Source: Ilumatobacter fluminis
Lineage (GTDB): Bacteria > Actinomycetota > Acidimicrobiia > Acidimicrobiales > Ilumatobacteraceae
Reading direction: 5' to 3'
Assembly (NCBI RefSeq): GCF_004364865.1
Contig: NZ_SOAU01000001.1
Coordinates: forward strand, 1-64,000
Length of the DNA: 64,000 nucleotides
How positions within the stretch are numbered: the first letter of the stretch is position 1; each line of letters begins with the position of its first letter. The position numbers and the translations under genes are program-made. The notes under the pieces are model-generated. The model saw nothing but the letters and a program-made list of their open reading frames with translations, ran no database searches and was not told the origin of the DNA. This document shows, one piece after another, positions 1 to 64,000 of this stretch.

Positions 1-24
1 GTGCGCGGCGCGTAGGCTCGGCGC

Positions 25-1314
25 ATGGGGAAGTGTTCTGTCACTGCCGGATTCGTCGCGTGCGCGTTGATCGTCGCAGCGTGTAGCTCCGACGACGAGT
101 CGTCCGACGAGACGACACCGGCCGCTGGTTCGTCGGTCGAGACGACCACGCCCGCCACGACCGAGGCTGCGCCGGAGACGACCGCTGCCCCGGCAACCAC
201 CGCCGCCCCGGAGACGACGGTCGCGCCTGAAACGACCGCCGCGCCTGAAACGACCGCCGCACCGGAGACCACGGCGGCACCCGAGACGACCGTTCCCGCC
301 CCGGCCGGCTTCGATGCGATCGGCCCCGCCGTGCAGGCGTTCGTCGACGACAACGGCCTCGACGGGGCCGGGCTCGTCGTGGTCGACCGTGAGGACGGCA
401 TCGTCCACGAGGAGTACTGGGGCGAGTTCGGCCCCGACCGTGTCTCGTACGTGGCGTCGTCGACGAAGATGATCACCGCCGGCGTCTTGCTCCGCCTCGC
501 CGACGACGGCCTGCTCGATCTCGACGCACCGATCGCCGACGCCGTCGAGTGGGGGAGCGGCAACCCCGACATCACCCCGGCGCAGCTCGTGTCGAACAGT
601 TCGGGCCTCGTCGGGCTCGGCCCCGAACCGACCTATGCGCCGTACCTCTGCCAGTTCCTTCCCGACAACGAACTCGAGGCCTGCGGCGAGACGGCGATGA
701 CGACACCCGAGGACGACGACGACATCGTCCCGCCCGACACCGAGTTCCGGTACGGCGGGGTGCAGTGGCAGATCGCCGGCGCCTTGGCCGAGGCGGTCAG
801 CGGCAAGTCGTGGGATCAGCTGATCGACGAGATCTACGTCCAGCCCTGCGGTGTCGACTCGCTCGGCTACAACAACCACTGGTTCTTCGCGAGCGGGTTC
901 GACTACCCGAGCGATCTCGACCCCGCCTCGTTGGAGCCGACCGAGAACCCGCACATGGAAGGCGGCGTCTACATCGACCCGCTCGACTACGCAGCGCTGC
1001 TCCTGATGCACCTCCGCGAGGGCGAGTGCGACGGCGGCCGGGTGCTCTCGCCCGAGGCCGTGGCCCGTGCCCACACCGACCGGGTCGCCGAGTACGGCGA
1101 CGCCGGCGACCCCGAGACCGGGTACGGCATGGGATGGTGGGTCGAGCGCGACTCCACCCGCATCCAGGACGCCGGCGCGTACGGCTCGTTCCCCTGGCTC
1201 GACACGACGAACGGCTACGGCGCCTACCTCGTGATCGAGGACGACTCCGGCACGGGTGCGCAGCTCTACCAGGAGGTCGTCCCCCTCGTCGAAGCCGCCA
1301 TGGGCGTCGCCTGA
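25..1314 (+). CDS. Lipoprotein serine hydrolase (beta-lactamase/PBP-like fold)
   Basis: Predicted surface lipoprotein of the serine beta-lactamase / penicillin-binding-protein-like hydrolase family (esterase or peptidase type; substrate unknown). A short hydrophobic leader ends in a VAAC lipobox with Cys20, followed by a Pro/Glu/Thr/Ala linker of repeated PETTAA units up to about residue 95. The catalytic domain shows the SxxK nucleophile motif as SSTK (Ser145, Lys148); at the position of the usual YxN/YxS motif it has Tyr243-Gly-Gly. At 429 aa it is full length. A TAGGCT hexamer at 13-18 ends 6 nt before the ATG, which suggests a leaderless transcript. A paralogue with the same architecture is at 55546-56802. 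Confidence 0.85.
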   Translation: MGKCSVTAGFVACALIVAACSSDDESSDETTPAAGSSVETTTPATTEAAPETTAAPATTAAPETTVAPETTAAPETTAAPETTAAPETTVPAPAGFDAIGPAVQAFVDDNGLDGAGLVVVDREDGIVHEEYWGEFGPDRVSYVASSTKMITAGVLLRLADDGLLDLDAPIADAVEWGSGNPDITPAQLVSNSSGLVGLGPEPTYAPYLCQFLPDNELEACGETAMTTPEDDDDIVPPDTEFRYGGVQWQIAGALAEAVSGKSWDQLIDEIYVQPCGVDSLGYNNHWFFASGFDYPSDLDPASLEPTENPHMEGGVYIDPLDYAALLLMHLREGECDGGRVLSPEAVARAHTDRVAEYGDAGDPETGYGMGWWVERDSTRIQDAGAYGSFPWLDTTNGYGAYLVIEDDSGTGAQLYQEVVPLVEAAMGVA

Positions 1315-2388
<1,074 letters not shown>

Positions 2389-2428
2389 CCGACTGGTCTC
2401 CCCGGCCGTCGGCCGCGAAGCTCGTGCC

Positions 2429-3307
2429 GTGATCGCCATCCGCGCCGCCGGTATCGCCGCGCTCGTCGCCCTCACCGCCTGCTCGTCGACCGATACGGTC
2501 GGCTCCACGGCGATGACGGTGTCGACGATCGACCCGTCCACGACGGTCGTCACCACGGTGGCACCGACGAGCACGACGACCACGACATCGTCGACCTCCA
2601 CGACCTCCACGACGAGTACGTCGACCACGACGAGTTCCACGACCCTCGCGCCCGCGACGACCAGCACGACGACCAGCACGATCGCGGTTGCACCGTCGAC
2701 GTCGAGCGCTGCACCCACGACGACGACCGCACCGCTCCTGCCGGGTCAGTACCCGGCCGAGGCCGGGGCGTACACCGTGCCGGTGCCGGCGTCGATCAAT
2801 CGGGGCTGGGGTGAGGGTCACGGCGGCGACTACCGGGCCGCCGACGTGTTCGCCGACTGCGGGTCGCCGATCGTCGCCCCGACCGCAGGGGTCGTGATCC
2901 AGGTCCGCCGTACCGACCGCTGGGACGCCGCCGTCGACGATCCGGCGACCAGGGGCGGCCGAACCGTCGCCATCGTCGGCGACGACGGCGTCCGTTACTA
3001 CATGGCACACTTCGACCAGATCGCCGAGGGCGTCGGCGAGGGGGTGCGGGTCGAGCCGGGCACCCTGCTTGGCACGATCGGTCTGACGGGCCGGACCGGC
3101 GGCTGCCACGTCCACGTCGGCGTCTCGCCGCCGTGTGGTGCGCTCGAATGGTCGGTGCGGCGCGGCGTGGTCTGGCCGCAGCCGTACTTCGACGCGTGGG
3201 CCGGTGGCGATGCGGTCGGCCCGGCCGACGAGGTCGCTGCCTGGGTGGCGGCGAATCCGACCGCGTGCGCCGACGCCGCTGCCGACCCGAACGCTTCGAA
3301 CGCCTGA
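2429..3307 (+). CDS. M23-family peptidase lipoprotein
   Basis: Predicted lipid-anchored zinc metallopeptidase of the LytM/M23 family, acting on peptidoglycan cross-bridges or as a degenerate regulator of amidases. I chose the GTG at 2429 because it starts a signal peptide ending in LTAC (Cys18); the frame is open further upstream but there overlaps asd. A long Thr/Ser-rich linker (about residues 20-110) leads to the peptidase domain at about 120-250. That domain contains the first zinc-ligand region (GHGGDYRAADVF) and the HxH motif CHVHVG (His227, His229). Total 292 aa. Confidence 0.82.
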   Translation: MIAIRAAGIAALVALTACSSTDTVGSTAMTVSTIDPSTTVVTTVAPTSTTTTTSSTSTTSTTSTSTTTSSTTLAPATTSTTTSTIAVAPSTSSAAPTTTTAPLLPGQYPAEAGAYTVPVPASINRGWGEGHGGDYRAADVFADCGSPIVAPTAGVVIQVRRTDRWDAAVDDPATRGGRTVAIVGDDGVRYYMAHFDQIAEGVGEGVRVEPGTLLGTIGLTGRTGGCHVHVGVSPPCGALEWSVRRGVVWPQPYFDAWAGGDAVGPADEVAAWVAANPTACADAAADPNASNA

Positions 3308-3323
3308 CGTAGGCTCCGCGACG

Positions 3324-4157
3324 ATGCCCCGATCGTTCCCGCTGCTCGCCGCCACAGTGGCGGTGGTCGTCGGCATCGGCGCGCTCGCTGCGTGGAGCAT
3401 CGGCGACGACGAACCGGTCGAGACAGCAGAGACGGTGCCGGTTGCGCCGGTCGTTCCGGTCGAGACGACCACGACCACGACGACGATCCCGGCCGACTGC
3501 GAACTCTCGGTGCGATTCGAACTGGGCGTCGTCGATCCGCAGGTCGTGTGTCTCGAGAGTCGGCTGGTGGTGGCCGGCGTCTTCAGTGGCGAGCCGGATG
3601 CGGTGTTCGACGAGCAGACCGACGCCGCCGTGCGGGCCTTCCAGGCGGCCGAATCACTGACGGTCGACGGTGTCGCCGGACCGGTGACCGCCGGCCTGCT
3701 CGGCAACTGGGCCGGCGGCCGACACGTACCGGCCGACCCCGACACCTGCCCCGACACCGGCCGCTCGGCCGTGGTCGATCGGGCGACCCAGCGCGCCTGG
3801 TTGTGCGACGACGGCGCCGTCGTCGACGAGATGCCGATGACGTCGGCGATCACCCAGCCCGACCCGGGCACCTACGAGGTGTACGCCAAGGATCAGCAGT
3901 CGTGGTCGTACATCGGCGACGAGGTCTCGACCATGACCCACTTCGTGGCGTTCACCCACGGCAAGTACCAGGGGTCACGCATCGCGTTCCACAGCGTGCC
4001 GACGTGGGGCAACGGAGACTTCGTGCAACCCCTCGACTCGCTCGGCGATCCGAGTCGCCACGGCGAATCGGCCGGGTGCATCCGAGTGTCGCCCGACGAC
4101 GCCGTCACCATCTGGAACTGGCTCACCATCGGCGACGAGGTGGTCGTCATCTCCTGA
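3324..4157 (+). CDS. L,D-transpeptidase with peptidoglycan-binding domain
   Basis: Predicted membrane-anchored YkuD-type L,D-transpeptidase that forms 3-3 peptidoglycan cross-links or attaches proteins to the wall. It has an N-terminal membrane segment (residues 6-25), a short Thr-rich linker, a PG_binding_1 repeat (about 58-115) and a C-terminal YkuD domain with the catalytic motif SAGCIRVS (Cys252). The His of the active site lies upstream in IAFHSVP. The ATG at 3324 is preceded by TAGGCT at 3310-3315, 8 nt away. Two further L,D-transpeptidases of different architecture lie at 17442-18362 and 58962-60032. Confidence 0.88.
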   Translation: MPRSFPLLAATVAVVVGIGALAAWSIGDDEPVETAETVPVAPVVPVETTTTTTTIPADCELSVRFELGVVDPQVVCLESRLVVAGVFSGEPDAVFDEQTDAAVRAFQAAESLTVDGVAGPVTAGLLGNWAGGRHVPADPDTCPDTGRSAVVDRATQRAWLCDDGAVVDEMPMTSAITQPDPGTYEVYAKDQQSWSYIGDEVSTMTHFVAFTHGKYQGSRIAFHSVPTWGNGDFVQPLDSLGDPSRHGESAGCIRVSPDDAVTIWNWLTIGDEVVVIS

Positions 4158-4164
4158 ACGATCG

Positions 4165-4210
4165 GGGGTCGGATACGTTCCGTCGGTCGCGACGAAACCG
4201 ATCCGACCCC
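4165..4210. repeat. Family A palindrome (degenerate copy)
   Basis: A 46-nt imperfect inverted repeat between convergent genes, related to the perfect copies at 18372-18417 and 23106-23151. It begins GGGGTCGGATACG and ends in GACCCC, but both arms carry substitutions. It would fold into a long hairpin in either transcript and may act as a bidirectional terminator here. Confidence 0.8.
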
Positions 4211-4234
4211 GGATCGCAGTGAAGGGGCCGTGAC

Positions 4235-6202
4235 CTACGGCGTGAGGCCCGACCACCAGCCGGCGAAGTCGGCGTTCACGGTCGTCGGGTCGTCGTTGCC
4301 GGTGAGGGCGGCGACCGCGGCCATGATGTCGGCTTCCAGGTCCCAGCCGACCGAGTTCGTCTCTTCGTAGTGGTCGTCGGTCTCGTCGAACGCTTGGCCG
4401 TACTTACACGATCCGGCCACCGCCTCGGCTGCCGGACCGTAGGCCGCCAGCAGCGACGGATCCTCGGTGATCGCCTTGCACGTCGTGCCGGCCACGCCGT
4501 CGGGGTACTCGATGGCGCCGAGGTCGTAGAGCGCCTGGCACGTTCCCGGTCCGGCCAGCTCGTCGGCCACGCAGTACACGCGGTAGTCGGAGATCGGTAC
4601 GGCGTAACCGAGTTCGTCGTTGCCGAGGCCGACCGCCCAGCGGTACTCGTCGTTCATGCGGTTCTTGACGAATCCGGACGTCTCGTAGTCGGTGCCGACG
4701 GCGTGCAGCGACAGGTCGTCGTCGTGCCAGAGCTCCGGAGTCGCGTGGTAGCCGGCCGGCAGACCGATCGTCGTCTCGGGTCCGACCTCCGCCGGGAGCC
4801 ACATCGTGCCGACCGGTCCGATCCGCAGGTACGCCACTTGTGACTTGGTGTGGTCGCCGACGCGGACCGCCCCGAGGACGGGGTCGCCGGTGCTGGCAAG
4901 TGCGTCACCCGTGCAGGTGTCGTCGTTCTTCGGGCCGGTGGCAGGGCAGGTGTAGAGCTCGCCCGGCAGGTGGCCGAGCGATGTGAAGCCGTCGGGGTTC
5001 ACGTTGAGCAGGAAGCGGAATCCGATGTTCGACATGCGCGTGTAGAACGTCTGCGTCGTGTAGTCGATCGTCGGTCGGGCGATCGGCTCGGCGTGCTCGA
5101 GCGCTCCGAGCGCGGCGTGCGCCAGCTCACGACCGACCAGGTAGGTACGACGGAAGTTTCGCTCTGTGTAGTTCGCAGCACCGATCGGTGGTTCGGCGCC
5201 GACGGGCACCGTGAAGCCGTCACCGAGCGGAGCGTCGTCGGTGACCTCCCAGACCGTCGCTCCGAGCGGGGTGATCAGGTCGCCGACGGCACCGTTGAGG
5301 AACAGGGTCTCGCCGCCGAGTTCGTCGCTGATGATCCGGCTCGCCCAGCCCGGGAAGTCGGCCGTGAAGTAACGGTCCTGTGCGCTGCAGTCGTCGACCA
5401 GGCCGAGCACGACACAGTCGTCGGCGATCGCCTCGACCGGCGGTGACCAGAACAGGGTGACCTCGGGGTGGTTGCCCCAGAACAGCATCGTGGCGATCGT
5501 GTCGCCGTTGGTCGCCGTGGCACGCAACACGCCGAGCGTCGGATCGAGCACCTGCGGATCACGCGAGTCGCGCAGGCCGAAGTAGTGCTCGGTCTCGGCG
5601 ACGTCGAGGCGGGCCGGCCGCATCGAACCGATGGCGTCGACGACGGCATCGGCCGCCTGATCGATCATCAGGTCGTACCACTCGTGGTTGACGTCGAACG
5701 CCGTGTCGGGACCGTGGTGGTTGTGATCGGCGTGGATCGCCAGATCGAGTCGGTCGACGACGCTCGCGGGCAGGCGTGCCTCGACGGCGGCGTGGATCGC
5801 CTCGGCGTCGGGTCGCAGGATCATGTAGAGGTTGGCGGCCAGCACGACGGTGATGTCCTTGCCCTGCTGCTCCTCGAACGCGACGGCCTGCACGCGCATG
5901 TCGTCGTGGACCCAGTAGCCGTTGTCGTCGCCGTTACCGACCGACACCAGCCCCTGGTCCCACGCCGGGATCGGCAGACCCGGCGAGTACGGATCGTTCG
6001 GATCCGGGTCGACCTGGTCGAGATAGTCGTGGCTGCCGGCGACGGTCGGCAGCACCGACCTCGACGCCGCACCGACCTTCACGACGGGCGGGCCGCCCTT
6101 CGGGCCGCCGCCTTTGCCGCCGGCGTTGCCGCCCGGTGCTGCAACCGCCGGTGTCGCCACGCTTGCCGCCACCAGGGCGAGCGCGAGTATCCGCTTGAAC
6201 AT
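4235..6202 (-). CDS. Secreted neutral-ceramidase-like protein
   Basis: Predicted exported protein of 655 aa with a clear signal peptide (residues 1-22, ending AVAA) and a short Gly/Lys-rich segment. The mature N-terminus (VKVGAASRSVLPTV) and the His-rich stretch HADHNHHGPDT resemble the neutral/alkaline non-lysosomal ceramidase N-terminal domain, in which a comparable His cluster binds the catalytic zinc; a later WGNHPEVT motif fits the same reading. Actual substrate is unknown. A GAGGGGG ribosome-binding site precedes the ATG, so this gene is leadered. It converges with the L,D-transpeptidase gene. Confidence 0.6.
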   Translation of the reverse strand: MFKRILALALVAASVATPAVAAPGGNAGGKGGGPKGGPPVVKVGAASRSVLPTVAGSHDYLDQVDPDPNDPYSPGLPIPAWDQGLVSVGNGDDNGYWVHDDMRVQAVAFEEQQGKDITVVLAANLYMILRPDAEAIHAAVEARLPASVVDRLDLAIHADHNHHGPDTAFDVNHEWYDLMIDQAADAVVDAIGSMRPARLDVAETEHYFGLRDSRDPQVLDPTLGVLRATATNGDTIATMLFWGNHPEVTLFWSPPVEAIADDCVVLGLVDDCSAQDRYFTADFPGWASRIISDELGGETLFLNGAVGDLITPLGATVWEVTDDAPLGDGFTVPVGAEPPIGAANYTERNFRRTYLVGRELAHAALGALEHAEPIARPTIDYTTQTFYTRMSNIGFRFLLNVNPDGFTSLGHLPGELYTCPATGPKNDDTCTGDALASTGDPVLGAVRVGDHTKSQVAYLRIGPVGTMWLPAEVGPETTIGLPAGYHATPELWHDDDLSLHAVGTDYETSGFVKNRMNDEYRWAVGLGNDELGYAVPISDYRVYCVADELAGPGTCQALYDLGAIEYPDGVAGTTCKAITEDPSLLAAYGPAAEAVAGSCKYGQAFDETDDHYEETNSVGWDLEADIMAAVAALTGNDDPTTVNADFAGWWSGLTP

Positions 6203-6271
6203 CTGAACCCCCTCAGTTCGATGACCACCACTATCGCACGACCCCGGACGCCGTCGAACCGGACCGACGAG

Positions 6272-6351
6272 CAGATGGGGTCAGGCACCTTCTGTTCAGC
6301 CGTCGGTGGTGTCGCAGGGTTCTCGCAACAGAAGGTGCCTGACCCCATCTG
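6272..6351. repeat. Family B perfect inverted repeat, 25-nt arms
   Basis: Arms at 6272-6296 and 6327-6351 are perfect reverse complements containing GGGGTCAGGCACCTTCTGTT, separated by a 30-nt loop. The element abuts the stop codon of the CYTH gene (6352) and lies upstream of the ceramidase-like gene. Elements with a GGGGTCAGGCACC core recur in unrelated bacterial genomes and are thought to be mobile palindromes; that link is from memory, not shown here. Confidence 0.9.
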
Positions 6352-6807
6352 TTACTCGGGCCAACCGTGGCGGGCGAGGGCAGCGTTGGTGTAGCGGCTG
6401 TCGTCGGTGACCTCGGTGCCGAACCAGTCGGGCGGATCGAACCGTGCGGCGGCGTCGGTGTCGGGGAACTCGACCTCGACGATCACCCGGCCGGCGAGGT
6501 CGCCGTCGAACAGGTCGAGTTCGGCGGTGTGTCCGTTGCCGAGGTCGAGTTCGTGGCGGCGCTTCTCGATGCGCAGCTCGGTCGGCTGCTGCCAGAGCGC
6601 GTCGAACTCCTCGTCGGTGAGTTCGCGTTCGATCTCGGTGCGGGCGAGGCCGCTGCCGGCCTTGATCGTGAGGATCCGCGCCGAGTTCTTGCGGCGCACG
6701 CGCACCGACACCGGCTCGGTCACGAGGTACGCCTGCTCGATCCGGACGGGGGTCGGCAGGTCGTCCGGCACCCGCTCGACGAGGAAGCGGCGTTCGATCT
6801 CGATCAT
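6352..6807 (-). CDS. CYTH-domain protein
   Basis: Small soluble protein (151 aa) of the CYTH (CyaB/thiamine-triphosphatase-like) superfamily, whose members hydrolyse or cyclise phosphoanhydrides in a beta-barrel tunnel; probable inorganic triphosphatase. The signature ExExR is seen as EIERR at residues 3-7, followed by the alternating basic and acidic strands typical of the tunnel (VRVRRK, EIERELTDEE, RIEKRRHELD, VEVEF). It is the second gene of a probable operon with the MazG-like gene, whose stop codon is 13 nt upstream. Confidence 0.85.
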   Translation of the reverse strand: MIEIERRFLVERVPDDLPTPVRIEQAYLVTEPVSVRVRRKNSARILTIKAGSGLARTEIERELTDEEFDALWQQPTELRIEKRRHELDLGNGHTAELDLFDGDLAGRVIVEVEFPDTDAAARFDPPDWFGTEVTDDSRYTNAALARHGWPE

Positions 6808-6820
6808 GACGTCGCCTCCG

Positions 6821-7099
6821 TCAGCAGTCGCAGGGGATCGCGTCGCACTTCGGGCACCCGTTCCGGTATCGGTCGACCACCGTCGTCAGGTCGACGTCGA
6901 CCTGGTTGGCCAGGGTCGCCACCCACGCGAGCACGTCGGAGAATTCGTGCTCGATCTCGGCACGCGTGCCCTTGCGGACCGCCTGCGCCAGCTCGCCCAG
7001 TTCTTCGCACAACCAGGCCACGGTGGGAGCGACGCCACGGTCGCGGTCCCGCTCTCCGTAGGTGCGTTCGATCACGTCTTGCAGCTCGACCAGGTTCAC
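6821..7099 (-). CDS. MazG-like nucleotide pyrophosphohydrolase
   Basis: Small all-alpha NTP pyrophosphohydrolase of 92 aa, likely clearing non-canonical or damaged nucleotides. The metal-binding motifs are EELGE and, after a spacer, EFSDVLAW (ExxD). The C-terminus carries CPKC and CDC, an unusual Cys-rich tail. I take the GTG at 7099 as start: it opens the conserved VNLVELQDVIE helix and is preceded on the minus strand by TACGGT 7 nt away. Frame extension further upstream has no MazG similarity and overlaps the divergent DAG-kinase-like gene. Confidence 0.82.
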   Translation of the reverse strand: MNLVELQDVIERTYGERDRDRGVAPTVAWLCEELGELAQAVRKGTRAEIEHEFSDVLAWVATLANQVDVDLTTVVDRYRNGCPKCDAIPCDC

Positions 7100-7156
7100 C
7101 TGCCCGACCGTACCGGTTGTCGTTTGAGCGGCCCGCACCACGGGCACCTCATCAGC

Positions 7157-8005
7157 ATGGGAACCGAAAAGCGAGCGGTCGTGAACCCCGAACGAACCGA
7201 CGCCGCCGACGAACTCGTCGATCGGGTCGAGGTCGACACCGAGCAACCCGACGACCCGTCCGAGATCGCCGAACGGGCCGCCGACGCAGCCGTCGACCCC
7301 GCCGTCGACGTCGTCGCGGCGGTCGGTGGTGACGGCACCCAGCGGACCGTCGCCGAAGCGATCGCCGGATCGGACACCGAGTTGGCGATCGTGCCGGGCG
7401 GCACCGTCAACCTGCTCGGCCGCGTTCACGGCATCGAGTCGGTCGAGGACGCCGCCGACGCGATCGAACGTGGCGAGGCGCACCCGTTCGATCTGGCGCG
7501 GTGTGACGGCCACGCCTACCTGCTCAACTCGAGCAGTGGTCTCGACGCCGCGATGATCGCAGCGGTCGACGACCGTGCGAAGCGCTTCGGGCGCGCCGGC
7601 TACACCGCCATGGGCCTGCTCGAACTGATCCGCGCGAAGCCGTCCCACGTCTCCGTCGTGGTCGACGGCGAGACCGTGTTCGACGACGACGCCCTCACCG
7701 TGATGGTGCTCAACGTCGGCGAGCGAGGCTCGGCGTCGTTCCGCATCGCCCCCGACGCCGCCACCGACGACGGACTGCTCGACGTCGTGGTGATCACCGG
7801 CTCGCGCCGGTCCTACCTGCGGGCCGGGTGGTCCCGGTTCCGCAAGCGTCTTCCCGCCGACGCCGATGCCCGCTTCACGCAGGGTCGCGAGATCGAGGTG
7901 CGATGGGCCGGCGAGGTGGCCGTGCAGTGCGACGGTGATCCGGTCGAGCCCCGCAGCACGATCCGGTACACGGTCGAACCCGGCGCCGTCGCCATCCGGT
8001 CGTGA
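7157..8005 (+). CDS. Diacylglycerol-kinase/NAD-kinase-fold lipid kinase
   Basis: Cytosolic or membrane-associated kinase of the DAGK catalytic-domain family (282 aa), phosphorylating diacylglycerol or a related lipid with ATP. The nucleotide motif GGDGT is at residues 57-61 and PGGTVNLL follows about 25 residues later, matching the GT-N motif. The C-terminal beta-sandwich region (FRIAPDAATDDGLLDVVVI and VQCDGD) is typical. The N-terminus (VVNPERTDAADELV) is shortened relative to the usual VNP-SG region. It is divergent from mazG and lies immediately upstream of the glutathione peroxidase gene (26-nt gap). Confidence 0.85.
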   Translation: MGTEKRAVVNPERTDAADELVDRVEVDTEQPDDPSEIAERAADAAVDPAVDVVAAVGGDGTQRTVAEAIAGSDTELAIVPGGTVNLLGRVHGIESVEDAADAIERGEAHPFDLARCDGHAYLLNSSSGLDAAMIAAVDDRAKRFGRAGYTAMGLLELIRAKPSHVSVVVDGETVFDDDALTVMVLNVGERGSASFRIAPDAATDDGLLDVVVITGSRRSYLRAGWSRFRKRLPADADARFTQGREIEVRWAGEVAVQCDGDPVEPRSTIRYTVEPGAVAIRS

Positions 8006-8018
8006 GCGGTCCGCCCGC

Positions 8019-8024
8019 TACAGT
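8019..8024 (+). promoter_or_regulatory. Predicted -10 element for gpx, leaderless
   Basis: TACAGT, 7 nt upstream of the ATG at 8032. Position and sequence match the TAnnnT boxes seen before many start codons in the window, so the gpx transcript probably starts at or next to the A of the ATG. Confidence 0.6.
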
Positions 8025-8031
8025 CGCAGAC

Positions 8032-8505
8032 ATGTCATCGATCTATGACCTCCAGATGACGAGCATCACCGGTGAGCAGGTCGACTTCGACCAGTTCCGC
8101 GACCAGGTGCTCCTCATCGTCAACGTCGCCAGCGCTTGAGGCCTCACCCCTCAGTACGCAGGTCTGCGTGCGCTCCACCACGAGTTCGACGACGTCCAGG
8201 TGCTCGGGTTCCCGTGCAACCAGTTCGGCGCCCAAGAGCCGGGCTCGGAAGAGGAGATCCTCGAGTTCGTGCGGTCGAAGTTCGACGTCGACTTCCCGAT
8301 GTTCGCCAAGATCGAGGTGAACGGCGACGGCGCCGCACCGCTGTACCAGCTCCTCAAGAGCGAGCAGCCGGGCGACGGCGACAGCGCCGACATCACCTGG
8401 AACTTCGAGAAGTTCCTGGTCGACAAGCAGGGCAACGTCGTTCGACGCTTCGCCCCGCCGACGACGCCCGAAGAGGTCGGCGCCGTCATCGGCGAGTACC
8501 GCTGA
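8032..8505 (+). CDS. Selenocysteine-containing glutathione peroxidase (TGA at 8137-8139 = Sec36)
   Basis: Thiol/glutathione-type peroxidase reducing H2O2 and organic hydroperoxides. From ATG 8032 the frame reads to NVASA, meets TGA at codon 36, and continues without interruption as GLTPQYAGL and onward to the TGA stop at 8503-8505. The family motif is NVAS-x-(U/C)-G-x-TPQY, so the TGA sits exactly on the catalytic Sec/Cys. The remaining tetrad motifs are intact downstream: FGAQEPG (Gln) and WNFEKFLVD (Trp, Asn). Total 157 residues, normal for bacterial GPx. A SECIS-like hairpin follows the TGA (8154-8171). A nonsense pseudogene is possible but unlikely given the exact position and otherwise undamaged sequence. 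Peroxide-defence neighbours are ahpC and ahpF about 0.7-2 kb downstream. Confidence 0.9.
8154..8171 (+). promoter_or_regulatory. Bacterial SECIS-like hairpin for Sec36 of gpx
   Basis: Stem GTACGCA (8154-8160) pairs with TGCGTGC (8165-8171), including one G-U pair, and closes a four-nucleotide loop GGUC (8161-8164). The loop begins 21 nt after the TGA, within the range known for bacterial SECIS elements. The apical GCA-GGUC-UGC matches, as I recall it, the SelB-binding tip of the E. coli fdhF SECIS. It lies inside the coding region, as bacterial SECIS elements do. Confidence 0.8.
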
Positions 8506-8536
8506 CCCCACCCGGCGAGACCCGGAGAGAGCAGTC

Positions 8537-9121
8537 ATGAACGGTCCGTCGCGTTGGAGCGCCGCATCCGGCGTCCAGCGCGGCGCCGACTACGACGAGC
8601 GCTGGGCCCGGATGGAGGCCGCCGGTGTCTCGATCCACGGCGAGGCCGACTTCATCGGCCGGTACGAGCCGTCATCGGTCCTCGACGCCGGCTGCGGCAC
8701 CGGCCGCGTCGCCATCGAGTTGGCACGCCGCGGGGTCGACGTCGTCGGGGTCGACCTCGATCCCCCGATGCTCGAAGCCGCCCGCGAGAAGGCGCCCGAC
8801 CTCGAGTGGGTCGCCGCCGACCTGCGAACCGTCGATCTCGGTCGTCGGTTCGACGTCGTGGCCGCCCCCGGCAACGTCATGATCTTCCTCGCGCCCGGCA
8901 CCGAGCGCGAGGTCGTCGCCAACCTGGCGCGCCACCTCGAGCCGGACGGCGTGCTCGTCGCCGGATTCCAGCTCGGCGGCCGCTACGACCTGCAGCATTA
9001 CGACGTCGACTGCGACGCCGCCGGCCTCACCCTCGTCGAGCGCTTCGCCACGTGGGAGGGCGCCCCGTGGCACCACGGCGGCGACTACGCCGTCAGCGCC
9101 CACCGCCCGGCGAAGGCGTGA
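8537..9121 (+). CDS. Class I SAM-dependent methyltransferase
   Basis: Soluble small-molecule methyltransferase of 194 aa; substrate unknown. Motif I is VLDAGCGTGRVAIEL (about residues 51-65), followed by the acidic motif II GVDLDPPML and the motif for adenine contact AADLRTVDL. The C-terminal half shows the usual PDGVLVAGF strand. It starts 31 nt after the gpx stop on the same strand and may be cotranscribed with it. Its stop codon lies inside a strong hairpin (9116-9156) that probably terminates the transcript before ahpC. Confidence 0.85.
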   Translation: MNGPSRWSAASGVQRGADYDERWARMEAAGVSIHGEADFIGRYEPSSVLDAGCGTGRVAIELARRGVDVVGVDLDPPMLEAAREKAPDLEWVAADLRTVDLGRRFDVVAAPGNVMIFLAPGTEREVVANLARHLEPDGVLVAGFQLGGRYDLQHYDVDCDAAGLTLVERFATWEGAPWHHGGDYAVSAHRPAKA

Positions 9122-9156
9122 ACAAACTGCGGAACTATTCCGCAGTTCGTTCACGC
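9116..9156 (+). terminator. Hairpin at the methyltransferase stop codon
   Basis: GCGTGAAC and AACTGCGGAA on the left pair with TTCCGCAGTT and GTTCACGC on the right, with one bulged base per arm and a 3-4 nt loop. It overlaps the TGA stop at 9119-9121. There is no U-tract, but the stability and position between two transcription units favour a terminator. Confidence 0.65.
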
Positions 9157-9176
9157 ATTCCGACGACTCGCACGTC

Positions 9177-9213
9177 ATAGGTTCGGGTTATCGATGTCAT
9201 AGGGCGAATCGAA
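9177..9213 (+). promoter_or_regulatory. OxyR-like tetrad upstream of ahpC
   Basis: Four tetranucleotides at exact 7-nt intervals: ATAG (9177-9180), TTAT (9188-9191), ATAG (9199-9202), CGAA (9210-9213). The OxyR consensus is ATAG-N7-CTAT-N7-ATAG-N7-CTAT; three of four boxes fit well and the last fits poorly. The site directly abuts a candidate -35 (TTGTCG, 9214-9219), as expected for OxyR activation. Confidence 0.5.
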
Positions 9214-9242
9214 TTGTCGGATGACCTGGTGGTTCGTAGAGT
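9214..9242 (+). promoter_or_regulatory. Predicted ahpC promoter, leaderless
   Basis: TTGTCG (9214-9219) and TAGAGT (9237-9242) are separated by 17 nt. The -10 ends 7 nt before the ATG at 9250, so the mRNA is expected to begin at the start codon. Confidence 0.55.
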
Positions 9243-9249
9243 GGAGTCC

Positions 9250-9813
9250 ATGTCAGTGCTCAACACCCCCATCAAACCCTTCACCGCGACCGGCTTCCGC
9301 GCCGGCGAGACCGTTCAGGTCACCGAGCAGGACGTCCTCGGCAAGTGGGCGATCTTCTTCTTCTACCCCGCCGACTTCACCTTCGTCTGCCCGACCGAGC
9401 TCGGCGACCTCGCCGACCACTACGAAGACCTCCAGCGCATGGGCGTCGAGGTGTACTCGGTCTCGACCGACACCCACTTCGTGCACAAGGCATGGCACGA
9501 GGCCTCCGACACGATCGGCAAGATCCAGTACACGATGCTCGGCGACCCGACCGGCGCCCTCACCAACAACTTCGAGAACATGCGCCCCGACGAAGGTCTG
9601 GCCGACCGTGGCACCTTCCTCGTCGACCCCGACGGCGTCATCCAGTTCTTCGAGGTGACCGCCGAAGGCATCGGACGCAACGCCGCCGAGCTCGTCCGCA
9701 AGGTCAAGGCCGCCCAGTACGTGCGCGAGCACCCGGGCGAGGTCTGCCCGGCCAAGTGGGAAGAGGGCGACGACACGCTCGCACCCTCCCTCGACCTCGT
9801 CGGCAAAATCTGA
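9250..9813 (+). CDS. ahpC: Alkyl hydroperoxide reductase subunit C (peroxiredoxin)
   Basis: Typical 2-Cys peroxiredoxin of the AhpC/Prx1 class, cytosolic, reducing H2O2 and alkyl hydroperoxides and recycled by AhpF. The peroxidatic cysteine is Cys47 in FTFVCPTEL and the resolving cysteine is in GEVCPAKW near residue 166. At 187 aa it equals the E. coli protein in length, which supports the ATG at 9250 over upstream in-frame GTG codons. It is paired with ahpF, 257 nt downstream, across a structured spacer. Confidence 0.95.
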
Positions 9814-9921
9814 CCTCTCGGGGTGGGAACGCCGATCGCTGCGTTCCGCCTCACCGCTCGCAGCCGTGAGGCTGCTCGGGTTCGTCGCGCCTTGCGCTCG
9901 ACGCCCCCACCTCCGAGAGGC
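9814..9921 (+). other. Structured part of the ahpC-ahpF spacer
   Basis: The region just after the ahpC stop begins CCTCTCGGGGTGGG and ends CCCACCTCCGAGAGG, an imperfect long-range inverted repeat enclosing about 75 nt. It contains no open reading frame that I would call. It could be an mRNA-stability element or a processing site. Confidence 0.5.
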
Positions 9922-9940
9922 GAGCGGATTCTTTGAATGA

Positions 9941-9991
9941 CTGAGTTGGCCCGTGGTCCCTGCTGCGGGATCACGGGCCATGCTCACTCAG
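9941..9991 (+). terminator. Stable hairpin between ahpC and ahpF
   Basis: CTGAGTTGGCCCGTG (9941-9955) plus GTCCC pairs with GGGAT and CACGGGCCA..ACTCAG (ending 9991), leaving a small loop around TGCTGC. There is no poly-U tail, so it may be an attenuator or an mRNA 3'-end stabiliser that makes AhpC more abundant than AhpF. Confidence 0.6.
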
Positions 9992-10070
9992 CGCTTCCAC
10001 TTGCGCTCACCGCTTTGCTTCCTGGCCGCTGGTGGCGGCCGAACGCCCTTGATGTTTGGAGAACCCTTCG

Positions 10071-11669
10071 ATGTTGAATGAACAGCTTTCCTCGCAGCTG
10101 AAGACCCACCTGGCTTCGCTGACCCACGACGTGGAGTTCGTCGCCTCGTTGGACGACTCTGCCAAGGCCACCGAGATGCGCGACCTGCTCGAACAGATCG
10201 CCGGCCTCGCCGACCGAGTCAGCCTCCGCACCGACGGCACCTCGGCCCGCGTACCCTCCTTCGAGATCAAGCGGCCCGCCAGTGGCGACGCCGACATGAT
10301 CGAAGGCGTCGAGTTCGCCGCCATCCCGCTCGGACACGAGTTCACCTCGCTCGTGCTCGCCATCCTCCAAGTCGGCGGCGTCGTCCCCAAGATCGGTGAC
10401 GAAACCATCGCCCAGATCCGAGCCATCGACCGCAACCTCGCGTTCGAGACGTACATGTCGCTCAGCTGCCAGAACTGCCCCGACGTGGTGCAGGCGCTCA
10501 ACGCCATGAGCGTCATCAACCCCCGTATCAGCCACGTCGCCATCGACGGTTCGCTCTTCAAGGACGAGGTCGAGGAGCGCCAGATCATGGCCGTCCCGAA
10601 CGTGTTCCTCAACGGCGAACCGTTCGACCAGGGCCGCATGACGATCGACCAGATCGTCGGCAAGCTCGACACCGGTGCCGAGGCCCGCATGGCCGACGAG
10701 ATCGACGCCAAGGACCCCTTCGACGTGCTCGTCGTCGGTGGCGGCCCCGCCGGCGCCGCCTCGGCCGTCTACGCCGCCCGCAAGGGCATCCGCACCGGCA
10801 TCGCCACCGAGCGTTTCGGTGGCCAGGTGCTCGACACGATGGGCATCGAGAACCTGATCTCGGTTCCCAAGACCGAGGGGCCCAAGCTGGCCGCGGCGCT
10901 CGAGACCCACGTCCGCGAGTACGACGTCGACATCATGAACCTCCAGCTCGCAGAGCGCCTCGTACCGGCGAGCGAGCCCGGCGGCCTCACCACGGTCGAA
11001 CTCGCCAACGGCGCCAAGCTCGAGGCCCGCACCGTCGTGCTGTCGACCGGAGCCCGTTGGCGCAACATGAACGTCCCCGGTGAGCAGGAGTACCGCAACA
11101 AGGGCGTCACCTACTGCCCGCACTGCGACGGTCCCCTCTTCGCCGGCAAGCGCGTCGCCGTGATCGGCGGCGGCAACTCGGGCGTCGAAGCGGCGATCGA
11201 CCTGGCCGGCATCGTCGGCCACGTCACCCTCCTCGAGTTCATGGACGAGCTCCGTGCCGACGAGGTGCTGCAGCGCAAGCTGCGCAGCCTGCCGAACGTC
11301 GACGTCGTGCTCAACGCCATGACGACCGAGGTGATCGGCGACGGCTCGAAGGTGACCGGGCTGGCCTACACCGACCGGCCGACCGACGAGCAGCACGTCC
11401 TCGAACTCGACGGCGTGTTCGTCCAGATCGGCCTGCTGCCCAACACCGAGTGGTTGGCGGGCACGGTCGAGCTGAGCGAGCGCGGCGAAATCGTCGTCGA
11501 CGACCACGGCCGCACCTCGGTGCCCGGCGTGTTCGCTGCCGGCGACGTCACCACGGTGCCGTACAAGCAGATCGTGATCTCGATGGGACAGGGCGCGACC
11601 GCCGCGCTCAGCGCCTTCGATCACCTGATCCGCACCTCGGCCCCCGAGGCCGAACTCGCCACCGTCTGA
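10071..11669 (+). CDS. ahpF: Alkyl hydroperoxide reductase subunit F
   Basis: FAD- and NAD(P)H-dependent disulfide reductase (532 aa) that recycles AhpC. The N-terminal tandem-thioredoxin-like domain contains CQNC in [11 protein letters not shown]. The FAD-binding motif is [15 protein letters not shown], the catalytic disulfide is CPHC in TYCPHCDGP, and a second nucleotide fold [15 protein letters not shown] follows. I use the ATG at 10071, with GGAGAA 7 nt upstream, rather than the TTG at 10056. The N-terminal domain distinguishes it from ordinary thioredoxin reductase. Confidence 0.95.
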
Positions 11670-11747
11670 TCACGACGACGCCAGTCTCCCAACAGCGACG
11701 CCCGGCCCCGAACGAGGAGCCGGGCGTCGAAGGTTTTCGGCACCGAC

Positions 11748-12006
11748 CGGGTCGGGTGTCGTAGGGAACGGCGACGGAGAGTATCCCGGGTCGGGTGTCG
11801 TAGGGAACGGCGACGGAGAGTATCCCGGGTCGGGTGTCGTAGGGAACGGCGACGGAGTCGACGTTTCCGGAGATCACCCGACTCCGGTGACCAGGGTGCG
11901 CGTCCGGGTCGGGTGATCTCCCGAAACGCCTCGGCTGCGCCTCGTCGTTCCGTCCGACACCCGACCCGGTGTGGTTCGCCTCGTCGTTCCGTACGACACC
12001 CGACCC
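11748..12006. repeat. Family C repeat cluster with 39-bp tandem units
   Basis: Between ahpF and the YdeI-like gene. Three head-to-tail units start with GTCGGGTGTCGTAGGG at 11751, 11790 and 11829 (period exactly 39). They are followed by GTTTCCGGAGATCACCCGAC and, about 30 nt later, the inverted GTCGGGTGATCTCCCGAAAC and two inverted copies ending ACACCCGACCCG. The whole could fold as a nested hairpin. The same arrangement in single copy occurs at 60560-60697. The 362-nt gap (11670-12031) holds nothing else recognisable apart from the TAGCCT box at 12019-12024. Confidence 0.9.
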
Positions 12007-12031
12007 GTGCGCGGGACGTAGCCTCGACGGC

Positions 12032-12595
12032 GTGTTCGACGGCGAGCCGATCTTCTTCAGCGCCCCGTCCGAGTTCCGCGACTGGCTCGAGCACCATCAC
12101 GAGACAGCGACCGAGTGCGTGGTGGGCTACTGGAAGGTGCACACGGGCGTCCCGTCGCTCCGATGGGCCGAGGCAGTGCGCGAGGCGCTCTGTTTCGGCT
12201 GGATCGACGGGCAGAGCCGCTCGATCGACGACGACCGCCACATGCAGCGGTTCACGCCACGGAAGAGCCGGCGGTGGAGCGCCGTCAACGTCGCGCTCGT
12301 GGCCGAGCTCGAGGCGGAGGGGTCGATGACCGAGGCGGGACGGCGGGCCTTCGCCGATCGCGACCTGAGCGAGGAGCCGTACTCGACCTCTCGACGTCCG
12401 AGCCGGCTCCCGCCCGAGTTCGACGAACGGCTGCGCCGCGACCACCCGGAGGCGGCCGCTTTCTGGGACGCCACGCCGCCGAGCTATCGCAAGATGCGTG
12501 CGTTCTGGGTGGCCGAGGCGAAGCGCCCCGAGACGCGTGAGCGGCGGTTCGCCCAGCTGGTCGAAGCCTGCGCCGCTGGCGAACGGCTCCCGTAG
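12032..12595 (+). CDS. YdeI/OmpD-associated family protein
   Basis: Soluble 187-aa protein of the YdeI/OmpD-associated family (sometimes called bacteriocin-protection proteins); molecular function is not established. The conserved core ECVVGYWKVHTG, LCFGWIDGQSRSIDDDRHMQRFTPRKSRRWSAVN-type segment is present in the first half, and the C-terminal LPPEFDERL..WDATPPSYRKMRAFWVAEAKR segment completes the family layout. I chose GTG 12032: it precedes the conserved FFSAPSEFRDWL and has TAGCCT 7 nt upstream; earlier codons come from the repeat cluster. Confidence 0.85.
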   Translation: MFDGEPIFFSAPSEFRDWLEHHHETATECVVGYWKVHTGVPSLRWAEAVREALCFGWIDGQSRSIDDDRHMQRFTPRKSRRWSAVNVALVAELEAEGSMTEAGRRAFADRDLSEEPYSTSRRPSRLPPEFDERLRRDHPEAAAFWDATPPSYRKMRAFWVAEAKRPETRERRFAQLVEACAAGERLP

Positions 12596-12605
12596 CCCGA
12601 CCTCC

Positions 12606-12663
12606 GGGTCGGGTGCCAGAGGTGACGGCGAGGAACGAGCCGTTACCGGCGGTCACCTGACCC
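12606..12663. repeat. Family D palindromic repeat
   Basis: A 58-nt element starting GGGTCGGGTGCCAGAGGTG and ending GTCACCTGACCC, with CGAGGAACGAGCCGTTACCGG in the middle region. The termini are imperfect reverse complements. It lies between the convergent YdeI-like and threonine-aldolase genes; copies recur at 28216-28477, 29712-29928 and 62668-62731. Confidence 0.85.
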
Positions 12664-12707
12664 GGGGCGGGTGCGCGAATCGACGTCTCGTCCCTGCGAT
12701 CGACCCG

Positions 12708-13736
12708 TCAGGACCGGAACGCAGTGAGGGCGCGCTCGATCTCGCCGGGGGTGGTCGACCAGTTGGTCACCAGACGGATGACACCCGGTCCCATCCGGTA
12801 GAACAGCAGGCCCGCTGCCTCCAGACGGTCGATGTGCTCGTCGGCCAACCGGACGAACAACATGTTCACGTCGGGTCGGTTGAGGAGCTCGACGCCGTCG
12901 ATTTCGGCGAGTCCGGCAGCGAGCTCACGCATCCGGTCGTTCGAGTTGGTCGCCAGCCGCCGCCACAGATCGTCGGTGAGGTAGGCGATCAACTGCGCCG
13001 ATTGGTACCGCATCTTCGACGTGACGTGCCCCGACCGCTTGGTGCGGTACACCAGCTCGTCGGACGCATGGTCGTCGAACACGACGATCGCCTCGGCCGA
13101 CAAACCGCCGTTCTTCGTCGCCCCCAGCGACACCACGTCGATGCCCGCCTTCCACGTCATCTCCGCCGGCGTGCACCCGAGCGACACCAGTGCGTTGGCG
13201 AGCCGGGCGCCGTCGAGGTGCGATCGCATGCCGCGTTCGCGGGCGATCTCGGTCAGCGCTGCGATCTGGTCGACCGAGTAGATCGTGCCGCGGTCGGTCG
13301 GCTGCGTGAACGAGAGAGCGGTCGGCTGTGAGTAGTGCGGGTCGCCCCACCCGACCGAGTCGAGTGCTCGGCGGAGTGAGTCGGGCGACATGAGGAAGTC
13401 GTCGCCGGCGACGCCGCGCATCACGGCACCACCACCGAGCAGCGACGTGGCACCGCCCTCACTGTTGAGGATGTGGGCGGTCTCGTGGCACAGCACGGCA
13501 CCCCACGGCGGCACGATCGCGCTCAACGCCAGCGCGTTGGCGGCGGTACCGGAGGTGACGGGAAAGACCCGGGCACCGTCGTGTTCGAACACCTCGCGAA
13601 CGACGTCGTGCAGCCGTTCGGTGAGGTCGTCGGCGCCGTAGGCGATCGCCGTGCCCGTGTTGGCCGCCGCGATCGCCTCGACGATCTCCGGCGCCACCCC
13701 GGCCGCGTTGTCACTCCTGAGTTCGATCACGTCCAC
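12708..13736 (-). CDS. Threonine aldolase family PLP enzyme
   Basis: Fold-type I PLP enzyme of the low-specificity threonine aldolase / beta-eliminating lyase family, cleaving L-threonine or allo-threonine to glycine and acetaldehyde. Visible landmarks are LRSDNAAG at the N-terminus, TSGTAANALAL (cofactor phosphate region), HLDGARLANALVSLG and the probable Schiff-base lysine in LGATKNGG. The 342-aa length is normal. The start is a GTG at 13736. A homologous beta-eliminating lyase with other specificity cannot be excluded. Confidence 0.85.
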   Translation of the reverse strand: MDVIELRSDNAAGVAPEIVEAIAAANTGTAIAYGADDLTERLHDVVREVFEHDGARVFPVTSGTAANALALSAIVPPWGAVLCHETAHILNSEGGATSLLGGGAVMRGVAGDDFLMSPDSLRRALDSVGWGDPHYSQPTALSFTQPTDRGTIYSVDQIAALTEIARERGMRSHLDGARLANALVSLGCTPAEMTWKAGIDVVSLGATKNGGLSAEAIVVFDDHASDELVYRTKRSGHVTSKMRYQSAQLIAYLTDDLWRRLATNSNDRMRELAAGLAEIDGVELLNRPDVNMLFVRLADEHIDRLEAAGLLFYRMGPGVIRLVTNWSTTPGEIERALTAFRS

Positions 13737-13774
13737 CCCAGCGTTCTACCGGACGGATGCGTTCGACGGACCGG

Positions 13775-15223
13775 TCAGTAGCCGCGGCTGGCCTGGTCGT
13801 ACGCGGCGACGACGGCGAGGAGGGCGAAGGCGAGCAATGCGCTGGCGCCGATGATGGTGACGCCGTGCACTCCCATCGACGAGGCGCCCGGGTTGTTGTA
13901 GCCGGGTCCGGCCGGGTTCTCGCCGAGTTCGAACAGGGTGCTGACGGTCAGCCAGATCGACGGCATGCCGCCACCGACGGCCACGCCGAGTCCCCATCGC
14001 CGAACCGACAGGAAGCCGATCAGCGCAGCGAGCGCGAGCAGGCCGAGTTGGACGAGCCTGGTCGTGAGCAGCATCGCCGGCGGTGAACCCGGTGCGTCGC
14101 TCACGTACCAGTTGTCGCTGAAACTCGCGAGTCCCTCGGGGATGAGCGGGCCGCCGGCCATCACCAGCCCGGACAGCGCGCCGACGGCGGCAATCCACGG
14201 GTTGAGGCCGGAGCGGTGGTCGCCGAACGCGTCGTTGAGCGACGCGAAGAACACGACGACGCCGATCGCCCCGGCCGCGACGAGCAGCCAGTAGCCGAGA
14301 TCACGGGTGATCGTGAGCGTGAACTGTTGCTCGCTCGGAATGGCGGCCATCTCGTACGCGGCGTCGATCGGGATCTGGGCGAGGCCGACGGTGAGCGCAG
14401 CGATGCCGGCGATCGCCAGCCCGGCGCCGCCGGCCAGACCGGATCCGCCGCGCCAGCCGAACGCCGAGGCGACACCACCGGCGACCAGGAGGCAGACGGC
14501 GATCAGGCCGGCGATCGGCATGTTGTCGGCGAGGTCGGTGCTGATCCAGTCGCCGGTCCGGAACGCGGCGGGGGTCTCCGGGGTGCGGACGAGGCGCTCG
14601 TTGCTCGTCACCGACACGATCGTCGCGAACAGCGAGAGCAGGGTGACGATGCCACCGACGACCGAGAAGGCGAGCACGGCGGTGAACCGGAAGCGCGCCT
14701 TTTCCCGGATCGGGGTCGGCAGCACCGGCATCTGTGCCGTGCCGGGCGCCGTGGTCATCGCCGTCGTGCGGGTGATGCCGGGCTCGTTCGTCCACGGGTC
14801 GTCGCGGGCGACCTCTTCGGCGGTGACGATCGGCGTCGCCGAACCGGGACGGGTCCAGACCTCGGTGATCGGTTCGGTCGCCGGCAGCTGATCGGTGCTC
14901 GGCGTGTCGGCGATCGGCTGGCCGATCGTGTCGACGCTGCCGGTCGCGGCCCAGACGGGGTCGTCGTCGCCCCACACGTCGTCGGGTTCGGCCGTCTCGA
15001 CAACGGCGATCGGCACGGTGTCGACCTGTTCGGTCGGTGCCAGCTCGTCGGTGTCGTCACCGGCCTCGACGCTCGGGGCGACGGTGCTCGCGGACGCATC
15101 GACCGCGGCCGTGTCGTCGTCGGTCGGTTCGGTGGCGGCCTGCTGGTCGGCCAGGGAGGCGCCACACGCGGTGCAGAAGCGGTCGTCAGGGGCGACCGAG
15201 TTCCCGCACTCGTGGCACTGCAT
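13775..15223 (-). CDS. Zinc-ribbon multi-spanning membrane protein
   Basis: Unrecognised membrane protein of 482 aa. The N-terminus is a zinc ribbon (Cys3, Cys6, Cys17, Cys20; CHEC and CTAC), followed by an acidic, Thr-rich, probably disordered segment to about residue 165. The C-terminal half has about seven hydrophobic helices of predicted membrane type. I use ATG 15223 because it puts the zinc ribbon at the extreme N-terminus and a TACCAT box lies 8 nt upstream. It may be a sensor or scaffold; no catalytic motif is visible. Confidence 0.75.
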   Translation of the reverse strand: MQCHECGNSVAPDDRFCTACGASLADQQAATEPTDDDTAAVDASASTVAPSVEAGDDTDELAPTEQVDTVPIAVVETAEPDDVWGDDDPVWAATGSVDTIGQPIADTPSTDQLPATEPITEVWTRPGSATPIVTAEEVARDDPWTNEPGITRTTAMTTAPGTAQMPVLPTPIREKARFRFTAVLAFSVVGGIVTLLSLFATIVSVTSNERLVRTPETPAAFRTGDWISTDLADNMPIAGLIAVCLLVAGGVASAFGWRGGSGLAGGAGLAIAGIAALTVGLAQIPIDAAYEMAAIPSEQQFTLTITRDLGYWLLVAAGAIGVVVFFASLNDAFGDHRSGLNPWIAAVGALSGLVMAGGPLIPEGLASFSDNWYVSDAPGSPPAMLLTTRLVQLGLLALAALIGFLSVRRWGLGVAVGGGMPSIWLTVSTLFELGENPAGPGYNNPGASSMGVHGVTIIGASALLAFALLAVVAAYDQASRGY

Positions 15224-15371
15224 GGCCAGGCATGGTAGGGGCACGCGGCGCCGCGTTGGGGTCGTTCAAGTCATCGACACCCAGACGTCACACGTTCGCG
15301 ACATCAGGTGCACGTCGGTGCACATCGTCACCCGCGAGTCCGTCGGCGGTCGGACGAGGACCCGGCGACGT

Positions 15372-15719
15372 TCAGTCGACGTCGAGTCGGCGGAGCTGCG
15401 ACGCGATGTACGGCCGAGCCCGGCGCTGCCCGCCCCGCTCGGCGATCGCCTCCTGCAGCGAACGCAGCGCACGCACGATCACCGTCCGGTTCGGTTCCCA
15501 TCCGCGCCGCTCGCACTCGTCGAACCACTCGCCCGGCGTGCGGTGGCCGCGTTCACCGTTGCAGCGACGGCAGGCCGCCAGCTCGTTCTCGATCCAGCTC
15601 GGCCCGCCCTTGATACGCGGCACGAGATGTTCGGTCGTGGCCGGCACCAACGTGTCGTCGTCGAGCGGTCGTCGACACCAGACGCACTCGGCGCCGTCGC
15701 GCTCGAGGATCAGTGCCAT
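15372..15719 (-). CDS. HNH endonuclease family protein
   Basis: Small stand-alone HNH nuclease-domain protein of 115 aa. It has the zinc-binding CVWC and CRRC pairs framing the betaBetaAlpha-Me core: TTEHLVPRIKGG supplies the first His and NELAACRRCNGERGH the Asn and last His. The start at 15719 places MALILERDGAECVWC at the N-terminus, the usual layout of this group. Nothing around it suggests an intron, restriction system or phage. The preceding 148 nt (15224-15371) hold nothing I recognise. Confidence 0.8.
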   Translation of the reverse strand: MALILERDGAECVWCRRPLDDDTLVPATTEHLVPRIKGGPSWIENELAACRRCNGERGHRTPGEWFDECERRGWEPNRTVIVRALRSLQEAIAERGGQRRARPYIASQLRRLDVD

Positions 15720-15803
15720 CCGTTCGCGGCGGCCGAGCTGGCGAGGTCGTCGCACCCCTCCAGGCTCGCGCACGACACGGCCGTCGCCGTAGCGTGGGCG
15801 ACC

Positions 15804-16739
15804 ATGTCGGGCCGGTTCGCACCGTCGCCGACGGGGGAGCTCCACCTCGGCAACCTCCGGACGGCGCTGTTGGCGTGGCTCGCGGCGCGTAGTACCGGAC
15901 GAGACTTCCTGATCCGGATGGAGGATCTCGACCGGGTCACGTCGTCGGTCGACCACGAGCGCCGGCAGGTCGCCGACATGGCGGCGCTCGGTCTCGACCA
16001 CGACGGCGAGATCGTGCGCCAGAGCGAGCGCTTCGACCTCTACCGTTCCCACATCGATCGGCTCACCACCATCGGGCGCGTCTACCCGTGCTACTGCACC
16101 CGGCGCGAGATCCGCGAGGAGATCGACAACGCAGCGAGCGCTCCGCACGGACTGCCCGACGGCGCCTATCCGGGCATCTGCCGCGACCTCACCGCCGACG
16201 AACGGGCCGAGCGTGAGGCTGCCGGGCGTACACCAGCGCTGCGGTTGCGCACCGAGGGGGAACGGTTCGAGTTCGTCGATCGTGTGCTCGGTCGGGTCGA
16301 CGGCTTCGTCGACGACGTCGTGCTCGCCCGCGCCGACGGTGTGCCCGCCTACAACCTGGCCGTCGTGGTGGACGACGACGTGCAGGCGATCGATCAGGTC
16401 GTCCGCGGTGACGACCTGGCCAGCTCGACACCTCGCCAGCTCCTCCTCCAGCAACTGCTCGGCTTCCGAACGCCCGAATACCAGCACGTTCCCCTCGTGC
16501 TCGGCCCGACGGGCAAGCGCCTCGCCAAGCGCGACGGCGCCGTGACCCTCGCCGAGCTCGCCGCCGATGGGTGGACGGCCGCCGACGTGCTCGCCGTCCT
16601 CGCCCGGTCGGTGGGGTTGGCGTCGCACACCGAGCCGACGGGGAGCATCACGGCCGAGTCCCTCGTCGACCGGTACGACCCCGCAGCCATCCCGACATCA
16701 CCGTCGACCTACGCCGAGCTCTGCGCGCTCCGCAGCTGA
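15804..16739 (+). CDS. gluQ: Glutamyl-Q tRNA(Asp) synthetase
   Basis: Truncated GluRS paralogue (311 aa) that activates glutamate and attaches it to queuosine in the anticodon of tRNA(Asp). The class I signatures are RFAPSPTGELHLGNLRTAL (HIGH variant) at the N-terminus and GKRLAKRDGAV (KMSKS variant). It lacks the anticodon-binding domain of full GluRS. Zinc-ligand residues are in YPCYCTRRE and YPGICRDL. The ATG at 15804 has TAGCGT 8 nt upstream. Presence of this gene implies that the organism makes or salvages queuosine. Confidence 0.9.
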   Translation: MSGRFAPSPTGELHLGNLRTALLAWLAARSTGRDFLIRMEDLDRVTSSVDHERRQVADMAALGLDHDGEIVRQSERFDLYRSHIDRLTTIGRVYPCYCTRREIREEIDNAASAPHGLPDGAYPGICRDLTADERAEREAAGRTPALRLRTEGERFEFVDRVLGRVDGFVDDVVLARADGVPAYNLAVVVDDDVQAIDQVVRGDDLASSTPRQLLLQQLLGFRTPEYQHVPLVLGPTGKRLAKRDGAVTLAELAADGWTAADVLAVLARSVGLASHTEPTGSITAESLVDRYDPAAIPTSPSTYAELCALRS

Positions 16740-16761
16740 CTCCGCGTGCCACGATGCGGGC

Positions 16762-17349
16762 ATGGACGATCTGCAGCGGGTACTCGGCTACGTCGACGCA
16801 GCCGACGACGACGGTGAGCCGGCGGTCGAGGTCGCACCCGAGATCTACGAGATGTCGTTCTGGACACCCGAGTTCTGCGGCGCCCTCGTCCGGGCCGCCG
16901 AGGCGGTCGGTTTCACGCCCGACCCCGACGATCCCGTCCCCGGCCACGAGGTGTCGCTCGCCACGATCAGCCCGGCGTTGTTCCAGCGGGTCGAGATCGA
17001 CATCGGCCGGCGCGTGTGGCCACGGCTGCAGGAGCAGTGGCCGCTGATCGAGTACCGGGGGCTACGCGACGCGTTCGTGATCCGATACCGGGTGGGGGAG
17101 CAGGAGTCGCTCCGGCTGCACCAGGACGTCGCCCAGGTGTCGGCGACGGTGCGGCTGAACGACGACTACGACGGCGCCGAGCTGGCGTTCCCCCGTCAGG
17201 GGTACGACAACGGTGACCTCCCGGTCGGTCGGCTGATCGCCTGGCCGTCGCTGGTGACCCACCCCCACGAGGCCCTCCCGCTGCGCTCGGGGACCAAGTA
17301 CGGCCTCACCATCTGGTGCCACATCCCCGACGACCTCGACCAGTACTGA
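16762..17349 (+). CDS. 2-oxoglutarate/Fe(II)-dependent oxygenase
   Basis: Soluble 195-aa dioxygenase of the prolyl-4-hydroxylase/2OG-FeII_Oxy type; substrate unknown. The double-stranded beta-helix shows the iron ligands HQD (in SLRLHQDVAQ) and the distal His in VTHPHEA, followed by the 2OG-binding Arg in LRSGTKYGL. The YDGAELAFPRQGYDNG strand between them is typical of the family. It begins 22 nt after gluQ and is probably cotranscribed; a tRNA- or protein-hydroxylating role is a guess. Confidence 0.85.
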   Translation: MDDLQRVLGYVDAADDDGEPAVEVAPEIYEMSFWTPEFCGALVRAAEAVGFTPDPDDPVPGHEVSLATISPALFQRVEIDIGRRVWPRLQEQWPLIEYRGLRDAFVIRYRVGEQESLRLHQDVAQVSATVRLNDDYDGAELAFPRQGYDNGDLPVGRLIAWPSLVTHPHEALPLRSGTKYGLTIWCHIPDDLDQY

Positions 17350-17441
17350 CCCCATCCGTGATCGAGGCGGCGAAAAACAAAGCGTGAAAACCCGGGAACC
17401 TGACGGCGCGCGGATGCGCGCGCTCGTTAGCCTTGCGTGCT

Positions 17442-18362
17442 ATGGGTCGTGACGTGGCGCGGCAGGCCCCCGGCGGGCAGCAGCAGTGGAGGATGCTCCT
17501 CCTCGGTGTCGGCGCGCTCGCACTGACGGCGTGCGCCGAGACGACGCTCGCCAGTTCCGAGCCGACGCCCACCAAGCCCGAGCCGGTCATCGCCTCCACG
17601 ACGACCACCACCACGGTGGCGCCCACGACGACGACCACCACGACCACGACCACCACCACGACGACCACGACGTTGCCGCCGACCACCACGACCACCGTCC
17701 CGACGGTGCCGCCGGCCGGGCAGCCGATCCAGGCCGTCGGGTCGAGCAGCGGTGAGTCGACCCGTGCCGCCCAGTGGCGTTTGCTCGAACTCGGGTTCTG
17801 GTTGCAGGAGCCCGACGGCAACTACGGCCTCACCACCCGGCAGGCCGTCATGGCGTTCCAGAAGTATCACGGCCTCGTCGCCGACGGTGTGCTCGGCAAC
17901 GAGACCGCCGCCCTCATGACGTCGCTCACCGTCAAGCCCACGGCCAGCGCCGACGCCGGCACCCTGGTCGAGGTCGACAAGTCGAAGCAGCTGCTGTTCT
18001 TCATCGTCGACGGTGAGACGAAGTGGATCCTCAACACCTCGACCGGCAGCGAGATCCCGTACCGCGAACCCGACCAGAACACCCCGGGCGAATGGCAGAC
18101 CGGCGACTCGGTCACCCGCACCGGCCTGCACTCGGTGTACCGCCAGCGCAACGACGGCTGGTGGGAAGGCGACCTCGGCTCGATCTACCGGCCGAAGTAC
18201 TTCACGGGCGGCATCGCCGTCCACGGCTCGAACAGCATCCCGAACTATCCCGCCTCGCACGGCTGCGTGCGGGTGAGCGTGCCGGCGATGGACTGGATCT
18301 GGGCCAGCGAGATCATGCCGATGGACATCCCCGTCTGGGTCCACGGCTCGATCCCCGGCTGA
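17442..18362 (+). CDS. Lipoprotein L,D-transpeptidase with PG-binding domain
   Basis: Exported peptidoglycan L,D-transpeptidase (306 aa). The signal sequence ends in LTAC, followed by a Thr-rich linker that is almost all threonine between about residues 48 and 85. A PG_binding_1 domain (AQWRLLELGFWLQEPDGNYG through NETAALMTS) precedes the YkuD catalytic domain with IAVHGSNSIP (His) and SHGCVRVS (catalytic Cys). I use ATG 17442 rather than the TTG at 17433; TAGCCT lies 8 nt upstream. A family A hairpin follows the stop. Confidence 0.9.
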   Translation: MGRDVARQAPGGQQQWRMLLLGVGALALTACAETTLASSEPTPTKPEPVIASTTTTTTVAPTTTTTTTTTTTTTTTTLPPTTTTTVPTVPPAGQPIQAVGSSSGESTRAAQWRLLELGFWLQEPDGNYGLTTRQAVMAFQKYHGLVADGVLGNETAALMTSLTVKPTASADAGTLVEVDKSKQLLFFIVDGETKWILNTSTGSEIPYREPDQNTPGEWQTGDSVTRTGLHSVYRQRNDGWWEGDLGSIYRPKYFTGGIAVHGSNSIPNYPASHGCVRVSVPAMDWIWASEIMPMDIPVWVHGSIPG

Positions 18363-18371
18363 CCGTCGAAC

Positions 18372-18417
18372 GGGGTCGGATACGTTTCGTCGGTCCCGAC
18401 GAAACGTATCCGACCCC
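18372..18417. repeat. Family A perfect palindrome
   Basis: Two 22-nt arms, the left containing GGTCGGATACGTTTCGTCGG, are perfect reverse complements with a 2-nt centre. It lies between a plus-strand gene and a convergent minus-strand gene, so it can terminate both. A nearly identical copy is at 23106-23151. Confidence 0.95.
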
Positions 18418-18431
18418 CTTCGACCCGCTGT

Positions 18432-19079
18432 TCAATCGGCGGCGATGCCCGCTTCGTAGCTCTGTTCGAGGTCGTCGCGGATGACCTGTTCCTCGAAGCC
18501 CCACTGGCAGGCGTACATCGTCGCCAGGTCGGGAGCGTCGGCGAACTTGCCCCACTCGTCGGGGTTCCACATGTGCCCGCGGCGGAACGCCTTGGCGCAG
18601 TGACCGTACGCCTCGGCCACCTCGACCACGATCGCCATCTTCGGGGTGCGCAGCTCCTTGGTGAACCCGGCGAGCAGGTCGGCGTCGGTCGTGAGCGCCG
18701 CCGGCCCGTTGATGCGCAACGTCTCGTCTCGTCCCGGAGCCATCAACAACAGGCCGACGTAGGGGTGCTCGACGATGTTGCGGTAGCTGTCGAGCCGGTT
18801 GTTGCCGTTGAGATCGGGGATCGCCACGTGGCGCTCGTCGAGGCGCCGCACGAATCCGGCCGGACCGCCGCGAGGGGAGGCGTCGACCGAACCCTGCCCG
18901 TTCGAGGTGGCGAGCACGAGGAACGGCGAACGGTCGACGAATGCGGCCATGCCGTCGTTCAGATGATCGAGCTCTTTCGTGACCGCGCCGCGACCTGGTT
19001 CGCGGTAGAGCGAGGTCAGCTGCTCGAGTGTGTCGACGCGTGAACCGAGCGAGGCGATGTCCATCGACCCATTCTGCAC
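18432..19079 (-). CDS. Pyridoxamine 5'-phosphate oxidase-like flavoprotein
   Basis: Split-barrel FMN-binding protein (215 aa) of the PNPOx-related, MSMEG_1061-like family; a flavin- or F420-dependent redox role is likely but the substrate is unknown. Typical segments are SPFLVLATSNGQGSVDASPRGGPAGFV, HVAIPDLNGNNRLDSYRNI and LRINGPAAL. A paralogue with the same order of motifs lies at 31697-32317. An internal ATG at 19064 is an alternative start. Confidence 0.8.
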   Translation of the reverse strand: MQNGSMDIASLGSRVDTLEQLTSLYREPGRGAVTKELDHLNDGMAAFVDRSPFLVLATSNGQGSVDASPRGGPAGFVRRLDERHVAIPDLNGNNRLDSYRNIVEHPYVGLLLMAPGRDETLRINGPAALTTDADLLAGFTKELRTPKMAIVVEVAEAYGHCAKAFRRGHMWNPDEWGKFADAPDLATMYACQWGFEEQVIRDDLEQSYEAGIAAD

Positions 19080-19108
19080 GACAGCGGCCGTAGTGTTCCC
19101 ACGGGATC

Positions 19109-20503
19109 ATGGACGTCATCGACCTGTCGACGAGTGGGCTGCCGGTGCTGGCCGATCGCGGCATGGCCGTCCCGCAGTACGACCGGGAGACCCTCGTGCC
19201 CCGCATCGTGCACATCGGTGTCGGTGGCTTCCATCGATCGCATCTGGCGATGTACGTCGATCGTCTCGCGGCAGGTGGTGATGACTGGGCGATCTGTGGA
19301 CTCTGCCTGCTGCCCGGCGATGCGGCGATCGTCGATGCCCTGCGAGCACAGGACCACCTCTACACGCTGACCATGAAGACGGCGGCGGCCCGATCGTCGA
19401 CGGTAATCGGATCGATCGTCGACGTCGTGCACGCCCCGACCGACGACGAGCCGGCCGTCGAGCGGCTCGCTCGTTCCGACACCGCGATCGTGTCGCTCAC
19501 CGTCACCGAAGCCGGATACGACGACACCGATCGGAATCGTCGGACGTTCGATCTGATCGCGGCAGCGATCGAGCGGCGCCTCGATCGCGGGCTCGGCGGT
19601 GTGACGGTCCTGAGCTGCGACAACCTTCCCGGGAACGGCGACGCGGCCCGCCGATGTGTCCTGGCCGCGTGCGATCGGCGATCGCCCGGACTGGCTGCAC
19701 GCGTCGAGGTCTCGTGCACCTTCCCGAACTCGATGGTCGACCGCATCACGCCGGTCACGACCGACGACGATCGGCGTGCGCTCCTCGACGACTTCGGCCT
19801 CCGAGACCGATGGCCGGTCGTCGCCGAACCGTTCTGTCAGTGGGTCGTCGAAGATCGGTTCGCCGCCGGACGACCCGACATCGCGTCGGTCGGTGCGATC
19901 CTCAGCGACGACGTGCACGCCTGGGAGCGCTACAAGCTCCGGTTGCTGAACGCCGCTCACTCGGCGATCGCCTACCTCGCAGCGCTCGTGCCCTACACCT
20001 ACGTCGACGAGGTGCTCGCGGACCCCGACTTCGCGAACTTCTTGGAGCGCCTGTTGCTCGACGAGGCCGTCCCATCGCTCGATCCGATCGACGGCCATCC
20101 GCCCGAGGACTACGTGGCGACGGTGCTCGATCGGTTCGCGAACGCCGGCGTCCGCGACCAGATCGCCCGACTCTGCGTCGACGGGACGGCCAAGATGCCC
20201 CGGTTCCTGTTCCCGATCGTCTCCGACCGTCTCGCCAACGGTGGTTCGGTGGAGCGATGCGCGACGGCGGTCGCCGGCTGGGCCCGGTACCTCGCCGTCG
20301 TCCCCGAGGCCGATCAGGCCCCCGATGCCGCCGCCGACCGCGTGCGGCGGCTCGCGTCGGCGGCGCGAGAGGACCCTGGCGCGTTCGTCGACGAACGCGC
20401 CGGTTTCCCGCCCGACCTCGCGGCGAGCGCCGAGTTCCGCGAGGCGTTCGTCGATGCCTTCCGCCGACTCGATGCCGGTGGCCCACGGGCTGCCATCGGC
20501 TGA
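19109..20503 (+). CDS. Mannitol dehydrogenase-family polyol oxidoreductase
   Basis: Long-chain polyol-specific NAD(P)-dependent dehydrogenase (464 aa) interconverting a polyol and a ketose, such as mannitol/fructose, or fructuronate/mannonate. The nucleotide-binding motif is IVHIGVGGFHRSH, followed by the TEAGY strand, CDNLPGNG and CTFPNSMVDRITP. The catalytic lysine is in KLRLLNAAHS with Asn and His in the usual register. No sugar transporter is adjacent, so the physiological substrate is not defined. Confidence 0.88.
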   Translation: MDVIDLSTSGLPVLADRGMAVPQYDRETLVPRIVHIGVGGFHRSHLAMYVDRLAAGGDDWAICGLCLLPGDAAIVDALRAQDHLYTLTMKTAAARSSTVIGSIVDVVHAPTDDEPAVERLARSDTAIVSLTVTEAGYDDTDRNRRTFDLIAAAIERRLDRGLGGVTVLSCDNLPGNGDAARRCVLAACDRRSPGLAARVEVSCTFPNSMVDRITPVTTDDDRRALLDDFGLRDRWPVVAEPFCQWVVEDRFAAGRPDIASVGAILSDDVHAWERYKLRLLNAAHSAIAYLAALVPYTYVDEVLADPDFANFLERLLLDEAVPSLDPIDGHPPEDYVATVLDRFANAGVRDQIARLCVDGTAKMPRFLFPIVSDRLANGGSVERCATAVAGWARYLAVVPEADQAPDAAADRVRRLASAAREDPGAFVDERAGFPPDLAASAEFREAFVDAFRRLDAGGPRAAIG

Positions 20504-20592
20504 CACGACCCGGCAGGCTCCGACCTGTGCCGGTCGACGGTCGTCGGGACGTGCGCGAGACTGGCCCCGCGATCCGACGAAGGGGGATTCGG

Positions 20593-22170
20593 TTGCAACA
20601 ACTCACAGGTCTCGATGCGGCGTTCCTGTACATGGAGACGCCGACTACCTACGGGCACGTGAACGGTCTGTCGCTCTATCAACGGCCGTCGTCCGACTTC
20701 AAGCCGTACGAGGTGGTCCGCGACCGCTTCGCGGCGATGGTGGGCCACATCGAGCCGCTGCGTCGACGCGTGGCCGAGGTGCCGTTCGGGCTCGACCACC
20801 CCTACTGGTTCGACGACCCCCACTTCGACCTCGACTATCACGTCCGTGAGATCGGCCTCGCCCCACCCGGCAACCGGGAGCAACTCGGCGAGCAAGTGGC
20901 TCGGATCATCGGTCGTCCGATGGATCGCGACCATCCGCTCTGGGAGGTCTACGTCATCGAGGGGCTCGAAGACCCCGACCACTGGGCGCTGCTCACCAAG
21001 TTCCATCACGCCACGATCGACGGCGCCGCCGGTGTGATCATGCTGCGGATGATGACCGAGCTGGCGCCCGACGCCGAGTTCCCGTTCGTCGAGGTGCCGT
21101 GGGAAGGCGAACCGGTTCCGTCCGACAAGGAACTGCTCCAGCACACGATCCAACACATGGTCGCCAACCCGGTGAAGGCGACGCGGCTGTCGCTCAAGGT
21201 GGTGCGCAACCTCGCCGACGCCGCGGGTATCACGTCGCTCAGTGGTGCGGCGTCGCGCGCTCGTGAGGTGATCGCCTCGGCGGCGGGCCGCTCCGAGGAG
21301 TCGGCTCAGCTGAGCGAGCAGCTCCGCAAGGTGTCGATGCCGCTCACCCCGGCACCACCCACACCCTGGAACAAGGCGGTCGGGCCGCACCGCCGATTCG
21401 CGATGCGGTCGGTCTCGCTCGACGACATCAAGGCGCTGAAGAACGCCACGGGCGGCACGGTCAACGACGTGGTCATGGCGATCTGCGCCGGTGCGCTCCG
21501 CGAGTACCTGTTGCGTCACGACGCCCTGCCCGACGAGCCGTTACGGGCGATGGTGCCGGTCTCGGTGCGCACGGGGCTCGAGGAAGACCCGTGGACGAAC
21601 CTCGTGTCGAGCCTCGTCGCCGAGCTCCCCACCGATTGCAACGACCCGCTCGAACGCGTCGCCCGCTGTCGAGATGCGATGCAGGTCGCGAAGCAGCAAC
21701 TCGATCTGGTGCCGGCCGACGCGATCATGCGGGCCACCGACGTCACGTCGCCGATGGTGGCGACCGCTGCGATCCGGCTCCAGGCGCGGCTCGCCGACCG
21801 TTTCAACATGCCGGTCAACGTGGTGGTCTCGAACGTGCCCGGCCCGCGCGAGCCGCTCTACATGGCGGGCGCGAAGCTCGACGGGTACATCCCGGTCTCG
21901 ACGATCAGCAACGGCGTCGGACTCAACATCACCGTCCACTCCTACGAGGACCGCCTCGACTTCGGCCTCGTCGCCGACCGCGACCTCGTGCCCGACCTGT
22001 GGGATCTCGTCGACCTCCACATCGACCAGATCGACGCCCTGTTCGACGCGGCCGGGGTCGAGCGGACCGATCGCTCGGGGAAGCAGAAGAAGGCCGCGGC
22101 CAAGAAGTCGGGGACGAAGAAGAAGGCGGCGCGCAAGAAGCGAGCGGCGCAGAAGCGGGCGGCGTCCTGA
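20593..22170 (+). CDS. Wax ester synthase/diacylglycerol acyltransferase
   Basis: Acyl-CoA:alcohol/diacylglycerol O-acyltransferase (525 aa) making storage wax esters or triacylglycerol. The catalytic motif HHxxxDG is FHHATIDGAAG (His138, His139, Asp143). The second conserved region NDVVMAICAGALREYL and the ending PGPREPLYMAGAKL are present. I start at TTG 20593, which begins LQQLTGLDAAFLY and has AGGGGGA just upstream. The last ~30 residues are a Lys/Ala-rich tail (blocks such as KKAAAKK), unusual for the family and possibly a membrane or lipid-droplet binder. Confidence 0.93.
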   Translation: MQQLTGLDAAFLYMETPTTYGHVNGLSLYQRPSSDFKPYEVVRDRFAAMVGHIEPLRRRVAEVPFGLDHPYWFDDPHFDLDYHVREIGLAPPGNREQLGEQVARIIGRPMDRDHPLWEVYVIEGLEDPDHWALLTKFHHATIDGAAGVIMLRMMTELAPDAEFPFVEVPWEGEPVPSDKELLQHTIQHMVANPVKATRLSLKVVRNLADAAGITSLSGAASRAREVIASAAGRSEESAQLSEQLRKVSMPLTPAPPTPWNKAVGPHRRFAMRSVSLDDIKALKNATGGTVNDVVMAICAGALREYLLRHDALPDEPLRAMVPVSVRTGLEEDPWTNLVSSLVAELPTDCNDPLERVARCRDAMQVAKQQLDLVPADAIMRATDVTSPMVATAAIRLQARLADRFNMPVNVVVSNVPGPREPLYMAGAKLDGYIPVSTISNGVGLNITVHSYEDRLDFGLVADRDLVPDLWDLVDLHIDQIDALFDAAGVERTDRSGKQKKAAAKKSGTKKKAARKKRAAQKRAAS

Positions 22171-22183
22171 AGCCGTCGACCCA

Positions 22184-22235
22184 CGTTCATGTCGCGCTGA
22201 GGTCCACCTCCACGGAACTGAACGCGACGTGAACG
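22184..22235. terminator. Bidirectional hairpin between WS/DGAT and rhodanese
   Basis: CGTTCATGTCGCG (22184-22196) pairs with CGCGACGTGAACG (22223-22235) with one G-U pair; the loop contains a smaller GAGGT-CC-ACCTC stem. It lies in the 69-nt gap between two convergent genes. Confidence 0.65.
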
Positions 22236-22239
22236 AGCG

Positions 22240-23061
22240 TCAGGCGTCGCCGGTGGCGACGGGGCGATCGGGGTCGGCTGACCACTCGCTCCACGAGCCC
22301 GGGTACAGACGGGCCTGATCCACACCGACGAGCGACAGCACGAGCAGATCGTGGCAGGCGGTGACGCCCGACCCGCAGTACACGATCGGTGACTGACCGA
22401 CGCCGGCGAACCGTTGCGCCAGCTCGGGGAGCGGCAGGTGGGTGCCGTCGGGGCCGAGATTGGCGCCGTGGAAGATGTTGGTCGCCCCGGGAACGTGGCC
22501 GGCACGGGCGTCGATCGGTTCGTGGTCGCCACGGAAGCGCTCCGGTGCGCGGGCGTCGATCACCGTGCCACCGAACTCGACCGATTGCGCGACGGCCTCC
22601 GCGTCGACCGTGCCGGTCCAGTCGGGACGTGGCGGGAACTCGACCGGGTCGACTACCGGGACCTCGTCGGTGAGCGGGAACCCGGCCGCCGTCCAGGCGG
22701 CGATGCCGCCGTCGAGCACCGACGCCTGGGAGTGGCCGATCGAGCGAAGCATCCACCAGAGGCGAGCGGCAATCGCACCGCCCGCACTGTCGTATGCGAC
22801 GACGTGGGTCGCCGGATCGATGCCGAGCCGGCCGAGCAGCTCGGTGAACTCGTCGACCGACGGCAACGGGTGGCGACCGCCGCCCTCGCCGCCCGCCAAC
22901 TCGGTGTGGAGGTCGACGAACCGCGCGTCCGGAATGTGCCCCTCGTCGTACACGCGTCGGCCCTGGTCGTGATCGGCGAGGTAGAAGCGCACGTCGCAGA
23001 CGACGACCGGCGCGTCGCCGTCGACCAGAGTGCGGAGATCGGTTGCCGAGACCAGCGTCAT
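22240..23061 (-). CDS. Two-domain rhodanese sulfurtransferase
   Basis: Thiosulfate or 3-mercaptopyruvate sulfurtransferase of 273 aa with two rhodanese domains. The N-terminal domain (VVVCDVRFYL, VYDEGHIPDARFVDL) is non-catalytic; the C-terminal domain (VIDARAPERFRG, RAGHVPGATNIF) carries the active-site loop YCGSGVTACHD. The CGSGVTA loop is closer to mercaptopyruvate than thiosulfate enzymes. ATG 23061 has TACGGT 6 nt upstream on the minus strand. Confidence 0.9.
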   Translation of the reverse strand: MTLVSATDLRTLVDGDAPVVVCDVRFYLADHDQGRRVYDEGHIPDARFVDLHTELAGGEGGGRHPLPSVDEFTELLGRLGIDPATHVVAYDSAGGAIAARLWWMLRSIGHSQASVLDGGIAAWTAAGFPLTDEVPVVDPVEFPPRPDWTGTVDAEAVAQSVEFGGTVIDARAPERFRGDHEPIDARAGHVPGATNIFHGANLGPDGTHLPLPELAQRFAGVGQSPIVYCGSGVTACHDLLVLSLVGVDQARLYPGSWSEWSADPDRPVATGDA

Positions 23062-23105
23062 GAGCCGACCGTACCGCGCGCCACGAGCGAGATCGACGGG
23101 AACCA

Positions 23106-23151
23106 GGGGTCGGATACGTTTCGTCGGTCCGGACGAAACGTATCCGACCCC
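23106..23151. repeat. Family A perfect palindrome
   Basis: Same 46-nt palindrome as 18372-18417, differing in one central base. Here it lies between two divergently oriented genes, 45 nt upstream of the rhodanese start, so it is not simply a terminator. Confidence 0.95.
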
Positions 23152-23226
23152 CTTCGTCGGCCGAGGATCTCTGCGCGGTGACCTCGTGCCCTGGCACATC
23201 GACGACGAGTCCGTCACCATGGAGTC

Positions 23227-23391
23227 ATGACGAACCAGACACCCGAGCGCCGCTGGGTCGACGGTGACGAACCGGTGGTGCCCGAACCGCACGAAGAATT
23301 GCCCGACCATCTCGATCTGCCGCTCGAGGTACCGGAGGCCGACGCCCTCGAGCAGGAACTCGAGGTGCCGATCGACGACGAAGACGACTGA
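23227..23391 (+). CDS. Small acidic conserved protein
   Basis: A 54-aa protein, strongly acidic, ending EVPIDDEDD. The middle, LDLPLEVPEADALEQELEVP, resembles short acidic proteins common in actinobacteria that share a VPEADALEQ core; their function is unknown. No membrane segment or Cys. The ATG is preceded by a purine run (GGAG at 23221-23224, close to the ATG). The next gene ends only 6 nt downstream on the opposite strand. Confidence 0.65.
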   Translation: MTNQTPERRWVDGDEPVVPEPHEELPDHLDLPLEVPEADALEQELEVPIDDEDD

Positions 23392-23397
23392 GCCGCG

Positions 23398-24126
23398 TCA
23401 GTCGGGGAGGGCGATGATCGCCTCGTGTTCGACCGAGGCGATCGGTCGCCCGCGTAACCCGATCCGGATGTCGACGACGGCGCGTTCGCCGTGTCGCTCG
23501 AACCGGTCGATGACGTTGGCGGTGACGTCGACGGTGTCACCGCGACGAGCCACGCCATGGTGTCGGATGACGCTGCGCGTGTGGATCCACGATCCGCGGA
23601 CCAGATCGGTCGAGAAGATCCGGTTGGCGATCGCCGGCCACACCGCCGGGTGGACGAGCTCGCTGCCTTCGTACAGCGCAAGGTCGTCACCGGCGCGGGA
23701 GCCGTAGTCGGGACCGAACTCGCCGTCGAGGACGAACTGGCGGGTGTCGAGCGCCTCGCCGGCGCGGATGTCGGTCGCGGCACCCGAGTCGCGCCATGCT
23801 TCGATCAGGGCACGTGGGTTCTGCTCCTCGGCCGGGTCGACGGCGGTGACGGTGTAGGTGTCGTCGTCGTTCGGCCGCGGGACGAGGTCGATGGTGCGCT
23901 GCGCGAAGACGGGTGCGCGGAACCGCACCGAAGCGCCGCCGCGAGCGACCCAGTCGATCCCCCACGCGGCGACGAGCGGATGCGTGAGGTAGGCGTAGGT
24001 GGTGACCCCGGCGACCAGCGCCGACGGGAACCCGGCCTCGCGGGCACCCTCGTCGGTGTGGATCCGGTTGCCCGCATGCTCGGGCAGGTTCTGCGCCAAC
24101 ACCGCCCACGACTTCGGCTCCGTCAT
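23398..24126 (-). CDS. MaoC-like acyl dehydratase (hot-dog fold)
   Basis: Soluble protein of 242 aa that looks like a double hot-dog enoyl-CoA/acyl dehydratase-type protein. The N-terminal half has NRIHTDEGAREAGFPSALVAGVTTYAYL, the MaoC-type hydratase region, and the C-terminal half has a second beta-rich segment with HHGVARRGDTVDVTANVID. I use ATG 24126 because TACGGT is 7 nt upstream on the minus strand; a GTG 9 nt earlier is possible. Substrate unknown. Confidence 0.65.
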   Translation of the reverse strand: MTEPKSWAVLAQNLPEHAGNRIHTDEGAREAGFPSALVAGVTTYAYLTHPLVAAWGIDWVARGGASVRFRAPVFAQRTIDLVPRPNDDDTYTVTAVDPAEEQNPRALIEAWRDSGAATDIRAGEALDTRQFVLDGEFGPDYGSRAGDDLALYEGSELVHPAVWPAIANRIFSTDLVRGSWIHTRSVIRHHGVARRGDTVDVTANVIDRFERHGERAVVDIRIGLRGRPIASVEHEAIIALPD

Positions 24127-24223
24127 GTCGCCCACCGTACGGCACGCCCTGGGTCCGCTCCGGGTCAGGTGTCAGCGGTGACGCCAGGGTCCGGGCGGGT
24201 GGGCTCGGCTACCCTCCGGCGGG

Positions 24224-24772
24224 ATGGGCGATCGACGGCCGAGCGTGGTGCTGACGGGCTTCATGGGCACCGGCAAGACCACCGTCGGACGCGTCCTCGC
24301 CGAACGGCTCGGCTACGAGTTCGTCGACACCGACGCGATCATCGTCGACCGTCACGGCCCGATCACCGAGATCTTCGCCGAGCACGGCGAAAACCACTTC
24401 CGGACGCTCGAACGCGAGGTCGCCGCGGAACTCGCCGAGCGTGACGGCCTCGTCGTCTCCACGGGCGGCCGCATGCTCGTCGACCCGGTCAACGCCGACG
24501 TGTTCGAGCGCCACCACGTCGTCGTTGCCCTCACGGCGACCCCCGACACGATCTTCCTGCGCGTCGGTGGCGACCGTGCCGCCGAGTCCCGCCCGATGTT
24601 CGCCGGGACCGACGTCCGCTCCCGAATCGCCGAACTGCTCGCCGAACGGTCCGCCGCCTACGCCCGCTTCCATCAGGTCGCCACCGACGACCGTTGGCCG
24701 AACCAGATTGCCGACGAGATCGTGGCGCTCGTCGACCACGTGACGGCCGACGACACACGCCGCCCCACCTGA
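24224..24772 (+). CDS. aroK: Shikimate kinase
   Basis: Phosphorylates shikimate at the 3-OH with ATP in aromatic amino acid synthesis. P-loop GFMGTGKTTVGR (residues 12-23), the DTDAIIVDRHG shikimate-binding segment, a TGGR motif in VSTGGRMLVDP (canonical GGG) and the lid region with RPMF. At 182 aa it is standard size. No other aro gene is adjacent, unlike the usual aroB/aroC linkage. The acidic DTD and context could also fit a shikimate-kinase-like paralogue, hence slightly reduced confidence. Confidence 0.8.
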   Translation: MGDRRPSVVLTGFMGTGKTTVGRVLAERLGYEFVDTDAIIVDRHGPITEIFAEHGENHFRTLEREVAAELAERDGLVVSTGGRMLVDPVNADVFERHHVVVALTATPDTIFLRVGGDRAAESRPMFAGTDVRSRIAELLAERSAAYARFHQVATDDRWPNQIADEIVALVDHVTADDTRRPT

Positions 24773-24909
24773 GCGCTCGCAACTGCTGCGCTGGTCGACC
24801 CGGCGCCGTCGCGCAACGAGTGCATTGCGGACGCACGTCGTCGCACGCTCGTCGAGCGTGCTGACGTTATTCGGCGCGAAGCCGACCGGGCGTGTGCTGA
24901 GATGATGAA

Positions 24910-27366
24910 ATGGGAGACACTCGTACCCGTCACCGGATGGCGTCGCTCGTCGCCTCAGCACTCGCCCTGGGCGCCACGGTCGCCGTGCTCGCGGCGCCGA
25001 CCCCAGCCGACGCCGCCGCTGACGATGGGAACATCGTCGCAGTGCCGCCGGCCCGTTTGCTCGAGACTCGCACGAACCAGGCGTCACCGACGGTCGACGG
25101 CAAGTTCGATCGGTACGGGCGCGTTCCCGCCGGTGGAATCGTGCCGCTCGACGTCGCCGGCCGCGGCGGAGTCGACCCCGACGCGAGCGCTGCCTACCTG
25201 AACGTGACCGCCGTGAACCCCGGCGCCGACGGCCACCTGACCGTCTACCCGTGTACCGAGCAGGTCCCTGAATCGTCGAACGTCAACTACGTGCCGGGCG
25301 GCGCGGTGGCGAACAGTGTCGTCGCGAAGCTGTCGGCGTCGGGCAAGGTGTGCATCTTCAGTCATGCCGCCGTCGACATCGTCGTCGACGTGTCCGGCTA
25401 CGTGCCCGCCGGAGCGGCGCCGATCCCGGTCGAGCCGGCCCGCCTGGTCGAGACCCGCAAGGTCGCCGATCGCGTCACCGTCGATCATCAGTACGAGGGG
25501 ATCGGCCGCGTCGCCGGCGGCACGAGCGTCAAGTTCAAGGTGTGGGATCGCGGCCAAGAGGGAGACGAGGTTCCGACGACGGCCGAGGCCGTGTTCTTGA
25601 ACGTGACCGCGATTCGGCCGGGCGGTCCCGGGCACTTCACCGTGTACCCGTGCACCGACTCGGTCCCCGAGGTGTCGAATCTGAACTACGTGACCAACCA
25701 GACGGTCCCGAACTCGGTGCTCGCGACCGTCTCCGATGACGGGCACGTGTGCATCTACACCCACGCCGACGCCGACCTGATCGCCGACGTGAACGCCTAT
25801 CTCCCGGCGGGCGGAAACCGGACGGCGATCGAACCGGCACGATGCGCCGACACGCGGCCGCCCGAGCAAGGTGGGCGGACGTTCGACGGGCTGTTCCTCG
25901 GTGCCGGCCGCCAGGCGGCCGGTTCGGTGTATGCCGTCACGATCGCCGGGCGATGCGGGATTCCCGATGCCGCAGTCGCTGCGTACATCAACGTGACAGC
26001 GGTGAATCCGTCCGGGAACGGGCACCTGACCGTGTGGCCGTGCGACGAGCCGCAGCCCGGGTCGAGCAATGTGAACTATGTCGCGGGAACGGCGCGTCCC
26101 AACGCGGCGCTGTCGAAGATCAGCCTCGACGGCAACGGGCAGATCTGCATCTTCACCCTCGCCGAGACGCACCTGATCGTCGACGTGAACGGCTACGTGC
26201 CGCCGCCGTCGCCGGGGTTCACCCAGGTGGCCCACAGCGGCAACATCGGGTGCGGCGTCGACAGCGACGGTGGCGTGATCTGCTGGGGGCACAACCTGTA
26301 CGAGGCGTTGCCGGGCTTCACCGCGCTGCGCGACAACAGCACGCAGGAGCAGCCGAGCGTGTACCCGTATCGGGTTCCCAACCTGTCGAACGTCATCGAG
26401 GTGTCGCTCTACGGCTACCGCGGCTGCGCCCTCCTCGAAGACGCCACGGCGGTGTGTTGGGGCCAGGGCACCAACGGCGAGCGCGGCGACGGGAAGCCGT
26501 TCTCCGGTGACGACGGCGTCATGGCGGGCCCGAATCCGGTCGTCGGGACGTCGGGCAGCGGCAAGCTCGACAACCTGACCAAGATCGTCACCGGTGCCCG
26601 CCACAGCTGCGCCCTCGACTCGACCGGCACGGCCTACTGCTGGGGGCGTGCGGCGTACGACGCCCTCGGTACGGGCGGGACGACGACGACGAGCACCCCC
26701 GCCCCCGTGACGGTCATTCCGCCTGGACGCACCGTCGACGACATCGCTGTCAGCAATGACTCGACGTGCGCACTGCTCGACGACGAGTCGGTCCTCTGCT
26801 GGGGGTTCGCCGCCGACGGGATCTACAGCTTCCTCGGCGACGGCGACGGCGACAACGGTGGTGTCGTGATGACCGACGCTGCAGCGACGAGCCCGCTCGC
26901 CGGAGTCGACTCGATCGATGGGCGTGCCTCCGGATTCTGCGCCGTGCGGACGAACGGCACGGTCTGGTGCTGGGGCTCCAACTTCTACGGACAGCTCGGC
27001 GACGGGACGACCGCCGAGCGGAGTCACGCCGTGCAGGTGAAGAACGTGAGCGGCGCCGTGCAGGTGAGCGGTGGGCAGAAGAACAACTGCGCCGTGACCG
27101 ACGCGGGTGCATCGATCTGCTGGGGCGCTTATCGCGGGTTCGGGCCGGACAACCCCGACTCCGATGCGCCGCTGTGGTGGACTGCTCCCCTGTCGGGCGA
27201 TGCCGTGAGCGTCGACGCGACCAGCGACGGGACTGCCTGCTGGCTGCTCGACGACGGCTTTGCGATGTGCGCCGGCGGCAACTTCAACTACCGGCTCGGC
27301 TTCCCGACCGACAGCGGCGCCGGCCAGCGCAACCCAGGATTCGTCCAGAGCTGGCTCGCCGACTGA
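24910..27366 (+). CDS. Secreted protein: three beta-domain repeats plus RCC1 repeats
   Basis: Large exported protein (818 aa) with a signal peptide ending near residue 35 (PADAAA). Three homologous repeats of about 130 residues follow; each opens with (P)ARLLETR or a variant, contains YLNVTAVNP and ends in a VDVNGYVPAG-type strand. From about residue 440 to the end are RCC1-like repeats marked by CAL-x(n)-VxCWG units (ICWGHN, VCWGQG, YCWGR, LCWGF, WCWGSN, ICWGAY), suggesting a disulfide-containing beta-propeller. Probably cell-surface adhesion or binding; no enzyme motif seen. Confidence 0.85.
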   Translation: MGDTRTRHRMASLVASALALGATVAVLAAPTPADAAADDGNIVAVPPARLLETRTNQASPTVDGKFDRYGRVPAGGIVPLDVAGRGGVDPDASAAYLNVTAVNPGADGHLTVYPCTEQVPESSNVNYVPGGAVANSVVAKLSASGKVCIFSHAAVDIVVDVSGYVPAGAAPIPVEPARLVETRKVADRVTVDHQYEGIGRVAGGTSVKFKVWDRGQEGDEVPTTAEAVFLNVTAIRPGGPGHFTVYPCTDSVPEVSNLNYVTNQTVPNSVLATVSDDGHVCIYTHADADLIADVNAYLPAGGNRTAIEPARCADTRPPEQGGRTFDGLFLGAGRQAAGSVYAVTIAGRCGIPDAAVAAYINVTAVNPSGNGHLTVWPCDEPQPGSSNVNYVAGTARPNAALSKISLDGNGQICIFTLAETHLIVDVNGYVPPPSPGFTQVAHSGNIGCGVDSDGGVICWGHNLYEALPGFTALRDNSTQEQPSVYPYRVPNLSNVIEVSLYGYRGCALLEDATAVCWGQGTNGERGDGKPFSGDDGVMAGPNPVVGTSGSGKLDNLTKIVTGARHSCALDSTGTAYCWGRAAYDALGTGGTTTTSTPAPVTVIPPGRTVDDIAVSNDSTCALLDDESVLCWGFAADGIYSFLGDGDGDNGGVVMTDAAATSPLAGVDSIDGRASGFCAVRTNGTVWCWGSNFYGQLGDGTTAERSHAVQVKNVSGAVQVSGGQKNNCAVTDAGASICWGAYRGFGPDNPDSDAPLWWTAPLSGDAVSVDATSDGTACWLLDDGFAMCAGGNFNYRLGFPTDSGAGQRNPGFVQSWLAD

Positions 27367-27469
27367 CGGCCCACAGCGCCAGCGGCAACGGCTGCGGCAG
27401 TTCACCGACCGAGCGAAGCGTTCGGAGATCGGTCACAACCTCCTGGTCGGGGGCGACTAGACCAGGGGG

Positions 27470-28198
27470 ATGGCTGAGTTCACCTGCGGCGACGCGACGA
27501 TCGCCTACGACCTCGAAGGACCCGACGACGGTGTCCCCGTCCTCCTCATCGCACCCGGCGGCATGCGTTCCGCGAACGCGATCTGGAACGACATGCCGTT
27601 CAACCCGCGCAGCGAACTGTCCGACACCTATCGGCTGATCGGGATGGACCAGCGCAACGCCGGGCGGTCGCACGCCCCGGTGACGCCCGACGACGGCTGG
27701 GACACGATGCGCGACGACCAGCTCGCGCTCCTCGACCATCTGGGAGTCGAGCAGTGCCACGTGCTCGGCATGTGCATCGGCGGTCCGTACATCGCGGGCC
27801 TGCTCCGAGCCGCGCCCGACCGCTTCCGGTCGGCGGTCATGCTGCAGCCGGTCGGCATCGAACCCGACGGCAGCAACCGCCAGGCGTTCTACGAGATGTT
27901 CGACGCGTGGGTCGACATGAAGACCGAGACGCACGGTGACGTCGACCGATCGACGTGGGACTCGTTCCGCAGCAACATGTGGGACGGCGACTTCGTGCTC
28001 ACCGCGACCACCGACGACATGGCGGTCACCGACACACCGCTGTTGGTGGCGATGGGGAACGACCTCTACCACCCCCAGTCGACGTCGCGCACGATCGCCG
28101 ACGTCGCGCCCGACGTCACCTTCGTCGAGACCTGGAAGGAAGGCGACGCCCTCGCCGCCTTCCCCGACCAGGTCCGCACCTTCCTCGCCGCCCACTAG
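27470..28198 (+). CDS. Alpha/beta hydrolase with Cys at the nucleophile position
   Basis: Soluble alpha/beta-hydrolase fold protein of 242 aa. The oxyanion strand is LLIAPGGMRS, and MDQRNAGRS is the usual strand-4 motif. The nucleophile elbow reads GMCIGG, putting Cys102 where most family members have Ser or Asp. A Cys nucleophile occurs in dienelactone-hydrolase-like enzymes; alternatively the protein uses a different chemistry. The late DVAPDVTFVETWKEGDALAAF contains candidate acid and base residues, but a clear catalytic His is not obvious. Confidence 0.75.
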   Translation: MAEFTCGDATIAYDLEGPDDGVPVLLIAPGGMRSANAIWNDMPFNPRSELSDTYRLIGMDQRNAGRSHAPVTPDDGWDTMRDDQLALLDHLGVEQCHVLGMCIGGPYIAGLLRAAPDRFRSAVMLQPVGIEPDGSNRQAFYEMFDAWVDMKTETHGDVDRSTWDSFRSNMWDGDFVLTATTDDMAVTDTPLLVAMGNDLYHPQSTSRTIADVAPDVTFVETWKEGDALAAFPDQVRTFLAAH

Positions 28199-28215
28199 CA
28201 CCCAGTCCGGGAGTC

Positions 28216-28477
28216 GGGTCAGGTGTCAGAGGTGACGGCGAGGAACGAGCGTGCTCCGGGTCAAATGTCAGAGGTGACGGCGAGGAACGAGGGTGCGTCG
28301 GGTCAGGTGTCAGAGGTGACGGCGAGGAACGAGCCGTTACCGTCGATCACCTGACCCGGGGTCGGCGCGCGAACCCGAGGGAACGAGTTGTCGGGCCACA
28401 CCACAGGACCCCGGAGTCAGGTGACCGCCGGTAACGGGTTCGGCTGCGCCTCACCCGTCACCTCTGGCACCTGACCC
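28216..28477. repeat. Family D repeat cluster
   Basis: Three direct partial units beginning GGGTCAGGTGTCAGAGGTG-like at 28216, about 28258 and about 28290, then an inverted full-length copy ending CACCTCTGGCACCTGACCC at 28477. The two outer parts form a large inverted repeat. It fills the 318-nt gap 28199-28516 almost completely; no gene is visible in it. Confidence 0.9.
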
Positions 28478-28516
28478 GCGGACCTGACCCGCGTACCCGA
28501 CTCGCGTGTCCGGGGG

Positions 28517-29611
28517 TTACCGGATGACGGAGTCGGTGACCTGGATGGGGCCGCTGCCGAGGTAGAAGATGCCGGGGAAGCCCTGGGTCTCGAAGCCCAG
28601 ACTCGGGTTGCCGCGCAGCTCCGACCGGTCGATCCGCAGGTTGCCCGTCCGGTTGTTCGACACGAAGAAGATCGCGCCGCCGCCCTCGCCCGCCAGGTTG
28701 TCGACGATCGAGGTGCCGATCACGTCGAGCGTGTACCGGTTGCCGTCGAGCGCGATCGCCCCACCGTTGCCACCGCCGGGCGTGCCGGGCTGGGCCGGGT
28801 TCGCCCCGTCACCGGTCGTCCGGTTGCCGGTGAACACCGAGTTGATGACCTGCCACGACACGCCGATGCTCGAGAGCGCACCGCCGTTCGAACAGCGGTT
28901 ATCGGTGAACGTGCTCGTGGCCACGATCACGGGGAGGCCGTCGTACTGGCTCAACACGCGCAGCGCGCCGCCGCCGACATCGGGGCCGACCGGGTCGCAC
29001 CGGTTGTTCGTGAACGTCGACTCCAGCACCTTCACGCGTCCGCCGCGAACGAACACGGCACCGCCGCCACCGCCGTCGACGTTCTGTCCGGTGCTGTTGC
29101 CGCGGGTGAACCCCATCCGCTGGATGGTGAGGGTCGGATGATCCTGGTTCTGGCAGTGTGGGGTGGTCCACACCTGGGCTTGATCGCAGGTGTTCATGTA
29201 GAGGATGCGGCGCTGGTCGGCACCGCTCAAGGTCACGAGTCCGCCTCCGTCGAGCACGATGTTCGGCCGGTTGTTGACGACCTTGGCGGTCGCCTGCATC
29301 GTGATCGTCACCGGGTCGGGCCCGCAGTCGAACGTGATGACGCCACCGGCCGCGACCGCCGACACGACGGCCTGCGAGGTGCAGCCCGTCGGGGTGCCGG
29401 TGCCGATCACGTGATCGGGGCGGGAGACGTCGACCGGCCGGGCGCTCGCCGGGAGGGGCACCCCGTTCGGATTGCCGGGGCTGCCGACCGTGTCGTCGAC
29501 GACGCGGACGGCGTGTTCGGTCACCCGCGCCGGCTCGTCGATGCGCGAGGGCGCGGCCGCAACGGTCGCCCCCAGGGCGACGACGAACGCAACCACGGCA
29601 AGACCCCGCAC
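28517..29611 (-). CDS. Secreted right-handed parallel beta-helix protein
   Basis: Exported protein of 364 aa: signal peptide from GTG 29611 (VRGLAVVAFVVALGATVAAAP), then a domain of repeating short strands typical of pectate-lyase-like beta-helices (STFTNNRCDPVG, STFTDNRCSNGG, SVFTGNRTTGD, TSIVDNLAGEGGG). Four conserved Cys pairs may staple the coil. Probably carbohydrate- or surface-binding; catalytic residues cannot be assigned. The frame is open upstream to 29695, but those codons read through family C repeat DNA, so I exclude them. Confidence 0.75.
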   Translation of the reverse strand: MRGLAVVAFVVALGATVAAAPSRIDEPARVTEHAVRVVDDTVGSPGNPNGVPLPASARPVDVSRPDHVIGTGTPTGCTSQAVVSAVAAGGVITFDCGPDPVTITMQATAKVVNNRPNIVLDGGGLVTLSGADQRRILYMNTCDQAQVWTTPHCQNQDHPTLTIQRMGFTRGNSTGQNVDGGGGGAVFVRGGRVKVLESTFTNNRCDPVGPDVGGGALRVLSQYDGLPVIVATSTFTDNRCSNGGALSSIGVSWQVINSVFTGNRTTGDGANPAQPGTPGGGNGGAIALDGNRYTLDVIGTSIVDNLAGEGGGAIFFVSNNRTGNLRIDRSELRGNPSLGFETQGFPGIFYLGSGPIQVTDSVIR

Positions 29612-29667
29612 AGGTGCAGTATCGGCGAGATCCGCCAGGAGTTGAGCGCGGCCGGCGTCGAGGACAT

Positions 29668-29694
29668 CCGGGTCGGGTGTCGTACGGAACGGCA
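29668..29694. repeat. Family C fragment
   Basis: Partial copy starting CCGGGTCGGGTGTCGTACGG, matching the first 27 nt of the larger family C clusters. It lies upstream of the beta-helix gene. Confidence 0.75.
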
Positions 29695-29711
29695 AGGTAC
29701 GAGTGTGCTTC

Positions 29712-29928
29712 GGGTCAGGTGTCAGAGGTGACGGCGAGACGAGTGTGCTTCGGGTCAGGTGTCAGAGGTGACGGCGAGGAACGAGCCGTTACCGGCGATC
29801 ACCTGACCCGGGACGGGTGCGCGAACCGAAGGGAACGAGTCGCCGGGCCAAGCCACAGGACCCCGGGTCAGGTGACCGCCGGTAACGCCTCGCCCAGGGG
29901 GCGAGTCGTCACCTCTGGCACCTGACCC
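29712..29928. repeat. Family D repeat cluster
   Basis: Two direct units beginning GGGTCAGGTGTCAGAGGTG at 29712 and about 29753, followed after a spacer by an inverted copy ending CACCTCTGGCACCTGACCC. Closely similar to 28216-28477, so this is a near-duplicate pair flanking the beta-helix gene. The 332-nt gap 29612-29943 holds only this and the family C fragment. Confidence 0.9.
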
Positions 29929-29943
29929 GGTGGGTGTGGGGTG

Positions 29944-30774
29944 TCAGGCTTCGTCGCGGATGACTTGGAGGCCGGCGGGGTCGACGAGGCTGTCGTGGAG
30001 GCGGAGGTTGTGGTTGTGGCCCACGTGATGCAGGCCGAACGCCGACTGGATCGCCGTGTACATCCCCATTGCGTCGAGGGCGTTGTTGACCGACTGCTTC
30101 GCCAGCGTGAGCCCGATCGACGGACGTTTGGCGATGTGCTCGGCCATCGCCAACGTCGCCGACTCCAACTCGTCGCGGGCGACGACCTTGTTCACCATGC
30201 CGTGCCGCAACGCCTCCTCGGCGGTGATCGCCCGTCCGGTGAACAGCATCTCCTTCGCCAACCGGGCACCGGCTTCGAACGGGTGTGTGAAGTACTCGTG
30301 GCCGTTGACGCCGAACGCGACGACCGGGTCGGAGAACGTGGCGTCCTCCGAACAGACCACCAGGTCCATCGGCCACACCAGCATCAGGCCGCCGGCGATC
30401 ACCTTGCCCTGCACCTGCGCGATGGTGGGCTTCGGCAGGTTGCGCCAGCGCCAGCACAGCCCGACGTACATCTCGGCCTCGGTCGCCATGTAGCCCTCGG
30501 CACCGGGCTGGTCGAAGCAGCACCACGTGCCGACCGGGTCGATGCCGTCCATGCTCGTGCCGGCTCGCAGGTCGTGTCCCGACGAGAAGTGGTTGCCGTC
30601 GGCGGCCAACACGATGGCTCGCACCTCGTCGTCGCGGGCCGCCCGGTCGAACGCCTCGTTGAGCTCCGACAGCATCCGATAGTCCTGGGCGTTCGCCGCC
30701 TCGGCCCGCGCCAACACGATGCGGGCGACCCGATCGGCCGGTCGTTCGTACCTGATGTGCTCCCAGTCGCTCAT
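29944..30774 (-). CDS. Enoyl-CoA hydratase/isomerase family protein
   Basis: Crotonase-fold enzyme (276 aa) acting on acyl-CoA, as in beta-oxidation or a related catabolic route. The oxyanion-hole regions are HFSSGHDLRAG (residues ~70-80) and the QGKVIAGGLMLVWPMDLVVCSEDATF helix-strand with the second catalytic site. A long insert (GIDPVGTWCCFDQPG) sits between them. The start is ATG 30774. It is divergent from the heliorhodopsin gene with only 87 nt between starts, so the regulatory regions overlap. Confidence 0.88.
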   Translation of the reverse strand: MSDWEHIRYERPADRVARIVLARAEAANAQDYRMLSELNEAFDRAARDDEVRAIVLAADGNHFSSGHDLRAGTSMDGIDPVGTWCCFDQPGAEGYMATEAEMYVGLCWRWRNLPKPTIAQVQGKVIAGGLMLVWPMDLVVCSEDATFSDPVVAFGVNGHEYFTHPFEAGARLAKEMLFTGRAITAEEALRHGMVNKVVARDELESATLAMAEHIAKRPSIGLTLAKQSVNNALDAMGMYTAIQSAFGLHHVGHNHNLRLHDSLVDPAGLQVIRDEA

Positions 30775-30861
30775 CTCCGAAGTGTGGTCGACCGGGCGAC
30801 CGGCGGGCGTGCCGGGCGGGTGACAGGTTTCAGCCGGATGTGTGACGGGCACTCCGCCTGC

Positions 30862-31671
30862 ATGTCGACGCGCCTTGACCACGACGCCCCCACCGTGGAG
30901 GTCACCGACCAACAGTTCGGCCGCCTCCGCATCACGAACCTCGCGCTCGCGGCACTCCACGCCACGTCCGGCGTGCTGATGCTCGTTCTGAACAACGGGT
31001 TCGAGATCGGTATCAGCTCGTTCTCGATCGGCGGCCCCCCGGGGACCGACCCGGAATCGGGCACCGTGAGCACGGTCTGGGAGTACCCGCTCGGCCCCGC
31101 CGTCGCAGCGTTCGCGTTCCTGTCGGCGCTGTTCCATCTGATCGTGGCGCTGCCGCCCGGAGCGTCGAAGTACCGCAGCGAACTCGAGCACGGACGCAAC
31201 CGGTTCCGTTGGGTCGAATACTCGATGTCGGCCACGTTGATGATCGTCATCATCGCCACGATCACCGGCATCACCGACGTCGCCGCTCTGATCGCGATCG
31301 CTGCTGCGAACATCGCCATGATCCTGTTCGGATGGGTCATGGAAGTCGTCAACCGCCCCGATACCGACACGGTCTGGTGGGGACCGTTCTGGTTCGGTTG
31401 CATCGCCGGTGCTGCGCCGTGGATCGCGATCGCCGCCAATCTGGGCTACGCCATCAACAAGACCGACGAGGGTCCGCCGGCGTTCGTCTGGGGCATCCTC
31501 GTGTCGCTGTTCGTCCTGTTCAACTGCTTCGCCGTCAATCAGTGGCTGCAGTACAAGCGAGTCGGCAAGTGGAGCGACTACCTGGTCGGCGAGCGCACGT
31601 ACGGCGTGCTCAGCCTCGTCGCCAAGACCGCCCTTGCCTGGCAGATCTTCGCCAACGTCCTGATCGACTGA
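30862..31671 (+). CDS. Heliorhodopsin
   Basis: Seven-transmembrane retinal protein of the heliorhodopsin family (269 aa), inserted with N-terminus inside, opposite to type-1 rhodopsins; light-sensing or enzyme-regulating rather than ion-pumping. The Schiff-base lysine is Lys255 in LVAKTALAWQIF of helix 7, and the counterion is Glu119 in RFRWVEYSMSATLM of helix 3, both signature heliorhodopsin motifs. The WVMEVVN loop, FNCFAVNQWLQYK segment and the N-terminal TNLALAALHATSG helix also fit. An earlier ATG at 30838 is possible. No carotenoid or retinal synthesis gene lies nearby. Confidence 0.93.
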   Translation: MSTRLDHDAPTVEVTDQQFGRLRITNLALAALHATSGVLMLVLNNGFEIGISSFSIGGPPGTDPESGTVSTVWEYPLGPAVAAFAFLSALFHLIVALPPGASKYRSELEHGRNRFRWVEYSMSATLMIVIIATITGITDVAALIAIAAANIAMILFGWVMEVVNRPDTDTVWWGPFWFGCIAGAAPWIAIAANLGYAINKTDEGPPAFVWGILVSLFVLFNCFAVNQWLQYKRVGKWSDYLVGERTYGVLSLVAKTALAWQIFANVLID

Positions 31672-31696
31672 CCCCGTCGGGAGCCGGTCGCAACCG

Positions 31697-32317
31697 TCAG
31701 TAGATGGTGCGTGCCATGTGTTCGGGATAGCCGGCGTCGTAGGCGTCGCCGTCGAACGTGTCGACGATCCCGGCCATCACCTGGCCGACCGTCGGCACGT
31801 CGTCGTGGGTCCGGTGCTCGGCGTTCCAGAGGTCGGACCGCACCAACGCTTTCGGGCATTGGGTGTACACCTCGCCGACCGCCACCTCGATGATCGACGT
31901 CGGCACCTTGTCGTCCATCGCGAACGATGCGCGCAGCGCCGGGCAGGTGAGCAGTCGAGCGGTGCCGTTGACCCGCAGTGTCACACCGATGCCGGGCACG
32001 AAGAACAGCAGAGCGACCCGACCGTCACGGACGATGTTGCGGAGGGTGTCGACCCGGTTGTTGCCGCGCCGGTCGGGCATCATCAGGGTGCGTTCGTCGA
32101 CGATGCGGACGAATCCGGCAGGATCGCCGCGCGGCGAACAGTCGACGCCCTCGGGCCCGACCGTGGCGACGACGACGAACGGTGACTCCTCCACGTAGCG
32201 GGCCTGCTCGGGCGTGATCGTCGGGGTGACCTTGCGCTCCATCCCCTCGCGCCACGGATACAGCTCCTCGAGCTGCTCGATCGAACGGACGAGGCCTCGG
32301 TCGTCGGCGGTGCTCAT
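31697..32317 (-). CDS. Pyridoxamine 5'-phosphate oxidase-like flavoprotein
   Basis: Paralogue (206 aa) of the protein at 18432-19079, with the same motif order: SPFVVVATVGPEGVDCSPRGDPAGFV, TLMMPDRRGNNRVDTLRNIVRD, GVTLRVNGTARL, and QCPKALVRSDLWN near the end. Split-barrel FMN or F420 fold; substrate unknown. The ATG at 32317 has TAGCGT 6 nt upstream (minus strand). It ends 32 nt from the Fur-type gene (same strand) on its upstream side but is unlikely to be functionally related. Confidence 0.8.
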   Translation of the reverse strand: MSTADDRGLVRSIEQLEELYPWREGMERKVTPTITPEQARYVEESPFVVVATVGPEGVDCSPRGDPAGFVRIVDERTLMMPDRRGNNRVDTLRNIVRDGRVALLFFVPGIGVTLRVNGTARLLTCPALRASFAMDDKVPTSIIEVAVGEVYTQCPKALVRSDLWNAEHRTHDDVPTVGQVMAGIVDTFDGDAYDAGYPEHMARTIY

Positions 32318-32348
32318 GCGCCGACGCTACCGCGCAGGGTCGCAGCGG

Positions 32349-32759
32349 TCAGCCGACGCTGCAGCGGCTGCAGTGTCCGGTGACCCGGACGTCGATCGCG
32401 TCGGTGACGAAGTCGGCGTGGCCGCCGAGCTCGCGTCGGAGTCGTTCGATGCTGGGCGCGTGGTGGTGGTACACGGCACCGCACCGGTCGCACACGAGGT
32501 GGATGACGGCATCGCCGTGGGCCCGTTCCCACGTGGCGGCGTCGCCGAGGCGCGACTCGCGGACGAGTTCGATCTCGGTGAACAGCGCCAGCGTGCGATA
32601 GATCGACGACTGGTTGATCCCCGGATCGAGCGACTGCACCCGTTCGGTGATCTCGAGTGCGTTGAGGTGCCCGTCGGTGTCGGCGAGCACCTGCCAGACG
32701 ACGCTGCGAGGCCGCGTGACCCGATGCCCGTGCTCGCGCAACGTCGCCTCCAGCTCCAT
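32349..32759 (-). CDS. Fur-family metalloregulator (probable Nur)
   Basis: Winged-helix metal-dependent repressor of 136 aa. The DNA-binding part includes ALEITERVQSLDPGINQSSIYRTLALF, the conserved Fur recognition helix. The dimerisation domain has CDRC and CSRC zinc-site pairs and the His-rich VYHHHAP sensor segment. It is divergent from a cbiM-type nickel/cobalt transporter, and the shared intergenic region contains a motif matching the Streptomyces Nur box (32885-32909), which favours a nickel-responsive regulator over Zur. A TACGCT box lies 7 nt upstream of ATG 32759. Confidence 0.8.
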   Translation of the reverse strand: MELEATLREHGHRVTRPRSVVWQVLADTDGHLNALEITERVQSLDPGINQSSIYRTLALFTEIELVRESRLGDAATWERAHGDAVIHLVCDRCGAVYHHHAPSIERLRRELGGHADFVTDAIDVRVTGHCSRCSVG

Positions 32760-32800
32760 CTCGCCGAGCGTAGGCCGCCACGCCCCCGCTGCACGGATGG

Positions 32801-32883
32801 TTCGGATGATGTCTGACATCATCCGACACGGTCGTGACGGGCCCGAGCTGGTCGACGTCGGATGATGGCTGACATCATCCGAC
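32801..32883. repeat. Family E palindrome pair
   Basis: Two 27-nt palindromes with half-site TCGGATGATGTC (32801-32826, 32857-32883) joined by a GTCGTGACGGGCCCGAGCTG linker. The second is slightly degenerate. The pair lies between the Fur-type gene and cbiM, upstream of the probable Nur box. Confidence 0.9.
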
Positions 32884-32884
32884 C

Positions 32885-32909
32885 GTTGTTGCGAGTGATT
32901 TGCAACAAC
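32885..32909. promoter_or_regulatory. Nur-box-like operator and cbiM promoter
   Basis: TTGCGA-N5-TTGCAA (32889-32894, 32900-32905) matches the Nur consensus TTGCAA-N5-TTGCAA at 11 of 12 positions. The wider context GTTGTTGC and GCAACAAC forms an 8-bp inverted repeat. The right half is also a plausible -35 with TACGCT at 32923-32928 as -10 (17-nt spacing), so binding would block the promoter. Confidence 0.7.
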
Positions 32910-32982
32910 GGGGTGGTCTGCGTACGCTCGCCGGAGTGCGGGTCGACCCCCGAGATCCGCACCCGAAGAAGGTGTTCTCACG

Positions 32983-33978
32983 ATGACTCTGTTCGCCATG
33001 CACGCCCCCGACGGCTTCCTCGAGCCTGCCGTCGCCGCCGCGACCGCGGTCATCAGCGTCGCGATCCTCGCCCTGTGCCTGCGCGCCGCCAAGGACGAAC
33101 TCGGCGACCGCCAGGTACCGCTCGCCGGTATCACCGCCGCGTTCGTGTTCGCCGCCCAGATGTTCAACTTCCCCGTCGCGTCGGGCACGTCCGGTCACCT
33201 GCTCGGCGGGGCGCTCGCCGCGATCCTGCTCGGGCCCCACGTCGGCACGCTGGTCGTCAGCGTCGTCGTGGTCGTGCAGGCCCTGCTCTTCGCCGACGGT
33301 GGGTTGACGGCGCTCGGGTACAACGTGCTCAACATGGCGATCGTTCCTGCGTTCGGTGGCTGGGCGCTCTACAAGCTGTTCCGCAAGGTGCTGCCCGCCA
33401 ACGCGTCCGGCGTGGTCGTCGGCACCGGGCTCGCCGCTGCTGCCTCGGTCGTGCTGTCGTCGATGGCGTTCTCGATCGAGTGGCTGTTCGGTGCATCGGC
33501 ACCGGTTCCGTTCGACACCGTCTTCACCGCCATGGTCGGTGTGCACGCCCTGATCGGCATCGGTGAAGGCGTGCTGAGCGCGCTCATGGTGTCGGCCGTG
33601 CTCGCCACCCGACCCGACCTGGTCGTCGGCGCACGCGATCTCGACATCGACGCCGTCTCCGACCGCCGTCCGGTCGGGGTGCGCGCCTTCGTGCTCGGCG
33701 GATTGCTCGTCGCGGTCTTCTTCGCTGCCGTCGTCAGCCAGTTCGCCGTCGACGACCCCGACGGTCTCGAGCGCGTCGCGATCGACGAGGGATTCGAGAG
33801 CTCCGCGGAGGAGCACGCGATCGCCGACAGCATCTTCGCCGACTACGCGACGACCGGTATCGACAACGAGACGGTCAGCCTGGCGGTCGCCGGTCTCGCC
33901 GGTGTCGCGCTCACGCTGCTCGTCGGCTACGGCATCGTCGTCGCGACGAGACGACCCGGCCGACGTCTGGCCGCCTGA
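32983..33978 (+). CDS. cbiM: Nickel/cobalt ECF transporter S-component CbiM fused to PDGLE domain
   Basis: Membrane substrate-binding protein of the nickel/cobalt energy-coupling-factor importer (331 aa). It has the CbiM hallmark MHAPDGFL, PVASGTSGHLLGG, GHVGTLV-type helices and the late VPFDT/LIGIGEG motifs. After about residue 220 follows an extra segment with DDPDGLE (PDGLE domain), which replaces a separate CbiN. In CbiM the mature N-terminus must be Met-His; the called ATG 32983 gives five extra residues, so ATG 32998 is an alternative though it lacks its own ribosome-binding site (AAGAAGG lies 11 nt before 32983). Confidence 0.88.
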   Translation: MTLFAMHAPDGFLEPAVAAATAVISVAILALCLRAAKDELGDRQVPLAGITAAFVFAAQMFNFPVASGTSGHLLGGALAAILLGPHVGTLVVSVVVVVQALLFADGGLTALGYNVLNMAIVPAFGGWALYKLFRKVLPANASGVVVGTGLAAAASVVLSSMAFSIEWLFGASAPVPFDTVFTAMVGVHALIGIGEGVLSALMVSAVLATRPDLVVGARDLDIDAVSDRRPVGVRAFVLGGLLVAVFFAAVVSQFAVDDPDGLERVAIDEGFESSAEEHAIADSIFADYATTGIDNETVSLAVAGLAGVALTLLVGYGIVVATRRPGRRLAA

Positions 33979-34754
33979 TGGCGGGCGGCCGGGCCCACTC
34001 ACCGGGGCACGCCCACCTCCATGTCCCGGGCACGAGTCGCATCCACCGACTCGCACCCGCACCGAAGCTGATCGGACTCGTCGCGTTCGTCTCCACCGTC
34101 GCGCTCACCCCGCGCCGTGATGTCGCCGCGTTCGCCGTGTACGGCGCAGTCGTGATCGCGCTCGTCGTGATCGCACGGCTGCCGATCCGTCTCGTCCTGT
34201 CGCGACTCGTCGTGATCGTGCCGTTCCTCGTCTTCGCGGCGATCGTGCCGTTCATCGGGACCGGCGAACAGGTCGACGTGCTCGGGATGTCGCTGTCGGA
34301 AGACGGTCTGTGGGCGGCATTCGGTGTCGCATCGAAGGCCCTCCTCGGTGCCACCGCGGCCATCGTCTTCGCCGCCACGACGCCGGTCCCCGACGTGGTG
34401 CGGGCGTTGTCGGAGCTGCGGGTGCCGTCGGTGATCGTCGGCATCGTCGCGTTCATGTTCCGCTACCTCGACCTCATCGTCGACCAGCTGCGTCGGATGC
34501 GGCAGGCGATGGTCGCCCGCTGCCACGACCCACGCTGGCTCTGGCAGGTCGGCCCGATCGCCTCGTCGTCGGGCACCCTCTTCGTCCGCTCCTACGAACG
34601 TGGCGAGCGGGTGCACCAGGCGATGCTCGCCCGCGGCTTCGACGGGCGGATGCCCGATCTCGACGAGCGACCCACGCCGCTTACCGACTGGCCGATCGCA
34701 CTGATTCCGGCGGCGATCGCAGCGGCCGCCCTGCTCACGGTGGTGTTGGCGTGA
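33978..34754 (+). CDS. cbiQ: ECF transporter T-component CbiQ
   Basis: Transmembrane coupling subunit (258 aa) of the cobalt/nickel ECF transporter. Several hydrophobic helices are visible, and the cytoplasmic coupling motif is MLARGFDGRMPDL (Ala-Arg-Gly). Start ATG overlaps the cbiM stop by one base (TGATG), implying translational coupling. The first ~35 residues are soluble and His-rich (SPGHAHLHVPG), unusual for CbiQ and possibly metal-binding. Confidence 0.87.
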   Translation: MAGGRAHSPGHAHLHVPGTSRIHRLAPAPKLIGLVAFVSTVALTPRRDVAAFAVYGAVVIALVVIARLPIRLVLSRLVVIVPFLVFAAIVPFIGTGEQVDVLGMSLSEDGLWAAFGVASKALLGATAAIVFAATTPVPDVVRALSELRVPSVIVGIVAFMFRYLDLIVDQLRRMRQAMVARCHDPRWLWQVGPIASSSGTLFVRSYERGERVHQAMLARGFDGRMPDLDERPTPLTDWPIALIPAAIAAAALLTVVLA

Positions 34755-35482
34755 GTGACGTGACGATCACCGGCCTCGCGTTCCGGTATCCCGGCACACA
34801 CCACCGGGTGCTCGACGATCTCGACCTGTCGGTCTCGTCGGGCGAGCGAGTCGCCGTGCTCGGACCGAACGGTTCGGGCAAGACCACACTGGTGCTGCAC
34901 CTCAACGGTCTGCTCGAACTGCAGCACGGCGAGATCCGCATCGGTAATGCACCGGTCGACGCCGATCACCTGCGCGAGGTCCGCCGTCGGGTCGGCCTCG
35001 TGTTCCAGGACGCCGACGACCAGTTGTTCATGCACAGCGTGCACGACGACGTTGCGTTCGGTCCGGCCAACCTCGGTATCGACGGTGACGAACGCGAACG
35101 ACGCGTCGCCGACGCGTTGGAGTCGGTCGGAGCCGCCGACCTCGGGCCGCGTACACCGCATCACCTGAGCGGCGGCGAGAAGCGGCGTGCTGCGCTCGCC
35201 ACGGTGCTGGCGATGGACCCCGACGTGTTGGTGCTCGACGAACCGACATCCGGACTCGACCCGGTGGGTCGCCGCGAGTTGTCGGAGCTGTTGGTCGGGC
35301 TGGAGCAGACCCAGCTGATCGTCACCCACGACCTGCCGTTCGCCTTGGCGACGTGCCCGAGGGCCGTGATCCTCGACGGCGGCCGGGTCGTCGCCGACGG
35401 TTCCACCCGGTCACTCCTCGCCGACGACGCCCTCCTCGCCACCCACCGCCTCGAGCTCCCCTTCGGCTACACCATCACCTGA
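34751..35482 (+). CDS. cbiO: ECF transporter ATPase CbiO
   Basis: ABC ATPase (243 aa) energising CbiMQ. Walker A GPNGSGKTT, Q-loop VFQDADDQLF, signature LSGGEKRRAALA, Walker B VLVLDEPTSGLD and switch His in IVTHDLPFAL are all present. The GTG start at 34751 overlaps the cbiQ stop (GTGA), continuing the operon's coupled overlaps. The ATPase is followed by a family E repeat cluster. The operon is cbiMQO without a separate cbiN. Confidence 0.93.
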   Translation: MSDVTITGLAFRYPGTHHRVLDDLDLSVSSGERVAVLGPNGSGKTTLVLHLNGLLELQHGEIRIGNAPVDADHLREVRRRVGLVFQDADDQLFMHSVHDDVAFGPANLGIDGDERERRVADALESVGAADLGPRTPHHLSGGEKRRAALATVLAMDPDVLVLDEPTSGLDPVGRRELSELLVGLEQTQLIVTHDLPFALATCPRAVILDGGRVVADGSTRSLLADDALLATHRLELPFGYTIT

Positions 35483-35588
35483 GTCGGATGATGTCAGACA
35501 TCATCCGACGGGGTCGTGAAACGCCGAGCTGATCGACGTCGGATGATGTCTGACATCATCCGTCGGATGGGGTCTGACCTCATCCGAC
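35483..35588. repeat. Family E repeat cluster (three palindromes)
   Basis: Palindromes at 35483-35509 (centre CAG), 35538-35562 (centre CTG) and 35562-35588 (GGGG variant, centre CTG). The linker between the first two includes GGTCGTGAAACGCCGAGCTG. The opposite central base in units 1 and 2 makes the pair an inverted array. It separates convergent genes. Confidence 0.92.
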
Positions 35589-35592
35589 GGTG

Positions 35593-36378
35593 TCAGAGGG
35601 AGTCGAGGAAGGTTCGCAGGGCGGGGTTGACGGTGTCGGGGTGGGTCATGTTGGGGGCGTGTGCGGCACCCTCGACCTCGATGACGCCGCGGTGGTCGGG
35701 CAGCGTGGCGGCGAGCGCCAGCGCCCGCTGGAGTGCGATCGCCTGATCGTCGGTGCCGTGGATCGACATGACCGGGCAGCGGATCTCGCCGGCCCGGTCG
35801 GAGATGTCGTCCCGGTTCAGGAGCGCCCCGCCGGCGAGGGTGAGCTGCGACGGGTCGATCGCCTGCCACTTCGGGATCCATTCCTCGGCGAGTTGCTCGT
35901 CGCCGAGGATCAGGCCGGCCACGATCTGGAACACGCCGGCCCGTTCCTCGTCGGTGCCGTTGCCGAACACGTGGAGCATGCCGCGGTAGCCGTCGAGCGT
36001 TTCCTCGTCGTCGGTGTCGGCCGCCGAGTCGATCAGCACCACGGCTCGCACCCGATCGGGGTGGGCGAGCGCGGCGCGCAGTGACAAGAAGCCGCCCTGC
36101 GACATGCCGACGAAGACGGCCTCGTCGATCTCGAGGTGGTCGAGCAAGGCGACGGCGTCGTCGGCCGAGTCCCAGTAGCTGAACTCACCGGTTGCCGCCG
36201 TGCCACCGAAGCCGCGCTCGTCCCAGCGGACGCAGCGGTAGTCACCGCCGAGCGCCTCCACCTGCCGGTCGAACATCGACCGGTCCATCAGGAAGCCGTG
36301 GCTGAACAGCACCGCCGGGCCGTCACCGCCCGTGTCGTCGTAGTGAACCGTGACCCCGTTGACCTGTGCTGTCCCCAT
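35593..36378 (-). CDS. Alpha/beta hydrolase
   Basis: Soluble alpha/beta hydrolase of 261 aa with oxyanion strand VLFSHGFLMDRS, WDERGFGGT and Ser nucleophile elbow FVGMSQGG; late GTDDQAIAL and VEGAAHAPNM supply the catalytic Asp and His. The fold is close to esterase or non-haem chloroperoxidase-type hydrolases; substrate unknown. It lies between two family E clusters. Confidence 0.88.
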   Translation of the reverse strand: MGTAQVNGVTVHYDDTGGDGPAVLFSHGFLMDRSMFDRQVEALGGDYRCVRWDERGFGGTAATGEFSYWDSADDAVALLDHLEIDEAVFVGMSQGGFLSLRAALAHPDRVRAVVLIDSAADTDDEETLDGYRGMLHVFGNGTDEERAGVFQIVAGLILGDEQLAEEWIPKWQAIDPSQLTLAGGALLNRDDISDRAGEIRCPVMSIHGTDDQAIALQRALALAATLPDHRGVIEVEGAAHAPNMTHPDTVNPALRTFLDSL

Positions 36379-36414
36379 CCCGCGAACCGTATTACACGCA
36401 TGCGGCCGGACCAG

Positions 36415-36497
36415 GTCGGTTGATGTCAGACATCATCCGACCGGGTCCTGAAACGCCCGAGCTGATGGACGTCGGATGATGTCTGACATCATCCGAC
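36415..36497. repeat. Family E palindrome pair
   Basis: 27-nt palindromes at 36415-36441 (centre CAG) and 36471-36497 (centre CTG) joined by CCTGAAACGCCCGAGCTGATG. Spacing is 56 nt start to start. It overlaps the start region of the upstream alpha/beta hydrolase and the stop of the next minus-strand gene. Confidence 0.93.
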
Positions 36498-36499
36498 CG

Positions 36500-36967
36500 T
36501 CAGTCGGGGTTGGCGAGGCGCGGCGGGAAGCCGCCCTTTGCGATGGGGCCCCAGCGGTCGACGGAGATGCGGATCAGGCACTTGCCCTGACGTTCCATCG
36601 CGGCGCGGTAGTCGTCCCAGTCGGAATGCTCGCCGGAGATGACCCGGAAGTAGTCGACCAGACCGTCGAGGGCGTCGGGGAGGTCGATCACCTCGGCGGC
36701 GCCCTCGACCTGCACCCACTCGTCGTCGAACTCGTTCGACATGACCATGATCGACGCGCGCGGGTCGCGGCGGATGTTGTGCACCTTGGCGCGTTCGGGG
36801 TAGCTCGACACGACGATGTGGTCGTCGCTCGACAGCCCCATCGTCACGAGCGACGATTGCGGCCAGCCGTCGCGGCGGAAGGTGTGCAGGACACCGTGGT
36901 GGCGTGGACGGACGAACTCGAGCAGCTCGTCGCGGTCGACTCGGCGGTTGGTGGCGATCGAAACCAT
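36500..36967 (-). CDS. PPOX-class F420-dependent oxidoreductase
   Basis: Split-barrel flavin/deazaflavin oxidoreductase of the Rv1155-like PPOX group (155 aa), likely using F420H2 or FMN. Motifs are GVLHTFRRDGWPQSSLVTMGLSS, YPERAKVHNIRRDPRASIMV and the C-terminal IRISVDRWGPIAKGGFPPRL, which is the usual ending of the family. The start is ATG 36967; a near-consensus TACAAC lies 7 nt upstream. F420-dependent enzymes are typical of actinobacteria. Confidence 0.82.
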   Translation of the reverse strand: MVSIATNRRVDRDELLEFVRPRHHGVLHTFRRDGWPQSSLVTMGLSSDDHIVVSSYPERAKVHNIRRDPRASIMVMSNEFDDEWVQVEGAAEVIDLPDALDGLVDYFRVISGEHSDWDDYRAAMERQGKCLIRISVDRWGPIAKGGFPPRLANPD

Positions 36968-37027
36968 GCCGTCCGTTGTAGCCGCTCGGACGGTTTCACG
37001 GCGACGTGTCAGGGGTATCGACATCCC

Positions 37028-37183
37028 ATGATCATCTTGGGAGTCATCCTCATCATCCTCGGGGCGTTGCTCTCGATCCCCGTGCTGTACACCATCGGCA
37101 TCATCCTGGCCGTCATCGGTCTGGTCCTGTGGGTGCTCGGCGCGATGGGCCGGAGCATCGGCGGCCGAGCGCACTACTACTGA
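37028..37183 (+). CDS. Small hydrophobic protein, DUF6131-like
   Basis: A 51-aa protein with two predicted transmembrane helices separated by a short turn (LIILGALLSIP then IGIILAVIGLVLWVLGA) and a basic, aromatic tail (GGRAHYY). The overall pattern matches the DUF6131 family of tiny actinobacterial membrane proteins; function unknown. Encoded divergently from the F420-type gene, 60 nt apart. Confidence 0.7.
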   Translation: MIILGVILIILGALLSIPVLYTIGIILAVIGLVLWVLGAMGRSIGGRAHYY

Positions 37184-37210
37184 CCCGTACCGAACCAACT
37201 GACCTGAACC

Positions 37211-37268
37211 GGGTCGGGTGATCGTGGGGAACGTCGACTGCGTCGTCGTTCCCCACGGCACCCGACCC
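37211..37268. repeat. Family C variant palindrome
   Basis: A 58-nt near-palindrome starting GGGTCGGGTGATCGTGGGGA and ending TCCCCACGGCACCCGACCC, with an inner GTCGACTGC region. It lies upstream of the Rrf2 gene. Confidence 0.85.
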
Positions 37269-37316
37269 GGTTCGCGTCCGGGCGTTCGTGCCGGCAGGCG
37301 GGTAGCGTCGGCGCAC

Positions 37317-37784
37317 ATGCGGATCTCCGAGCGGGTCGACAACGCCGTGCGGGCGATGGCCGAACTCGCGGTCGGCGACGGCGCGCCGGTCAAGGCCGAG
37401 TCGATCTCGTCGCACCAGGACATCTCGCTCAAGTACCTGCTCGACATCCTGCGCGACCTCAAGCGCGCCGAACTCGTCCGGTCGAAACGAGGCCCCGACG
37501 GCGGGTTCACCCTGAGCCGGTCGGCGACCGACATCTCGCTCGCCGACGTGTTCCGAGCCGTCGACGGGCCATTGGCCGACGTCCACGACGAGAGCCTGCG
37601 AGGGCTGTCGTACCCCGCCCCGGCAGAAGACCTGCCCCAGGTCTGGATGGCGATCCGCGGCAGTTTGCGTCGCGTGCTGGAGACCGTCACCGTGGCCGAT
37701 CTCGTCGAGCACCGCCTCCCCGACGCGGTGAACGAACTCGCCGCCGAGTACCGACGAACCACCGAGGAACGCTTTGGTCACTGA
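37317..37784 (+). CDS. Rrf2-family transcriptional regulator
   Basis: Winged-helix regulator of 155 aa. The N-terminal MRISERVDNAVRAMAELAVG through QDISLKYLLDILRDLKRAELVRSKRGPDGGF matches Rrf2. There is no cysteine in the protein, so it cannot bind an Fe-S cluster by Cys ligands, as in IscR/NsrR; it is more like CymR-type members that sense metabolites or partner proteins. TAGCGT lies 8 nt upstream of the ATG. The next gene, cysQ, overlaps its 3' end, suggesting a role in sulfur metabolism. Confidence 0.85.
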   Translation: MRISERVDNAVRAMAELAVGDGAPVKAESISSHQDISLKYLLDILRDLKRAELVRSKRGPDGGFTLSRSATDISLADVFRAVDGPLADVHDESLRGLSYPAPAEDLPQVWMAIRGSLRRVLETVTVADLVEHRLPDAVNELAAEYRRTTEERFGH

Positions 37785-38745
37785 TCTCGAACGCAACGCC
37801 GCTCTCCACGCCGTTCGGAGCGCTGCCACGCTGTGCTCCGCAGCCCAGGGTCGGCTCGTCGCCGGGGAGACGCTCACCAAGGGCGACGACAGCCCGGTGA
37901 CGGTCGCCGACTTCGCGGCGCAAGCCGTCGTCGTCGAGGCGTTGACCGATCGGCTCGGTTCGATCGAACTCGTCGGCGAGGAAGACCCGGCCGATCTGGC
38001 GAGCGACGATCAGGCCAGCCTGCGTGACGGCGTGACCGCGCTCGTGTCGACACAGTTGGGCCACGATGTCGCGGCCGGACAAGTGCTCGACTGGATCGGC
38101 GTCGGCGGCTCCGACGGGCGGTCCGACCGGTACTGGACCCTCGACCCGATCGACGGCACGAAGGGCTTCCTGCGCGGCGACCAGTACGCGATCGCGCTCG
38201 CCCTCATCGAGGACGGCGAGGTCGTGTTGGGTGTGCTCGGCTGCCCCAATCTCCCCAATCCCGACGGTTCCACCGGTGCCGTCTTCGTCGCGTCCGGCGG
38301 CGAGGCGGTCGCCTACCCGGCCGGGGCGACCGATCCGGTCCGGGTGGGGGTGGCCGAACCGGCGACGCTCGCCGAGGCTCGATTCTGCGAGTCGGTCGAG
38401 TCCGGCCACTCGAGCCACGACGACGCCGCCGAGATCGCGTCGCGGCTCGGGATCGTCGCCGAGCCGTACCGCATCGACAGTCAGTGCAAGTACGCGGCCG
38501 TCGCCCGAGGTGACGCGTCGATCTACCTGCGGCTCCCGACCCGGCCCGGGTATCGCGAGAAGATCTGGGACCACGCGGCCGGCAAGTTCGTCGTCGAGCA
38601 GGCGGGCGGTGTCGTCACCGACGTCGACGGCGCGTCGCTCGACTTCCGCCACGGTCGACGCCTCGAGGAGAACCGCGGCATCGTCGCGACCGACGGACGG
38701 TTCCACGACCGGGTGATCGAGGTCGTCCGCGACGTCCTGGCCTGA
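37774..38745 (+). CDS. cysQ: 3'(2'),5'-bisphosphate nucleotidase, CysQ-like
   Basis: Inositol-monophosphatase-fold metal-dependent phosphatase (323 aa) that hydrolyses PAP (3'-phosphoadenosine 5'-phosphate), the by-product of sulfate assimilation. The metal-binding motifs DPIDGTKGFLRGDQY and WDHAAGKFVVEQAGG are present. The only plausible start is TTG 37774 (GAGGAA 5 nt upstream), overlapping the Rrf2 stop. Related SAL-type and inositol phosphatases are alternatives, but linkage to a sulfur regulator and cysD/cysNC favours CysQ. Confidence 0.82.
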   Translation: MVTDLERNAALHAVRSAATLCSAAQGRLVAGETLTKGDDSPVTVADFAAQAVVVEALTDRLGSIELVGEEDPADLASDDQASLRDGVTALVSTQLGHDVAAGQVLDWIGVGGSDGRSDRYWTLDPIDGTKGFLRGDQYAIALALIEDGEVVLGVLGCPNLPNPDGSTGAVFVASGGEAVAYPAGATDPVRVGVAEPATLAEARFCESVESGHSSHDDAAEIASRLGIVAEPYRIDSQCKYAAVARGDASIYLRLPTRPGYREKIWDHAAGKFVVEQAGGVVTDVDGASLDFRHGRRLEENRGIVATDGRFHDRVIEVVRDVLA

Positions 38746-38787
38746 CGACACGATCGTCGATGCCGTCGACGCCGTCCGTCGACCGGC

Positions 38788-41700
38788 CTACGCCAGTGCG
38801 GTGATCCGGTTCGCCCGGCGCTGGAGGAGCAGGAGCACCACGGCGGCTGCGATCAGCACGGGGAGTACGAACTCGGTGCGATACCAGCCGAGCCAGGCGA
38901 TACCGCCGCGCTTCGCGACCGGCAGGTCGATCGTGACGACGGCGTCGTCGCCGGCGCGGAGCTCGACCGGGATCGTCACCCCGTCGAGGCGCTCGATGCG
39001 TCCCGATCGGTACGGCGACGACAACCAGTCGTAGTCACCCAACGGCCGGGCGTCGGTGAACTCGTCGGGCTGCACCTCGAGCACGTACTCGTCGGACGGC
39101 ACCATCGTGAACCGGTACGTGCCGTCGTGCGACGTCCATTGGCGTTCGACCTCGGCACCGTCGACATGGCGGAGCACGACGGCGACGCCGGCGACCGGCC
39201 GCTCCCAGGCGGTGTCACCGACGAGATCGTTCGGCTCGTAGTCGGCGTCACGGTCGGGGTCGACCCAGAGACGCCCGGTGATCTGGTGGAGGTGCACCGT
39301 CGCGATGTCGGCGTCGTCCTCCTCCGCCCATGCGCCGTTGTCGTCGATGATGCCGCCGTCGGCGGTGTAGGCGTTGGGACGATTTCGGATCGAGTCGGCT
39401 GTTTCGTTGCCGGGCGTCGAGTCGTCGTCGCGATCGGCGTAGCCGGTGAGTTCGACGACGTTCACGAACGGTGATTGGCCGGGGTCGTCGACGTTCACGA
39501 TGACCGTGAGGCGTCGGGTCTCGCCCGGTGCGAGTTGTGCCGATTCGGTGATGTGCCACCGAATGGTTCTGCCGTCCGTCGCGTCGGTGTCGGCACCGTG
39601 GCTCGCTGCGAGCACGGAGGTGCCGTAGGGGATGCGGTCGACGAACGAGAACGCACCCGACGGTTCCGAGCCCTGGTTGTGGATGATGATCTCGAACGCC
39701 AGCACGCCGAGCACGTCGTCGTGGCGCACCCACCGGGTCGCCACGGCGAGGTCGTACTGTTCCTGGAAACCGAAGTCGGTCGAGTGGTCGACGAGTGGTT
39801 CGAGCGCTGGTGTGTCGGGGTCGTCGCCGGCGTGGACGGGCGCGTAGGTCATGCCCGACACGGTCGTGTCGTCCTGCGCGACGAGCGCGTCGGAGTCGAG
39901 TCGTGCGTCGCCGCCGAGGTGCGGGTGGGTCGGCCTGAGGCCGGTGTGTTCGCCCCATCGACCGAACGGTCCGCTGGTCGAGTTCCGGTGGGCGACGGTG
40001 ACGAGGTAGTCGTCGCGGTCGGCGAGGGGCACCTTGCCGTCGTCGCGGAAGCGGTAGCGGCCGTCCGAGTCGGTCACGGCGGTCGTGAGGACGACCCCGT
40101 CGGGTGCGCGCAGTTCCATCTCGACCCCGCCGATCGACGGCTCGTCTGCGTCCTGGTCTCCGTCGCCGTCGACGTCGCGCCACACCCGACCACCGATCTC
40201 GATCGGTGCGGTCTCGCACAGCAGCGCGAGGCCGGCGAGTCCGGACGACTTCTCGAAGGTGTGGTCGGGTTCGGCGTTGCGTCCGTCGTACAGGCGGACG
40301 CCGCGCACGAACTCGCCGGTCGAGGTGTCGTGCCAGGCGATCCCGCCCGACCGCCACGGTTCGGCCCATCCGACGAGCGGGTCCATCTGCGTCACCACGA
40401 CGGCCTCCTTGCCGGTGCCGTCGTCGGGCATCGTGACGACGCCGCCGAGTGTCGTCTCGGCGTGCCACCCGTAGCTGTCGCCGTCGAAGAACTCGAAGCC
40501 GTTGCCGACGCCGCCGTCACAGTCGCCGGTGCCTTCGATGACCCAGCCGTCGCCGTCGGGACAGGCCCGTTGGAGATCGCCGGCGATCACAGTCTCGACG
40601 ATGTCGTGGGTGTCGCCGTCGGTCGTCGGCGCGGTGCTGTCGGGCATCGTCTGGTGTCCCCACCGGTCGCCGAGCGCGACGATCAGATTGCCGGCACCGT
40701 CGACGTCGATGTCGGTGACGGCGGGTTGGGGGTACGACACGACGTCGTGTTCGGTGCGGAACGGCACGGCGTCGACCCACGGTCGCCAGACGGCGGCGTT
40801 CGAGAGCAGGCCGTTGTCGTACGTGACGCCCCTGTCCGCGTCGAGGTCCCAGGCCAACCGCACCTCGAACCCGTTCCCGACCGACTTGGCTGTTCCGACG
40901 GTCTCGGTCATCTCGACGACGTAGGCGCGCAACTGGGTCGGGTCGCCGAGCGGTCGCGCGTCGGCCTGCTCGTCGTCGATCGCCCCGCCGGGTTCCACGG
41001 TCGACTCGGCGGAACAGACGACGCCGACGAGCAGGCGATCGTCCGATGTGATGCCGAGACCGAACGGGCGCAGGTCGCCGAACGGTGACGCCTCGGTGGC
41101 GTTGCATCGGCTGATCCCGAGCGTGTCGGCCGTGAGCGGTCGGCGCCCGGTCACGTCGCCGGACGGCAGCGCGACCGTCACGAGTTCGCGCCGACCGAGG
41201 TCGACGGCGAACAACTGTGTGCCGTCGTTCGTCACCTCGATGTCGCCGAGACCGGTCCGGTAGACGTCGTCGAACGCCGCCGCGTCGGAGCGAACGTCGC
41301 CGTCGGTGTCGTGCGGGTCGGTGGCGTTCCGGTCGACGATCGTGAGCAGCTCGGGCTCGGCACCGGGCCTGAGTCGGTAGATCGCCGTCGGGTTGCCGGC
41401 CGGGTTGAGATCGGACCGCAGCGTCGTGTGCCGCTTCACGAACGCGGCGGCATAGACGTTGCCGCGCCAGTCGGTGGCGATGCCGTGGATCGAACCGACG
41501 GTGTCGACGTCGGCGGCCGGCTCGGGTGCCAGGGTGAGCCAGTCGTCGGCGCTGTCTCCGTCGACAGCGCCGACATCGACGGTCGACGGATCGACCAGTT
41601 CGACGGCCGGGACGCGGCCGCCGTCGGGGTGATCGGCGGCGCGGTAGCACCCGGTGACGAGGGTGGCGCTGTGTGCGCACGACGCTCCGGGCACGAAGAC

Positions 41701-42114
41701 GCCGAACGAGCCGGTCGGCTCGCCGGTACACGAGTCGGCATCGTCGACGAACTGCACGTCGCTGCCGTTGTGGGGCCCGGTGGGGCCGGGCTCGAACCCG
41801 TCGGGCGTCTCGAACTCGAGTCGGATCGGGAACTGGTCGTCGTCGAGATCGACGTGCCAGGTGCCGGTGTCGTCGGTGTCGGCCGTGATCGCTCGGCCGG
41901 TGCGGTCGGTGGTCCGGATCGTGACGCCGGCGACGCCGGACTCCGTCTCGTCGTGTTCGCCGTCGAAGTCGAGGTCGTCGAACACGACGCCCCCGCAGCC
42001 CGACGAGTGCGCCGCCACGGGCTCGGTGGATGCCGTGACCGTCGTCGGGGACGCGACCGTCCAGCCGGTTGCCGTCGCGCCGAGCGCGATCACGAGCGAG
42101 AGGAGGCGATGCAT
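38788..42114 (-). CDS. Large SdrD-like surface-anchored protein
   Basis: Exported protein of about 1108 aa. N-terminal signal (MHRLLSLVIALGATATGWTVAS), then a first SdrD_B-type domain (GCGGVVFDDLDFDGEHDE..GVTIRTTD), a long middle region without recognised fold, a second SdrD_B domain (IGGRVWRDVDGDGDQDADE), a DUF11-like domain with LAFEIIIHNQGSEPSGAFSFVD, a third SdrD_B-like domain (GRLWVDPDRDADYEPND) and a C-terminal helix (VLPVLIAAAVVLLLLQ) before a short basic tail. Many Asp-x-Asp repeats suggest calcium binding. Likely a structural surface protein. I use ATG 42114; ATG 42144 is possible. Confidence 0.75.
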   Translation of the reverse strand: MHRLLSLVIALGATATGWTVASPTTVTASTEPVAAHSSGCGGVVFDDLDFDGEHDETESGVAGVTIRTTDRTGRAITADTDDTGTWHVDLDDDQFPIRLEFETPDGFEPGPTGPHNGSDVQFVDDADSCTGEPTGSFGVFVPGASCAHSATLVTGCYRAADHPDGGRVPAVELVDPSTVDVGAVDGDSADDWLTLAPEPAADVDTVGSIHGIATDWRGNVYAAAFVKRHTTLRSDLNPAGNPTAIYRLRPGAEPELLTIVDRNATDPHDTDGDVRSDAAAFDDVYRTGLGDIEVTNDGTQLFAVDLGRRELVTVALPSGDVTGRRPLTADTLGISRCNATEASPFGDLRPFGLGITSDDRLLVGVVCSAESTVEPGGAIDDEQADARPLGDPTQLRAYVVEMTETVGTAKSVGNGFEVRLAWDLDADRGVTYDNGLLSNAAVWRPWVDAVPFRTEHDVVSYPQPAVTDIDVDGAGNLIVALGDRWGHQTMPDSTAPTTDGDTHDIVETVIAGDLQRACPDGDGWVIEGTGDCDGGVGNGFEFFDGDSYGWHAETTLGGVVTMPDDGTGKEAVVVTQMDPLVGWAEPWRSGGIAWHDTSTGEFVRGVRLYDGRNAEPDHTFEKSSGLAGLALLCETAPIEIGGRVWRDVDGDGDQDADEPSIGGVEMELRAPDGVVLTTAVTDSDGRYRFRDDGKVPLADRDDYLVTVAHRNSTSGPFGRWGEHTGLRPTHPHLGGDARLDSDALVAQDDTTVSGMTYAPVHAGDDPDTPALEPLVDHSTDFGFQEQYDLAVATRWVRHDDVLGVLAFEIIIHNQGSEPSGAFSFVDRIPYGTSVLAASHGADTDATDGRTIRWHITESAQLAPGETRRLTVIVNVDDPGQSPFVNVVELTGYADRDDDSTPGNETADSIRNRPNAYTADGGIIDDNGAWAEEDDADIATVHLHQITGRLWVDPDRDADYEPNDLVGDTAWERPVAGVAVVLRHVDGAEVERQWTSHDGTYRFTMVPSDEYVLEVQPDEFTDARPLGDYDWLSSPYRSGRIERLDGVTIPVELRAGDDAVVTIDLPVAKRGGIAWLGWYRTEFVLPVLIAAAVVLLLLQRRANRITALA

Positions 42115-42221
42115 CGTCGGTCGATCCGTGTCGTGCCTGGTCATCGGCATGACCGGGTCGGATCTTGACGTTCTCCTGAAGTTCGCGACCCGTGGAGGGG
42201 TGGCAGTTCGCCGCAATTGTT

Positions 42222-42250
42222 GTATTGTCCGTAGTCTTACCGGACAATAC
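42222..42250. promoter_or_regulatory. Inverted repeat in the cysD promoter
   Basis: GTATTGTCCG (42222-42231) and CGGACAATAC (42241-42250) form a perfect 10-bp inverted repeat with a 9-nt spacer. A TATTGT or TAGTCT hexamer (42223 or 42232) of -10 type lies within it, so a bound repressor would cover the promoter. The regulator could be the nearby Rrf2 protein; this is a guess. Confidence 0.55.
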
Positions 42251-42275
42251 GACCACCGTTTCGAATGGACTTGTG

Positions 42276-43232
42276 ATGACCGAATCCGCCGGCACGACGA
42301 CCGGAACGATCGACGCCGACGGCCTGACCGCCGGCCGCCTGACCCACCTGCAACGGCTCGAGGCCGAGGCGATCCACATCATGCGCGAGGCCGTCGCCGA
42401 GAGCGAGCGCCCGGCGATGCTGTACTCGGTCGGCAAGGACAGCTCGGTGCTCCTGCACTTGGCCCGCAAGGCGTTCTACCCGTCGCCGCCGCCGTTCCCG
42501 CTGGTGCACGTCGACACGACGTGGAAGTTCCAGGCGATGTACGAGTTCCGAGGCAAGGCGGCCGAGGAGGCCGGCATGGAGCTGATCGTCCACCAGAACC
42601 CCGAGTGCATCGAGCGCGGCATCAACCCCTTCGACCACGGCTCGGCACTCCACACCGACATGTGGAAGACCGAAGGCCTCAAGCAGGCGATCGACCAGAA
42701 CAAGTTCGACCTCTGCTTCGGCGGCGCCCGCCGTGACGAGGAGAAGTCACGCGCCAAGGAGCGCGTCTTCTCGATCCGCTCGCCGCAACACCAGTGGGAC
42801 CCGAAGCGCCAGCGTCCCGAACTCTGGTCGATCTACAACGCCCGCCGCAGCCCCGGCGAGACGGTTCGCGTGTTCCCGATCAGCAACTGGACCGAGCTCG
42901 ACGTGTGGCAGTACATCCATCTCGAGCAGATCCCGATCGTGCCGCTGTACTTCTCGGCGCCGCGCCCCGTCGTCGACCGCGACGGCGTGCTGATCATGGT
43001 CGACGACGACCGCATGCCGCTCGACGACGGCGAGGTCCCGATGATGAAGAACGTGCGGTTCCGCACGCTCGGTTGCTACCCACTCTCGGGCGCGATCGAG
43101 AGCGACGCCGACACGCTCACCGGGATCATCCAGGAGATGCTGCTCGCGACCACGTCCGAGCGGCAGGGGCGCATCATCGACTTCGACGGCGCCGCATCGA
43201 TGGAGAAGAAGAAGCAGGAGGGCTACTTCTGA
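42276..43232 (+). CDS. cysD: Sulfate adenylyltransferase subunit 2
   Basis: ATP-sulfurylase small subunit (318 aa), transferring AMP from ATP to sulfate to form APS; works as CysDN. The PP-loop is [17 protein letters not shown] at residue 51, followed by HVDTTWKF and [15 protein letters not shown], both typical of CysD. The ATG at 42276 is preceded by the inverted repeat above. Cotranscribed with cysNC, 40 nt downstream. Confidence 0.95.
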
Positions 43233-43272
43233 TGAACGACGCAACGACGCTCGCCGATCGGAGGGTCCGCTG

Positions 43273-45174
43273 ATGGCACACGCATCCGATCTCATCGCCG
43301 ACGACATCGAGGCGTACCTCGTCTCGCACCAGTACAAGTCGCTGCTCCGCTTCATCACCTGCGGTTCGGTCGACGACGGCAAGAGCACCCTCATCGGGCG
43401 CCTGCTCTACGAGTCGCATCTCGTCTTCGAAGATCACCTGGCAGCGCTCGAGGCCGACTCGGCCAAGGTCGGCACCCAGGGCGGCGATCTCGACTTCGCG
43501 CTCCTGCTCGACGGCCTGTCGGCCGAGCGCGAGCAGGGCATCACGATCGACGTCGCCTACCGCTTCTTCTCGACCGAGCAGCGCAAGTTCATCGTCGCCG
43601 ACACGCCCGGCCACGAGCAGTACACCCGCAACATGGTCACGGGCGCGTCGACCGCCGATGTGGCCGTGCTGATGGTCGACGCGCGCAAGGGCGTGCTCAC
43701 CCAGACCCGCCGCCACAGCTTCCTCGTGTCGCTGCTCGGCATCCAGAAGATCATCGTCGCCGTCAACAAGATGGACCTCGTCGACTGGTCGCACGAGGTG
43801 TACGAGACGATCCAGGAGGAGTACCGCGACTTCGCGAAGCGGATCGGTCTCGACGACATCACGTTCATCCCGATGTCGGCCCTCAAGGGTGACAACGTCG
43901 TGGCCCCGAGCCAGCACATGCACTGGTACCACGGGCCGACCCTGCTCGGCTACCTCGAGACCGTCGAGGTCGACGATGCCACGGCGTCGGGCCCGTTCCG
44001 CATGCCGGTGCAGTGGGTCAACCGCCCGAACCTCGACTTCCGCGGTTTCTCGGGACGGATCGTCGGCGGCACCGTCCGTCCGGGCGACGCCGTGCGGGTG
44101 CTGCCCGCCGGCACCACCAGCACCGTCGACCGGGTCGTCACCATGGACGGCGACCTCGACGAGGCGATCGCCGGCCAGTCGGTCACCATCACCCTCGCCG
44201 ACGAGATCGACGCCTCGCGCGGCGACGTGCTCTGTGCCGGTGACGCGCCGGCCGAGGTCGCCGACCAGTTCGAGGCCCACGTCGTGTGGATGCACGAGGA
44301 CGAGATGCTGCCCGGCCGGCCGTACCTCCTGAAGATCGGCACCCGCACCGTCGGCGTGACGATCGCCAACCCGAAGTACCGCATCGACGTCAACAACCTC
44401 GACCACCTCGCCGCCAACACGCTCGAGCTGAACGAGATCGGCGTGTGCAACCTGAGTCTCGATCGGCCGATCCCGTTCGACCCCTACGCCGACAACCGCG
44501 AGATGGGCGGCTTCGTCATCATCGACAAGCTGACCCAGAACACCGTCGGTGCCGGCTTGCTGCACTTCGCCCTGCGGCGCTCGCACAACATCCACTGGCA
44601 AGAGGTCAAGGTCGACAAGGACGCCCGGGCCGAGATGAACAGCCATCGCCCCGGCGTGGTCTGGTTCACCGGCCTGTCCGGTTCCGGCAAGTCGACGATC
44701 GCCAACATCGTCGAGTCGAAGCTGCACACCATGGGCGTGCGCACCTACCTCCTCGACGGCGACAACGTCCGCCACGGCCTCAACCGAGACCTCGGATTCA
44801 CCGACGTCGATCGGGTCGAGAACATCCGGCGCATCGCCGAGGTGTCGCGTCTCATGGCCGACGCCGGTCTCGTGGTGCTCGTGTCGTTCATCTCACCGTT
44901 CCGTGCCGAGCGCGACCTCGCCCGGTCGCGGGTCGACGACGGCGAGTTCGTCGAGGTGTTCGTCGACACGCCGCTCGCGGTGGCCGAAGAGCGTGACCCG
45001 AAGGGGTTGTACGCCAAGGCCCGCTCGGGCGAGCTGTCGAACTTCACCGGCATCGACTCGCCCTACGAGGCGCCGGAGTCGGCCGAGGTGCGTGTCGACA
45101 CCACGTCGATCACACCCGAGGAAGCCGCCGACCAGGTCATCGCTCAACTGCGCGCCCAAGGCATCATCACCTGA
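43273..45174 (+). CDS. cysNC: Bifunctional sulfate adenylyltransferase subunit 1/APS kinase CysNC
   Basis: Fusion of CysN GTPase (residues ~1-440) and CysC APS kinase (~455-633). GTPase signatures are [17 protein letters not shown] and NKMD, followed by an EF-Tu-like barrel domain. The kinase P-loop is GLSGSGKST beginning at residue 467, with [15 protein letters not shown] and [12 protein letters not shown]. Together with cysD it converts sulfate to PAPS, which needs CysQ to remove PAP. 633 aa is normal for the fused form. Confidence 0.96.
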
Positions 45175-45225
45175 CCGCCGGGCGGGGTCGGGGTAGCCGA
45201 CCCCGCCGGTCAGCTGATCGGTCGG

Positions 45226-46407
45226 TCAGCCGGCCGGGCGGTAGTGGGCCAGGCCGTCGTCGGTCCAGCGTGCGAACTCACCGAGTTCGCGCAGGTGCTC
45301 GAGGTGGGCGTAGGTCTCGCTCTCGGCCATCTCGCCCCACGATCGCTCGCGGAACAGCACCCGCATGTAGTCGTTGACGGTGCCGTCGGGCACCCGCTCG
45401 GCGGCGTCGCGGATGATCTGCAACCGGTCGCCGTGGTGTTCGATGATGTGCTCCGACCGACCCCGCAGGTCGGTGAACGGCTTGCCGTGCGCGGGGAGCG
45501 CGACCGACACACCCTCCTGATCGGCCATTCGGGCGAGCGACTCGAAGAACAGGGCGAGCGGGTCGGCCTGGGGCGCCATCCCGCTGATGTGCGGCGTGAT
45601 GGTGGGGAGCACGTGGTCGCCGGTGAACATCACGCCGTACTCGGGGTCGAACAGACACAGATGGTCGTAGGTGTGGCCGGGCGTGTGCATCGCGACCCAC
45701 TCGCGTCGGGCGAGCCGGATCGTCTGTCCCTCGACGAGCGGCTTGGTGGGTCGGAGCGGCTCGAAGATCCGGACCGAGTCGGTGCGTCCGCCGTGCAGCC
45801 GTTCGAGGAACTCCCGTGACGGGCCGGCCCGCCGGCCGCCCCACGGCGACGGGCGGCTCATGTAGCGCTCGATCGCCTCGACCTGTTCGTCGAAGGAGTT
45901 GATGGTGAGTTCGGCCGAGTCCTCCGACTCGTCGACGGCGTAGTCGAACAGGGTCCGGAACGACTCGTGGGTGACGATGTCGGCGCCCGACTCGTATCGG
46001 AGCCGTTGTGCGCCACCGAAGTGGTCGGGGTGCGAATGGGTGACGACGACGGTGTGGACGTCGGTCACCTGGTAGCCGGCTCGGCCCAGTCGGTCGACGA
46101 GCGACTCCCAGGCCTCGGGGCCGGGCAGGCCCGGGTCGACGACGGCGATGCCTCGCTCGTCCTCCATCACGTAGCAGTTGACGTGGCCGAGGCCGGGCAG
46201 CTGGATCGGGAGTTCGGTCCGGAGCACGCCGGGAGCGACCTCGGTGACGTCGGTCGTCGCCGTCTCCTGCTCCTGCTTGCGCGGGCGCGGCGCCTCGTCG
46301 CCGGTGTTCCCCGTCGCCGGGGCCGCGCCGTGCTGGTGGCCGTGCCGATGGGTGTGCCCGTCGGTCCGGCCGGGAGCGTGTTCGTGTTGGTGTTCGTCGT
46401 GGCTCAT
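45226..46407 (-). CDS. MBL-fold metallo-hydrolase with His-rich N-terminus
   Basis: Metallo-beta-lactamase-fold hydrolase (393 aa), cytosolic. The metal motif HSHPDHFGG is followed by further His/Asp ligands (TPGHTYDHLCLF, GDHVLPTI, and PAHGKPFTD), giving the binuclear site. Substrate unknown (acyl-CoA, glutathione thiolester or lactone-type). The first 33 residues contain ten His (HDEHQHEHAPGRTDGHTHR-type run), possibly for metal loading. Confidence 0.87.
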   Translation of the reverse strand: MSHDEHQHEHAPGRTDGHTHRHGHQHGAAPATGNTGDEAPRPRKQEQETATTDVTEVAPGVLRTELPIQLPGLGHVNCYVMEDERGIAVVDPGLPGPEAWESLVDRLGRAGYQVTDVHTVVVTHSHPDHFGGAQRLRYESGADIVTHESFRTLFDYAVDESEDSAELTINSFDEQVEAIERYMSRPSPWGGRRAGPSREFLERLHGGRTDSVRIFEPLRPTKPLVEGQTIRLARREWVAMHTPGHTYDHLCLFDPEYGVMFTGDHVLPTITPHISGMAPQADPLALFFESLARMADQEGVSVALPAHGKPFTDLRGRSEHIIEHHGDRLQIIRDAAERVPDGTVNDYMRVLFRERSWGEMAESETYAHLEHLRELGEFARWTDDGLAHYRPAG

Positions 46408-46507
46408 GAGGGTGCGCTCGACCGTACTCAGCGGCTGTTCCCGATCGTCAGTCGGGGTTCATCTCGTCGCGATGGTGCGATCGTCGACGGGGGCGTATGG
46501 TGACGTC

Positions 46508-47029
46508 GTGACTCGCTGTCGGGTGTTCATCGCTTCGTCGCTCGACGGGTTCATCGCCGGCCCCGACGACGAACTCGACTGGCTCGACTTCCCCGACGCG
46601 GACGACACGTTCACCCCGTTCTTCGCCGACGTCGGCGCGATGCTGATGGGCCGCCGTACCTATGACGTGGTGTCGTCGTTCGACGGCCCGTGGCCCTACG
46701 GCGACACGCCGGTGCTCGTCGCGACACGTCGGCCGATGCCCGACACCGAACCGACGGTGCGCGCCGTGACCGGTTCGATCGACGACATGGTCGCCGAGGC
46801 GAAACAGGCTGCCGGAGAGCGAGACGTCTACCTCGACGGCGGCGAACTCGTTCGTCAGGCGCTGGAGGCGGGTCTCGTCGACGAGATGACCGTCACGATG
46901 ATCCCGGTCGTCCTCGGCGCCGGCCGCCCGTTGTTCGCCGGCGTCGGCAACCGTCACGAGCTCGAACTGCAAGCCACCCGAGAACTCGGCTCCGGCCTCG
47001 TCCAACTCACCTACACCCCCGTCCGTTGA
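46508..47029 (+). CDS. RibD C-terminal/dihydrofolate-reductase-like protein
   Basis: Small protein (173 aa) of the dihydrofolate-reductase-fold RibD_C family, found as stand-alone reductases using NADPH or F420. It has the IASSLDGFIAG opening, MGRRTYDVVSSF and YLDGGELVRQAL region with the final VLGAGRPLF. Starting GTG 46508 is 6 nt downstream of TATGGT. Specific substrate cannot be assigned. Confidence 0.8.
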   Translation: MTRCRVFIASSLDGFIAGPDDELDWLDFPDADDTFTPFFADVGAMLMGRRTYDVVSSFDGPWPYGDTPVLVATRRPMPDTEPTVRAVTGSIDDMVAEAKQAAGERDVYLDGGELVRQALEAGLVDEMTVTMIPVVLGAGRPLFAGVGNRHELELQATRELGSGLVQLTYTPVR

Positions 47030-47034
47030 TCCCA

Positions 47035-47161
47035 GTCGGTTGAGGTCAGACCCCAACCGACGGTGCAGGACTGCAGCCTCCGAGCATGCCGGTCGGTTGG
47101 GGTCTGACCTCAACCGACGATGCCGAGCATGCCTGTCGGTTGGGGTCTGACCTCAACCGAC
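47035..47161. repeat. Family E repeat cluster (three palindromes)
   Basis: 27-nt palindromes with half-site GTCGGTTGGGGTC or its A variant at 47035-47061 (centre CAG), 47092-47118 (CTG) and 47135-47161 (CTG). Linker one contains GCAGGACTGCAGCCTCCGAG. The last unit supplies the stop codon of the TetR gene (47153-47155). Confidence 0.93.
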
Positions 47162-47698
47162 GATGCCGAGGCGGGCGGCGGCTCGGTCGGCGGGTTCGGG
47201 GCCGGCGAGTTGGCGGAGGAGCAGGACGCCGTCGAGGAGGGCGATGGCCGCTTCGGCGTCGGCTCGGCGCTGTTCCTCTGGGCCGGTGAAGTAGCCCGTC
47301 GCCCAGTCGATCCAGCCCTCGACCAGTTGGGGCACGATCGCGTCGTACGGCGACCGGCCCGCCGCGGCAAGCCCGTTCGCCTCGAAGAACAGGCCGAAGG
47401 TCGCGTCGGCTTCGGGGTTCGTGAGCGCCGGCCAGGCCCGGCGGACCAGCTCGATCGGCTCGGCGGCGCCGCCCTCGAAGGCCGGTTCGAGGGTGGCCTG
47501 GAGCTGCAGGCCGAGCATGACCACGACGTGGGCGATCAGGTCGCCGATCGTGGGGAAGTAGTAGACGACCGTCCGGTCGGCGATGCCGAGTCGTCGGGCG
47601 ACGCGCCCGAAGCTCAGCTGGCTGAGCCCACCGTCGAAGGCCGTCTCGACGGCGGCGGCGAGGATCTCGTCACGGCTGTGCTTGCGACTGGGGGACAC
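47153..47698 (-). CDS. TetR-family transcriptional regulator
   Basis: DNA-binding repressor of 181 aa. The HTH includes EILAAAVETAFDGGLSQLSFGRVARRLGIADRTVVYYFPTIGDLI; the C-terminal half is a generic ligand-binding domain. GTG 47698 is preceded by TACGAT 7 nt upstream. It is divergent from the alpha/beta hydrolase gene, with two identical-spaced operator palindromes between, so it likely represses that gene and itself. Its last residues (GIVG) and stop codon derive from a family E repeat. Confidence 0.87.
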   Translation of the reverse strand: MSPSRKHSRDEILAAAVETAFDGGLSQLSFGRVARRLGIADRTVVYYFPTIGDLIAHVVVMLGLQLQATLEPAFEGGAAEPIELVRRAWPALTNPEADATFGLFFEANGLAAAGRSPYDAIVPQLVEGWIDWATGYFTGPEEQRRADAEAAIALLDGVLLLRQLAGPEPADRAAARLGIVG

Positions 47699-47723
47699 GA
47701 CGTGGATCGTAACGGGGTTGACC

Positions 47724-47761
47724 GTAGTGGTCACTACAGATACAGTTGTAGTTGTCACTAC
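47724..47761. promoter_or_regulatory. Twin TetR operator palindromes
   Basis: GTAGTGGTCACTAC (47724-47737) and GTAGTTGTCACTAC (47748-47761) are near-identical palindromes 24 nt apart between the TetR and hydrolase genes. They are the likely binding sites of the divergently encoded TetR protein. Confidence 0.7.
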
Positions 47762-47780
47762 AACACTGACGGAGACCGCC

Positions 47781-48650
47781 ATGACCCTCACCGCCACCGA
47801 AGCCGCCGACCTGTTCCGCCGCGACCCCGACCGCCTGATCGACGTCGGTGCGGGCAAGGTCGCCGTCCGCACCGTGGGCACCGGACCCGACGTCCTCTTC
47901 GTGCACGGCTGGCCCGTCACCGGCGCCACCTTCCGGAAGTTGTTGCCGCATCTCACGCCCCACGTCACCTGCCACCTGATCGATCTCGTGGGCACCGGCT
48001 CCAGCGACTACGACGAACGGACGCCGGTCGGTATCGAGGGTCACGTGGAGGCGGTGCGACGAGTCGTCGACGAGCTCGGCCTGACCGACGTAGCCGTCGT
48101 CGGGCACGACAGTGGCGGCATGATCGCCCGGCACGCGCTGGCCGGGGACGAACGGGTGCGGTCGATGGTGATGATCGACACCGAACTGCCGGACGGACTC
48201 AGCTGGAGATTCACGGCCTTCATCCGCGGCACCCGACTGCCCGGGTTCGGCAAGGTGCTCGGATGGGTCGTCGGTCGGCGCCGGCTCCGCCGGTTCCCGC
48301 TCGTGCTCGGCGGCGCCTTCGTCGACAACGATCTGCTCGACGGCGAGTTCGACGAGTTCTTCCTCCGGCCACTCCACACCGATCCGGTCGCACTCGCCGC
48401 CGGTGTGCGGATCGTCGACTCGTTCGAGCAACGGTTCGTCACCGAACTGGCCGACCTCCACCGCCGGATCGAGGTGCCGGTCCATCTGGTGTGGGGCCGC
48501 CACGACCCGTTCTTCCCGGTCGACCGTGCCCGCGACCACGTCGCCGACTTCGCGGACGCCCGCCTCACCGTGATCGACGACGCCAGCCTCTTCTCCCACG
48601 AGGAACGCCCCGCCGAAGTCGCCACCGCCATCCTCGCCACAGTCCGGTAG
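47781..48650 (+). CDS. Alpha/beta hydrolase, Asp nucleophile (epoxide hydrolase/dehalogenase type)
   Basis: Soluble alpha/beta hydrolase (289 aa). The oxyanion motif is VLFVHGWPVTG and the nucleophile elbow GHDSGG carries Asp (about residue 110), as in epoxide hydrolases and haloalkane dehalogenases. Late GRHDPFFP and SLFSHEERP give the acid and His. Divergent from the TetR gene at 47153 with twin operators between; likely inducible by a xenobiotic or lipid. Exact reaction not determined. Confidence 0.82.
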   Translation: MTLTATEAADLFRRDPDRLIDVGAGKVAVRTVGTGPDVLFVHGWPVTGATFRKLLPHLTPHVTCHLIDLVGTGSSDYDERTPVGIEGHVEAVRRVVDELGLTDVAVVGHDSGGMIARHALAGDERVRSMVMIDTELPDGLSWRFTAFIRGTRLPGFGKVLGWVVGRRRLRRFPLVLGGAFVDNDLLDGEFDEFFLRPLHTDPVALAAGVRIVDSFEQRFVTELADLHRRIEVPVHLVWGRHDPFFPVDRARDHVADFADARLTVIDDASLFSHEERPAEVATAILATVR

Positions 48651-48658
48651 CGACGAAC

Positions 48659-48779
48659 GGTGTCGGATCCGTTGCGTCGCCGCGCCGAGGTGATCCCGGC
48701 AGGACCCGACGACGCAACGGATCCGACACCATTCGTCGCGGTGATCGGCAGGACCCAACGACGCAACGGATCCGACACC
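48659..48779. repeat. Family F palindromic repeat cluster
   Basis: GGTGTCGGATCCGTTGCGTC at 48659 pairs with two inverted copies ending GATCCGACACC at 48710-48730 and 48759-48779. The cluster lies between two convergent genes. Confidence 0.88.
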
Positions 48780-48787
48780 ATTCGTCG

Positions 48788-49957
48788 TCAGGTGCGGAGC
48801 CAGGTTTTGATGTCGTCGGTGTGTTGGCCGAGGGTCGGGGGCGGGAGGGTGTACTGCGGGGCGGCGGCGCTGAATCGGATGGGGTTGCGCACGAGGTCGA
48901 CCTCCTCGTCGCCCTCACCCACCGTCACCCTCGGCTCGAGACCGATCCGCTCCGCGAACTCGATGCCCTCGCCGACGGTGTTGATCGGCCCGCACGGCAC
49001 GCCACGGGCACTCAGCGCGTCGAACAGGTCGTCGGCCGACCGCGACGTCATCGCCGCGACCAGCAGCGGACGCAGCGCGTCACGGTTCACCGTTCGGTCG
49101 CCGTTGGTGAGGAAGCGGGGATCGTCGGCCACGTCGGGAATCCCGAGCGCCTCGCACAGGGCTCGGAACTGGCGGTCGTTCGCCGCCGCGATGATGATGT
49201 CGCGGTCAGCGGTCGGGAGCGGCTCGTAGGGGTAGACGCTCGGATGGTTGTTGCCCATCCGCATCGGCACCACGCCCGCCGCCGTGTACGCCGCCGTGTG
49301 GTTGACCAGCCCCGACAGCGCGGACGACATCAGGTTGACCTCGACGTGTTGCCCTTCCCCCGTCCGCTCCCGGTGGTGGAGTGCGGCCAGCACGCCGACG
49401 GTGCCGTGGAGGCCGGTCATCACGTCGAACATCGCGATGCCGGCGCGGTAGGCCGGCCCGTCGCGCTCGCCGGTGAGGCTCATCAGGCCCGACATCGCCT
49501 GGACGACGAGGTCGTATCCGGGCAGCGAGGCGCCCTCGCCCGACCCGAAGCCGCTGATCGACAGGTAGACGAGCTTCGGATTGATCGATCGTGCCGCGTC
49601 GTAGTCGAGTCCGAAGCCGGCGAGCTTGCCGGGCATGTAGTTCTCGAGGACGATGTCGGACCGTCGGAACAGCTCGTGCACGAGCGCGACGTCGTCGGGG
49701 TCGCGGAAGTCGAGCACGACCGACCGCTTGTTGCGGTTGATCGACAGGTAGTACGTGGCGGTTCCTTCGTGTTCGGGCGGCCGCCACGTGCGGGTCTCGT
49801 CGCCGGCAGCGCTCTCGACCTTGATGACGGTGGCGCCGAGGTCGGCCAGCATCATCGACGCGTACGGTCCGGCGAGCACGCGCGACAGATCGGCGACGAC
49901 CAGTCCGTCGAGCGGTCCGCGCTGGCCGGCGGCGGGGGGTGTGCCGTCGGTCGTCAT
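48788..49957 (-). CDS. CoA-transferase family III (CaiB/BaiF)
   Basis: CoA transferase of the formyl-CoA/carnitine-CoA type (389 aa). It has PLDGLVVADLSRVLAGPYASMMLADLGATVIKVE, the catalytic Asp in PGYDLVVQAMSG, EGQHVEVNLMSSALSG and FLTNGDRTVNRDALRPLL. Probably transfers CoA between carboxylic acids in catabolism. The adjacent ABM protein gene ends 4 nt before the start, suggesting cotranscription. Confidence 0.92.
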   Translation of the reverse strand: MTTDGTPPAAGQRGPLDGLVVADLSRVLAGPYASMMLADLGATVIKVESAAGDETRTWRPPEHEGTATYYLSINRNKRSVVLDFRDPDDVALVHELFRRSDIVLENYMPGKLAGFGLDYDAARSINPKLVYLSISGFGSGEGASLPGYDLVVQAMSGLMSLTGERDGPAYRAGIAMFDVMTGLHGTVGVLAALHHRERTGEGQHVEVNLMSSALSGLVNHTAAYTAAGVVPMRMGNNHPSVYPYEPLPTADRDIIIAAANDRQFRALCEALGIPDVADDPRFLTNGDRTVNRDALRPLLVAAMTSRSADDLFDALSARGVPCGPINTVGEGIEFAERIGLEPRVTVGEGDEEVDLVRNPIRFSAAAPQYTLPPPTLGQHTDDIKTWLRT

Positions 49958-49961
49958 CGAC

Positions 49962-50273
49962 TCAGATATCGAGACCCTTGGCGGCGACCGGCGACATCAT
50001 GATCACCTCGGGTCGCCCGGCGAGCAGGCCGCCGACGGCGCCCATGGCCGCCTTCATGCCGTCGCCCTTGCCGTGCACGGCCATGGCGTCGTCACCGGTG
50101 TAGAGCTCGAAGAACCAGTAGACGCCGGGCTCGTCCTTGGCGGCGTGGACCGAATAGATCTCGAGGCCCGACTCCTCCTCGGCGGCAGCGATCAGCCCGG
50201 CGAGCGCGGTCTCGAGTTCGGCCGACTTGCCGTCGGCGGCGGTCAGCTTGGCGATGACGGAGAGCTTCGACAT
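49962..50273 (-). CDS. Antibiotic-biosynthesis-monooxygenase (ABM) domain protein
   Basis: Ferredoxin-like-fold protein of 103 aa of the ABM/YgiN-like family; may be a quinol-type monooxygenase or an Rv0793-like protein. Motifs are LSVIAKLTAADGKSAELETALAGLIAAAEEESG and YSVHAAKDEPGVYWFFELYTGDDAM. TACGGT lies 7 nt upstream of the ATG at 50273. Cotranscribed with the downstream CoA transferase. Confidence 0.82.
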   Translation of the reverse strand: MSKLSVIAKLTAADGKSAELETALAGLIAAAEEESGLEIYSVHAAKDEPGVYWFFELYTGDDAMAVHGKGDGMKAAMGAVGGLLAGRPEVIMMSPVAAKGLDI

Positions 50274-50479
50274 GGCCCCGACCGTACCCACCCGGCCGCT
50301 CCCGCCCCCGATCGAACCGACGCTTCGCACCGATCCGACCGCCGCATCCGACCAGCCGCGTCGACCCCGATGCATCCGGATGCGGGGGTGGCTCCGAAGT
50401 ACCTGGTGAACGCAGCCGTTTGCCGCCCACCGACACCGGGCACGCACCACGACAGCCGCCGAACCCAGGAGAACCCCCC

Positions 50480-50920
50480 ATGGCCAAGTACGTGACCACG
50501 ATCGAGACCCCGATGCCCGCCGACCAGGCGTTCACCTTCATGGCCGATCTCCGCAACTTCGAGGACTGGGACCCGGGTGTCCAGAAGTCGGTACAGGTCG
50601 AGGGCTCGGGCCCTGGCCCCGACGCCGTGTTCGACGTCACCGTCGACGCACCCGGCAAGGGCCTCACCCTCCGCTACGAGACCACCGAGTACGACGCCCC
50701 CAACTCGTGCACCGTCAAGGCGAGCAGCACGCTGTTCACCTCGCTCGACCGCATCACGGTCGAGCCGACCGAGACCGGCTCGCTCGTCACCTACGACGCC
50801 GAACTCACCCTCAACGGCCCGCTCGGCCTGTTCGACTTCGCCCTGAAGCCCGCGTTCGGTCGCATCGGCGGCCGCGCCGACGAGGGCCTCCAGCAGGCGC
50901 TCGACGGAACGAAGCGCTGA
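50480..50920 (+). CDS. SRPBCC-family protein
   Basis: START/Bet v 1-like small lipid-binding protein (146 aa). Strand and helix signatures PMPADQAFTFMADLRNFEDWDPGVQKS and DAELTLNGPLGLFDFALKPAFGRIGGRADEGL are present. It starts the operon with the FAD oxidoreductase (next gene begins 1 nt after the stop). A good AGGAGA site lies 9 nt before the ATG. Probably handles lipid or fatty acid intermediates of the cluster. Confidence 0.83.
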   Translation: MAKYVTTIETPMPADQAFTFMADLRNFEDWDPGVQKSVQVEGSGPGPDAVFDVTVDAPGKGLTLRYETTEYDAPNSCTVKASSTLFTSLDRITVEPTETGSLVTYDAELTLNGPLGLFDFALKPAFGRIGGRADEGLQQALDGTKR

Positions 50921-50921
50921 C

Positions 50922-52226
50922 ATGCGCGAACGCATCGCCGTCGTCGGGTCGGGTATCGCCGGCCTCACCTGTGCTCACGTGTTGGGCCCCCATCACGACG
51001 TCACCCTGTACGAGGCGGCACCCCGCCTCGGGGGCCACGCCAACACCGTCGACGTGGTCGACCCGTCCGCCGGCACGATCGGCGTCGACACCGGCTTCAT
51101 CGTCCACAACGACCGCAACTACCCGAACCTGGTCGGCCTGTTCGACGAGCTCGGTGTCGAGACGATCGACACCGAGATGAGCTTCGGGGTGATCGACCGC
51201 GACCCCGAATCGGCCACCAACGGGCTCGCCTATCGAGCGACCAGCCCGAACAGCATGTTCGCCCAGCGGCGCAACATCCTGCGTCCGGCGATGTGGCGGA
51301 TGCTGCGCGACGTGCCGCGGTTCTACAAGGCCGCCCGGGCACTGCTCGACGACGATTCGGTCGAGAGCGACGAGTTGTCGCTCGCCGAGTTCCTCGAGCG
51401 CGAGGACTACAGCCGTGACTTCGTCGAGTTGCACCTCATCCCGATGGGGGCCTCGGTGTGGTCGGCCGACCCGTCGTCGTTCGCAGAGTTCCCGGCCCGC
51501 ACCCTCTTCCGGTTCCTCGACAACCACGGACTCTTGAGCGTCGGTGATCGTCCACAGTGGCGCACCGTCGTCGGCGGGAGCCGCACCTACGTCGATGCGA
51601 TCGCCCGCCGCTTCAGCGGCACGATCCGGCTCTCGGCACCGGTCACCTCGATCCATCGCGACTCCCGCAGCGTGCTGGTGTCGTCGCTCGGCCTCGTCGA
51701 GCGGTACGACCGGGTGATCCTGGCGACCCACAGCGACCAGGCGCTGACGATGCTCGCCGACGCCACCCCGATCGAACAGAAGGTGCTCGGCGCCGTCCGG
51801 TACCAGCCGAACACGGCCACGCTCCACACCGACACCTCGCTGCTCGCTCCCACGAAGCGGGCATGGTCGGCGTGGAACTACGAGCGCCGGTCCGCCGACC
51901 AGCGCGAAGCGACGCTGACCTACGACATGACCGCCCTGCAGCATCTGCCGGGCAGCAACCGCTATCTCGTCAGCCTCAACAGCGACGACCACATCGACCC
52001 GTCGAAGGTCTTGCGCTCGTTCGAGTACTCGCACCCGGTGTTCGACGCCGACGCGATCGAGGCGCAGCGCCGGTTCGACGAGGTCGACGGCGCCGACCGC
52101 GTGCACTTCTGCGGCGCCTGGTGGGGGTACGGCTTCCACGAGGACGGCATGGTGTCGGGCCTGCGGGTCTGCCACCGCATCGGCGTCGACTGGCATCGCA
52201 GCACACTGCTGGAGCAGGACCGATGA
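50922..52226 (+). CDS. FAD-dependent amine-oxidase-fold oxidoreductase
   Basis: NAD(P)/FAD-binding flavoprotein (434 aa) of the kind encoded next to CFA-synthase and DUF1365 genes in many bacteria. The dinucleotide motif is VVGSGIAGLTCAHVLG, followed by YEAAPRLGGHANTVDV and DTGFIVHNDRNYPNL; the C-terminal half has VSLNSDDHIDPSKVL and WWGYGFHEDGMVSGL. Likely modifies a methylated fatty-acyl chain. Confidence 0.87.
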   Translation: MRERIAVVGSGIAGLTCAHVLGPHHDVTLYEAAPRLGGHANTVDVVDPSAGTIGVDTGFIVHNDRNYPNLVGLFDELGVETIDTEMSFGVIDRDPESATNGLAYRATSPNSMFAQRRNILRPAMWRMLRDVPRFYKAARALLDDDSVESDELSLAEFLEREDYSRDFVELHLIPMGASVWSADPSSFAEFPARTLFRFLDNHGLLSVGDRPQWRTVVGGSRTYVDAIARRFSGTIRLSAPVTSIHRDSRSVLVSSLGLVERYDRVILATHSDQALTMLADATPIEQKVLGAVRYQPNTATLHTDTSLLAPTKRAWSAWNYERRSADQREATLTYDMTALQHLPGSNRYLVSLNSDDHIDPSKVLRSFEYSHPVFDADAIEAQRRFDEVDGADRVHFCGAWWGYGFHEDGMVSGLRVCHRIGVDWHRSTLLEQDR

Positions 52227-52993
52227 GGCCGGGCGGCGCGGCCGTGTGCAGCGGCACCGTGTACCACCGCCGCAACGTGCCGACCCGGAACGAGTTCACG
52301 TACCCGGTCGGCTACGTCTGGATCGACCCCGACCACCCCGATCGTCTCTGCCGTGAGCATCCGCTCTGGTCGGCGACGCGGACGGCCCCGGCCCGCTTCC
52401 GTCGCAGCGACTACGGGCTCGAGGCGACCGGCTCGCTCGCCGAGTCGGTCCGAGACGACCTGACGCCGGTGTTGCAGGAGCGTCCCACCGGCGCCGTGCG
52501 CATGCTCACCCAGGTGCGTCGGTTCGGTTGGCTGTTCAACCCCATCACCGTCTACCTCGCCTGGACCGACGACGACGCCGATCCGGCGGGCGCCGTGCTC
52601 GAGGTGACGAACACCCCGTGGAAGGAACGACTGCGCTACCCCGTCCGGTTGTGGCGCCGAGGCGACTGGCTGACGGCGACGACCGACAAGGTGCTCCACG
52701 TCTCCCCGTTCCTCGACGAGTCGCAGCGGTACGACATCCGCCTGCGCGGCGACGACGAACGCATCGAGTTCGGCATCGACGTCGTCCCCGACGGGATGGA
52801 CGAACCGATCGTGGTCACCGGCCTGACGACCGAGCGCGTCCCGGCGACGCGATCCGCGCTCTCGCGAGCGTTCGTCCGGCCGTTCCTCTCGACACACCGC
52901 GTGTCGTGGGGTATTCATTGGCAAGCACTGAAGCTGTGGTGGAAGCGGGTGCCGTTCGTGCCGCACCCGCGGAAGCGGGAGGTACCGGCATGA
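52223..52993 (+). CDS. DUF1365 family protein
   Basis: Protein of 256 aa with the DUF1365 pattern: GTVYHRRNVPTRNEFTYPVGYVWIDPDHP, QVRRFGWLFNPITVYLAW and LEVTNTPWKERLRYPVRL; biochemical function unknown. ATG 52223 overlaps the upstream stop by 4 nt (ATGA), showing translational coupling. Always associated with the FAD oxidoreductase and CFA synthase in this type of cluster. Confidence 0.87.
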   Translation: MRPGGAAVCSGTVYHRRNVPTRNEFTYPVGYVWIDPDHPDRLCREHPLWSATRTAPARFRRSDYGLEATGSLAESVRDDLTPVLQERPTGAVRMLTQVRRFGWLFNPITVYLAWTDDDADPAGAVLEVTNTPWKERLRYPVRLWRRGDWLTATTDKVLHVSPFLDESQRYDIRLRGDDERIEFGIDVVPDGMDEPIVVTGLTTERVPATRSALSRAFVRPFLSTHRVSWGIHWQALKLWWKRVPFVPHPRKREVPA

Positions 52994-53034
52994 CCCCGAT
53001 CATCCAGGAACGAGCCCAGGCGGTCGAGCGATGA
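52990..53034 (+). CDS. 14-codon mini-ORF between DUF1365 and CFA synthase
   Basis: An ATG at 52990 overlaps the DUF1365 stop (ATGA) and reads MTPIIQERAQAVER to a TGA at 53032-53034 that overlaps the CFA-synthase ATG at 53031 (ATGA). The frame offset and ATGA overlap on both sides suggest a coupling peptide or chance; no homology can be claimed. Confidence 0.35.
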   Translation: MTPIIQERAQAVER

Positions 53035-54302
53035 GCGCGATCAGCGCCGATCGGCTGCTGCGCCACGCCGAGCGCGACGTTGCGACCCGGCCCGGCCCCG
53101 TGACATCGGGAGCCGCATCGCTCGGACGATTCGTTCTCCGCCGAACGACGCGTGACCGTCTGACCGTCGACGACGTCGTGCCGGGTCGAACGCCGCAGCG
53201 ACACGTCTACGGCGCCGAGGGCACCCTGGCCGTCGGCGCGGTCGACGCCCACGTCACCGTGCTCGACGAACGCGCCTACGCCGCGTTCGTTCGTGAGGGC
53301 GCGATCGGATTCGGGCGTGGCTTCATCGAGCGCTGGTGGACCTCCGACGACCCCGTCGCCGTCGTGCAGTTCGCGATCCGGAACATGGAAGGGCTCGACC
53401 GGGTCCGCAATCGGACCCGCCGCTGGACCGGCTGGATCTCCGACCCGGTCCGCAAGGCGCTGCCCCGCGACTCGCGAGAGCGCAACCGCGAGGACATCGG
53501 CGCCCACTACGACATCGGCAACGACTTCTTTTCGCTCTTCCTCGACGAGACGATGACGTACTCGTCGGCCGTGTGGCCGAACCCGGACGCATCGCTCGCC
53601 GACGCCAGCCGTCACAAGTACGACCTGCTCCTCGACCGGCTCGGCGTCGGCCCCGGCGACCACCTCCTCGAGATCGGTACCGGCTGGGGCGGTATGGCGC
53701 TGCGGGCGGCCGAACGCGGCGCTCGGGTGACGACGACCACCATCTCGTCCGAGCAGCACGCCGAGGCGACCCGACGAGTCCGGGAGGCCGGTTTCGCCGA
53801 CCGGGTCACGCTCCTCACCGACGACTGGCGCGACCTCATCGGCACGTACGACGCCGTCGTGTCGATCGAGATGATCGAGGCGGTCGACTGGCGCGACTAC
53901 GACGCCTACTTCGCCACGATCGACCGTTCACTGAAGCCCGGTGGGCGCGCTGCGATCCAGGCGATCTGTCTGCCCGACGACCGTTGGGAGCGTGCCAAGA
54001 ACACCGAGGACTTCATCCGACGGTTCGTGTTCCCGAACGGCTTCCTCCCCTCGGTCGGCGCGATCGGCGACTCGATCGGTCGGGCGACGTCGATGCACGT
54101 GGTTGCCGTCGACGACTACACCGAGCACTACGCCGAGACGCTGCACCGCTGGCGCGTCGAGTTCGACGCTCAGCTCCCGGCGGTTGCCGACCTCGGTCTC
54201 GACGAACGGTTCCAGCGTCTGTGGCGCATGTACCTCGCCTACTGCGAGGCCGCCTTCCTCGAACGCCACTGCCTCCTGCACCAACTGACCTTCCAACGGT
54301 GA
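53031..54302 (+). CDS. Cyclopropane-fatty-acyl-phospholipid synthase family methyltransferase
   Basis: SAM-dependent CFA-synthase-type methyltransferase (423 aa), acting on unsaturated acyl chains in membrane lipids. The N-terminal SCP2-like region leads to DIGNDFFSLFLDETMTYSSAVW, SAM motif LLEIGTGWGGMALRAA, TTTISSEQHAEATR and VSIEMIEAVDWRDYDAYF, with the C-terminal Cfa tail. With the upstream FAD and DUF1365 proteins it matches clusters for methyl-branched or related fatty acids; cyclopropane, 10-methyl or furan products are all possible. Confidence 0.88.
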   Translation: MSAISADRLLRHAERDVATRPGPVTSGAASLGRFVLRRTTRDRLTVDDVVPGRTPQRHVYGAEGTLAVGAVDAHVTVLDERAYAAFVREGAIGFGRGFIERWWTSDDPVAVVQFAIRNMEGLDRVRNRTRRWTGWISDPVRKALPRDSRERNREDIGAHYDIGNDFFSLFLDETMTYSSAVWPNPDASLADASRHKYDLLLDRLGVGPGDHLLEIGTGWGGMALRAAERGARVTTTTISSEQHAEATRRVREAGFADRVTLLTDDWRDLIGTYDAVVSIEMIEAVDWRDYDAYFATIDRSLKPGGRAAIQAICLPDDRWERAKNTEDFIRRFVFPNGFLPSVGAIGDSIGRATSMHVVAVDDYTEHYAETLHRWRVEFDAQLPAVADLGLDERFQRLWRMYLAYCEAAFLERHCLLHQLTFQR

Positions 54303-54305
54303 CCG

Positions 54306-54444
54306 GTCGGTTGATGTCAGACATCATCCGACAGGACTGCAGGGTTCCGCGTCCTCAGATGTCGGATGATGTCTGACATCAACCGACATCGCAGGACCGC
54401 AGCGTCCGAGCACGTTCGTCGGTTGGGGTCTGACCTCAACCGAC
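54306..54444. repeat. Family E repeat cluster (three palindromes)
   Basis: Palindromes at 54306-54332 (centre CAG), 54361-54387 (CTG), 54418-54444 (CTG, GGGG variant). The linkers contain GGACTGCAGGGTTCCGCGTCC and GCAGGACCGCAGCGTCCGAG. The cluster lies between the CFA synthase and the convergent MarR-GNAT gene. Confidence 0.93.
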
Positions 54445-54445
54445 A

Positions 54446-55330
54446 TCAACCGACGGGTTTGGTGAACCAGCGTTGGGCGTAGGGGTTGTCGTTGTAGCGG
54501 TCGGTCGGGGTGTAGCCGGCCCGGCCGTACATGGCGATCGCCTCGGTGAGCACGGCGTTGGTGTCGAGCACGATCGTGTCGTAGCCGAGCCGGGCGACCT
54601 CGGCCTCGAGCGCGGCGAGGGTGCGGCGGCCCACGCCTGCACCGCGCCAGTCGGCGTGCACCCACATCCGCTTGATCTCGCCGGTCGAGGCGTCGTGACG
54701 CACGACGCCGCCGCACGCCACGACGTCGTCGTCCGATCGGGCGACGACGAACGATCCCGTCGGTGCGCGCATCGACGGCGCATCGGTGACCAGCGTGTCG
54801 CCCGGATCGAAGCCGTCGGTGAAACGATCGTCGAGTTCGCCGAAGTAGGCCGACATCGCGGCGACCGCCTCCTCGGACGCGGGATCGACGACGTCGAAGC
54901 CGATCGCGGCGGCTCGCAGGAGCCGGTCGGCGGTTGCGAGCGCCGAGGCGAGTTCGTCGCGCTGGCGATCGGTGAGCGGGTCGATCAGCCGGGCGGCGAG
55001 GTCGTCCGATCGCCGGTCGAGGTCGGCCCAGGCGCGGCGGCCGGCGTCGGTGAGGGTGGCGACTCGACGTCGGCCGTCGTCCGGATCGGCGACGACGTCG
55101 ACGAGTCCGTCGTGCTCGAGCTCGCGCAGGAGCCGACTGAGGTAGCCGGAATCGAGCCCGAGCCGATGTCGGAGGTGGAGCAGCGACGCGTGGCCCATCC
55201 CGATCTCGAACAGCAGTCGGGCCTGGCCGAGCGGTCGCCCGGCGCCGAGGAACGAGTCGTCGAGCACGCCGATCCGCTGGGTGAACGAGCGGTTGAACCG
55301 CCGCAGCTGCTCGGTGACGTCGTCGATCAC
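54446..55330 (-). CDS. MarR/GNAT fusion protein
   Basis: Two-domain protein of 294 aa. The N-terminal MarR-type winged helix (RIGVLDDSFLGAGRPLGQARLLFEIG to GYLSRLLRELEHDGLVDVVADPDDGRRRVATLT) is fused to a C-terminal GNAT acetyltransferase with the acetyl-CoA loop WRGAGVGRRTLAALE. Such fusions regulate and modify the same small molecule (often toxic or antibiotic). A perfect 9-bp palindrome lies 2 nt upstream of the ATG for probable autoregulation. Its stop codon is in the family E repeat. Confidence 0.82.
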   Translation of the reverse strand: MIDDVTEQLRRFNRSFTQRIGVLDDSFLGAGRPLGQARLLFEIGMGHASLLHLRHRLGLDSGYLSRLLRELEHDGLVDVVADPDDGRRRVATLTDAGRRAWADLDRRSDDLAARLIDPLTDRQRDELASALATADRLLRAAAIGFDVVDPASEEAVAAMSAYFGELDDRFTDGFDPGDTLVTDAPSMRAPTGSFVVARSDDDVVACGGVVRHDASTGEIKRMWVHADWRGAGVGRRTLAALEAEVARLGYDTIVLDTNAVLTEAIAMYGRAGYTPTDRYNDNPYAQRWFTKPVG

Positions 55331-55332
55331 GA

Positions 55333-55352
55333 TCTCTGACTCTAGTCAGAGA
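55333..55352. promoter_or_regulatory. Operator upstream of MarR-GNAT gene
   Basis: TCTCTGACT (55333-55341) and AGTCAGAGA (55344-55352) form a perfect 9-bp palindrome with a 2-nt spacer. It begins 3 nt from the start codon on the minus strand, so binding would block its own expression. Confidence 0.7.
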
Positions 55353-55379
55353 AACGGCCGGTTCTTCTCACGGTGATCG

Positions 55380-55520
55380 GTCGGTTGAGGTCAGACCCCA
55401 ACCGACATCGCAGGACTGCAGCCTCCGAGCACGTTCGTCGGTTGAGGTCAGACCCCAACCGATATCGCAGGACTGCAGCCTCCGAGCACGTTCGTCGGTT
55501 GGGGTCTGACCTCAACCGAC
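55380..55520. repeat. Family E repeat cluster (three palindromes)
   Basis: Palindromes of half-site GTCGGTTGAGGTC or its GGGG variant at 55380-55406 (CAG), 55437-55463 (CAG) and 55494-55520 (CTG). Spacing is 57 nt start to start twice. Linkers are nearly identical (GCAGGACTGCAGCCTCCGAG). This is the most regular copy in the window. Confidence 0.94.
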
Positions 55521-55545
55521 ATCAACCGGCGTTAGGGTCGGCTCG

Positions 55546-56802
55546 ATGGGTGGGAAACGATTGATGACGGCGGTGGTGAGCGGCGTGCTCGTGCTCGTGA
55601 TGGCGGCATGCAGCGATGATCCCGAGCCGGACGCCGAACCGGCGTCGACGACAGCGTCGTCGATCCCGTCGACGTCCGCCCCGGCGACGGAAGCGCCCAC
55701 CACCTCGTCGGCCCCTCCCGAAACGAGCTCACCGTCGACCAGCGCGCCCGCGACGACCGCCGCGCCGGCGACGACCGCAACGACGGCACCGGAACGCGAC
55801 TTCTCGGCCCTCGGCCCGATGGTGCAGGGCATCGTCGACGAGTTCGAGCTCGGTGGCGCGGCTCTTGTCGTCGTCGATCGTGACGACGGGATCGTGCACG
55901 AGGAGTACTGGGGTGCGTTCGACGCCGACCGGCAGTCGTTCATCGCGTCGTCGTCGAAGATGATCACCGCCGGCGTCCTGATGCGTCTCGACGACCAGGG
56001 CCTGCTCGACATGGACACGCCGATCGCCGAGCAGACCGACTGGGTCGGCAACCCCGACCTGACGCCGGCGCAGCTCGTCTCGAACACGTCGGGCCTCGTC
56101 GGCCTGTTCCCCGAGCTCTTCTACGAGCCGTACGTGTGCCAGTGGTTCCCCGACGGCGACATCGAGGACTGCGGCGCCACGATCTTCGAGACGCCGGACG
56201 ACGACGATCTGATCGTCCCACCCGACACCGGGTTCGCGTACGGCGGTGGTCAATGGCAGATCGCGGGTGCGTTGGCCGAGCACGTGTCGGGTCGCACGTG
56301 GGCCGAGCTGATCGACGAGACCTACGTGACGCCGTGCGGCGTCGACAGCCTCGGGTACAACAACCACTTCGTGATCACCCGCGGACTCGGCTACCCGTAC
56401 GACATCGATCCGACCACCCTCGAGCCCACCGACAACCCGAACATGGAGGCGGGTGCCTACATCGCGGCGCCCGACTACGGGGAGCTCCTCTTGATGCACC
56501 TGCGCGAAGGTCGTTGCGGCGACGAGCAGGTGATCTCGCCGGAGGGCATCGAGCAGCTCCACACCGACCGCACCATCACCCTGCCGGGCGGCGACGCGCT
56601 CCCCGGTTACGCAATGGGCTGGTGGGTCGATCGCGCCAACGGTCGCTTGAACGACCCGGGCGCGTTCGGCGCCGAACCCTGGATCGATCTCGAGCTCGGC
56701 TACGGCGCCTACTTCGTCGTCGAGGCCGACGGCTCGACCGGCGCGACGATCCGGAGCGTCATCGAGCCGGTGATCGACGAAGCCATGACCGCCTCACCGT
56801 GA
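55546..56802 (+). CDS. Lipoprotein serine hydrolase (paralogue)
   Basis: Beta-lactamase/PBP-like surface lipoprotein of 418 aa, paralogue of 25-1314. The signal ends in MAAC (Cys22). A Thr/Ala/Pro linker follows to about residue 85. The SxxK motif is SSSK in ASSSKMITAG; the region DTGFAYGGGQWQIAGALAEHVSG holds the Tyr-Gly-Gly. TAGGGT lies 7 nt upstream of the ATG. The two hydrolases share most segments (e.g. TPAQLVSN and PCGVDSLGYNNH), indicating a recent duplication. Confidence 0.85.
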   Translation: MGGKRLMTAVVSGVLVLVMAACSDDPEPDAEPASTTASSIPSTSAPATEAPTTSSAPPETSSPSTSAPATTAAPATTATTAPERDFSALGPMVQGIVDEFELGGAALVVVDRDDGIVHEEYWGAFDADRQSFIASSSKMITAGVLMRLDDQGLLDMDTPIAEQTDWVGNPDLTPAQLVSNTSGLVGLFPELFYEPYVCQWFPDGDIEDCGATIFETPDDDDLIVPPDTGFAYGGGQWQIAGALAEHVSGRTWAELIDETYVTPCGVDSLGYNNHFVITRGLGYPYDIDPTTLEPTDNPNMEAGAYIAAPDYGELLLMHLREGRCGDEQVISPEGIEQLHTDRTITLPGGDALPGYAMGWWVDRANGRLNDPGAFGAEPWIDLELGYGAYFVVEADGSTGATIRSVIEPVIDEAMTASP

Positions 56803-56814
56803 CCTGGGCGACGC

Positions 56815-57327
56815 TCAGCCGACCCGGTCGACGATCGCTGCGACGATCTCGGCCGGAGTGGCCGTTGCGTCGACGGTGATCACGTCGGTCTCGTCGGCGG
56901 TCGGCGGTTCGAGGGTGGCGAACTGGCTGTCGATCATGTTCGGCCCCATGAAGTGATCGGTCCGGTCGCCGGCACGATGTCTGGCGACGGCAGGCGGCAG
57001 ATCGAGGCACACGAACGTGACCCCACCCGCCGCACGCAGCACGTCGCGATAGCTGCGCTTCAGCGCCGAGCACGAGATGACCACCCGAGTCCGAGCAGCG
57101 AGCCGGGACGCGAGCGTCTCGAGCCACGGTTGGCGGTCGGCGTCGGTGAGGGGGATTCCTGCCGCCATCTTCTCGACGTTCGTCGGCGGATGTGCGTCGT
57201 CGGCCTCCACGTACTCCACGTCGAGCGCCTCGCCGAGTCGGAGCCCGATCGTGGTCTTGCCCGATCCGGCGACGCCCATCACGATCAGTCGGAGAGGTGT
57301 CTCGGGGGTCGTGTCGCTGTCGGCCAT
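56815..57327 (-). CDS. gntK: Gluconokinase, thermoresistant type
   Basis: Phosphorylates gluconate to 6-phosphogluconate (170 aa). P-loop GVAGSGKTTIGLRLGEAL near residue 18, ADDAHPPTNVEKMAAGIPLTDADRQPWL (gluconate-binding segment typical of GntK) and the CSALKRSYRDVLR motif. The start is ATG 57327. No gnt transporter or edd/eda is near; it lies convergent to the lipoprotein gene. Confidence 0.93.
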   Translation of the reverse strand: MADSDTTPETPLRLIVMGVAGSGKTTIGLRLGEALDVEYVEADDAHPPTNVEKMAAGIPLTDADRQPWLETLASRLAARTRVVISCSALKRSYRDVLRAAGGVTFVCLDLPPAVARHRAGDRTDHFMGPNMIDSQFATLEPPTADETDVITVDATATPAEIVAAIVDRVG

Positions 57328-57587
57328 CTCCGATCGATTCAACCACGCCGTCTGCCGGACGACCCACGACCCGACTCCAGCGGCGCTGTTCCATCCGCGC
57401 ATCGTCGACGCCGACGTGGCATCGTTCGCGTCACACCGAGCCGGCCCCGGCCCGGTGCCGCCGCCCGCCAGCGGTGGGATTCGCGGCGACGACCGAGGCA
57501 CCGGTCGTCGCCGCATCGCGTTCGGGCGACGCTTCGATCGAACCGGATCGTCGTGGCGGAGACCGTCGATCTGCGTAGGTTGATCCG

Positions 57588-58952
57588 GTGACCCCCCGCA
57601 CCGACGTCGACGCGCGCCCGGACGACTCGGCGTCTTTGGCCGAGCGCGAGACCGGCTTGTGGCCGTTCGACCCGTCGAGGTTCCCGTTCTATTACGGCTG
57701 GGTGATCGTCGTCGTCGGCACGATCGGCATGATCGCGTCGGTGCCCGGCCAGACCGCCGGCGTCAGCGTCTTCACCGACCACCTCACCGACGGCACCGGG
57801 TTGAGCCGGCTCCAACTCTCGATCGCCTATCTGATCGGCACGGGCACGAGCGGCTTCGTGCTCCCTCGCGGTGGCCGTGCGGTCGACCGGTACGGCGCTC
57901 GGGTCATGGCCCTCGCCGCCGTGGTCGGTCTCGCCGCGACCCTGCTCGGCTTCAGCGTGGTCGGCCCGATGAACACGGTCGTCGGGATGATCGTGATGAG
58001 CGTCGGGTTCGGCTGTCTGCGCTTCTCCGGCCAGGGCATGCTGACCCTGTCGTCGCGCACGATGATCTCGCAGTGGTTCGATCGTCGACGCGGCGTCGTC
58101 ACCTCGTTCTCCAACGCGTTCATGAGCTTCGCATTCGCGGCCAGCCCAGCGTTCCTGCTGTGGCTGATCGACCTCGACGGTTTCCGCACCGCGTGGCGAC
58201 TGATGGCGGCCGTCCTCGTCGTCGTGATGGGTGCGATCATCGTCGTCTTCTTCCGGGAGAGCCCCGAGGCGTCCGGGCTCGTGATCGACGGGGGCATCGC
58301 AGAGCGCGAGGCGAACGGTGCGATGCGGGCGAAGGCGCCGGTCGGCACCGACCGCGACCTCACGCGTGGTCAGGCGCTCCGCGACCCGCGTTTCTGGGCG
58401 GTGACGCTGCCGGTCGCCGCGCTCAGCTCGACCGGGACGGCGCTGACGTTCCACATCGTCGACATCGGCGCCGAGATCGGCCTCACCGACGACGAGATCG
58501 TGCGGATCTTCCTGCCGATCGCGTTCGTGAGCGTGCCGGTCACCTTGATCAACGGTTGGCTGATCGACAAGGTCACCCCGGTGTTGATCGCCCTCGTCAT
58601 GTGCGCGGCGCAGCTGCTCATGTACTTCACGGTCACCTACATCGACACGACGTGGACGGCGGTGCTCGCGATCGGTGCCTGGGGCACGTCGCAGGGCTGC
58701 TTCGCACCGCTCACATCGGCGGCGGTCCCTCGACTGTTCGGTCGCCGACACCTCGGCGCGATCTCCGGTGTGCAAATGAGTGCCATGGTGATCGGCAGCG
58801 CCATCGGTCCGGCGTTGTTCGCTCTCGTGAAGTCGTTGGCCGGGTCGTACGAGGCGGCGCTGTGGATCTCGGCGGTCGTGCCGGCCGCCGCGCTCGCGCT
58901 GTCGGTGTACTGCCTGATCCGCCCGCCACTACCTGTTCCCGGCGACGCCTGA
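57588..58952 (+). CDS. Major facilitator superfamily transporter
   Basis: MFS transporter of 454 aa with twelve predicted helices. MFS signature after helix 2 is [15 protein letters not shown] (residues ~100-115). A long cytosolic loop lies between helices 6 and 7 ([19 protein letters not shown]). Probably a monocarboxylate or organic anion porter by sequence type; no substrate evidence. GTG 57588 is 6 nt downstream of TAGGTT. The preceding 260-nt gap (57328-57587) shows no other feature. Confidence 0.82.
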
Positions 58953-58961
58953 CGGCGTCGG

Positions 58962-60032
58962 TCAGAGATCGCGGTACTCGCCGACGACCGACACCGTGGC
59001 GCCGATCGCCCCGGCGTTCCAGACCGGCTCGACGATGTCGTCGATGCCGAGCCAGTCGATGATGCGATCCTGGTGGTGCGGGAACGTGCGGGCGCAGCCC
59101 TTGCTGCGCGGGTTCGGCGGGATGTATCCGGCGCCGTGGATCGCCTGACCGCCGTTGAAGTAGATCGGCTTGTACATGTTGCCGTTGAGCGGGTTGTCGA
59201 CCTCGCTCGGGAAGTTCGTGCTGTCGTGCCAGCCGTCGTTGTCGAGCGCCGGGTCGTAGCGGTAGGCGTCGAGGGCCTGGATGTTGTGGGTCGGGTAGTC
59301 GGGCTCGCCGGTCGACGTCGGGAAGATGTCGACGATGCGCTCGTCACCCTCGCCGGTGACGATCACCTGACACGTCTCGTTGATCAGGATCCACTTCGAC
59401 GACCACGTCGCTGCGCCCCGCGGGATCGTGAACGAGTCACGCGTCGCGTCGAAGATCGCCGCCTCCTCGTCACTGCCCTCGGGCAGGTGGGTCGTGCTCT
59501 CCGGCAGGCCGAGCAACATGCGGGCCGCGCAGATCGCCTGGCGGGTGAGCGGTCCGGAGTCGCCGTCGATGCCGAGTTCGAACAGCGACGTGCCGGCGAA
59601 CAACTCGTTCAGCTCGGCCTGCTGCACCTCGACGTGGGCGGGCGAGGGCGCGAGCCGGGACGTGCCGGTCACGTCGTCGACGTCGTTGCCGGGGCAGATG
59701 TCGTACTGCTCGCCGGGGTGGATGATGTCGGTCTCGCTCATCCGGTTCTCGGTGAGCAGTTCGTCCATCGTGACGCCGTCGAGCGAGGCGACGATGCCGC
59801 CGAGCGAATCGCCGGGCTGCACGGTGACGACACAGATCTCCGGCGGTGCCGTGGTGGTCGGCGCGACCGAGGTGGTGGTGGTCGTCGTGGTGGCGTCGAC
59901 GGTCGTGGTGGTCACCGCCGACGCGGTCGGTGCGGCGGTGTCGTCGCCGGGTGCGGCCGCGTCGGATCCGCCGGAGCAACCCGACGCCAACAACAAGCCG
60001 CCGGTGAGGAGCGCCGCGCCCGTGATCCGCAC
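58962..60032 (-). CDS. LysM lipoprotein L,D-transpeptidase
   Basis: Third L,D-transpeptidase (356 aa). The signal peptide ends in a lipobox (LASGC) followed by a Thr-rich linker. A LysM-like domain ICVVTVQPGDSLGGIVASLDG..NRMSETDIIHPGEQYDI precedes the YkuD domain with FNGGQAIHGAGYIP (His) and SKGCARTF (catalytic Cys). GTG 60032 is 7 nt after TAGCCT on the minus strand. LysM anchors it to peptidoglycan. Confidence 0.87.
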   Translation of the reverse strand: MRITGAALLTGGLLLASGCSGGSDAAAPGDDTAAPTASAVTTTTVDATTTTTTTSVAPTTTAPPEICVVTVQPGDSLGGIVASLDGVTMDELLTENRMSETDIIHPGEQYDICPGNDVDDVTGTSRLAPSPAHVEVQQAELNELFAGTSLFELGIDGDSGPLTRQAICAARMLLGLPESTTHLPEGSDEEAAIFDATRDSFTIPRGAATWSSKWILINETCQVIVTGEGDERIVDIFPTSTGEPDYPTHNIQALDAYRYDPALDNDGWHDSTNFPSEVDNPLNGNMYKPIYFNGGQAIHGAGYIPPNPRSKGCARTFPHHQDRIIDWLGIDDIVEPVWNAGAIGATVSVVGEYRDL

Positions 60033-60114
60033 GACGTCGAGGCTATCGGCGGTGCGTGAACGACCTCCGGCGGCCCGGGTTTCGGTGACGTGGCGCGACG
60101 GGTACTCGGATGGC

Positions 60115-60270
60115 GTGGAACTGATCATCGTCGCCGTCCTCCTCCCAGCAGCAGCGTTCGTGCTGTGGCGGGTCGTGGCGGCGATACGCGGGCGGTCGCC
60201 CGAACGAGCCGTCGACAGCGGCCATCCGCACCTGACCGACGTCGACCCGCACTCGTCGGGCGACGCCTGA
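60115..60270 (+). CDS. Small single-pass membrane protein
   Basis: A 51-aa protein with one N-terminal transmembrane helix (LIIVAVLLPAAAFVLWRVVAAI), then a basic and Ser/His-rich tail. GTG 60115 is the likely start. No homologue recognised. It is encoded divergently from the L,D-transpeptidase gene. Confidence 0.5.
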   Translation: MELIIVAVLLPAAAFVLWRVVAAIRGRSPERAVDSGHPHLTDVDPHSSGDA

Positions 60271-60298
60271 CGACGAGTCGGCCGGCGCCTGCGGACCG

Positions 60299-60487
60299 TC
60301 AGCGAACGTTGTAGACGTTGGTGCTCGTGGCGCCGCCGAGCAGGGCAGACACGAGGATGCCGAGCGGCAGCGTTCCCCAGTAGCCGACCGTCAGGCCGAC
60401 GTTGCCGAGGAACAGCATCAGGAGCCAGGTGGCCGGGAAGGTGGCCAACAGGAACACGACGGTGAATGCGAGCAGTGCCTTGATCAT
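60299..60487 (-). CDS. Small two-helix membrane protein
   Basis: A 62-aa protein with two hydrophobic helices (FTVVFLLATFPATWLLMLFLG and WGTLPLGILVSALLGG). The ATG has a strong GGAGG site 5 nt upstream. Unknown function; lies convergent to the previous small ORF. Confidence 0.6.
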   Translation of the reverse strand: MIKALLAFTVVFLLATFPATWLLMLFLGNVGLTVGYWGTLPLGILVSALLGGATSTNVYNVR

Positions 60488-60559
60488 GGGAACCTCCGTA
60501 TCGGGCGTGCCAACCCTACGACCCGCTCGCCCACCCACCGCGGATACCGAACGCTCTCT

Positions 60560-60697
60560 GGGTCGGGTGTCGCAGGGAACGGGGAGGCGCAGCCGAGACG
60601 TTTCCGGAGATCACCCGACCCATTGGCGGCGGTGCTGCCGGGTCGGGTGATCTCCCGAAACGTCGACTCCGTCGCCGTTCCGTACGACACCCGACCC
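60560..60697. repeat. Family C repeat (full inverted arrangement)
   Basis: A 138-nt structure: GGGTCGGGTGTCGCAGGGAA at the left, GTTTCCGGAGATCACCCGAC inside, an 18-nt spacer, then GTCGGGTGATCTCCCGAAAC and the right end GTTCCGTACGACACCCGACC. Outer and inner arms are inverted copies. It lies between the small membrane gene and the 3' end of the catalase gene; the same layout occurs at 11748-12006. Confidence 0.93.
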
Positions 60698-60706
60698 GGT
60701 GAGGGG

Positions 60707-62155
60707 TCAGCTGACGGCGCGGGCGATGCGGTCGCCGATCTCCTGATCGACATTGCGCCAGTACTCGAACGCCCGCTCGAGGACCGGTCCGGTCACCCCG
60801 TCGGCGAGGTGGCCGGCAACGTTGTCGACGAACTCGTCGCGCTGCGCATCGTCGAACACGTCCCGCACGAGTGCCCGGGCCTGGCTCCAGTCGTCGTCGT
60901 CCTCGCGCTCGACGTAGGCGGTGCGGACCATGTCGTCGCTGACGCCGTAGCTCCACCGGTTGTCGTCACCGATCAGGCTCGGGTCGGCCGCCGGACCACC
61001 CTTGCTGTTCGGCGCATAGACCGGATCGGTCACGGGCACGATGCGCATCGCGCCATCCTTCGAGTAGCTGTGCACGGGGCACTGCGGAGCGTTGACCGGG
61101 ATCTGCTTGTAGTTCACACCGAGTCGGGCACGGTGCGCGTCGGCGTACGAGAAGCCACGGGCGAGCAGCATCTTGTCGGGCGACAGGCCGGTGCCGGGCA
61201 CCATGTTGTTCGGCTCGAACGCCAACTGCTCGATCTGGGTGTGGAAGTCGGTGGGATTGGTGTGCAGGGTGAATCGTCCGACGTCGATCAAGGGATAGTC
61301 GGCGTGCGGCCACACCTTCGTGAGGTCGAACGGGCTGATGCGGTACGTCTTGGCGTCCTCGTACGGCATGAGCTGCACCTTCAACGTCCACGACGGGTGC
61401 TCGCCGTCGGCGATCGCGTCGAACAGATCGCGCCGGTGCACGTCGCTGTCCTTGCCGGCCATCTCGTCGGCTTCGTCCTGTGTGTACCCCTCGACGCCCT
61501 GGTCGCTGTGGAAGTGGTACTTGACCCACGACAGGTTCCCGTCGGCGTCGTACCAGGAGTACGTGTGGCTCGAATAGCCGTTCATCTGGCGGTAGCTGCG
61601 GGGGATGCCACGATCGCCCATCAGGTACGTCACCTGGTGCGCCGACTCGGGTGACAGGGTCCAGAAGTCCCACTGCATGTCGTGGTCGCGCAGGCCGTTG
61701 TCGGCGCGTCGCTTCTGGGAGCGGATGAAGTGCTGGAACTTCATCGGGTCCTTGATGAAGAAGATCGGCGTGTTGTTGCCGACCATGTCCCAGTTGCCCT
61801 CGGACGTATAGAACTTCAGCGAGAAACCTCGCGGATCGCGCCACGTGTCGGGGGAGCCTCGTTCACCGGCGACGGTGGAGAAGCGAGCGGCCATCTCGGT
61901 GGTCGCGCCGGGCTGGAGGAAGGCGGCGCGAGTGAACTCGCTGACGTCGCCGGTGACCTCGAACGTGCCGAACGCACCGCTGCCCTTGGCGTGCGGCTGC
62001 CGTTCTGGGATGCGCTCCCGGTTGAAGTTCGCCATCTGCTCCAGCAGATAGTGGTCGTGGAGCAGGATCGGCCCGTCCGGACCGGCGGTCAGCGAGTGCT
62101 CGTCGCTGGGTGCGGGTGCCCCGCTGTCGGTAGTGGTGAACGGGCAATCGGCCAT
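60707..62155 (-). CDS. katA: Catalase (monofunctional, haem)
   Basis: Small-subunit haem catalase (482 aa) decomposing H2O2. Catalytic His is in [20 protein letters not shown] near residue 55; the distal Asn region is in [19 protein letters not shown]; the haem-tyrosine motif is [17 protein letters not shown]. No large C-terminal extension, as in clade 1/3 catalases. An AGGAGG site lies before the ATG. It joins gpx and AhpCF as the third peroxide-removing system in the window. Confidence 0.96.
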
Positions 62156-62251
62156 GGGTCCTCCTGGGTGGGCGTCGGTGCCGGACCACCGGGTCGTGCC
62201 CGCTCGGTGCCGTGCCGAAACCGGATCAGGGTTCGGTCACCCGGTCGGGTG

Positions 62252-62629
62252 TCAGGCGCCGGCGGCGATCGTTGCGGCGAGCGCGCCGGCGCCGAGCGCT
62301 GCGAAGCCACCGGCGTAGGCGAGCGTCTTGGTGCGGTGCTCGCCCGACAGCGAGGCGGCACCGGCGGCAGCGTCGGTGAGGTCGGCGGCGACCGACGCAG
62401 CGATCCACGGCACGACCGACGACCCGCGGGCGACGGCTGCGAGTGCGCCGGCACCGATCGCAAGGTCGCGGCCGCCGATGCCGCGGACGAGGGTGCGCGT
62501 CGAGGGGTCGTCGCGACCGACCCACGTCGAGCTCGGCCGTCGCGGTGCGGCGGCGAACCACAGGCCGGTCGCAGCGCGGGTCACCCCGACGGCGGCGGCG
62601 AACCAGAGCGCAACACGTTCGATCGACAT
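62252..62629 (-). CDS. Small multi-helix membrane protein
   Basis: A 125-aa protein with four predicted hydrophobic helices, e.g. VALWFAAAVGVTRAATGLWF and TLAYAGGFAALGAGALAATI. The pattern resembles DUF4267-type small membrane proteins; function unknown. ATG 62629 is used as it begins the first helix. Confidence 0.6.
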   Translation of the reverse strand: MSIERVALWFAAAVGVTRAATGLWFAAAPRRPSSTWVGRDDPSTRTLVRGIGGRDLAIGAGALAAVARGSSVVPWIAASVAADLTDAAAGAASLSGEHRTKTLAYAGGFAALGAGALAATIAAGA

Positions 62630-62667
62630 GTCGCCGCCGATACCCCTCCACACCGCCACCCCAAACC

Positions 62668-62731
62668 GGGTTAGGTGCCAGAGGTGACGGGTGAGGCGCA
62701 GCCGAACCCGTTACCGGCGGTCACCTGACCC
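62668..62731. repeat. Family D palindromic repeat
   Basis: A copy starting GGGTTAGGTGCCAGAGGTG and ending GTCACCTGACC with the usual CGTTACCGGCGG central portion. It lies between the small membrane gene and the ClC gene. Confidence 0.85.
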
Positions 62732-62799
62732 GGGGTTTCTGTGGGTCGTCCCGACGACTCGAGTGCTCGGGATCGCGGACCCGGGTGTGGTGCGCGTCG

Positions 62800-63987
62800 T
62801 CAGGCGGGTTCGGGTTCGTCGGGCTCGGGGATGACGCCGGAGGTGCGGAGGAGGGCGAGGACGACGACGGCGGCGACGCTGCCGATCACCATGACGAAGC
62901 CGTACGAGATCGGCACGACGTACAGCGTGAGCACCAGCGCCAGCGGCACGTTGCCCTTCACCAGGACCGTGCTCACCGCTGCCAGCGCCGCGACCTGGAC
63001 GATGTCGGTCGTTGCGCCGACGACGTCGGCGGCCACGATCGCGAACGCACCGATCGACGTGTACAGCGGGAAGATCGGCCCGCCACGCCACCCGGTCGAC
63101 ACGGCGATGAGCAAGGCCGCGAACTTCGCAACCGTCACGTACAGCAGGGCCCCGTCGCTCTCGAACGGCAGCTGCTGGAACTGCATCTGGCCCGAGAACA
63201 GCACGATCTCGTTGCCGAGCGCCAAGATGGCGAACAACAAGCCGCCGACCATGCCGTACACGATCGGCGATCGCTCGTAGCGGGTGGATCGTTCGCACCG
63301 CTGGATCACCACGAGTGCGAGCAGGGTCGGCACGGTGACGAGCACGGCGGTGACGAACGCGGTAGCGGCGTCACCCACCGCCCATTCGCCGTCGAAGCGA
63401 TCGAACCGGAAGCCCATGTCGATCCCGCCGAACGGCATCCATCGGTAGGCGACCAGGCTGGTGATGCCGGCGACCCAGTACGGCGACTTCGCGAACTGCT
63501 CGGGCAACATGTCGATCCGCTCGGCGCCCCACACCTGACGGACCAGGCTGCCGACCGATCGGATCCGCACCGCCGACCATGCCGCCATGCCACCGGCCAC
63601 ACCGACGATCGCTGCTTCGAAGCCGACGGGACCACCGAGGATCAAGATGACGGCTGCGGCGAGCATGGTCTTGGGTGCGATGCTCGGTGCGAGCCGCTCG
63701 CCCGACTTCCACGTCTCGAGCGCGACCTCCATGGCCTGGGGGTGGTCGCCGATCCACAGGTGGACGAGGCCGACGAGGAGCCCGCCGACGACGGGCACCG
63801 CGATCGTGAACCACGAACCGTACGGGTCGACCCCGAGCGCGTCGGGCACGTCGCCCCACACGAAATCGATCCCGTGCTCGTAGCACCAGATGAACGCCGC
63901 CGTGATGACGGCGGCGATCGCACCCGTGACGATGGCCGTGGCGAAGAGGGCGCCGACGGATCCGAGGCGGTTCACACGATCCTGCAC
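62800..63987 (-). CDS. ClC-family chloride channel/transporter
   Basis: Integral membrane protein of 395 aa with about ten helices, of the ClC chloride channel or H+/Cl- antiporter family. The signature regions are GGPVGFEAAIVGVAGGMAAW (GxGxPxGxE-type, with GGPVGFE) and GWRGGPIFPLYTSIGA (GGxFxPxL-type). The first ion-selectivity stretch GSGIP is not obvious. Nearly complete within the window, ending 14 nt before its edge. Could be a fluoride/chloride exporter. Confidence 0.82.
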   Translation of the reverse strand: MQDRVNRLGSVGALFATAIVTGAIAAVITAAFIWCYEHGIDFVWGDVPDALGVDPYGSWFTIAVPVVGGLLVGLVHLWIGDHPQAMEVALETWKSGERLAPSIAPKTMLAAAVILILGGPVGFEAAIVGVAGGMAAWSAVRIRSVGSLVRQVWGAERIDMLPEQFAKSPYWVAGITSLVAYRWMPFGGIDMGFRFDRFDGEWAVGDAATAFVTAVLVTVPTLLALVVIQRCERSTRYERSPIVYGMVGGLLFAILALGNEIVLFSGQMQFQQLPFESDGALLYVTVAKFAALLIAVSTGWRGGPIFPLYTSIGAFAIVAADVVGATTDIVQVAALAAVSTVLVKGNVPLALVLTLYVVPISYGFVMVIGSVAAVVVLALLRTSGVIPEPDEPEPA

Positions 63988-64000
63988 CTGCGCAGAGTAA

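Follow-up and report, generated by a model that had tools for sequence, protein, structure and literature searches.

A glutathione peroxidase gene of Ilumatobacter fluminis with a catalytic UGA codon: a predicted bacterial selenoprotein without the resolving cysteine

Does a glutathione peroxidase (GPx) gene that carries a TGA in the place of its catalytic codon encode a selenoprotein, and how would such an enzyme complete its cycle when the resolving cysteine is missing as well? These questions are raised by positions 8032-8505 (forward strand, as are all features of the gene given below) of the window, by which we mean the whole stretch of 64,000 nucleotides from Ilumatobacter fluminis that was analysed. 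Re-reading of the sequence gave the same frame as the preliminary description had claimed: it runs from 8032 to the stop codon at 8503-8505 with the TGA at 8137-8139 (codon 36) as the single interruption, and it specifies 157 residues when the UGA is read as selenocysteine (Sec). This TGA had been placed on the catalytic Sec/Cys codon of the family, and the homologous loci agree, having TGA, TGT or TGC there. The read-through protein matches the Pfam family GSHPx (PF00255) over residues 4-109 (3.1e-39, 133.3 bits compared to a cut-off of 27); the GPx equivalogs of NCBIfam match it as well, all under their cut-offs. It is the sole GSHPx match of the whole genome (E <= 0.001), with one TGA inside. 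The list of table 11 open reading frames (pieces of at least 60 aa) holds in this frame only 8200-8505, 101 aa with a GTG start. A gene that is easily lost to annotation is now settled.

The product was compared with its relatives in an alignment of 163 rows, 72 distinct Sec and 91 Cys sequences, after the removal of 8 duplicates from 171; an earlier version had 34 Sec and 47 Cys rows. The Cys rows are a partial set, since 30 loci and 20 picked stretches were used from the class-sample matches described below. The catalytic tetrad is complete in the Sec-GPx product as U36, Q64, W123 and N124: Gln64 (8221-8223) is found in 72/72 Sec and 84/91 Cys rows, and Trp123-Asn124 (8398-8403) in 163/163. 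The only cysteine besides position 36 is Cys62 in the FPCNQ motif (8215-8217), and every row of the earlier alignment, 34 Sec and 47 Cys, has a Cys there. The AF2 model of the read-through protein has a pLDDT of 90.4, and poplar GPX5 and S. mansoni GPx head its structural matches in the PDB; human GPX4 is within the first seven. The length of 157 residues and the best fits of the model to small GPx suggest that the dimer/tetramer loops of the tetrameric GPX1 type are absent.

The codon at the catalytic position was followed in the 80 best homologous loci of genome_contigs, where it is TGA in 33 and TGT or TGC in 47. Decayed relatives had been named in the preliminary description as the observation that would speak against a selenoprotein; what we see is that close relatives keep the TGA at this site and the rest of the frame is intact. 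The codons 3' of the hairpin discussed below are under purifying selection, with dN 0.12 and dS 0.61 against the copy from the same genus, and dN was smaller than dS in 5/5 comparisons. Among the TGA loci are some from Ilumatobacteraceae and further Acidimicrobiia, from bins of gamma- and alphaproteobacteria and from a myxobacterial bin. In the class sample of 247 genomes a GPx match was present in 111, and a TGA-GPx over the cut-off in 12, the genome of the window included. A search of 377 Myxococcota genomes for the active-site pattern with TGA returned 39 matches in 38 genomes, and the control gave one match, in G310. Thirty of these matches were taken as loci and 29 proved to be GPx; one of the loci, L181, is the gene of L026 that was already counted, and L173 was dropped as it is not a GPx. 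Of the 38 matching genomes, at least one, G418, has a match that is not a GPx. The earlier remark that Sec-GPx is sparse in bacteria is thus too strong, given 12/247 class genomes, the TGA pattern in 38/377 Myxococcota and a record in print since 2005 (PMC1088965). These figures do not measure prevalence, as the sampling is biased towards this protein: the 80 loci were chosen for their similarity to it and the Myxococcota pattern demands a TGA.

A separate group of genes surfaced in five class genomes as sub-cut-off GPx matches (L200-L204, in G149, G036, G087, G220 and G020). They are peroxiredoxin-like, and their UGC motif (SWAPY/AWASW-U-GC) contains an in-frame TGA, with a hairpin CCTGCC-N5-GGCAGG after it (CTTGCC in L202). 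Matched by description, they probably belong to the selenoprotein family that PMC2398784 calls 'Prx-like (UGC-containing)'.

The decoding of UGA as Sec requires a tRNA-Sec, SelA, SelB and SelD, and the preliminary description had made their presence elsewhere in the genome the touchstone of its proposal. All four are there. The host genome, a single contig (4,775,416 bases, 99.97% complete), has tRNA-Sec at 850365-850456 (66.6 bits, over the cut-off; ARAGORN anticodon TCA), SelA at 766810-767862 and SelD at 3521124-3522032. SelB adjoins SelA; its model matched only over positions 2-342 of 581, and the C-terminal winged helix (SelB-wing_3) was found too. SelA accompanies the over-cut-off TGA-GPx in 12/12 class genomes, which alone says little because SelA is common in the class (over the cut-off in 169/247). 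Of the 33 genomes of the TGA loci, 31 have SelA, and our search found none in the remaining two, G265 (L030) and G268 (L033). Within genus g3, a TGA-GPx goes together with SelA in G047, and G014, whose GPx is a Cys form, gave no match to SelA.

The proposed SECIS element, a hairpin at 8154-8171 with a stem of 7 bp and the loop GGUC at 8161-8164, was borne out by folding (-9.9 kcal/mol for a 22-nt stretch) and by pair counts. Its distance of 21 nt from the TGA, as first described, is correct for the loop; between the TGA and the start of the hairpin there are 14 nt. The bacterial SECIS limits quoted in PMC13188914 accommodate it by loop (GGUC), stem (7), spacing (21) and energy (-9.9 kcal/mol for the 22-nt stretch). 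The likeness to E. coli fdhF, which the preliminary description had pointed out, is real: the 10-base tip GCAGGTCTGC is identical in fdhF, where it is arranged as TGA-N15-GCAGGTCTGC. In the window there is one such tip preceded by a TGA, where 0.03 would be expected by chance. Genome-wide, the pattern gives 2 matches and the reversed control also 2, so that by itself it is not decisive; the other place in the genome, C1:1859715, was set aside as no more than control level. Folding at least equal to that of the window's 22-nt hairpin was seen in 3/200 shuffled sequences, and 9/200 matched or surpassed the 50 nt that start at the TGA. The 50-nt stretches of the relatives are unremarkable, with 30/200 shuffles folding as well for L021 (a stretch that starts after its TGA), 63/200 for L026 and 106/200 for L024.

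Comparison of the relatives is more informative. Of the 72 distinct Sec rows, 66 form the full set of 7 pairs and the remaining 6 miss a single pair, while 90/91 Cys rows form 0-4 pairs and one (L025) forms 5. The loop of the 72 Sec rows reads GGTC in 67, GGGT in 4 and AGTC in 1, and the tip GCAGGTCTGC is present in 34/44 Sec rows compared to 0/91 Cys rows. Six rows have U-A in place of C-G at pair 21-32, which takes no fewer than 4 changes on a quick tree, and six have A-U in place of G-C at pair 22-31, with a minimum of 2 changes. The latter change swaps two residues, Ala to Thr and Arg to Cys; therefore the RNA constraint appears to override the protein at this pair. In 22 distinct sequences the covariation score, 0.184, is higher than in any of 500 shuffles (mean 0.127) or any slid register, and the number of double-change pairs, 2, is reached by 11/500 shuffles, counts that are not probabilities as the set consists of related sequences. 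One of the five measures, further pair types, was not above chance (3 compared to 3.6 in shuffles). Compared to the rest of the same genes, the hairpin is strongly enriched in the codons GCA, GGT, CTG and CGT, again in related sequences. As far as the alignment goes, members of different phyla retain the hairpin and show compensatory changes in it, and it is this conservation, not the folding, that decides whether the predicted SECIS element is real. In four Sec-GPx (L024, L041, L044, L046) the hairpin has GCCGGGTTGC in place of GCAGGTCTGC, a loop variant that the SelB of those bacteria would need to accept.

A second hairpin, 8137-8153 (TGAGG/CCTCA), which includes the UGA, appears in the predicted fold of the window and is not claimed as a structure. 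The encoded residues largely dictate four of its five pairs. At the free pair, A3-T15, compensation is impossible, and T stands there in 25/44 rows and in 35/72 of the enlarged set; the free base is C in 16 of the 28 added Myxococcota rows. CCT is enriched here compared to other Pro codons of the same genes (22/35 and 36/326), in kin sequences that allow no real P value.

One would argue that the TGA is a sequencing error or a recent nonsense change in a dying Cys-GPx, as a single base separates it from TGC and TGT. Such an accident does not fit 72 distinct sequences that all have TGA at this codon, a downstream frame that is intact with dS above dN, the paired changes in the hairpin, a complete Sec machinery and a genome without a second GSHPx match, and we give it next to no credence. 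Just as improbable is the idea that a near-cognate tRNA or ordinary readthrough suppresses the UGA and that the hairpin serves some other role: readthrough of UGA by tRNA-Trp does occur in bacteria, yet here the UGA sits at the catalytic position, the hairpin lies within the bacterial SECIS limits and bears the fdhF tip, and SelA co-occurs. Judged by its sequence, the gene is almost certainly a functional selenoprotein gene. SelB with Sec-tRNA(Sec) would bind the hairpin at 8154-8171 and decode the UGA at 8137-8139 as selenocysteine, to judge from the conserved parts, and the product would be a GPX4-like small glutathione peroxidase with the tetrad Sec36-Gln64-Trp123-Asn124.

The Sec-GPx of this sample share a further property. 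The cysteine of the Cys-block, which is the disulfide partner in thioredoxin-dependent GPx (PMC10084747), corresponds to position 80 of the window protein, here Val80 (8269-8271), so the two-cysteine thioredoxin-dependent arrangement is absent. This resolving Cys is missing from 72/72 distinct Sec-GPx of Actinomycetota, Pseudomonadota and Myxococcota and present in 89/91 Cys-GPx. Within the open-licence PMC literature we recognised no paper that pairs Sec with the missing resolving Cys in bacteria. The Sec sequences form one clade with a support of 98 (97 with the Myxococcota added), or 100/99 when the Sec, SECIS and resolving-Cys columns are removed, the bootstrap not being fully settled. Within our sample this putative Sec-GPx clade spans Actinomycetota, Pseudomonadota and Myxococcota, and we infer that lateral transfer has spread it. 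Other Sec-GPx lineages, for example that of Treponema denticola, could have the resolving Cys. L025 and L028, the only Cys rows in which it is missing, nest separately inside the Sec clade; L025 retains 5/7 SECIS pairs and both genomes hold SelA. They are probable natural Sec-to-Cys reversions in which the resolving Cys was not regained. The tree is unrooted, with many of its forks unresolved, so that the direction from Sec to Cys is one that we infer. The pairing of Sec with the lack of the resolving Cys in this sample and the two natural reversions make a bacterial test bed for the use of selenium in peroxidases.

With the resolving Cys missing, reducing power would most likely come from an external thiol. 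Peroxide would oxidise Sec36 to a selenenic acid, which mycothiol, a redoxin or another thiol would most likely resolve, and the intramolecular disulfide of ordinary bacterial GPx would not be used by the Sec-GPx. We consider this one-selenol mechanism, in the manner of vertebrate GPX, probable for the Sec-GPx examined. It could be opposed that the UGA does specify Sec and that Cys62 or another protein thiol takes over the resolution, the enzyme remaining thioredoxin-dependent. Cys62 is kept in 81/81 rows, several donors are possible for one Sec enzyme, and genes for AhpC (9250-9813) and AhpF (10056-11669), both over NCBIfam cut-offs, lie downstream of the Sec-GPx. However, Cys-GPx keep Cys62 alongside the equivalent of Cys80, and it is thus an unlikely replacement; relatives of AhpC and AhpF were not found beside the other GPx genes in 46 loci, save for a weak AhpC-like match in L018, though many loci are short and their unequal length makes an absent neighbour weak evidence. 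We therefore regard a thioredoxin-dependent Sec enzyme as unlikely, at about one chance in a handful. The external-thiol reading raises the matter of which thiol. The genome has an MshA-like gene (391.2 bits, under the cut-off of 462.5), an MshC-like gene (419.6 bits, under 485.1) and a weaker second match to the MshC model (290.7 bits) that may instead be a cysteinyl-tRNA synthetase, and its best glutathione synthetase match reaches 71.4 bits compared to a cut-off of 299. Mycothiol is a candidate and not more, because the MshC model matches 14/14 control genomes, over the cut-off in 1; as the specific reductant it is conceivable, and we lean against it. An in-frame TGA in the MshC-like gene was rejected as a sign of another selenoprotein, since it precedes the probable start codon. 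The question of the reductant is testable in an organism whose genome is complete and has every sel gene and possibly a mycothiol pathway.

The surroundings of the gene hold some further features. A methyltransferase gene (8537-9121) has relatives in L012 and L141. Directly after the AhpF-like gene there is a perfect 39-bp tandem repeat of 2.8 copies (11747-11857). A dispersed palindromic element with arms around GGGGTCAGGCACCTTCTG occurs in the window (6261-6362, arms 89% complementary) and in L011 (8679-8764 and 15124-15203, with perfect arms of 29 and 25 nt). A second repeat family, GTCGGTTGAGGTCAGACCCCAACCGAC-like, is both inverted and tandem, at 47080-47170 and 55380-55523 of the window and at 6763-6901 and 10582-10806 of L011.

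Taken as a whole, the explanation that joins a selenoprotein gene, decoding by SelB and the hairpin, the tetrad, resolution by an external thiol and a Sec-GPx clade is in our judgement highly probable. A bolder version is offered tentatively, at somewhat under even odds: a single clade of one-selenol GPx would be shared laterally by at least three phyla, the gain of Sec would have gone together with the loss of the resolving Cys to give the architecture of vertebrate GPX, the mycothiol-producing Acidimicrobiia would own a mycothiol-dependent selenoperoxidase, and the Cys revertants would be either crippled or served by a new donor.

Bacterial Sec-GPx as such has been known since 2005, and this gene adds one more member. 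Five sequences were reported from the Sargasso Sea metagenome in that year (PMC1088965), 40 stand in the first count column for the GOS metagenome (PMC2398784), another is described in Treponema denticola (PMC1794560), and bacterial Sec-GPx and their UxxT motif are listed in two reviews (PMC9312934, PMC13188914). According to these accounts they share with our gene the GSHPx family, the UxxT motif and a bacterial SECIS after the UGA; the likeness is drawn by description, and the difference is that here the gene stands in a complete actinobacterial chromosome with four sel genes. The SECIS of E. coli fdhF has the same tip, but its loop lies 18 nt after the UGA instead of 21 nt and the protein is a different one. 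The two-cysteine bacterial GPx belong to the same Pfam family, the Cys rows of our set being about 43-62% identical, but have Cys36 and a resolving Cys where our protein has Sec36 and Val80. A 2023 paper describes the known bacterial GPx as sharing the two-cysteine thioredoxin-dependent pattern (PMC10084747), and both cysteines are given as present in bacterial GPx in PMC8614756; the picture as drawn in the former misses the UGA-containing enzymes. Vertebrate GPX4 is likewise a small GPx with catalytic Sec, the tetrad and no resolving Cys, and the structures agree with a TMq of about 0.93; the canonical human GPx in general are without the resolving Cys (PMC10084747). Contrastingly, GPX4 has its SECIS element in the 3' UTR and not as an in-frame hairpin, and the bacterial host perhaps offers a low-molecular thiol other than glutathione. 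Among mycothiol-using actinobacteria, the mycothiol peroxidase of Corynebacterium glutamicum is a GPx-type Cys enzyme with a resolving Cys.
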